A program made the position numbers and the translations under genes. Below, one piece after another: positions 1-26,188 of a stretch of 26,188 nucleotides of DNA. The number at the start of each line of letters is the position of its first letter. Positions within the stretch are counted from its first letter, which is position 1. The notes under the pieces are model-generated. The model had not been told where the DNA came from and did not search any database. It saw nothing but the letters and a program-made list of their open reading frames with translations. Location of the stretch: positions 1-26,188 of IMG/VR virus record IMGVR_UViG_3300029319_000427. One strand, 5' to 3'. The stretch comes from a virus.

Positions 1-251
1 AAAATGAACTTCTCTAGGTGTAGGTGCATATTACTACCCCTAGAAGCCGCTTGATCCCTGATCCTTGTCGCCTCATCCACGCCAACTCTTGCTTGCCACC
101 TGGCCAGAGAAGCACGCTTCTCGTCTGATTGTGTTGCTTTTAAGATACTGGTAACACTTGGTAATTTTTCGTTACCCACAGCATAGGTTCTTATGCCGTC
201 TGTCGTGCTACGTGTTGATGGCGGGTAGTGATAGAGTTTATTCCATTTCAT
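1..251 (-). CDS. PD-(D/E)XK-type phage exonuclease, N-terminal part (cut by window edge)
   Basis: The frame is open from ATG at 251 to the left edge (83 codons visible). The N-terminus reads MKWNKLYHYPPSTRST, followed by LPSVTSILKAT, an ARW segment near residue 52 and a segment ending RGSNMHLHLEKF. From memory this matches the start of Cas4/RecB-like PD-(D/E)XK exonucleases common in marine phages, where the RGxxxHxxLE helix precedes the nuclease core. The D..ExK catalytic residues would lie beyond the window, so activity cannot be judged. In such phages the enzyme is thought to degrade DNA for nucleotide recycling or recombination. It is the last gene seen in the leftward operon; its ATG overlaps the end of the preceding 26-codon ORF. 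The family call is recognition of the N-terminal pattern and is fairly but not fully secure. Confidence 0.72.
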   Translation of the reverse strand, partial: MKWNKLYHYPPSTRSTTDGIRTYAVGNEKLPSVTSILKATQSDEKRASLARWQARVGVDEATRIRDQAASRGSNMHLHLEKFI

Positions 252-318
252 TTAATTCTTTCACAGCTTCTAAAATTTCTTTGATTGTCCATGTGCCATT
301 TATCTCTTTTATTAACAT
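238..318 (-). CDS. 26-aa micro-protein, unknown
   Basis: A 26-codon frame beginning MLIKEINGTW and ending KELNEME. It overlaps the end of the upstream 66-aa gene by 7 bases and the start of the exonuclease by 14 bases, so it exactly bridges two genes in a run where every gene overlaps the next. The peptide is predicted to be mostly one amphipathic helix. The ribosome binding site is weak (AAG before ATG), which fits translational coupling. It could alternatively be only a spacer between two real genes; support is positional and there is no recognised family. Confidence 0.45.
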   Translation of the reverse strand: MLIKEINGTWTIKEILEAVKELNEME

Positions 319-512
319 ATCTTGTTTACAGTCCACTTGATTCCTCTCTTAAAATAACCTCTTACAAACTTATTAAAAAAATATCGAATCACTCTCATAA
401 CAAGTAGTATGGGAGAGCTTAGGACATCAAACAAAATAAGAGACATATCAACAATTAAATCGAGGATATTATCGGTGTTTACGGCCTTTTTTACGCGTTC
501 TTTTAAATTCAT
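312..512 (-). CDS. 66-aa small protein with a hydrophobic segment
   Basis: The protein starts MNLKERVKKA, has a hydrophobic stretch at about residues 20-40 (LIVDMSLILFDVLSSPILLV) and a basic, aromatic C-terminus ending WTVNKIC. This suggests an inner-membrane or membrane-associated peptide with basic flanks. It overlaps both neighbours, as usual in this operon. No family is recognised. The plus-strand frames over the same bases are low-complexity shadows. The call as a gene rests on tight packing, operon orientation and a sensible start. Confidence 0.55.
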   Translation of the reverse strand: MNLKERVKKAVNTDNILDLIVDMSLILFDVLSSPILLVMRVIRYFFNKFVRGYFKRGIKWTVNKIC

Positions 513-645
513 ATCGTTTCATATACCACTTTTTAAACCGTTCGTCAGTAAAGTAGTCTGCTACCAAAGCCGCAGGAACTTGGTCTGTTACGATACACTC
601 ACCTAAACTTTCATAATCTTGTTTATCTATTCTCATATTCTTCAT
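469..645 (-). CDS. 58-aa conserved-looking protein with basic tail
   Basis: The frame runs from ATG at 645 (or ATG at 636, giving 55 aa) to TAA at 469. It contains DYESLGECIVTDQVPAALVA, then YFTDERFKKWYMKRY, and ends in a strongly basic tail (KRTRKKGRKHR). The acidic, structured front and Lys/Arg tail suggest a nucleic-acid-contacting mini-protein. The pattern 'ESLGE.IVTDQVP...FKKWYMKRY' is familiar to me from marine-phage hypothetical proteins, but no function is known. It overlaps the zinc-ribbon gene upstream and the 66-aa gene downstream. Neither start has a clear Shine-Dalgarno, consistent with coupling to the preceding gene. Confidence 0.65.
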   Translation of the reverse strand: MKNMRIDKQDYESLGECIVTDQVPAALVADYFTDERFKKWYMKRYEFKRTRKKGRKHR

Positions 646-799
646 ATTCTTTTTGTGTTTGTTCGTTAGGATAATAAACTTCTACAAAGCTATGACATTT
701 AGGACACGATAAATTAGTTACTATAGAATAAGTATCATTGTCTTCTGTATCATGATCACCACCCCATATTAATTCTGTATTACAATGCCAACACTTCAC
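623..799 (-). CDS. 58-aa zinc-ribbon mini-protein (GTG start)
   Basis: I place the start at GTG 799, which overlaps the TGA of the upstream 39-aa gene (GTGA junction). This gives a protein beginning with KCWHCN and containing SCPKC about 28 residues later. A longer ATG frame from 868 exists but would read through the upstream membrane-protein gene in another frame. Two CxxC knuckles (Cys3/Cys6 and Cys32/Cys35 counting the start as 1) are the usual four-Cys zinc ribbon. An acidic middle (GGDHDTEDND) and an acidic tail follow. It probably binds zinc and may contact nucleic acid or a host transcription protein; the role is unknown. Confidence 0.72.
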   Translation of the reverse strand: MKCWHCNTELIWGGDHDTEDNDTYSIVTNLSCPKCHSFVEVYYPNEQTQKEYEEYENR

Positions 800-915
800 A
801 AAAGTATAGCCCCAACAATAAATCCAGCTACAAACCAAACAATTTCTTGTCTGTAGTACAAAGACCACACATCAAATCTGCTTTTTAACTTTCTAAAAAA
901 TTCTCTTCTGTTCAT
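796..915 (-). CDS. 39-aa single-pass membrane protein
   Basis: The sequence begins MNRREFFRKLKSRFDVW and ends with a hydrophobic helix (IVWFVAGFIVGAILL). The basic N-terminus and short C-terminal transmembrane segment predict an N-in tail-anchored inner-membrane peptide. Translation is well supported: AGGAGG lies 9 bases before the ATG, the strongest ribosome binding site in this part of the operon. The ATG overlaps the TGA of the upstream lipoprotein, and its own TGA overlaps the GTG of the zinc-ribbon gene. The function is unknown; holin-like or membrane-remodelling peptides of this size exist in phages. Confidence 0.72.
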   Translation of the reverse strand: MNRREFFRKLKSRFDVWSLYYRQEIVWFVAGFIVGAILL

Positions 916-1034
916 ACTCTTATGCCTCCTGTTTCTATGTTTGTTGAACACCCTGTTATTATCATAAATAAACTTAATAAAATCAATACTGTAAAGCTAC
1001 TTGATATAAGGATAAATATTTTATTTGGATCCAT
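912..1034 (-). CDS. 40-aa small lipoprotein
   Basis: From ATG at 1034 the frame reads MDPNKIFILISSS, then a hydrophobic core and the lipobox MIITGC with Cys at residue 29, leaving a mature peptide of only about 12 residues (CSTNIETGGIRV). This is a plausible signal-peptidase II substrate. The start lies inside the last codons of the LAGLIDADG gene, and the stop overlaps the next gene's ATG. A mature lipopeptide this short resembles minimal phage outer-membrane lipoproteins (Rz1-like o-spanins can be small), but no proline-rich segment is seen. The role is inferred only from the lipobox. Confidence 0.6.
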   Translation of the reverse strand: MDPNKIFILISSSFTVLILLSLFMIITGCSTNIETGGIRV

Positions 1035-1350
1035 AATGATCTACAATCTTTTGTAATTTTTCTTTTTTAACAATACTATAAGGTAAAATCTTGTTAGCAA
1101 ATTTTAATGCTAACCGATGCGAAGCCCTGTATCGCCATTGTGGTTTTTTACCTAAACCACCTATTTTTGTTCTGTGGTGTATGTTGCCAAAACCTAAAAA
1201 ATTTTTTACCCAATGTATAACTTCTTTGTTTGTCATTGATATCTCACAACTATGTACTTGCACTGTTTTATTCGTATTCTTTTTTCTTTGTATATAACTT
1301 GATGCACATCCGTCGGCATCAAACAATCCTGCTAAATATTCAATAGACAT
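1021..1350 (-). CDS. Single-motif LAGLIDADG homing endonuclease
   Basis: The protein has the motif YLAGLFDADG at residues 5-14, the hallmark helix plus the catalytic aspartate of LAGLIDADG endonucleases. The rest (EISMTNKEVIHWVKNFLGFG, then RYRASHRLALKFANKILPY) matches the alternating strand and helix pattern of one half-domain. With 109 residues and one motif it should act as a homodimer cutting a pseudo-palindromic site. It is free-standing: I see no intron or intein around it. AAGGAG stands 9 bases before the ATG, and the gene follows the coiled-coil gene by one base. It may spread this region between phages, cut competitors, or have been domesticated. Confidence 0.88.
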   Translation of the reverse strand: MSIEYLAGLFDADGCASSYIQRKKNTNKTVQVHSCEISMTNKEVIHWVKNFLGFGNIHHRTKIGGLGKKPQWRYRASHRLALKFANKILPYSIVKKEKLQKIVDHYGSK

Positions 1351-1351
1351 T

Positions 1352-1537
1352 TTACATTGCTCCTTTATTTCTAAATTGCTTTATTTGATCGTCTACTTGT
1401 TTAGCAAGACGTTTGTTGTCTGCTCTTAATTCTATAATTTGTTGTTCTATTTTTTGATTATGTAAATGTAGTTTTTCGTTTCTAAATTGTAAAACACGGA
1501 TTTGTTCTTCAAGATCGTTGGGGCCTTTTTCACTCAT
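1352..1537 (-). CDS. 61-aa coiled-coil protein
   Basis: After MSEKGPNDL almost the whole chain is a heptad-like coiled coil (LEEQIRVLQFRNEKLHLHNQ followed by KIEQQIIELRADNKRLAKQV), with Leu and Ile at a/d positions and charged residues between. It should form a parallel or antiparallel dimer or higher oligomer. There is no membrane segment or signal peptide. The ATG overlaps the TGA of the lipoprotein gene upstream (ATGA). No family is recognised; it could be a scaffold, adaptor or anti-host factor. Confidence 0.7.
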   Translation of the reverse strand: MSEKGPNDLEEQIRVLQFRNEKLHLHNQKIEQQIIELRADNKRLAKQVDDQIKQFRNKGAM

Positions 1538-1698
1538 TTAATACAATTCTCCTTAGCTACATTAACTGTGCCATCCTTCTCCATAAACCAAACATAAGAC
1601 CACTCTCTGTTATCTGGTGTACAGGCTTTGCCAAAGTGTAAAGTGTACTTTGTGCAAGACGTTAACATTAACGCCATAAGTATTATTACTATTCTCAT
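1534..1698 (-). CDS. 54-aa lipoprotein
   Basis: The frame begins MRIVIILMALMLTSC: a short hydrophobic signal ending in a clear lipobox (LTSC, Cys15). The mature part (about 40 residues) has two further cysteines (Cys26 and Cys52), which could form a periplasmic disulfide, and ends ENCIK. The ribosome binding site is strong (AAAGGAG 9 bases before ATG) and lies inside the end of the 137-aa gene, whose TGA overlaps this ATG. It should be exported and lipid-anchored. Possible roles are superinfection exclusion or an outer-membrane lysis partner; neither is shown by sequence. Confidence 0.75.
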   Translation of the reverse strand: MRIVIILMALMLTSCTKYTLHFGKACTPDNREWSYVWFMEKDGTVNVAKENCIK

Positions 1699-2108
1699 TT
1701 TTTTTCTCCTTTAAAAAAATTTTTACAATGTTTAACAAACTTTTCATCATCTAGATTATCAGCAAACAATTTCATCATAGCTTTGTATGCACCACCACTT
1801 TTGTAATCATTGCCAACAGTCTCATCTTCAAAAACACTTTTGTCATATTTAAACTCTTCAGTATTTGAGGTGTTTAATAAATCGTTAGGCATAGGAACGT
1901 CTGCATTTCTATACTCTTCTTGAAGTGTCATAGGTTTCATATCGTTAGTGGAGACACTACGTCTAGCACTCTCCCCACTAACGCCGAGCGTCGTCGCTAC
2001 CCTTTCAGGTCGTTGCTTAGGTCCAGAGGAACGCAATTCTGCAGGACTTGTACCCCTATCTCGGTCAATTTTTTCTTTATTCATTTGGCTTAAGCTTTTG
2101 TGTTTCAT
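1695..2108 (-). CDS. 137-aa protein with a GC-rich, Arg/Ser-rich insert-like segment
   Basis: ATG at 2108 has AAAGGA 6 bases upstream. Residues 1-18 are polar. Residues 19-55 (RGTSPAELRSSGPKQRPER, then a helix-turn-helix-like VATTLGVSGESARR) are coded by markedly GC-rich DNA. Residues 56-137 are acidic and then helical (YKSGGAYKAMMKLFADNLDD, then KHCKNFF) in the AT-rich style of the neighbours. The C-terminal part resembles the body of a normal small phage gene, with the middle looking grafted in. The RVATTLGVSGESARR segment could be a DNA-binding turn, but it is too short to be sure. No family is recognised. The gene overlaps the lipoprotein genes on both sides. Confidence 0.7.
   Translation of the reverse strand: MKHKSLSQMNKEKIDRDRGTSPAELRSSGPKQRPERVATTLGVSGESARRSVSTNDMKPMTLQEEYRNADVPMPNDLLNTSNTEEFKYDKSVFEDETVGNDYKSGGAYKAMMKLFADNLDDEKFVKHCKNFFKGEKK
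1943..1983. repeat. Inverted repeat inside a GC-rich coding segment
   Basis: CGTTAGTGG at 1943-1951 is exactly complementary to CCACTAACG at 1975-1983. A further AGA/TCT pair forms inside the stem across a two-base bulge. The loop holds a smaller AGAC...GTCT pair. It lies in the coding sequence of the 137-aa gene, at the edge of a segment in which 55 of 100 bases (1971-2070) are G or C. It may be an RNA hairpin or the trace of a small palindromic insertion. Confidence 0.6.
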
Positions 2109-2298
2109 GTTTTATCCTTTCATATGCGTGTTGTTTTATACTTTTATCTGTCTGTCCAATAGTTATTACATCAATGCCGTTGTAAGCTTTTACTGCAGGA
2201 CTTTGTGATATCACTGTCCCACCTAAACCACCAAGAATCATTAACTCACTGCAACTTGTTAGTATTAATGCCACTATAATCAAAGTTAGGCTCTTCAT
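2077..2298 (-). CDS. 73-aa conserved phage lipoprotein
   Basis: I choose the internal ATG at 2298 over the longer frame from 2370, because it gives a clean signal MKSLTLIIVALILTSC with lipobox Cys16 and has GGGGA 8 bases upstream. The mature part contains a Gly-rich turn (LGGLGGTVI) and a segment VKAYNGIDVITIGQTDKSIK followed by a Lys-rich helix. The 'AVKAYNG.D..T.....KSIKQH.YE.IK' pattern is one I associate with small lipoproteins recurring in marine phages and some bacteria. It is exported and lipid-anchored; the function is unknown. It overlaps its two neighbours by 32 and 53 bases. Confidence 0.78.
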   Translation of the reverse strand: MKSLTLIIVALILTSCSELMILGGLGGTVISQSPAVKAYNGIDVITIGQTDKSIKQHAYERIKHETQKLKPNE

Positions 2299-2431
2299 AA
2301 TTAGTTTCCCCTTGACTATCACACATCGTACACTGTGCAACAACTTGTTTTCGAACTTCCACAGATTCATTAGGTATTCTTATGTACCCATTTCCCATGC
2401 ATCTAGGACAGATTTTTTTTGATTCTGTCAT
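2246..2431 (-). CDS. 61-aa DnaJ-type zinc-finger mini-protein
   Basis: From ATG at 2431 the protein reads MTESKKICPRCMGNGYIRIP and later CTMCDSQGETNYEE. CxxCxGxG paired with CxxCxxxG is one zinc module of the DnaJ cysteine-rich domain. J-domain, Gly/Phe and C-terminal regions are absent, so it is not a chaperone by itself. Single DnaJ-like zinc modules are frequent in phages and may bind a host protein or nucleic acid. A longer frame from 2494 starts inside the upstream gene and is less likely. It overlaps the genes on both sides. Confidence 0.75.
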   Translation of the reverse strand: MTESKKICPRCMGNGYIRIPNESVEVRKQVVAQCTMCDSQGETNYEEPNFDYSGINTNKLQ

Positions 2432-2564
2432 CTTTATTTTGCTTAGGTTCTTCTGCTTTTTGCCATCCAGCAATTCTTGCCACCAATCCAGCAACTTCTA
2501 TGTAAGGTTTCTTTGCTAAATAATTTAAAAATTCTTTTCTGTCTTCATCTGACACTTTATACAT
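2403..2564 (-). CDS. 53-aa protein, unknown
   Basis: ATG at 2564 forms a TAATG junction with the stop of the ribbon-helix-helix gene and has GGGAGG 6 bases upstream, a strong translation signal. The product (MYKVSDEDRKEFLNYLAKKP, then IEVAGLVARIAGWQKAEEP, then a Lys-rich tail) is a small helical, charged, soluble protein. I recognise no family. The position right after a putative regulator and the strong ribosome binding site suggest it is made early and abundantly with the first gene of the operon. Confidence 0.7.
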   Translation of the reverse strand: MYKVSDEDRKEFLNYLAKKPYIEVAGLVARIAGWQKAEEPKQNKDDRIKKNLS

Positions 2565-2740
2565 TATTTGCCTCCCTTCATTCTACCATTTAATTTTTTT
2601 GCCTTTTCTTTGGCTAAGACTTCTATTGTCTTACTTATTGATAAAGTCGCATCAGGTAATAAAACCTTAGAGATTTTTATCAAAGTGTTATATGTTTCAT
2701 GTTGTAAAGAAACATTTCTATATTTTGTTATATCAGTCAT
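2564..2740 (-). CDS. 58-aa ribbon-helix-helix DNA-binding protein
   Basis: The protein has the ribbon-helix-helix plan: a short strand (KYRNVSLQ, residues 6-13), helix 1 (HETYNTLIKISKVL, 14-27), a turn (LPDATLS) and helix 2 (ISKTIEVLAKEKAKKL), then a basic tail. Arc/MetJ/CopG proteins bind operators as dimers through the strand, here alternating Arg/Asn/Ser residues. It is the first gene after the promoter at 2765-2795, so autoregulation of this operon is a natural inference. AAAGGA precedes the ATG. The length is usual for the fold, though sequence divergence in the family keeps the call short of certain. Confidence 0.72.
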   Translation of the reverse strand: MTDITKYRNVSLQHETYNTLIKISKVLLPDATLSISKTIEVLAKEKAKKLNGRMKGGK

Positions 2741-2764
2741 TATCTTTCCTTTTTGTTTTGAGTC

Positions 2765-2795
2765 ATTATATAGGATTTTTTTGTGGGATTGTCAA
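2765..2795 (-). promoter_or_regulatory. Sigma70-like promoter for the leftward small-gene operon
   Basis: Reading the minus strand, a perfect -35 box TTGACA lies at 2795-2790, followed by 17 bases and TATATA at 2772-2767 (or TATAAT two bases further on). Transcription would start about 2758-2760 and reach the ribbon-helix-helix gene at 2740. The -35 box overlaps the start of the plus-strand gene at 2783/2795, and the palindromic TATATA could serve both directions. Confidence 0.75.
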
Positions 2796-3007
2796 TGATT
2801 AAATTTTTATTAGTAATGCAAATATGCTCAGGTCTATATGGTAACTGTATGCCAAAACAACCTATGGACTATTATAACACTTGGGCTGAGTGTTCTAGGC
2901 AAGGCACAATTAATACATTAGCTACTATCGATCTTTTAGGTGATGACTATATTAATACTAATAAAGTGTATGTAAAATTTACTTGTAGAGAAATAAATAC
3001 AACCTAG
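2783..3007 (+). CDS. 74-aa conserved small Cys protein on the opposite strand
   Basis: Two starts are possible: GTG at 2783, which has AGGA 7 bases upstream, and ATG at 2795, which gives MIKFLLVMQICSGLYGNC. The protein has a hydrophobic N-terminus, the YNTWAECSRQG segment and ends VYVKFTCREINTT. The overall pattern (hydrophobic start, C...G.C, W..C...G, then VKF.CRE) is one I know from short proteins scattered in marine phages, often single genes between larger blocks. It has cysteine pairs and a possible short signal. It is the only plus-strand gene before 15094 and overlaps its convergent neighbour by 4 bases. The function is unknown. Confidence 0.75.
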   Translation: MGLSMIKFLLVMQICSGLYGNCMPKQPMDYYNTWAECSRQGTINTLATIDLLGDDYINTNKVYVKFTCREINTT

Positions 3008-3288
3008 GGTTTATACATACTATATCTTAGCGTTAACTCTTTGTTTCTATCTATATCTTGTATTGTTTTTAAAAACCATTTGTTATCGTGTTGTTTTCTT
3101 TCACAATTAGGTTCTTCTGAATGATTGATCCAACCCCCTAATGGAGTTCTAATAAGATCATTGCCAACTTCAATATGTGTCATACCTATTGTTGTATCTT
3201 TTGGTATTTTTGCAAGACTATACAAACCTAACCCATGTATTTTAGATTTTTTTATAGTCAAATAAAAAGGTAATGGTTTATATTTCAT
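3004..3288 (-). CDS. SET-domain protein (minimal, 94 aa)
   Basis: The protein shows the ordered SET signatures: KKSKIHGLGLYS at 13-24 (entry motif SxIHGxGL), GGWINHSEEPNC at 51-62 (core NHSxxPN motif that binds S-adenosylmethionine) and a final ELTLRY at 84-89 (equivalent of GEELTxDY, carrying the catalytic tyrosine region). SET proteins are lysine methyltransferases using S-adenosylmethionine. At 94 residues this is about the shortest form; it lacks obvious pre-SET and post-SET parts and a SET-I insert. The substrate cannot be read from sequence; host ribosomal or DNA-binding proteins are possible. ATG overlaps the upstream stop (ATGA), and GGAG lies 10 bases before it. Confidence 0.82.
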   Translation of the reverse strand: MKYKPLPFYLTIKKSKIHGLGLYSLAKIPKDTTIGMTHIEVGNDLIRTPLGGWINHSEEPNCERKQHDNKWFLKTIQDIDRNKELTLRYSMYKP

Positions 3289-3500
3289 TTTGGTTCATCT
3301 CCGCCACAAACATAACCTATAACTCTTTTACCCTTATACATATGATAATAATGATTGCTCATAAAAGTTTTCTTTTGTTTTTCAACAGAAGTAATATTAG
3401 AATGAAACCAGCTGCTACATTCTTGATGTATTTCAAACGTATCTAACTTGATGTCTCCACCAAAAGTTAAATACATTAATGTAATCATTATAGGTTTCAT
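3285..3500 (-). CDS. 71-aa small Cys protein, unknown
   Basis: The product begins MKPIMITLMYLTFGGDIKLD, a semi-hydrophobic start too weak to be a clear signal peptide, continues with CSSWFHSN, and ends HYYHMYKGKRVIGYVCGGDE. The form (MITL.YLTF.GDIK.DTF...C..WF, then H.Y....VIGY.C) resembles small hypothetical proteins of marine phages and resembles in style the 74-aa gene at 2783, with a hydrophobic start and paired Cys. ATGA junctions join it to both neighbours. The role is unknown. Confidence 0.68.
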   Translation of the reverse strand: MKPIMITLMYLTFGGDIKLDTFEIHQECSSWFHSNITSVEKQKKTFMSNHYYHMYKGKRVIGYVCGGDEPK

Positions 3501-3592
3501 ATAATAAATTCTCCAAATATAAATGCGCTATATACCAATATAATCATAAAGAAAGCAATCCACCAACACACAATAAGTATGTTCCACCACAT
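3497..3592 (-). CDS. 31-aa membrane micro-protein
   Basis: Almost the whole peptide is hydrophobic and aromatic: MWWNILIVCWWIAFFMIILV then a short tail ending GEFII. A single transmembrane helix is predicted. The ATG overlaps the TAA of the 44-aa basic gene (TAATG) and the TGA overlaps the next ATG (ATGA), so the reading frame is locked between two genes. The five tryptophans and aromatics near the membrane interface are unusual for so short a chain. No family is recognised. Confidence 0.62.
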   Translation of the reverse strand: MWWNILIVCWWIAFFMIILVYSAFIFGEFII

Positions 3593-3726
3593 TATCTGCC
3601 TTGGCCTCGATACTTCTTACGTTTTGTTGCTCTTGGTCCATATTTCTTTCTTATTCTTCCTGGTCTTTTCTTTGGTGTTCTCTTGTGATAGTTAGATGGC
3701 CCAAATAAAGCTTTCTTTTTAGCCAT
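3592..3726 (-). CDS. 44-aa highly basic protein
   Basis: The chain (MAKKKALFGPSNYHKR then PKKRPGRIRKKYGPR and KRKKYRGQGR) has 11 Lys and 8 Arg in 44 residues and no acidic residue. It looks disordered and nucleic-acid-binding, like ribosomal-protein tails or protamine-like peptides. The ATG overlaps the end of the zinc-ribbon gene by 8 bases; the stop forms a TAATG junction with the membrane micro-protein. Possible roles are DNA condensation, RNA binding or nucleoid targeting. I do not recognise a named family, but such basic mini-proteins recur in marine phages. Confidence 0.72.
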   Translation of the reverse strand: MAKKKALFGPSNYHKRTPKKRPGRIRKKYGPRATKRKKYRGQGR

Positions 3727-3934
3727 CCATAAACTCTCTTAAAGCCATTTTAGTATTACTGTCTACTTTCATATATTTTATTACACCATTAACTTTTTGT
3801 TCTATATCTTCACCGCAGTTAACACATCTATATATGTTTTCATAAACTTTAACTAACATACTTTTACAATTACACTCAGGACATTCTCCTGTTACGAGTT
3901 CTGTTCTAAATATTCCTGTCTCGTCTTGTTTCAT
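3719..3934 (-). CDS. 71-aa zinc-ribbon protein
   Basis: ATG at 3934 overlaps the endolysin stop (ATGA) and is preferred to a TTG three codons earlier. The protein has GECPECNC and, about 18 residues later, RCVNCGEDI: two CxxC knuckles of a rubredoxin/TFIIS-style zinc ribbon separated by a short beta hairpin (MLVKVYENIY). The following VNGVIKYMKVD would be the closing strand. Similar small ribbons are widespread in marine phages next to the endolysin gene. Possible roles are transcription-factor mimicry or nucleic-acid binding. Confidence 0.8.
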   Translation of the reverse strand: MKQDETGIFRTELVTGECPECNCKSMLVKVYENIYRCVNCGEDIEQKVNGVIKYMKVDSNTKMALREFMDG

Positions 3935-4401
3935 TCCAACCAAGGTGTGTAAGTAACTTTACCGTTAACTCTTTGTGCACGTAGCCATTGCTGTCTATTT
4001 TGATTACGTGAGTATGAGCAGTGTATCCAGCCCGATGTTGGTTCGCCGTCTTTGTAAAATTCGAGTATGCCTTGATCTACTTCTAAGTTCTGTCTAATCC
4101 ATCTTGCAAGTTCTCTATTGTCTACACCAGGTATTTCAAAATCTGCAGCAGCTGCTTCGTTGTCTGCCACGTGTTGGCTGTTAATCGAACTTCCAATTTC
4201 TATGCACAGCTGAGCACAACGGAAGCCTGATGATATAATTAATGGTTTATCGTAATGAGATCTAATAGGTTGCAATACATTTACTGCAAGAGCTTTTAAA
4301 TTTTCTATTTGCTCTGGTGATGGATTGTTATTAATACCTTTACGTTCGGCTGTTTGTGATTTAGTTAACTCATCAAGAGTTATGTTTGCTGTTAGTTTCA
4401 T
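3931..4401 (-). CDS. M15-family zinc peptidase, probable endolysin
   Basis: The protein is a D-Ala-D-Ala carboxypeptidase-like M15 enzyme. It contains LIISSGFRC at 54-62, then SQHVADNEAAAADFE at 75-89 (zinc ligands His77 and Asp87) and GWIHCSY at 124-130 (His127, third ligand). Glu113 or nearby acidic residues could be the base. In phages this family cuts peptidoglycan cross-bridges at lysis. The 156-residue length is normal for a single-domain M15 endolysin. There is no signal peptide, so release would depend on a holin, for which membrane-protein genes lie directly upstream. Confidence 0.88.
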   Translation of the reverse strand: MKLTANITLDELTKSQTAERKGINNNPSPEQIENLKALAVNVLQPIRSHYDKPLIISSGFRCAQLCIEIGSSINSQHVADNEAAAADFEIPGVDNRELARWIRQNLEVDQGILEFYKDGEPTSGWIHCSYSRNQNRQQWLRAQRVNGKVTYTPWLE

Positions 4402-4403
4402 AA

Positions 4404-4616
4404 TTATTCTAATATTAACGATTTTATTGTCTTTGTGCCATCAATATTTTCTTCTAAATTTGCTTTAGATCTAACACATTTATATTGTATATTTTCTTTA
4501 TATTGACGTTCTGCAACACGCTTATGACGTAAACATGTAGCCATGTTTTCTTGTATTCTGTGCTCCTTAATATCAGGGCCTATAAACATGAGGAGGGCTA
4601 TAATTTCTGCGACCAT
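4404..4616 (-). CDS. 70-aa membrane-anchored protein of the lysis region
   Basis: The N-terminus (MVAEIIALLMFIGPDIKEHR) is a short hydrophobic segment, either a signal anchor or a cleaved signal. Then follows a polar helix with two Cys (ATCLRHK, QYKCVRSK) that could pair outside the cytoplasm. It sits between a TM/coiled-coil gene and the endolysin, joined by a TAATG junction upstream and a 2-base gap downstream. It may be an i-spanin-like or other lysis accessory protein. This is inferred from position; no named family is recognised. Confidence 0.68.
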   Translation of the reverse strand: MVAEIIALLMFIGPDIKEHRIQENMATCLRHKRVAERQYKENIQYKCVRSKANLEENIDGTKTIKSLILE

Positions 4617-5026
4617 TATTTGCTCCCGTTCTGGTAGATTATTTCTCTGTTTTTATCTTTTAACATTTCAATATCTTTAAGAACTTTATCCATTTGTTTT
4701 TGTAAAAACTCAATATTAATTCTGTTGTTCATCATTTTATCAAGTTGTAAATTAATCTTATCCACGGACTTATACAAATCCTCCAACATCATAAATTGCT
4801 CGCTGTCTGCGGGTAAAGATCCCATTTCTCCACGTGGCCATTTTATTCTAAACTCTGTGTTCTCTTCAAGGTCTTTTTCCATAATTTTAATTTTAGTGTC
4901 AGCTATGTTTAATCTTTCTACAATTTGAAAATAACCCATTGTGCCGAGTGCAACGATGATTATTAAACTAACAACCGTCTTCATCGGCATCTGTACGGCA
5001 GCGGATTCTGATATTTTTAGTGCCAT
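4616..5026 (-). CDS. 136-aa single-TM, coiled-coil protein
   Basis: Residues 1-14 are a short N-terminal arm (MALKISESAAVQMP), 15-33 form a transmembrane helix (MKTVVSLIIIVALGTMGYF), and 34-57 and 85-130 are long coiled-coil-like helices. Between lies a conserved-looking motif (TEFRIKWPRGEMGSLPADSE at 57-76). The 'FRIKWPRGE.GSLPADSEQF' motif is known to me from hypothetical proteins of many marine phages, including cyanophages. N-in/C-out topology with a periplasmic coiled coil resembles an inner-membrane spanin subunit, but the WPRGE block is not a spanin feature. The location next to the endolysin supports a lysis role. Confidence 0.78.
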   Translation of the reverse strand: MALKISESAAVQMPMKTVVSLIIIVALGTMGYFQIVERLNIADTKIKIMEKDLEENTEFRIKWPRGEMGSLPADSEQFMMLEDLYKSVDKINLQLDKMMNNRINIEFLQKQMDKVLKDIEMLKDKNREIIYQNGSK

Positions 5027-5280
5027 TAGTTTGCTAGTGGATTTTTGCTACTCGCTTTCAGTTCTTGTATTTCCAATTCTAATACTTGAATTGTTTTTTG
5101 TAGAACTGCAATGTCTTTTTTATTCTCACCTAATACTTGTACTATTGGATCTGGATTAAATGCTTCCATACTATCTAACTTAGACATTACTTCACCATAC
5201 TTAATAAACCCAGCACCTATTGCACCTAAGACACCAATTAAAGCAGCCACTCCTGCTAATTGTTCTTTTATTTTACCCAT
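5026..5280 (-). CDS. 84-aa TM plus coiled-coil protein, possible holin
   Basis: Residues 8-26 are a Gly/Ala-rich transmembrane helix (LAGVAALIGVLGAIGAGFI), followed by a soluble part with a coiled coil at 52-76 (ENKKDIAVLQKTIQVLELEI). A small, Gly/Ala-rich single-pass protein upstream of the endolysin is a candidate pinholin or spanin-type protein. It overlaps the preceding gene by 8 bases and forms a TAATG junction with the next. No named family is recognised, so the lysis role is contextual. Confidence 0.68.
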   Translation of the reverse strand: MGKIKEQLAGVAALIGVLGAIGAGFIKYGEVMSKLDSMEAFNPDPIVQVLGENKKDIAVLQKTIQVLELEIQELKASSKNPLAN

Positions 5281-6784
5281 TTGTTAATACCTCTATCTCT
5301 CTTATCAATTTTTGTTTTTCAAGTCTAATACTATTAATCTCGTTTTGTTTAGTAAAAATAGGGTCATTTTGTTGATATTCTGCAAGATTTCTAGTGTAGA
5401 TTAACCTGTTGTCGAATATATTTAATTGATCCTCATATATCTTTTCTTCTTTATAAAACGGAACATTATAAGTTAACAAGATAGAATTGTCTACCATTGC
5501 GTTTATTTTTATAAAATTTTTTGCTTGCAAATTTTTGTCTATTTCTTTAATCTTTTCGTCAATTTTATCTAAAGTTTTAACAAGTCTTGCATCTGCTTTA
5601 GCCTCACGTATTTTTTCTTTTTGTTCTTTTCTACTCTCTGTCTTAGATTCGGCTGTTCTAGTAGGCTCTTCGCTATTGGATTCCTCTGCAATTTCTTCTG
5701 TTTTTTCTTCTTCTTTTTCTTCATTTTCTACCACCTCCATTTGCTTGTTCATTATGGGTTTTTCTTCTTTTTCCTCTTTTAATTCTTCAAATTCCTCAAC
5801 CACTTCCATAACCATCTCTTCTTTTTCTTCTATAAACTCTTCAAATTCTTCTACTATTTCCATAGGCATCTCTTCTTTTAATTCTTCAAATGTTTCTAAT
5901 ACTTCTAACTTGGTCATTTTAGGTTCTTCTTCCATAGGAGGTGGTAACATTTCTATTATCTCAAATATTTCAAACACCTCTTCCATTTCAATTTCTTCTT
6001 TAATTTCAAATTCTTCTTTAAAATTTAATTCTACGATTTGTTCTATTTCTTCAAACTCTTCAAATAGTTCTTCAAATACTTCTGTTATTTCTGTTTGTAT
6101 TGCTGGTGGTAATGGTGTGTAATCAATATCCAATAATGTTGCTGTAAGTTCTGCACCAACCAAATTGGGCCCTATGGCTGCTGTAGAACTAGTATTGCCA
6201 CCATCTATTCCTCGCCACTCCCAACTCCAGTTTCTTGCTCCTGTGCCATTATGAATAACGGTATCTGTGTAAGTAAATGTATTGCTATAATAGCCAGCAT
6301 CATTATTTCTATTTTGAGTTACGCTGCCTAAAACACCATTAGATTCATCTAATATTTTTACAGTTGTTGAGTAACTATCTCTTTGTCCACCACCAGAAGA
6401 TGCTTGACCACATTGGTGAGCAGATCCCACCCACTCACAGTTTTGTACTTCTGTTGTAGAGTTTAATCTTACTCCGCCATCTAAACTGTTCGCTGTAGTT
6501 GTAAACTGACCACTGTTTTCTTTTTCTGTTGTGATGTTTAATAAAGAACCATTTGCAGATACAGTCCCTGTTCCTGTCGCCTCTATCTCGTTTGGATAGT
6601 ATGTTGTGCCAGACATTGTCCAATTACTAGTGCTGTTAAAACCATCAATAGAGCCACTAGAATTTTGTAAACTAGTTTGTCCTGTGCCTGCGTTGGGTAA
6701 TAGATTGCCTGATGTAGCTGTCTCTGCGTTACTTTTTAGTGTTATCGATAACAGGATCAATAATGATAGCGTTAGCTTTAGCAT
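5273..6784 (-). CDS. 503-aa exported protein with a Glu-rich, Asp-free segment
   Basis: Residues 1-20 are a signal peptide (ending LKSNA, cleavage before ETAT). Residues 21-222 are Ser/Thr/Gly/Asn-rich with alternating hydrophobics, suggesting a beta-sandwich (NLLPNAGTG at 27-35; two Cys in CEWVGSAHQC at 116-125). Residues 231-370 hold 59 Glu and no Asp in 140 positions, with repeated EEFEELKEE-like phrases. Residues 380-425 are a basic coiled coil, and a final helical part ends at 503. AGGAGG lies 3 bases before the ATG, inside the end of the upstream gene (56-base overlap). The protein should be periplasmic or outer-surface. No function is recognised; a virion, lysis-stage or surface-modifying role is possible. 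Confidence 0.75.
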   Translation of the reverse strand: MLKLTLSLLILLSITLKSNAETATSGNLLPNAGTGQTSLQNSSGSIDGFNSTSNWTMSGTTYYPNEIEATGTGTVSANGSLLNITTEKENSGQFTTTANSLDGGVRLNSTTEVQNCEWVGSAHQCGQASSGGGQRDSYSTTVKILDESNGVLGSVTQNRNNDAGYYSNTFTYTDTVIHNGTGARNWSWEWRGIDGGNTSSTAAIGPNLVGAELTATLLDIDYTPLPPAIQTEITEVFEELFEEFEEIEQIVELNFKEEFEIKEEIEMEEVFEIFEIIEMLPPPMEEEPKMTKLEVLETFEELKEEMPMEIVEEFEEFIEEKEEMVMEVVEEFEELKEEKEEKPIMNKQMEVVENEEKEEEKTEEIAEESNSEEPTRTAESKTESRKEQKEKIREAKADARLVKTLDKIDEKIKEIDKNLQAKNFIKINAMVDNSILLTYNVPFYKEEKIYEDQLNIFDNRLIYTRNLAEYQQNDPIFTKQNEINSIRLEKQKLIREIEVLTNG

Positions 6785-7337
6785 TTGCCTCCTCTATAAT
6801 TTTTAATTCTTTTACATATAAATCATAGTCCGGTCTTAACTTGTCATATTTTTCCCAAGCTTTTGTTGCTTTTTTTCCTATCTGCCCTTCAAAAGGACAC
6901 GGTGTGCCTGCATGATGCATGGCTTGAAATACTCTTTCGTCTTGACAAAGCATACTTACAGCTGCAACTTTCATACCTTGATTTGATAGTTCTCTTGCTA
7001 ATTTTATTCTCTCACAATTTTTATCTCTAAAATGTTTACCAGCTGACACACCAAGACCAAAAGTTTGAACACCAGCTGATACACCTACAGCACAAATATC
7101 CATACCACCTGCATTTATGTTTGGAGCAGATGATGTTGGAGGTGCTGATCTAATGTTAGATGTTGTATTGTTAGTTGTAGTTGAACTAGAACTAGATCCA
7201 GACTCATATGTTGTAGCGTTTGTGTAACCACCAGTTATAGAGGTGTTTGACCCACTTGTGTTATTTTGAGTCGTATCTGCAAAAACAGATGTTGTTAACA
7301 AAACAACTATTGCTAAAAGCAAACTTATTTTGTTCAT
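6729..7337 (-). CDS. 202-aa exported protein with Ser/Thr/Asn-rich region and Cys domain
   Basis: The start at ATG 7337 (TAATG with the preceding gene) gives a signal peptide MNKISLLLAIVVLLTTSVFA. Next comes a low-complexity Thr/Ser/Asn stretch, then a conserved-looking domain: GGMDICAVGVSAGVQTFG, CERIKLARELSNQGMKVAA, SMLCQDERVFQAMHHAGTPC. Four Cys could make two disulfides in the periplasm. The 'CERIKL...GMKVAAVS..CQD.RVF.AM..AGTPCP' block is one I know from hypothetical proteins of SAR11-type phages, always with a signal peptide. The role is unknown. The last 56 bases also code for the signal peptide of the next gene in another frame. Confidence 0.8.
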   Translation of the reverse strand: MNKISLLLAIVVLLTTSVFADTTQNNTSGSNTSITGGYTNATTYESGSSSSSTTTNNTTSNIRSAPPTSSAPNINAGGMDICAVGVSAGVQTFGLGVSAGKHFRDKNCERIKLARELSNQGMKVAAVSMLCQDERVFQAMHHAGTPCPFEGQIGKKATKAWEKYDKLRPDYDLYVKELKIIEEANAKANAIIIDPVIDNTKK

Positions 7338-7438
7338 TAACACTCACAGTTCTCACAAGTACAAACGCCATATTCATCTGCATGAAGATCTTCAGAACAA
7401 TGACATTCATGATTACATTTACTACAATTTTTATTCAT
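7337..7438 (-). CDS. 33-aa cysteine-rich micro-protein
   Basis: The peptide has 8 Cys in 33 residues: CSKC, CHC, then a spacer LHADEYGV, then CTCENCEC. It also has two His and many acids. That pattern can hold a metal cluster (two zinc sites or metallothionein-like). The central 'DLHADEYGVCTC' phrase is familiar to me from tiny ORFs in marine phages, which supports a real gene. It starts inside the last codons of the upstream 21-aa ORF and ends in a TAATG junction. Metal binding is seen from residues; the role is unknown. Confidence 0.72.
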   Translation of the reverse strand: MNKNCSKCNHECHCSEDLHADEYGVCTCENCEC

Positions 7439-7496
7439 GTTTTTTAAACAACCACTCTGTGTATCTTTTCCACAGGTTTTTAATCCATTTAATCAT
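7431..7496 (-). CDS. 21-aa basic amphipathic micro-peptide
   Basis: The ATG at 7496 has GAGGAG 8 bases upstream, better than most genes here, and overlaps the stop of the 216-aa gene. The peptide (MIKWIKNLWKRY then TEWLFKKHE) has three Trp, seven Lys/Arg and hydrophobics spaced for an amphipathic helix. The strong ribosome binding site may instead serve the Cys-rich ORF that starts inside its last codons. Membrane-surface binding is plausible; expression is unproven. Confidence 0.45.
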   Translation of the reverse strand: MIKWIKNLWKRYTEWLFKKHE

Positions 7497-8139
7497 TTTT
7501 TTTCTCCTCAATTTCATAGAAGAACTTATCAGTGTCTTCCGTTTTCCATTTACGAGTGTCCTCTACATTCCATTCGGATGTTTGGACTTTCCAATCAGGA
7601 ACTTCATCTTTAACTGTAAAAGATGGTATATCCCATATTAGTCTATTGTTTGGCTGAGCCGCATAGTTGCCATCGTCTAAAGCAAGTATGTGTGCGCACT
7701 TATGTTCGTGCGGAATTTCAGAATGATCTGTATCTATTATATTACTCTCTGGGTGAGCAAAGTCAACTGTGAAAAGATAAGCACCTGCGTGCCATTTTTT
7801 ATCTTTTCCTATGTATTTACCAGATTGTCCGTCTAAGATATCCCAACTAGTAACAGCAGGATAATAACTGAAAGAATTCCATAACTCCAACTCGTCCAGT
7901 CTATACCTAGGAACGTCCTCTGGTTTAAACCCTCTTTGAATAAACGCAGAAATTGGAAGTCTATAGAAAATCGCGCCGTTTTCCATAATTGCATGAAATA
8001 AAATTGGACGACCCGTAATGCAGGTAATACCAAAGATAATGCAATCTTCAACTTCGCCATGATGTTTTTTAAGGTCATATAAATATTCTCTCCTTATTTG
8101 AGAGTATGTTACAGGAATATTTGCATTTAAATAAGCCAT
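7489..8139 (-). CDS. 216-aa conserved phage protein, unknown
   Basis: A soluble protein beginning MAYLNANIPVTYSQIRREYL and containing HGEVEDCIIFGITCITGRP, HAIMENGAIFYRLP, SYYPAVTSWD, HEHKCAHILALDDGNYAAQP and a Trp-rich tail (WKVQTSEWNVED). This whole layout is one I recognise from conserved hypothetical proteins of marine phages, consistently near DNA-replication genes. I know no function. Conserved His/Asp/Glu clusters (HEHKC, DDGN) would allow a metal site, but no catalytic motif is clear. It follows the polymerase gene by two bases and is probably co-transcribed with it. Confidence 0.82.
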   Translation of the reverse strand: MAYLNANIPVTYSQIRREYLYDLKKHHGEVEDCIIFGITCITGRPILFHAIMENGAIFYRLPISAFIQRGFKPEDVPRYRLDELELWNSFSYYPAVTSWDILDGQSGKYIGKDKKWHAGAYLFTVDFAHPESNIIDTDHSEIPHEHKCAHILALDDGNYAAQPNNRLIWDIPSFTVKDEVPDWKVQTSEWNVEDTRKWKTEDTDKFFYEIEEKKND

Positions 8140-8141
8140 AA

Positions 8142-9986
8142 TTAATCATTAATTGTTCCCCAGTTTTTGCCTGATTCATAGTCTACTTTGTTAGGGATTT
8201 CTAACTTAACAGCATTCTCCATAATCTCAACAATTTTTTTAGCTTGCTCTGGAGATTCTACAGAAATATCTAACTCATCATGTATTTGTATGTGCGCTAC
8301 AATGCCTTCTTTGTATAAATCTAACATAGATTTTTTTGTCATGTCAGCAGCAGAACCTTGTATTAATTTATTTAATGCTTTGTAAGTATAAGCACGCTTG
8401 ATGCCTGGTCCATGTTCCTGGACAGCTTGATCAAATGGTAATGCTTTGTGCATACCAAAACTATTTGGTTCCCATAAATGAAACCGGCATAATCTACCAA
8501 GTAACGTTCTTATTTGTCCTCGTTGTTGTGCTCTATTAGATACAGACTTCATTAACGATTTAACAAATGGAACTCTGCTATGATAAATATTAAATAGTTC
8601 TTCAGCTTTATCTTTACTAACACCTAACTCTGCTTGTAATTTTGCTTTACCCATACCATAAAATAATCCAAGATTAATTGTTTTTGCTGCAGATCTTGGT
8701 ATGTCTGCCATCTTTGCAACAATAGTGTGAAAATCTGCATCTCCATCATCATATGCTTCTTTAACACCAAACACACTTGTGTCTTGGTCTAGGGATGCGT
8801 AGTGAACTACTAGTCTTGGTTCTTGTTGACTGTAATCAAAGCATCCCCACTCGCAACCTGATTCTGGTATGAAAAGGGATCGAATCAGTGGACCGAGGTC
8901 TTTATTACGAGCAGGAATTTGTTGTAAATTAGGGTTAGAATATGAAAATCTACCAGTAACTGTACCACCTTGGTCAGATCTTATTTGGTTAATATCCGCA
9001 TGTATTCTACCTTTATGTTCATATTTTATAATTGTATCTATAAATGTTGTATGTGCCTTGTTTATTTCTCTAGCTTTTGCTATCTTCTTAACTAAAGGAT
9101 GTTCATGATTAGACAGAAAGTTTTTGGTAAATGATGGTGCCTGTGTTTTCTCAGTTCTTTCGTAAGGTAATTTTAATTTGTCAAAAACTTTGGCAATCGA
9201 TCTTGCTGCCCATATTTGACATTCTTCTCCTGTCTCTTTTGTTACTTCTGATAATAATTGTTTTTCTTGTTCACTTAACTGTTGTTTCAATTTATGAGCG
9301 GATTCGGTATCGACACGCACCCCTTTAAATCTCATATCAACTAAACATGGAAATAAATCTGTTTCTAAATCAAATATAGAATTTAAATCTTGGCTGTTTA
9401 TTTCTTTTTGCATAACTTTCCATAAAGCCAGAGTAAGTTCCGCGTCTCGTTCTGCGTAATTACCTACATATAATGCGGGTAATTTCCACATATCTGCTTT
9501 AGGATCTACACCCCATTCTTGTGCTGCATTAGTTAACTCTGTTTCATTTTTACCTTGACCAACATAATCCCAACCTAAACTATTAAGATCATATCTATAT
9601 CTGTTTTCGTTTACCAAAGATGCAGCTATCATTGTGTCATAAATTCTACCATTTATTTTAAATCCCATAGCTCTTATCCAACAAACATCATACATTGCAT
9701 TGTGAAATATTTTATCTGCTGTTGACTCACAAATATCTTTAAACCATTTCATAACTAAATCTTTATCAAGATTACCACCACCTTCGTGATCAAATGGAAA
9801 ATAGCCTGAGTAACCATCTGTAGCTACAGCTATACCTACAACTTTACCTCTACCCACAACAGAACCTGTTCCTAATTTTTTTAAATCAGGATCATACGTT
9901 TCTAAGTCAATAGCTATTTCTTCAGCATGTCGTAGATCTGGAAACTCTGTAGGTTTAACCCATTCTGTCTGTGCTTTAAATATCAT
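8142..9986 (-). CDS. polA: Family A DNA polymerase with 3'-5' exonuclease
   Basis: The 614-residue protein has the proofreading domain (DLET at 27-30; HNAMYDVCW at 95-103 with Asp100; YAERDAEL at 177-184 with Asp181) and a polymerase domain: motif A FDYSQQEPR at 383-391, motif B RSAAKTINLGLFYGMG at 431-446, motif C HDELD at 569-573. No N-terminal 5' nuclease is present, as usual in phages. The residue matching E. coli Phe762 is Leu439 (KTINL). The start ATG overlaps the DUF3310 stop. It replicates phage DNA together with the adjacent AEP primase and SF1 helicase. All catalytic acids are intact. Confidence 0.96.
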   Translation of the reverse strand: MIFKAQTEWVKPTEFPDLRHAEEIAIDLETYDPDLKKLGTGSVVGRGKVVGIAVATDGYSGYFPFDHEGGGNLDKDLVMKWFKDICESTADKIFHNAMYDVCWIRAMGFKINGRIYDTMIAASLVNENRYRYDLNSLGWDYVGQGKNETELTNAAQEWGVDPKADMWKLPALYVGNYAERDAELTLALWKVMQKEINSQDLNSIFDLETDLFPCLVDMRFKGVRVDTESAHKLKQQLSEQEKQLLSEVTKETGEECQIWAARSIAKVFDKLKLPYERTEKTQAPSFTKNFLSNHEHPLVKKIAKAREINKAHTTFIDTIIKYEHKGRIHADINQIRSDQGGTVTGRFSYSNPNLQQIPARNKDLGPLIRSLFIPESGCEWGCFDYSQQEPRLVVHYASLDQDTSVFGVKEAYDDGDADFHTIVAKMADIPRSAAKTINLGLFYGMGKAKLQAELGVSKDKAEELFNIYHSRVPFVKSLMKSVSNRAQQRGQIRTLLGRLCRFHLWEPNSFGMHKALPFDQAVQEHGPGIKRAYTYKALNKLIQGSAADMTKKSMLDLYKEGIVAHIQIHDELDISVESPEQAKKIVEIMENAVKLEIPNKVDYESGKNWGTIND

Positions 9987-10242
9987 TTTGTTTTTTCCAT
10001 TTCTTATAACCTTCAGCCCAAGATTCTTTTTTATTTTCTGAATAATCTCGTTCTAAAATCATTTCTAGATAATGTATTGCCTTTTTAATATCTTCTTCCT
10101 TTCCTTTGGCAGAATGTCTGCATATATATTTTATAGCCGATGCCTCTGCAAAAAGCAACCTGTTCTTGTTTATAAACTCACTCGGCTGCACGACCATTGA
10201 TTGATAGTGATTCCCGCCGACCTGTTTTTTGTACACACTCAT
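9976..10242 (-). CDS. DUF3310 (SaV-like) protein
   Basis: The 88-residue protein matches DUF3310: QVGGNHYQSMVVQPSEFINK at 7-26, then an Ala/Ile/Lys helix with YICRHSAKGK (38-47) and DIKKAIHYLEMIL. These proteins are common next to phage replication genes and are sometimes suggested to act as small nucleotide kinase-associated or regulatory proteins; the function is not settled. AAGGAG stands 8 bases before the ATG, inside the end of the helicase gene, and an ATGA junction joins the two. Confidence 0.9.
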   Translation of the reverse strand: MSVYKKQVGGNHYQSMVVQPSEFINKNRLLFAEASAIKYICRHSAKGKEEDIKKAIHYLEMILERDYSENKKESWAEGYKKWKKQNDI

Positions 10243-11678
10243 ATTTTATACTCCTTCTTTTTGTTTTTACATTTTATTAAATACAAATTATCTATGGTTC
10301 GTGTAACACCTACGTACCAGACTCTTTGTTCCTCATCATATTTTTCTTTCGATCTTTTTGATCCTTTCAAAGTATTTTCTGTTTGATTTAAATATAATAT
10401 AACATTAGTTGCTTCTCCTCCTTTTGCTCCATGTATTGTAGATATTTTTATTCTAGGTGGTTTTGATAAATCTTCTCCATTAACAAACATAGATTTTACA
10501 TAATCAAGTTGATGAAATGGAACTTTAACAAAAGCTTCATACCAAGGTTTATTAAACTCTGGTTTCTTATCATCTAATCTTTCTATAACTTTTTGTTCTA
10601 AAATTTCTGGTAGTTTTTCACCTCCCTGCATTCTCTTAAAATTATTTATATCTTCATACAAACCTTTACCTATGCTGTTGCCTTGACTGCTTTCAAAAAA
10701 ATAACCCTTTCTTTTAAGATAAGAAGAAATAGGTTTTAATAATGATTTTGTTCGTGTTAAAATTAACCATTGCCCTTGAGATATGTCTATATCAGCTAGC
10801 TTAAAACGTTGATTTATATGGCCAATCTCAGATTTAGGTAAGTATTGTTTATCTAATCTTGTGTTAATTCTTTCTATAATATCTAAAGCCTTCTGTTGAA
10901 TAAGTTGTGGCACTCTTTTTGATTTTGTTAATGGTATTTGTTTTGCTTGCCAGTTTATAAATGAATTAACATCAGCTCCTGCCCAACCAAATATTGCTTG
11001 ATCGTCATCTCCAGCAATCCATACATCATTACAATAACCGTCTTCTAGTTTTTTTATCATAGCCCATTGTATTAAAGATAAATCTTGAGCTTCATCTACA
11101 AATATAACTTCAAATTTAGGAGCTGTGCCTTTTGGTCCTAAAAATTTATCTAACATGTCGGTGTAATCAATTAAACCATACACATTTTTATAGTTGTTTA
11201 TTTCTTTATCTATAGCTTCTAACTTATCTCTTTGAATTTTACCAAGATGTTCGTTTAAATTATATTGATCTAGCACACTAATTTGTTTTACTCTAGCTAA
11301 ACTTATTAAACTTAAATACTCACTGTCTGACGTAAATATTCCATTCCATTCATTCTTTTCGTACGCTGCATATTTTATTTGTACACCACATGTCTCACCT
11401 ATTTTTTTATAATTACCTTCTTGCATTACGTTTTCTTCTTTTAATCCTAGTCTTGTAAATGCCAACGAATGTAATGTTTGAAAATATTTTATATCTTTTT
11501 TATCTAACGTAGGGTTTCTTTTTAAAAATCTATCTCTAGCTTCGTTTGCAGCTTTACGTGTAAAAGAAAAATAACCTATTTTATCTAATGGCACTCCTTT
11601 GTTAACATAGTTTGTTACTTCATTTAGAAGTGTGTATGTTTTACCTGTTCCTGGTGGTCCTATAACTTTGTATCTCAT
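10239..11678 (-). CDS. SF1 (UvrD/Dda-like) DNA helicase
   Basis: Superfamily 1 motifs are in order: I GPPGTGKT at 7-14; Ia FSFTRKAANEA at 37-47; Ib TLHSLAF at 68-74; II FVDEAQDL at 193-200; III GDDDQAIFGWAGAD at 223-236; IV ILTRTK at 306-311; V TIHGAKGGEA at 414-423; VI YVGVTR at 455-460. The 479-residue length is short for UvrD and close to phage Dda-like helicases. It should unwind DNA 3'-5' or 5'-3' (polarity cannot be read here) using ATP, at forks or in recombination. TAATG and ATGA junctions tie it to the primase and DUF3310 genes. Confidence 0.93.
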   Translation of the reverse strand: MRYKVIGPPGTGKTYTLLNEVTNYVNKGVPLDKIGYFSFTRKAANEARDRFLKRNPTLDKKDIKYFQTLHSLAFTRLGLKEENVMQEGNYKKIGETCGVQIKYAAYEKNEWNGIFTSDSEYLSLISLARVKQISVLDQYNLNEHLGKIQRDKLEAIDKEINNYKNVYGLIDYTDMLDKFLGPKGTAPKFEVIFVDEAQDLSLIQWAMIKKLEDGYCNDVWIAGDDDQAIFGWAGADVNSFINWQAKQIPLTKSKRVPQLIQQKALDIIERINTRLDKQYLPKSEIGHINQRFKLADIDISQGQWLILTRTKSLLKPISSYLKRKGYFFESSQGNSIGKGLYEDINNFKRMQGGEKLPEILEQKVIERLDDKKPEFNKPWYEAFVKVPFHQLDYVKSMFVNGEDLSKPPRIKISTIHGAKGGEATNVILYLNQTENTLKGSKRSKEKYDEEQRVWYVGVTRTIDNLYLIKCKNKKKEYKI

Positions 11679-13246
11679 TAATAATTAGATTTTTCTCTAT
11701 CTGTTAATTTATGTTCTATTCTTTTGTAATGTAGTTGTGCTACCCTACAAACTTTTAATGTTTTGCCATCAATGTTTAGTGAGTGTCCAAATTCTACAGA
11801 ACATTTCTCCTTTAATTTTTGTGCAATTCTTTCTTCAGGAATTTTCCAATTAGTCCCTAGATGCTCGATGAAAGACTCAAATCTAAAAAAATGGTGTGCT
11901 TCTTCTGTAAGACATGCACCACTGTTAATCTGACTTCGTTTCATAGCTTGTGGTCCATTAACACAATATTGATACAACTCTTCTTTTAATCTATCAGCTA
12001 TCTGTGTTCCTGCAGGTGGTGTAATTTCTTGGCAGTTGTTTCTTAACAACGTTAGTTTAGATCTCCAATCCTTTGGTTTTAATGGTTCAAAATATATTCC
12101 TGTCTGTTCCCATACAAAATTTAAAACATCTTTTTGATTAGTCATAAGTTTTGTATTAGGTATTGTAACTTCTACGTTATCATCGTTAGGCATGACAATG
12201 TTAAATCTATATTCAGGATCAGAGTATTTTATAATTGCAAAATCTTTTATGTCTGGAAATGTAGTTATACCATCTGACTTTATTCCAAACGGTTTAGAAT
12301 AACACAGAGTACGCATACATTTAGATTGTATAGGTTCTTCATAACAAGTATGACCTGCTGTGTCTTTTTTCCATGCAGCTATTTTGCTGTCCAATTTTGA
12401 TTTATCCCAAGGATCTTCTAAATAATTATAGTTTGCTTTTGCCACTTGATCTGGCCATTTGTCTTTGTATTTCTTTTTTGCAAAAACCATGTAGTTATAC
12501 ATAAAACGATCTCTGCCATCATTTAATTTCTTTTTAGAACACAATGCTAAACAAGGTGGTCCATCTTCAAATTCTGCATTTGTCCCTAATAATATATCTC
12601 TATATGTGCTAGCAACTAATTCACTTAATTTTTCTTTATCTATTCTTGATTCGTTTGCATATTTAATAAATTGTTCTAAAGATAGTTTAGAATTATTCTT
12701 ATCTACAGCATACCTAGTTGAGTCGCCATTATTGTAATATGGTAAATTTATAAAATTACCTGGCTTAATATCTCCTTTGTCATCTTCCTTTAATTCTTTT
12801 TGTTTTGGAAAAACTTCTGTGTTAGATGGTAGTCCTAATGGCAATAAAAAAGATTTAAATGCTTCTATTAAATCTATTGTTGGTATTGGTTCTTTTAGAA
12901 ATAAATAACAATGTAAGCCTCCGCTTTTAGAAAGTATTGGTATTAAGGGTAGTTTGTATTGTTGAAATAATGCTAAAAATTCTTCTATTTTAAATTGACC
13001 ATAATCAGGTGGGTCAATATCTATACAACCAAATTGGACTGTTTTGTTTAATCTACAAGGTTGTATTCCTATAGAAATTTTTCCCTCTATATGATTTTTA
13101 TAATCTATTGCAGATACAGGTCTACCTGCCCACTCGTAATTAGGTTTTATTTTATTTTTATTAGAGTCTAGGGAAGTTTTAGACATGTCGGCAATACCAA
13201 AATCACCTTCATATCCAGTAAATAATTTTATAAATTCATTAACCAT
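11678..13246 (-). CDS. Archaeo-eukaryotic primase (AEP) fusion protein
   Basis: I use ATG 13246, which has GGGG 6 bases upstream, rather than a TTG four codons earlier (522 residues). AEP motifs: CIDID at 74-78 (catalytic Asp76 and Asp78), SKSGGLHCYLF at 106-116 (His112), and EVFPKQ...GNFINLPYYN at 144-172. That EVFPKQ/LPYYN pattern is like TOTE-type primase domains. A Cys cluster (HTCYEEPIQSKCMRTLC) may bind zinc, and a long C-terminal region is probably a primase-helper domain. It makes primers for the adjacent PolA. No helicase domain is fused; the SF1 helicase next door could supply unwinding. It ends KSNY, like the upstream protein. Confidence 0.87.
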   Translation of the reverse strand: MVNEFIKLFTGYEGDFGIADMSKTSLDSNKNKIKPNYEWAGRPVSAIDYKNHIEGKISIGIQPCRLNKTVQFGCIDIDPPDYGQFKIEEFLALFQQYKLPLIPILSKSGGLHCYLFLKEPIPTIDLIEAFKSFLLPLGLPSNTEVFPKQKELKEDDKGDIKPGNFINLPYYNNGDSTRYAVDKNNSKLSLEQFIKYANESRIDKEKLSELVASTYRDILLGTNAEFEDGPPCLALCSKKKLNDGRDRFMYNYMVFAKKKYKDKWPDQVAKANYNYLEDPWDKSKLDSKIAAWKKDTAGHTCYEEPIQSKCMRTLCYSKPFGIKSDGITTFPDIKDFAIIKYSDPEYRFNIVMPNDDNVEVTIPNTKLMTNQKDVLNFVWEQTGIYFEPLKPKDWRSKLTLLRNNCQEITPPAGTQIADRLKEELYQYCVNGPQAMKRSQINSGACLTEEAHHFFRFESFIEHLGTNWKIPEERIAQKLKEKCSVEFGHSLNIDGKTLKVCRVAQLHYKRIEHKLTDREKSNY

Positions 13247-13264
13247 AACGATCCCCAATTATTA

Positions 13265-13313
13265 TGGGCGGCTTCAGTCTCCCTATGACCGCCCACATTT
13301 CTCTCACGAGAAA
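13265..13313 (-). promoter_or_regulatory. Tandem RNA hairpins in the primase leader
   Basis: Directly after the stop codon at 13314, the minus-strand transcript reads TTTCTC-GTGA-GAGAAA (13313-13298): a 6-bp stem capped by GUGA, a GNRA tetraloop. Two bases later TGGGCGG (13295-13289) pairs with CCGCCCA (13271-13265) across a 17-base loop. No run of U follows either stem, so they are not standard terminators. They sit between the ssDNA-binding-like gene and the primase gene, 19 bases before its ATG, and could protect an mRNA end, guide RNase processing or tune primase translation. Confidence 0.68.
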
Positions 13314-14084
13314 CTAATAATTTGATTTATCTTCCCCTGAAACTGTGGCAGCATTTTGCTGCAAGTTCTTTAAAGAGTTGTGAAAATCACGGGCCATTTG
13401 GTAAAGTCCAGCGTTGTCAACTTTTCTTACCATGTCTATGTTATAACCATGCCAATTAAAATTGCTTCCTGCATTTTCAACAGATCTTAATCTGTATACT
13501 CTTGAAAACATAGGTGCTGGTACAGCTTTGCCAGTTTTAGGATCTGTCTCAAATTGATCTTCCATTTGAGAGTTCCATCCTCTACTAACTTTTAACTGAG
13601 TAGACTTCATTGTCATTAAAGCTTTCTCAGGTCTGTCTCCGTTAATGATAACAAAATGATTTGCTGTCTTGATAATCTCATTACCATTCTTCAACACATC
13701 TTTGTTGCTACCTTTATTTTGAGTAGTTTCTGCCATAATGCTTGCCCCCCTATCAGGATGAACAGGTCGACCTTCACTTCTTTCAAAAGGTGCCCACTCA
13801 GGGTAAGTCATTTTGTAGAACACAGGAATAACTTCTATTCCTTTCTCTCCATCATACAGTTTTTTTGTAACTGTATTATAAAACATACCAGCTTCTGCCC
13901 CTTCGACATACTTAGCATGTTTTTTCTTCGTTTCATCTGACATACTTTGCAGTAATTTCAGAAAAGGTAAAGCAAGATCACTTTTTTCAATGTTTTCAAG
14001 ACCCATTCCTGAATCTGCAACAAAGTCTAAAGTTGCTAATGCACCACCTTGTTTTTTTGCGACGTCTCTTGTTTCTTCGCTCAT
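13314..14084 (-). CDS. 256-aa replication-module protein, ssDNA-binding-like
   Basis: The protein begins MSEETRDVAKKQGGALATLD and contains LALPFLKLLQSMSDETKK, then YVEGAEAGMFYNTVTKKLYD with a following VIPVFYKMTYPEWAPFER, and later a segment VIINGDRPEKALMTMKSTQL. This layout (short N-terminus, 'P...LLQ..S', 'G...GMF.NTVT...GE.G...IPV') matches a family I associate with phage ssDNA-binding or recombination-mediator proteins in marine phages. The region around 165-215 is likely beta-rich. It lies in the replication cluster directly upstream of the primase gene. Catalytic motifs are absent. The function is inferred from the pattern and position; an unrelated structural role cannot be excluded. 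Confidence 0.72.
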   Translation of the reverse strand: MSEETRDVAKKQGGALATLDFVADSGMGLENIEKSDLALPFLKLLQSMSDETKKKHAKYVEGAEAGMFYNTVTKKLYDGEKGIEVIPVFYKMTYPEWAPFERSEGRPVHPDRGASIMAETTQNKGSNKDVLKNGNEIIKTANHFVIINGDRPEKALMTMKSTQLKVSRGWNSQMEDQFETDPKTGKAVPAPMFSRVYRLRSVENAGSNFNWHGYNIDMVRKVDNAGLYQMARDFHNSLKNLQQNAATVSGEDKSNY

Positions 14085-14085
14085 G

Positions 14086-14652
14086 TTATTTGCTCCTTGT
14101 TATTTTTGTTTTGTTTCCCTTAAACAGATTAAAATGTTCAGATGGCAATTCTTGATTATTCTCAGAACGTTCTCTGAACAATGCTTTGAGGGTCATAGGC
14201 TCGACTTTCAACTTTTGAGTTGGTTCGAACCCATTCCCTTTTGCAAGGTTTGCGTATTCGCTAGCCTTGTTATCTTCGCCACGACCAAAGGAAACTGTAA
14301 TCTCATTTTTTATAAGATCACCTAAGTCGTTTTCTCGAAGCCAGTTATATGCGCCTTCTCTTTTATCAAGAGGTATGGTAGCGCTGTAAATTTCTTTTAC
14401 TTCTATTGCAGATCCATCAGCTAATTTCATAGTCTTCATTTTAAGTGATTCCATAATTTCTGGAATTGCTATTTGAGATATTTGATCTGCGTTTTGTTTT
14501 TTTAATTTAAGACGTTGTTCGTCTTGCTCTATTTCGTCTTCTAACTTTTGTAGTTTAATAACTAATTCGGATAAACTTTCTACACCGCCTAAGTTATTTA
14601 CGTCTTGAGGTGCGTCCTCAATAAACATATTTTGTAATTTTTCATCACTCAT
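14086..14652 (-). CDS. 188-aa conserved phage replication-region protein
   Basis: Residues 25-60 form a coiled coil (ELVIKLQKLEDEIEQDEQRL, followed by KLKKQNADQIS). Then comes a conserved-looking block: ESLKMKTMKLADGSAIEVKE, NWLRENDLGDLIKNEITVSF with GRGEDNKA, and a C-terminal PMTLKALFRERSE. The combination is familiar from hypothetical proteins of T7-like and other podoviruses and marine phages, always near ssDNA-binding or primase genes. I know no activity. It overlaps the upstream gene by 8 bases and precedes the ssDNA-binding-like gene by one base, so these are probably translated together and may act together. Confidence 0.78.
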   Translation of the reverse strand: MSDEKLQNMFIEDAPQDVNNLGGVESLSELVIKLQKLEDEIEQDEQRLKLKKQNADQISQIAIPEIMESLKMKTMKLADGSAIEVKEIYSATIPLDKREGAYNWLRENDLGDLIKNEITVSFGRGEDNKASEYANLAKGNGFEPTQKLKVEPMTLKALFRERSENNQELPSEHFNLFKGNKTKITRSK

Positions 14653-15025
14653 TTATTTCTCCCTTTTCATTAAAATTTATTGGCACAGGATAATAAACTT
14701 TTTCTTGTCTATCCCATTTTAATAAATTTATTTTTCCACCTGTATAATAATGTACAATTGGTCCCACAAGAAATATTATAGATGGATCTCCAGTTAATAA
14801 CAAGTAGTCATCAGGTTTTATATTTCTTAATAACTTTCTTAATTCAAAAAGAACGGGACCTGCGCTTAATACAATCTGTGCGTGTTCTTTTAATAAAACT
14901 TTTATTTTACCATATTTTAACGCGCCCATAATATTAAATTTTGGTCGTCCAACACTTGTTCCAGGTATTTCCTGTAGCAAATATACTGTAGGTTCTTTTT
15001 CTTTTTTTATTTCTTTGTATTCCAT
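14645..15025 (-). CDS. 126-aa conserved small protein, first gene of the replication operon
   Basis: ATG at 15025 is chosen over a GTG one codon earlier. The protein contains EPTVYLLQEIPGTS, PKFNIMGALKYG, VLLKEHAQIVLSAGPVLFEL and DYLLLTGDPSIIFLVGPIVH, then a C-terminal Lys/Pro part. The 'LLLTGDPS.I' segment gives an alternating hydrophobic core but no nucleotide-binding motif. Similar short proteins head the replication cluster in several marine phages as far as I recall. It lies 12-20 bases after the predicted leftward promoter and overlaps the next gene by 8 bases. Confidence 0.72.
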   Translation of the reverse strand: MEYKEIKKEKEPTVYLLQEIPGTSVGRPKFNIMGALKYGKIKVLLKEHAQIVLSAGPVLFELRKLLRNIKPDDYLLLTGDPSIIFLVGPIVHYYTGGKINLLKWDRQEKVYYPVPINFNEKGEINE

Positions 15026-15035
15026 CACAACTTTC

Positions 15036-15065
15036 TTGCTTGACTTTTATTCTATTTCTTATAGA
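15036..15065 (+). promoter_or_regulatory. Candidate rightward promoter for the SNF2 helicase gene
   Basis: TTGCTT at 15036-15041, 18 bases, then TATAGA at 15060-15065, about 28 bases before the helicase ATG at 15094. The match is moderate. A better -35 (TTGACT at 15040) has only a 14-base spacer to the same -10, so the exact box is uncertain. Confidence 0.45.
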
Positions 15066-15072
15066 TTGTCAA
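15044..15072 (-). promoter_or_regulatory. Candidate leftward promoter for the replication operon
   Basis: On the minus strand TTGACA lies at 15072-15067, followed by 17 bases and TAAAAG at 15049-15044 (4 of 6 to consensus). The first gene starts at 15025. With the rightward boxes it forms a face-to-face promoter pair bounded by TTGAC at 15040 and its inverted copy GTCAA at 15072. Confidence 0.55.
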
Positions 15073-15093
15073 TTAGAAAGAAGATATTAAAAC

Positions 15094-16527
15094 ATGAATT
15101 ATAAATTTAAAACAAAACCATATAAGCATCAGCTTACTGCGTTAGAAAAGTCTTGGAATAAAGAAGTATACGCTCTTTTTATGGAAATGGGTACCGGTAA
15201 ATCAAAAGTGTTAATAGATAATATTTCTATGCTTTATGATAGGGGTAAAATTAATGGTGCTTTAATTATTGCGCCAAAAGGCGTGTATAAAAATTGGCAA
15301 GACTCTGAAATACCCACACATATGGCGGACCACATACAAAAGAAGTCAATTTTGTGGCAAGCAAATATTAACAAAACACAAGAAGCAAAATTAAAGACAT
15401 TATTCAAATTAGAGATGGATTTACATATTTTAATTATGAATGTTGAAGCATTTTCGACAAAAAAAGGCCTTGATTTTGCCTTAAAGTTTTTAAGTTGCCA
15501 TGAAACATTAATAGCTGTTGATGAATCTACGTCTATAAAAAACCCTGCTGCAAAAAGAACTAAAAATATTTTAAAATTATCAGAACAATGCAAATACAGA
15601 AGAATATTAACAGGTTCTCCGGTTACTAAATCACCTCTTGATTTATTCACTCAATGTAATTTTTTAGACCCTTTTTTGCTTGATTTTACATCTTATTACG
15701 CATTTCGTAATAGGTATGCAGAAATGCGAACAGCTAATTTTGGTGGTCGTTCTGTACAATTAGTAAAAAATTATAAAAATTTAGCAGAACTATCAAATAC
15801 GCTTACAAATTTTTCTTATAGAGTCTTAAAAGACGATTGTTTAGATTTACCTCCTAAAACTTTTATGAAACGAGTGATACAACTTACACCAGAACAAGAC
15901 AAAATTTATAAACAAATGAAAAAATTAGCTCTTGCTGAAATGAATGGCAAATTAGTTACTACCGCTAGTGCAATAGTGCAACTTATGAGAATGCAACAAA
16001 TTACTTGTGGTCATTTTAAAGCTGACGATGGTTCTGTTCAAGAAATAAAAAACAATCGTATAACTGAACTTTTAGATGTTGTAGAAGAAGTACAAGGTAA
16101 GGTTGTAATATGGGCACATTGGAGGAACGACATAGCAACAATAGTGAAACATCTTAAAAAAGAGTATGGGGATAACTCTGTAGTAACTTATTATGGAGAT
16201 ACTTCCACAGAAGACAGACAAAAAGCCATAAAAAAAATGCAAGACACAAACAGTAACGTAAGATTTTTAGTTGGCACTCCACAAACAGGTGGTTATGGTA
16301 TTACTTTAACAGGTGCCAGTACAATGATATATTATTCTAATGGTTATGATCTTGAAAAAAGACAACAATCAGAAGCTAGAATAGATCGTATTGGTCAAAA
16401 GAAACCAATGACTTATATTGACATTATTGCAGAAAAAACAGTAGATGAAAAAATAGTTAAATCTTTAAGAAAAAAAGTAAATATAGCTACACAAGTTATG
16501 GGAGAAGAGTTAAAAGATTGGATATGA
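15094..16527 (+). CDS. SNF2-family DNA translocase/helicase
   Basis: Superfamily 2 SNF2 motifs: Q-like KPYKHQLTALE at 8-18; motif I EMGTGKS at 31-37; Ia APKGVYKNW at 60-68; II VDEST at 142-146 (DEST in place of DEAH); III TGSP at 173-176; the second RecA domain with GTPQTGGYGITLTGA at 394-408; VI QSEARIDRIGQKKP at 425-438. The 477-residue length fits compact phage SNF2 helicases. It should move along double-stranded DNA using ATP, aiding repair, replication restart or removal of bound proteins. It is transcribed divergently from the replication operon and overlaps the next gene by ATGA. Confidence 0.93.
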   Translation: MNYKFKTKPYKHQLTALEKSWNKEVYALFMEMGTGKSKVLIDNISMLYDRGKINGALIIAPKGVYKNWQDSEIPTHMADHIQKKSILWQANINKTQEAKLKTLFKLEMDLHILIMNVEAFSTKKGLDFALKFLSCHETLIAVDESTSIKNPAAKRTKNILKLSEQCKYRRILTGSPVTKSPLDLFTQCNFLDPFLLDFTSYYAFRNRYAEMRTANFGGRSVQLVKNYKNLAELSNTLTNFSYRVLKDDCLDLPPKTFMKRVIQLTPEQDKIYKQMKKLALAEMNGKLVTTASAIVQLMRMQQITCGHFKADDGSVQEIKNNRITELLDVVEEVQGKVVIWAHWRNDIATIVKHLKKEYGDNSVVTYYGDTSTEDRQKAIKKMQDTNSNVRFLVGTPQTGGYGITLTGASTMIYYSNGYDLEKRQQSEARIDRIGQKKPMTYIDIIAEKTVDEKIVKSLRKKVNIATQVMGEELKDWI

Positions 16528-16727
16528 AATATCCTTATTATATTAGAATGGCAATATTATTATGTATAGGAGCATTTGCACCTATTATAATTCATCACAT
16601 TGTTTATAAGTTATGGGATGTCAGTGTATTACGCGCAGCAGAAATAACTTTTTTATTTTGTATACCTATTGCTTTTTGGATGGCTAGTAAGATTAATGAA
16701 CGTTGGCACGATGATAGAGAAGATTAA
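16524..16727 (+). CDS. 67-aa two-TM membrane protein
   Basis: ATG at 16524 overlaps the SNF2 gene's TGA. The protein has two hydrophobic segments: roughly residues 7-26 (YIRMAILLCIGAFAPIIIHH) and 40-55 (EITFLFCIPIAFWMAS), with a charged C-terminus (KINERWHDDRED). It is predicted to be an inner-membrane hairpin. Two short TM helices and a charged tail fit class II holins but also many unknown phage membrane proteins. It ends 31 bases before the convergent 64-aa gene, with no obvious terminator between. Confidence 0.72.
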   Translation: MKYPYYIRMAILLCIGAFAPIIIHHIVYKLWDVSVLRAAEITFLFCIPIAFWMASKINERWHDDRED

Positions 16728-16758
16728 TATAGGAAAAAGTAGGACTAACGTATGAGCG

Positions 16759-16953
16759 CTACAATTTTTGTAATAGCACCAAAATAACACCGCCCATACC
16801 CGTAATTACAGCACCCATAGACACTAATAAAATTCTCTCTATTCTAGTAATTTGAGTTTGTAATTGATTCATGCGTTCGTATGTTTGTTTTTGCATTATT
16901 CTACAAAGTTTTTCGTGTGACTCTATTTTTTGTAATGCGTTATCTTTTGCCAT
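16759..16953 (-). CDS. 64-aa XhlA-like coiled-coil and C-terminal TM protein
   Basis: Residues 4-40 form an amphipathic coiled coil (NALQKIESHEKLCRIMQKQT, then YERMNQLQTQITRIER), and 41-61 are a hydrophobic helix (ILLVSMGAVITGMGGVILVLL). A soluble helix followed by a C-terminal membrane anchor is the plan of XhlA/hemolysin-type holin-associated proteins and of several phage proteins near holins. Its last place in the virion operon, read after the giant protein gene, suits a late lysis function. The ATG overlaps the stop of that gene. It could instead be a scaffold anchor. Confidence 0.75.
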   Translation of the reverse strand: MAKDNALQKIESHEKLCRIMQKQTYERMNQLQTQITRIERILLVSMGAVITGMGGVILVLLQKL

Positions 16954-19900
16954 TATACTTTTCCTCTAAGTTTTATTGCTTTTTCTTCATTACTTAAATA
17001 AGCATTTTCACCAGGTGTTAACCTTGTTGGCGACATATTTACATTTGATACGACTTTTGTTGCATCTACATTAGGCGTTTGTAATTGTGGTGTTGGTGCT
17101 TTACTAAACGGACTTCCTGGCACCGCAAAATTTTTAATTTTTGGCACAATTTTATCTAAGAAAGAAGGTTCTTTTTTAATGTTTCCTCTTTCATCATATA
17201 TCAACCTACCCTTTGCATCTTTCATAGCATTCGCTTTCTCAGGTTCATAACCATTAGGAAATAATTTTTTATCTTGATAATCCTCGATTATTTCATCTAA
17301 TTCATCTTTTGGAAAAACAAAATCTTCGTCTAAAACATATAAAAGATTTTCGCTTCTTTTAGTTTTTTCTTTAGCAACTTTATCTATAGTTTCAACTTTA
17401 CTTTTAAATCTTGGTTTAGAATAAGGTATTGGTGTAAAAACACCTTCCATTATATTACGAACTATTTTAGGATTTGTCCCAGCCTTTTTTAAAATTTCAC
17501 TTATTGTATCTTCTTTAAGATCTAACATCTGAAAATCTTTTATTTTCATGTACAAATCTCTTTGTATTTTAAAAGCTTCTTCTTGCATTTTTCTAAATTC
17601 ATCTTCCATTATAGATGGCGGTCTGTTTATGTAATCTCTTGATTTATAAAATTTTTCTGTTTCATCAACAGCTCTTAATAATCTATTTGTATTAGCAGCT
17701 AAAAATTTTAAATCATCTTTAACATCAATTCTAATAATTCTAGTCCCTGTAAACAATGCTAACAACTCGTCATTAAGTTGTGCTAGTTTACCTTTACCTG
17801 TTACATCTCCTTGTATAGCATCTTTAATTTTGCCACCTGTTGATAAGATACCAGGTTCTGCACCTTTAATAATGTGAACTAAAGACTTGTTAAATTTATC
17901 TTCTAAACTATCTGTTGGAGAATAAATAAACTTACCATCTGCTGTTCTACCACCACGTCCATCTGTTAAAAAATTACCGCTGTTAACATCTTGTATTCTT
18001 TGGTAGTAAATTGCAGGTGAAAGAAACGGTTCTAATAATTCCATTAAAGGTCCGTCTGCTTTAAACATTAAATTTAAAACATAATCGTCCATATCTTCTT
18101 CAGCTATATTTTGTTTGTTAGCCATACTTAACGCTGCTTGAATAGGTCTTTCTAAAACATCATAAGGACTAAAATAAGAAAAATTAATTGCAGCAGACTC
18201 ACCATTTTCCCATGCTTTAATACCAATTAAATTAGAGTTTTGATCCCAAGGTGCAGCTCCCGATCTAGTGTAAGCTTCCCATTGTTCTTTTGTTGCACCA
18301 GTAAGATAGTTAGCGACTGCTCCTGTAGCCTGACCTATTCCTCGTACTGCAAGATAACCACCTATTAAATTTTTGTAACCCATTTCTCTTAAGTGTGGAT
18401 TGTTAGATGCAATATTTTTTAACGACATACGAATTGACGTTACCCCTGTTCTAAACATTTCTGCAGGAAATGAAACGAAGTTACCTAAAAAAGGTATGTT
18501 TCTTAATCCTTGTATTACTGGTGGAACTTTACTGTATGTTGGGTAAGTGTTTCTTAACATAAAAGCTGCTGCTTCGTCCAACGCCTCATCTAATCCTTTT
18601 GTTTCTCCAGTAAATATATTTTTTCTATTAAACGGTTGTTTATGCATTTTAAAATATTTTTCTACGTCGTCTACACTTCTTAATGCTTGTGTTAAATCAG
18701 ATTTGTAAAACTCAAATCCATAGCCTTTCCAAAGATTATCACCGCCTGCGTACAATCTTGCAACTCTTTCTGTAACTTTACTGTTAGCAAAAAGATCAAA
18801 CAATTCATTTTCGTTTTTTATTTTTCCATCTTTTAATTTATTAACAACTGCTCTAAGTTCTGCAGCAACAATATTTTCATCATAAACGCCAAGACCTACA
18901 AGTCTTTCTACATATTTAGAAAATTGAACTTCATCAATTGTGTCTCCTTTTCCCGCTTTAAATATATCTTTAATAACTGATTTAAAGTTATCTATTGCAC
19001 TAGCTGCTTTTCCTACGTGTCCATTCCATAAAGCAAAAAAAGAAGCAGAAGTAACATTTCTTACTTGTGTTTGTGGTGAATATAAAGTTTTCATACCTTG
19101 TACAGCTGCTTTAGTTTGTAACATTTGCCTTATAATAGGAATCTTAGTCATTACATCTAATGGAGTTCCTGTTGCTTGTAAAATGTTAGCTAATTCTGGT
19201 GATGTAAACATTTTTTCTATGTTACTATTCATAGAATTTAGTCTTTCTATTTTACCAATTCTAACAGGGTTAACAAATTTTGTTTTTGCAGCTTCAATGG
19301 AGTCAAACAACCATCCGTTGTTTTTTCCAATTTTAGCAATAACATCAAAACCTTGTTTAGTGGCTGTTGATGCGTAGGCATCGGCAACTGTAAACATAAC
19401 CTGTGCTCTTAAATCTTTTTCCTCTCCTAATAATTTTTTAATAGCATCAGGTAATTCTTCTCCTGTTTTTAAGAATTTAAATTTGTCCATTCTCATTTCT
19501 TTTGAACCAATGTTTTGTAATATTTTAATAGGATGAATGTTTGCTGTTTTGCCTTTTGCAATAATGTTATCAATTAAATCGTCAGAATATTTTTCTAAAT
19601 AATTTTTTGGACTTCCTCCATAAGTTGCTTTAGCTATTTCTCTTAAATCTCTATTTTTAGATACCACATTTTCTAAAACAAAATTTTTAGCTTTTTTTCT
19701 AATTAACGGTTCTGCTGTATAATTTGGATTAGTAAATGTTGCAAAAGATTTTAAAATATAATTATCAACTCGACCTGATAAAGAATCTTTTAAATCTCTT
19801 ATAGCTTCATTTTTTGATCCTTTAGGTAAATTTTTTCCAAATTCTGTTAATGTTTTATTAATGTCTTTTTTTAATTCTAACGCTAAAGGTCTAAATTCTT

Positions 19901-21329
19901 TTTCTAATCCGTTTAATTTTTTAGTTCCTTTTAAATAATCAACAACTTCATCTAAGTATTGTTTTTCTAACATCTTAGATGTTTGGTTTGTATTATATCT
20001 AGCTTCAAATTTTTTAGCTAAATTATAAGCACGTTTTTCAACACCTTCTAATAATTTATCAAATTTTCTAGCTTGTTTTGTTATATGTAATTGAACAGAT
20101 TCAGCAACTCCTTGAATGTCTCTAGGCATTTTTCCATAAGATCTAAACCAAGATAACACTGTATCTAGCCTACTTAAATTTCTCTCTACTTTGTTAGGAC
20201 TTGTTGTTTGAAACAATCTCCATTGGTCTCTAGGTGGTAATCCTTTGCCAGCAAATCTTTTTGTTAATGGTGATATAAGTTTTTTAATTTTATATTTTGA
20301 AGCACCTATTAATTGTTGTGAAATTTTAGATTGTATTACAGGGTTTCCTGTTAATAAATATTTGTAAAGATCTACATTCTGTCTTATTCCAGAAGCTCCC
20401 AGTTTCATAGCACCACCTGCTACGTTGAATGCAGTAGATACCACAGGTTTAGTAACAGGTTTTACAGCATACTTATATCCTTGTTGTATTCCTTTTCCAG
20501 CTAAAGGAAACAAACCACCAACAATAGTTCCTTCTGCTCCATATCTTAATTTATTTCTAAATATAGCTGCTGCTTTTTTTCTACCTGTTAAACCTTCTGT
20601 TGGTTCTGGTTTAGCAAATTTAAAAAAAGTTCCTTCTTCTCTTTGATCTGGTGATGCAACAAAATCTGTAACACCAACAACAGTTGCGCTTCCCATTGAA
20701 CGTTGTGCAATTTTAGAAGCTTTGCTTGTGCCCATCTTAGTCATTGCTCTAAAAATAGGTCCTGCTTTAGTTGCTCGATGTAAAATCTTAGTGCTTATTC
20801 CTGCTGGTATACCAAACTGCACCATTAACTTTGCAAGATCGCCTCTCCAAGTTTCTGGTTTTGCTGGTTCAGCCTTAGATAATAATTTATTAACTTTTGT
20901 AGAAAATTCTGTGTCTAATAAAAGATCTGTGCCTGCAAATAAAATTTCACTTAAGCTAGTTCCTAAATTAAATTTACCTAATTCTATACCTTTAGATATT
21001 TCTGCAAATCCATCAATGTAATCTCTTTCACTAATTTTTTTATCTATACTATTATAAATACTTTCTTTTCCTGCAAGTTGTCTTGCTACGTCTCTAGCTT
21101 TAAAAAATGGATCTAATGTTTGAGAAAGTCTAAACAGACCTTCGTTGTCTTTAAAAAAATTCCAACGAACAGGTTTCTTTTGTTTCTTGTCGTAGCCTTC
21201 TATAGCTTTAAGTACAGATTTTTTAAATTCTTCTACGGTGTTAATAGGTTCTTTTAATTCTGGTTTTCTCTTATCATAAACTTTAAAAGGACCTTCTACA
21301 CTTTGATAAGTTAATTCTTTTGAGGCCAT
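16953..21329 (-). CDS. 1458-aa giant virion-associated protein, possible ejection protein
   Basis: The largest gene here. The chain is mostly helical and basic, with Ala/Gly-rich hydrophobic patches (for example residues ~1010-1050 FLGNFVSFPAEMFR and GGYLAVRGIGQATGAVANYL) that could be amphipathic or membrane-interacting. A C-terminal Pro-rich tail (APTPQLQTPNVDATK) ends in a polar segment. The size, lack of enzyme motifs, and location in the structural block suggest an internal virion or ejection protein, like the very large inner-core proteins of podoviruses; homology to those is not evident from sequence alone. GAGGG precedes the ATG. No frameshift is seen. Confidence 0.7.
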   Translation of the reverse strand: MASKELTYQSVEGPFKVYDKRKPELKEPINTVEEFKKSVLKAIEGYDKKQKKPVRWNFFKDNEGLFRLSQTLDPFFKARDVARQLAGKESIYNSIDKKISERDYIDGFAEISKGIELGKFNLGTSLSEILFAGTDLLLDTEFSTKVNKLLSKAEPAKPETWRGDLAKLMVQFGIPAGISTKILHRATKAGPIFRAMTKMGTSKASKIAQRSMGSATVVGVTDFVASPDQREEGTFFKFAKPEPTEGLTGRKKAAAIFRNKLRYGAEGTIVGGLFPLAGKGIQQGYKYAVKPVTKPVVSTAFNVAGGAMKLGASGIRQNVDLYKYLLTGNPVIQSKISQQLIGASKYKIKKLISPLTKRFAGKGLPPRDQWRLFQTTSPNKVERNLSRLDTVLSWFRSYGKMPRDIQGVAESVQLHITKQARKFDKLLEGVEKRAYNLAKKFEARYNTNQTSKMLEKQYLDEVVDYLKGTKKLNGLEKEFRPLALELKKDINKTLTEFGKNLPKGSKNEAIRDLKDSLSGRVDNYILKSFATFTNPNYTAEPLIRKKAKNFVLENVVSKNRDLREIAKATYGGSPKNYLEKYSDDLIDNIIAKGKTANIHPIKILQNIGSKEMRMDKFKFLKTGEELPDAIKKLLGEEKDLRAQVMFTVADAYASTATKQGFDVIAKIGKNNGWLFDSIEAAKTKFVNPVRIGKIERLNSMNSNIEKMFTSPELANILQATGTPLDVMTKIPIIRQMLQTKAAVQGMKTLYSPQTQVRNVTSASFFALWNGHVGKAASAIDNFKSVIKDIFKAGKGDTIDEVQFSKYVERLVGLGVYDENIVAAELRAVVNKLKDGKIKNENELFDLFANSKVTERVARLYAGGDNLWKGYGFEFYKSDLTQALRSVDDVEKYFKMHKQPFNRKNIFTGETKGLDEALDEAAAFMLRNTYPTYSKVPPVIQGLRNIPFLGNFVSFPAEMFRTGVTSIRMSLKNIASNNPHLREMGYKNLIGGYLAVRGIGQATGAVANYLTGATKEQWEAYTRSGAAPWDQNSNLIGIKAWENGESAAINFSYFSPYDVLERPIQAALSMANKQNIAEEDMDDYVLNLMFKADGPLMELLEPFLSPAIYYQRIQDVNSGNFLTDGRGGRTADGKFIYSPTDSLEDKFNKSLVHIIKGAEPGILSTGGKIKDAIQGDVTGKGKLAQLNDELLALFTGTRIIRIDVKDDLKFLAANTNRLLRAVDETEKFYKSRDYINRPPSIMEDEFRKMQEEAFKIQRDLYMKIKDFQMLDLKEDTISEILKKAGTNPKIVRNIMEGVFTPIPYSKPRFKSKVETIDKVAKEKTKRSENLLYVLDEDFVFPKDELDEIIEDYQDKKLFPNGYEPEKANAMKDAKGRLIYDERGNIKKEPSFLDKIVPKIKNFAVPGSPFSKAPTPQLQTPNVDATKVVSNVNMSPTRLTPGENAYLSNEEKAIKLRGKV

Positions 21330-21330
21330 G

Positions 21331-22452
21331 TTATCCCTCTGATGGCAATACTAAATTTACACCATACTTCTTATTAAAATTACTTATGTCTTGTTCAGTT
21401 TGTATTGTTGCAAAATCTTCCATAGCTTCTGCGCTAGATAAAATTAAATTAATAATGTCATCACTAACTTCTTGTGGAAGCCTGTTTCTTAATTCTTCAA
21501 ACGTCAAGTTTTGTTGTAGTTCTTCTGGCATAGTCTCTTGTCCCATGTCGCCTGCTGCTGGCATCACGGACATACCTTGTTGATAACCCATTCGGCCACC
21601 TTCTTTTGCACCTTCTCTAACTGCTCCTACTCCGTACATTGACATGTTTCTATAGTATTCTAAATATCTTTTTCCAATTTCTTCTTGTAGTTCAAATGCG
21701 TTTCTATCGTCGTTGTAATATTGTGCTTCAGTCATTTCAATTGTTCCTTCTCCATCTGGATTAGGCACCTTAATCATTTTTTGACTACTTTGTAGTTGAC
21801 GTTTAATTTTAGATTTAACAGCTAATGTAAACTCTTTGTCACTAAATAAACTAGCTATAGCTGGATTTTCTTTTTGATATTGTTGTATTTGTCCAAAAAT
21901 AATTGCTTTTTTATCTTCAAATTCTCCTTCACTCATTTCATTTTTCTTATCTCTTAAATCTTGCCATTCACCCATTAATCGTGCTATTGCATTAGCTGCT
22001 TGTTCTTTAGAAAAAAGTTTACTTCCCCCTTCAGAACCTAAAACTTTTGCTTGTGCTCCAACTAACGTCTTAAATAAATCAGATTCTGCTGCTGTGTCAG
22101 TCATTGTTTTTTGTGCTTTACTTGCTTGAAGTTGTTTAAATGGTTCTTTAGCTGCAGCTCCAACTGTAGATACAATATTACCAGACGGTGGTCTTGATAC
22201 TAAGTCTAGTCCTAAATTAATTAAAAAGTCGTCTCTGTCTCTGTATGTTTCCTTTGGTCTAAACGATTGTGAAATTGTTCGAAGATCTCCAATACTATAA
22301 TCACGTATATTACTTAAACTCATATCTTCTAATTTTTGTGAGTATTTACCGGGCTCATCTACTAAGCCTCTTTTAGGTTTTTCTAAACCAGACGTTATGC
22401 CTTGGTTAGCTGATCCACCCATTTTAAACATTGGTCTTCTTAAAGTTCTCAT
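21331..22452 (-). CDS. 373-aa virion-region protein with GGRMGY motif
   Basis: The protein begins MRTLRRPMFKMGGSANQG and has long helical, Gln/Glu/Lys-rich regions (residues ~120-260). Near residue 282 it carries KEGGRMGYQQGM, matching the GGRIGY motif in the 503-aa protein at 23427, then a Met/Pro/Glu stretch and a helical C-terminus ending VNLVLPSEG. N-terminal 'RRPMFKMGG' and GGRxGY phrases occur in many marine-phage structural proteins. It is most likely a virion or assembly protein. GCAGGA lies 9 bases before the ATG. Confidence 0.7.
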   Translation of the reverse strand: MRTLRRPMFKMGGSANQGITSGLEKPKRGLVDEPGKYSQKLEDMSLSNIRDYSIGDLRTISQSFRPKETYRDRDDFLINLGLDLVSRPPSGNIVSTVGAAAKEPFKQLQASKAQKTMTDTAAESDLFKTLVGAQAKVLGSEGGSKLFSKEQAANAIARLMGEWQDLRDKKNEMSEGEFEDKKAIIFGQIQQYQKENPAIASLFSDKEFTLAVKSKIKRQLQSSQKMIKVPNPDGEGTIEMTEAQYYNDDRNAFELQEEIGKRYLEYYRNMSMYGVGAVREGAKEGGRMGYQQGMSVMPAAGDMGQETMPEELQQNLTFEELRNRLPQEVSDDIINLILSSAEAMEDFATIQTEQDISNFNKKYGVNLVLPSEG

Positions 22453-22455
22453 GTA

Positions 22456-23427
22456 CTAAAGTCCTGCGGTTTGTTGTGCTCTTTGATTAGCATAACCACT
22501 ACCTAGTCCCATTAATCCACCTAACACAGAAGCTGTTCCTAAAGCTGTTTGTAATCCAGTTGGATCTGGTGTTACTTGTTGAGTAATACTTCCTGGTAAT
22601 TGTCCTAATCTGCTAAGACCTTGACCATAAACATTAAATCTTTGGTATGGTTCCATAGCTGCCATCTGCGCTGCTTGTGCTTGTGCATCAAGAACTCTTT
22701 GGTCTTGTGCTTGTTGAATACCACCTATATTAGTTAACGTTGAAATATCTCCTCTTCCTAATTGAGGTGTTAATTGTGCTAACCCTGATTGATAACCACC
22801 TATTCCTAATTGTCCTTGAGCAAGTCCTGCTTGTGCACCAGCTAAACCTAATTGGTTTGCAAAATCCTGTTGTCTTAATCCAGCGCCTTGAGTAAATCCT
22901 TGTCCTAATAATTGTGCATTAAGTAATGCTCTGTTTCTATCTGATGTAGTTTGATATTCTGATGATAAAACTCCTTCTCTACCACCACCTAAATTTCCTG
23001 TTAGTGCTGCAAGAGCACCAATATCCTGTTGTCTTATAGCAGCTTGTTTGTCAAATTCTGATAATGTTGCGTCAATAACTTGTTGTTGATATGGAGACAT
23101 ATATGAAGCAATAGATCCTGCTCCTGTTCCCGCTCCTGTTCCTGTAGCTGTTTGTGCTGCAGATATAAAAGGAGACACACCACCTAATGTTGTACCTGCT
23201 TGTGTTCCATAATCAGCAGCTGAAGTTAAAAATGGTTGATAAGATCCAACACCTGACCCTGCTAACGTTGCGGCTTGTGTCTGTAATGCGTCTTGTGCTG
23301 CAACTTGTGGTGCAAATTTAGATGTATCTAAAGGTATGGATGTTAGACCTGCTAACTGTTGAGCATAATCTTGACCAACGTCAGTTACAAATTGTTGGGG
23401 TAATGTTGATTGTTGTGTTATTGCCAT
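22456..23427 (-). CDS. 323-aa Gln/Gly/Ala-rich virion-region protein
   Basis: A low-complexity but regular protein rich in Gln, Ala, Gly and Thr, beginning MAITQQSTLPQQFVTDVGQ. It has a conserved-looking centre (SYMSPYQQQVIDATLSEFDK, GGGREGVLSSEYQTTSDRNR) and repeats of GLAGAQAGLAQGQLGIGG-like phrases, with a Gly-rich helix near the C-terminus (VLGGLMGLGSGYANQ). SPYQQ...R...GREGV...RN is a recurrent signature of proteins in marine-phage virion operons, perhaps internal virion or tail-associated. The start uses AAAAGGA and a TAATG junction with the upstream gene. Confidence 0.74.
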   Translation of the reverse strand: MAITQQSTLPQQFVTDVGQDYAQQLAGLTSIPLDTSKFAPQVAAQDALQTQAATLAGSGVGSYQPFLTSAADYGTQAGTTLGGVSPFISAAQTATGTGAGTGAGSIASYMSPYQQQVIDATLSEFDKQAAIRQQDIGALAALTGNLGGGREGVLSSEYQTTSDRNRALLNAQLLGQGFTQGAGLRQQDFANQLGLAGAQAGLAQGQLGIGGYQSGLAQLTPQLGRGDISTLTNIGGIQQAQDQRVLDAQAQAAQMAAMEPYQRFNVYGQGLSRLGQLPGSITQQVTPDPTGLQTALGTASVLGGLMGLGSGYANQRAQQTAGL

Positions 23428-24938
23428 TATATAATCCTTTTCTCTAATCGTTGTGATGTTTCAAACATTTCTCTAGCACCTGCAAGTCCCTGTGATTCTT
23501 CAGATACTTTTCCACCTTGTTCTAAGTTTTTCATCATTCTTTCCATTATAGCTGCGCCTTCATCTATGTCGCCGCCTCCTGCATTTCTAACAGCATCTGC
23601 TGTAAATACAAATTCATTTTTACTTAATCTTGCAGGTACGTCATCTGCTTTTTCTTTTCTGCCGATAGGTACAAATCCACCTTCTTCTCTATAATCTTTT
23701 TCCATGCCACCTAAATCCATAAGTCCGCCTTCTTGTGCTGGTACTCGACCGCCTTGAGCTCCTCCAGATCTTAATTGAATTTCAAAATCAGGATCTATAT
23801 CTATTGTTCTTTCTGGAAGTTGTCTTGTAAAACCAGGATCCATGCCTATTGCTCTTTCTGGAAGTTGTTTTGTAAAATTAGAATCCATGCCTATAATTCT
23901 TCCAGAAAGATCATTAATTATTTGTTGTAGGCTTTTTCCTTGCTTTATTTGCTCTCTTACATAAAACCTTCCATCTTGTGAGTCTAGAAAGTTGTTTAAA
24001 ATAGATGCATTATCTGGCTCACTAGGCATTACATCTCTTGCATAAGGTAATTCGTCAACACCACCTCCCATGTCATAACCTATTCGTCCACCGTCAGCTG
24101 CTAATTGTGTAGCTTCTAAAGGTGGTTTAAATCTTAGATTAGGATCGTCAATTGCTTGTTGTGCTGTTTGAAAATTAACTCCTGTTGTATCAGTTGGCAA
24201 TGTGTCTTTTGGTTGTGACTCTACATATGCTCCTGCTGCAGATCCTGCTGCTAGTGCTTTAGCAAGGTCTGCTTGTAAATTTCTTCTTTTGTATTGTTCT
24301 ATTGCTAATTGATTTCTTTGAACATCTGTCATGTTAGTGGTGTCAGGTCCTGTTCCACTGCCTGTAAATCCTGGAATTCCAATGTTTCCTAAATAATTTT
24401 TTACTGCATTAGTAATTCCTCCTTCTTGTGATACTTGTCCTCCAAGAATTTCTTTCCAATTTTCTGGAAGTCCGGCATCGTCAGTCATTCCACCATATCC
24501 TCCACCAATTATAAATGGATCAGTATCTCCAATTACTGTATTAAATTGTGCATTACCAGGAACAACATTACTTAATAAATTACCTATAAAATTTTTTCCT
24601 GTTCCCGTGCCTATATAATCTGCTATGCTTTTTGGAATACCAAATTGATTTACTAACGCTGCACCACCAAGAGCTGTAATCATTGGGTTTTCTTTTATTT
24701 CATTTGGAATAATATCGTCTATAAGTTTATCTTTAGCCTTTTGTAATAAACTTCCTAATCCATATTTTCTTCTACCATCAGCTCCTGCAACACCACCAAA
24801 AGCCATTCTTTGTTTTCTCATTGCGCTGTATGTAGGTCTCATGTCGCCTGTAAGGGTAATATCAGGTGCTCCTGTTTGAAGAGAAGAGCCTCCCATATTA
24901 TACATTTGTCTGTTCATTAATGCTCTGTTTATAGCCAT
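23427..24938 (-). CDS. 503-aa Gly-rich virion-region protein with tandem repeats
   Basis: Contains Gly-rich phrases KYGLGSLL (58-65), ADGGRIGYDMGGG (281-293) and AQGGRVPAQEGG (394-405), and the motif ARLSKNEFVFTADAVRNAGGG (436-456), which recurs in many marine-phage proteins of the virion block. Residues 349-390 hold three copies of a 15-residue unit (IGMDxxFTxQLPERx). Hydrophobic stretches are few. Its function is unknown; structural or assembly roles are likely by context. The ATG at 24938 has no visible Shine-Dalgarno and follows an 87-bp intergenic region with a hairpin, so it may head a transcript. Confidence 0.74.
   Translation of the reverse strand: MAINRALMNRQMYNMGGSSLQTGAPDITLTGDMRPTYSAMRKQRMAFGGVAGADGRRKYGLGSLLQKAKDKLIDDIIPNEIKENPMITALGGAALVNQFGIPKSIADYIGTGTGKNFIGNLLSNVVPGNAQFNTVIGDTDPFIIGGGYGGMTDDAGLPENWKEILGGQVSQEGGITNAVKNYLGNIGIPGFTGSGTGPDTTNMTDVQRNQLAIEQYKRRNLQADLAKALAAGSAAGAYVESQPKDTLPTDTTGVNFQTAQQAIDDPNLRFKPPLEATQLAADGGRIGYDMGGGVDELPYARDVMPSEPDNASILNNFLDSQDGRFYVREQIKQGKSLQQIINDLSGRIIGMDSNFTKQLPERAIGMDPGFTRQLPERTIDIDPDFEIQLRSGGAQGGRVPAQEGGLMDLGGMEKDYREEGGFVPIGRKEKADDVPARLSKNEFVFTADAVRNAGGGDIDEGAAIMERMMKNLEQGGKVSEESQGLAGAREMFETSQRLEKRII
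23769..23894. repeat. 45-bp in-frame tandem repeat (about 2.8 units)
   Basis: Units at 23850-23894, 23805-23849 and 23769-23804 (partial, more divergent) encode IGMDSNFTKQLPERA, IGMDPGFTRQLPERT and IDIDPDFEIQLR. The period is 45 bp, so copy changes keep the frame. The first two copies differ at few bases, suggesting recent duplication. Confidence 0.8.
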
Positions 24939-24996
24939 AATTATCTATTTAGTTATTGTACTTTTAAGGCAGGAATTTCACCTGAGTGTCGTTCAC

Positions 24997-25019
24997 TTTA
25001 CTAGTTTTTCCCTAGTAAA
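24997..25019 (-). promoter_or_regulatory. Perfect 8-bp hairpin in the virion-operon intergenic region
   Basis: TTTACTAG at 24997-25004 and CTAGTAAA at 25012-25019 form an 8-bp stem with a 7-base loop. No U-run follows on the minus strand, so it is not a classic terminator. A weak TTGATT-17-TAAAGT promoter overlaps it on the minus strand. The rest of 24939-25025 also holds a CAGG/CCTG pair (24970-24985 area). Together with the missing ribosome binding site of the next gene, this suggests a regulated start. Confidence 0.58.
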
Positions 25020-25025
25020 TCAAGA

Positions 25026-25367
25026 CTATGTTGTTACTTCCCTAGGTTTAATTTCTAGAACAGAAGCCACCACATGTAGCCTATTTGCTGTAGCAGCAGT
25101 CACTTTTAAGACCTCACTTTCCTGTAAAACAAGGGGTCCTGTTAGTAATTCTGCTGTTGCATTTGCTGATATAGATTTAGTCTTAAATAGACTAAATACA
25201 TTATCGCTTGTGTCTGTAATCGTGACTGTTATGGTATCAGCATTACCAGAGTCCTCAGACACTAAAATTGACTTAATTACCCCCGTTGTAGCAGAGGGCA
25301 CAGTATATAAAGTAGTAGCACTTGTGCTAGTTAGATCTACTTTTTTGTTTACAAATGAATTTGCCAT
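25026..25367 (-). CDS. 113-aa beta-rich virion-region protein
   Basis: The product begins MANSFVNKKVDLTSTSATTL and consists of alternating hydrophobic and Ser/Thr residues (TGVIKSILVSEDSG, ADTITVTITDTSDNVF, GPLVLQESEVLKVTAA, NRLHVVASVLEI), indicating an all-beta sandwich. There is no signal peptide. The pattern TLYTVP..TTG.IKSI.V...... is common to small structural proteins of marine phages (decoration, neck or tail-tip candidates). The ATG forms a TAATG junction with the upstream 54-aa gene. A capsid-decoration or adaptor role is an inference. Confidence 0.74.
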   Translation of the reverse strand: MANSFVNKKVDLTSTSATTLYTVPSATTGVIKSILVSEDSGNADTITVTITDTSDNVFSLFKTKSISANATAELLTGPLVLQESEVLKVTAATANRLHVVASVLEIKPREVTT

Positions 25368-25531
25368 TAGTTTATAAAGAAGTTAAATGCTTCAACTTCG
25401 TCCTTTAAATCTTGTTGATACGTTGAATTTAATTTATTAACAATACCATCTATATCTCTTACAAAAGATTGTTGTATTTGTTGATCATATTCTGGTAAAG
25501 GTTGTGTTAAAGATTGTACTATTCTAGCCAT
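25367..25531 (-). CDS. 54-aa conserved small virion-region protein
   Basis: A 54-codon frame (MARIVQSLTQPLPEYDQQIQ, then a coiled-coil-like middle and LKDEVEAFNFFIN at the end). The 'PEYDQQ...LN.TYQ....DEVEAFN.F' pattern is one I recognise from short genes placed just before the beta-rich gene in marine phages. It is helical and acidic with an aromatic tip. TAATG links it downstream; upstream its ATG overlaps the stop of the partial gene. It may be a small chaperone, decoration or scaffold peptide. Confidence 0.78.
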   Translation of the reverse strand: MARIVQSLTQPLPEYDQQIQQSFVRDIDGIVNKLNSTYQQDLKDEVEAFNFFIN

Positions 25532-26188
25532 TATACGCTCACTTGATATTGTTCTATTAAATTATTAAGTTGTTGTAAAGTTAACTGACCTTTTTCATTT
25601 AACCGTCCTGCTTCAGCATATGATTGTAACTGATCTCTAAGCGTTATTGCTCTATTTATTTGTTCTGGATTAAATTTTGGACTAAATTTTTGCACATTAG
25701 CTGTTATAACATCTTTAGGTATAGGTCTATTATCACCATCGCTTTCAAATGTATTTTTTTGGTATCCTGAAGTTGGATTTTTATTATATTTAGCAAATTT
25801 TGTTATTCCTGGAATTTTATCATCAAAAAATCTATCGTCTGCAGCTTGTAATACTCTGTACGGAGTTTTAAACCTACCATAAAGACCTCCAGTAAGAGTA
25901 TTTAAAGCATAATCTATAGCCATGTTTTTTAATTTTGTACCTGCTGTTTGTAAAATTCCTGTAGGTTGTTGTATTGGATTAACAGCTTGAATTTTAGCCA
26001 ACGTTGCAGCTCGTTCATCACTATCTCCAAGCCCTCTATTTAAATTTGATAATTGTTGTGCCGTGACATAGTTAGGACCAGGTTTGTAATCTATATAAGG
26101 TTCTTTTTGTTTTGCTGTTAGTGTAGGCGACACGTACAAACTGTCTCCTATGTCACCATCATCTTCAGCATCTGGAAGTGTAGAAACA
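25531..26188 (-). CDS. C-terminal part of a virion-region protein (cut by right edge)
   Basis: The frame is open from the right edge of the window to TAA at 25531; 218 codons are visible. A TTG 17 codons from the edge is only an internal codon, since upstream codons (VSTLPDAEDDGDIGDSLYV) stay open. The visible part contains PYIDYKPGPNYVTAQQLSNL, a hydrophobic ALNTLTGGLYG, a basic loop and a C-terminal coiled coil ending LNNLIEQYQVSV. No family is recognised. It is the first virion-region gene seen and precedes a 54-aa gene by an overlapping junction. Confidence 0.72.
   Translation of the reverse strand, partial: VSTLPDAEDDGDIGDSLYVSPTLTAKQKEPYIDYKPGPNYVTAQQLSNLNRGLGDSDERAATLAKIQAVNPIQQPTGILQTAGTKLKNMAIDYALNTLTGGLYGRFKTPYRVLQAADDRFFDDKIPGITKFAKYNKNPTSGYQKNTFESDGDNRPIPKDVITANVQKFSPKFNPEQINRAITLRDQLQSYAEAGRLNEKGQLTLQQLNNLIEQYQVSV

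Follow-up and report, generated by a model that had tools for sequence, protein, structure and literature searches.

A very small SET-domain protein of a marine phage, a candidate methyltransferase from a family of ocean phages and bacteria

A 94-amino-acid protein encoded in a 26,188-base IMG/VR virus record, the whole of which is referred to here as the window, is almost certainly a genuine SET-fold protein of very small size. The family of which it is a member is large, coherent and essentially unstudied and occurs in ocean phages and bacteria. The reading that we moderately favour is that this mini-SET protein is a stand-alone, stripped-down SAM-dependent methyltransferase, the product of an accessory gene, which would most likely modify a lysine of a host protein. 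SET enzymes are known chiefly from eukaryotic chromatin, and the prokaryotic ones have few known substrates. The family described here is very common, conserved and close to minimal; it is shared between phages of the ocean and bacteria that rank among the most abundant on Earth, and its members are mostly annotated as 'hypothetical protein'; its substrate would reveal roles of SET domains outside chromatin and the benefit that phages draw from them. Being one of the smallest SET domains in nature, the protein bears on the minimal requirements of the fold.

The SET gene and the phage that carries it

The SET-like open reading frame (ORF) occupies positions 3004-3288 on the minus strand and starts with ATG. 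It and its neighbours in the window are:

2783..3007, plus strand: convergent 74-aa ORF with several Cys residues, which shares 4 bases with the 3' end of the SET gene
3004..3288, minus strand: 94-aa SET-domain protein (Pfam SET, phrog_28741, AlphaFold2, Foldseek, conservation, dN/dS)
3285..3500, minus strand: 71-aa small ORF immediately upstream of the SET gene, with Cys residues and a hydrophobic N-terminus
3931..4401, minus strand: M15-type peptidoglycan peptidase (endolysin; PF08291, E=1.5e-19; phrog_894 endolysin, E=1.6e-39)
4404..5026, minus strand: two small conserved ORFs (70 aa; 136 aa) between the endolysin and a large acidic protein

A preliminary description, which was made from the DNA letters, had picked out the motifs HGLG, NHSEEPNC and ELTLRY in the order typical of SET domains, and they are indeed found in this order at residues 18-21, 55-62 and 84-89. 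The SAM-binding and catalytic motifs of the protein comprise HGLG (18-21), RTPLGGWINH (47-56), ELTLRY (84-89) and Tyr92. The SET assignment had been left to a profile search as its test, and the search returned Pfam SET (PF00856) with E=2.1e-8 and 35 bits, above the curated cut-off of 22.4; the same family is matched by all 14 members of the first family alignment. A full-length match was also obtained to phrog_28741 (E=3.2e-23), which has no function assigned and is the phage mini-SET family itself. The gene is under purifying selection, with a dN/dS of about 0.08-0.19 against its closest relatives. A chance occurrence of the motifs is ruled out by the Pfam match, the predicted fold and the dN/dS values.

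The start of the SET gene overlaps the stop of the 71-aa ORF by 4 bases (ATGA), and the endolysin gene (3931-4401), which has the same orientation, is found some 640 bases upstream of the SET gene. The coupling to a small Cys-containing ORF near a lysis gene, which had been described before, is therefore real in this phage. The 71-aa ORF has no Pfam family match; its homologues lie at most two genes away from the SET gene in 9/9 non-redundant loci that have them. There are 18 related loci with a member of the small family of the convergent 74-aa ORF, in one orientation or the other, and the 136-aa ORF has an N-terminal hydrophobic segment and matches phrog_20984.

The window encodes a DNA polymerase A that shares 62-64% identity with its counterparts in phage 023Pt_psg01 and Pelagibacter phage HTVC027P and 55% with that of HTVC023P, which makes a SAR11-type host likely; a megablast search of the window against phage records gave no close DNA relative. 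The phage is a marine one and probably infects a SAR11-like ocean bacterium. Elsewhere in the window and likewise on the minus strand, a 109-aa ORF (1021-1350) resembles LAGLIDADG endonucleases (PF00961, E=1e-6) and is apparently free-standing. A 503-aa protein (5273-6784), with the polymerase side on one flank and the lysis genes on the other, carries a long Glu-rich stretch (EEFEE/EEKEE) and has no significant PHROG match. A 216-aa protein (7489-8139) matches phrog_3704 (E=1.6e-71), which bears the PHROGs label 'ferredoxin'; this label looks doubtful, since no Pfam match was obtained at 0.001.

Conservation and predicted fold of the family

Scanning with short stretches of the 94-aa protein yielded 20 viral relatives, and scanning with an alignment yielded at least 592 viral loci, the best 80 of which were kept for analysis. 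The alignment scan of species-representative genomes gave 27 loci, and the family is also found in SAR11, Porticoccaceae, SAR86 and other marine genomes. Relatives in named phages include those of Pelagibacter phage Kolga EXVC016S (47%), cyanophages P-RSM6 and P-SSM7 and marine virus AG-345-P14, and more distant ones are present in Pseudoalteromonas phage PH1 and Synechococcus phage SynMITS9220M01; where annotated, they are called 'hypothetical protein'. Phage PH1 encodes a 276-aa protein (L026:3455-4285) with a SET domain fused to its C-terminal part. The 87 non-redundant family sequences have 93-113 amino acids with a median of 99. The earlier view of free-standing phage versions as short and poorly characterised thus holds for the family, and the literature searched contained no paper linking a SET domain with pelagiphages, cyanophages or auxiliary metabolic genes.

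The family shares the signature RTP[LV]GGx-x-NH ... E-[LI]-x-x-x-Y, and it has the conserved GxG, Asn-His and terminal Tyr of SET domains. Eight positions outside the search patterns, namely Y3, L6, S15, G21, G35, H38, E84 and Y89, are invariant in 87/87 sequences. The same count was obtained for R47, P49, L50, G51, G52, N55, H56 and N61, where the invariance from R47 to N61, including that of N55 and H56, is partly circular, as these residues are covered by the patterns used for scanning (RTPLGGF; NHS) and for extraction (LGG..NH). G19 is kept in 83/87 and Tyr92 in 85/87 sequences, and the Ser of NHS is variable (70/87). Five relatives that fail the extraction pattern were read separately; four of them keep NH, with PVGG in place of PLGG, and one has NY (L060). 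Apart from this exception, close homologues retain the Asn-His pair and the Tyr, the invariance of which had been named as a check.

Structure prediction, also suggested earlier, gave the beta-clip fold of SET domains. The AlphaFold2 model reached a pLDDT of 76.5 with 10 sequences and a pLDDT of 92.3 with a pTM of 0.81 when an alignment of 77 sequences was used, and in Foldseek searches of the PDB, both models matched SET/PR domains. The better model had 256 PDB matches at E<=0.001, the 50 best of which are all SET/PR domains. The best fits in size are the chlorovirus protein vSET (3kma; TM 0.76 by query and 0.68 by target) and Plasmodium PFL0690c (0.76/0.64). In a viral structure library, nearly all significant named matches are SET proteins, mostly of giant viruses; several entries named 'SET domain containing protein' come from uncultured Caudovirales phages, so phage SET proteins have been annotated as such before. 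The best viral fold match is A0A218ML49, a 971-aa uncultured-virus protein with a SET domain. A profile of the 14-member alignment matched 108 distinct PDB sequences at E<=0.01, and SET-domain methyltransferases make up essentially all of the matches listed, with KMT2/MLL proteins and vSET among them.

The KMT2/MLL histone lysine methyltransferases are the best sequence-profile and fold matches and share the GxG, NHS..PN and ELxxxY core with the phage protein, but they have a SET-I region of about 22 residues and a post-SET region, both of which are missing from it. In the alignment with MLL3, the roughly 22 residues of SET-I fall between two aligned segments and have no counterpart in the phage protein, which lacks a normal SET-I substrate-binding subdomain; the AlphaFold2 model has only a beta hairpin (33-47) and a 4-residue helix at this position. 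Only five residues and no Cys follow Tyr89, and hence there is no post-SET zinc motif to close the C-terminus; residues 92-94 have a pLDDT below 50. The pocket might be completed by the N-terminal Y-x-x-L, which is invariant, and by Tyr92, which is nearly so. A close known counterpart is vSET (Paramecium bursaria chlorella virus 1 A612L; PDB 1N3J, 3KMA), likewise a virus-encoded, stand-alone, minimal SET protein, which was matched by the profile with E=1.5e-6 and is 18% identical in the structural alignment. With 119 aa, however, vSET is 25 aa longer than the phage protein, and its host is a eukaryote with histones.

Gene neighbourhoods and cellular relatives

In other phages, the SET gene has entirely different neighbours. 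It lies next to a gene for an AAA protein in Kolga, to gp25 and a baseplate wedge gene in P-RSM6, and to nrdB and a small ORF in P-SSM7. In one viral group (L008, L009, L010, L014, L016), it is flanked on one side by an ArdC-type anti-restriction/metallopeptidase gene and on the other by a ParB-like gene, and in another set of loci (L049, L072, L094, L104), genes nearby encode a phage exonuclease-like family and either an SLT lysozyme or a holin. The commonest neighbour families each occur in at most 14 of the 87 non-redundant loci. A conserved partner gene that would name the substrate is ruled out, as none of the neighbour families recurs across phage groups. The suggestion that the lysis cassette hints at the substrate therefore did not hold up: family members in other phages adjoin baseplate, nrdB, ArdC, ParB-like and nuclease genes, and because the neighbours differ completely among phage groups, the lysis neighbourhood says little about what is modified. 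The neighbourhoods show the pattern of a movable accessory gene.

Many matches to 'genome' contigs probably stem from phage contigs that ended up in the bins of metagenome-assembled genomes (MAGs), and presence in a host was therefore counted only with flanking host genes; on one MAG contig (L109), for example, the SET protein is nearly identical to that of phage Kolga. A longer family member with the same signature is present in about 26 of 197 sampled Pelagibacteraceae genomes and has 123-146 aa in those that were read. These SAR11 chromosomal proteins share the RTPLGG signature with the phage protein, from the N-terminal Y-x-PLP to the final Y-x-x-Y; unlike it, they carry an insert of 20-45 aa after NHS..PN and usually a C-terminal tail, and they are encoded in a metabolic operon. 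The start codon of the SET gene overlaps the stop of the alanine dehydrogenase gene in several loci, which places it in the operon. Among the 14 loci read, the clusters contain alanine dehydrogenase (11/14), an AptA-type omega-aminotransferase (10/14), a FAD/GcvT-type demethylase-like protein (9/14) and a sulfonate/taurine-type binding protein (6/14). L141 and L150 have a Rieske protein resembling betaine monooxygenase instead, and a DddP-like protein is encoded in L141, L150 and L140; alanine dehydrogenase (in the scanned example) and the omega-aminotransferase score above the NCBIfam cut-offs, the binding protein and the DddP-like protein below them. The SET gene (L139:4260-4700, L141:3635-4075, L149:3893-4333; also L140, L142 and L150-L158) mostly follows directly after the alanine dehydrogenase and omega-aminotransferase genes and often precedes the FAD/GcvT demethylase-like gene. 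As judged from these gene contents, the SAR11 SET gene sits in a putative amine/sulfonate-catabolism cluster. In Porticoccaceae, a SET gene is present in 7/98 sampled genomes, and most of the loci read have it after fabA-fabB. In L122 (3087-5285), L126 and L127, the opposite strand carries a peroxiredoxin gene as well as a single-strand-binding-like gene.

A tree of the family, based on 100 columns, has a mostly viral and a mostly cellular side, with weak support for the deepest fork (76/90). The window protein is placed among other viral sequences, the SAR11 chromosomal copies group apart with good support and close to further copies from cells, and the Porticoccaceae-type copies form one well supported group. 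This separation speaks against descent of the window gene from a present-day SAR11 host copy, but with the deepest fork being weak, transfer may have gone in either direction.

Proposed activity and substrate

In SET enzymes, the Asn contacts the amino group of SAM and the His its adenosyl part, and the Tyr hydroxyl lies near the target nitrogen (PMC1282579). Since Asn, His and Tyr are all kept, a working methyltransferase is the best reading of the phage protein, and catalytic activity appears likely. SAM would be bound through the GxG and Asn-His motifs, and the substrate nitrogen would be placed beside Tyr89, followed by methyl transfer. As SET-I is reduced to a hairpin and there is no post-SET, the substrate groove needs to be completed from elsewhere. 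The invariant N-terminus (Y-x-x-L-P) together with Tyr92 might do this, or the missing part might come from homodimer formation, as seen for vSET, or from the substrate protein. The most likely substrate would be a lysine of an abundant host protein that is methylated during infection; for protein lysine as such, the chances seem evenly balanced. The matches to PR-domain folds, the absence of conserved neighbours and the SAR11 metabolic context count against the reading as a methyltransferase of host-protein lysine.

PR domains, too, match the AlphaFold2 fold of the protein, and some PR/SET domains are non-catalytic. A non-catalytic SET fold that serves as a SAM- or ligand-binding module, e.g., as a regulator or as a SAM sink against host restriction, would suit a very small protein without SET-I and post-SET and the ArdC-type anti-restriction gene adjoining the SET gene in one phage group. 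However, a family that is otherwise highly variable retains the catalytic Tyr and the Asn-His pair with hardly any exceptions, and this role is considered improbable. It also seems rather unlikely that the enzyme modifies a phage protein of the virion, lysis or replication machinery rather than a host protein. Translational coupling to the small Cys ORF and the adjoining endolysin in the window, the SLT-lysozyme or holin genes nearby in another phage group and the gp25 and baseplate wedge genes of P-RSM6 would agree with such a target; yet no single phage protein family accompanies the SET gene across groups (at most 14/87 loci each), and the family also occurs on bacterial chromosomes without phage genes.

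Methylation of a free amine or thioether related to amino acids or osmolytes, which would alter one-carbon, nitrogen or sulfur metabolism of the host, is regarded as unlikely but is the main competing reading and has a precedent. The 172-aa SET protein BurB of Burkholderia thailandensis, for which crystal structures are available (9L4T, 9L4V), converts free methionine to S-methylmethionine (PMC12542666). The SAR11 family members cluster with alanine dehydrogenase, omega-aminotransferase, FAD/GcvT-type demethylase-like and, in some cases, Rieske/betaine-monooxygenase-like and DddP-like genes, and such small-molecule pathways would fit poorly with a protein substrate; moreover, a 94-aa protein without SET-I offers little surface to grip a peptide. 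On the other hand, the phage copies do not lie beside such metabolic genes. The hydroxyl of the active-site Tyr is dispensable in BurB, where Y124F keeps more than 60% of the activity (PMC12542666), whereas Tyr89 is invariant in the mini-SET family. BurB is a tetrameric bacterial SET-fold enzyme that sets a precedent for a non-protein substrate, and membership of the phage protein in its family was rejected because the family profile shows no similarity to it: 9L4T and 9L4V are not among the PDB matches at E<=10, in a local PDB copy that may not hold both entries. The comparison is thus one of analogy. Tentatively, and with a low probability, the RTPLGG mini-SET proteins might represent a non-chromatin SET branch whose methylation target in marine bacteria is a metabolite or a single specific metabolic enzyme, with phages carrying a trimmed version; phages would then redirect one-carbon, amine or sulfur metabolism of the host during infection.

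A different, ordinary SET protein of 150-170 aa with a post-SET CxC...C motif was seen in L145 (3075-3566) and in L143, L144, L147 and L148, and it occurs in many other Pelagibacteraceae genomes. The gene following it in L145 reads like a member of the histone-deacetylase/acetoin-utilisation family, with no NCBIfam match at 1e-10.
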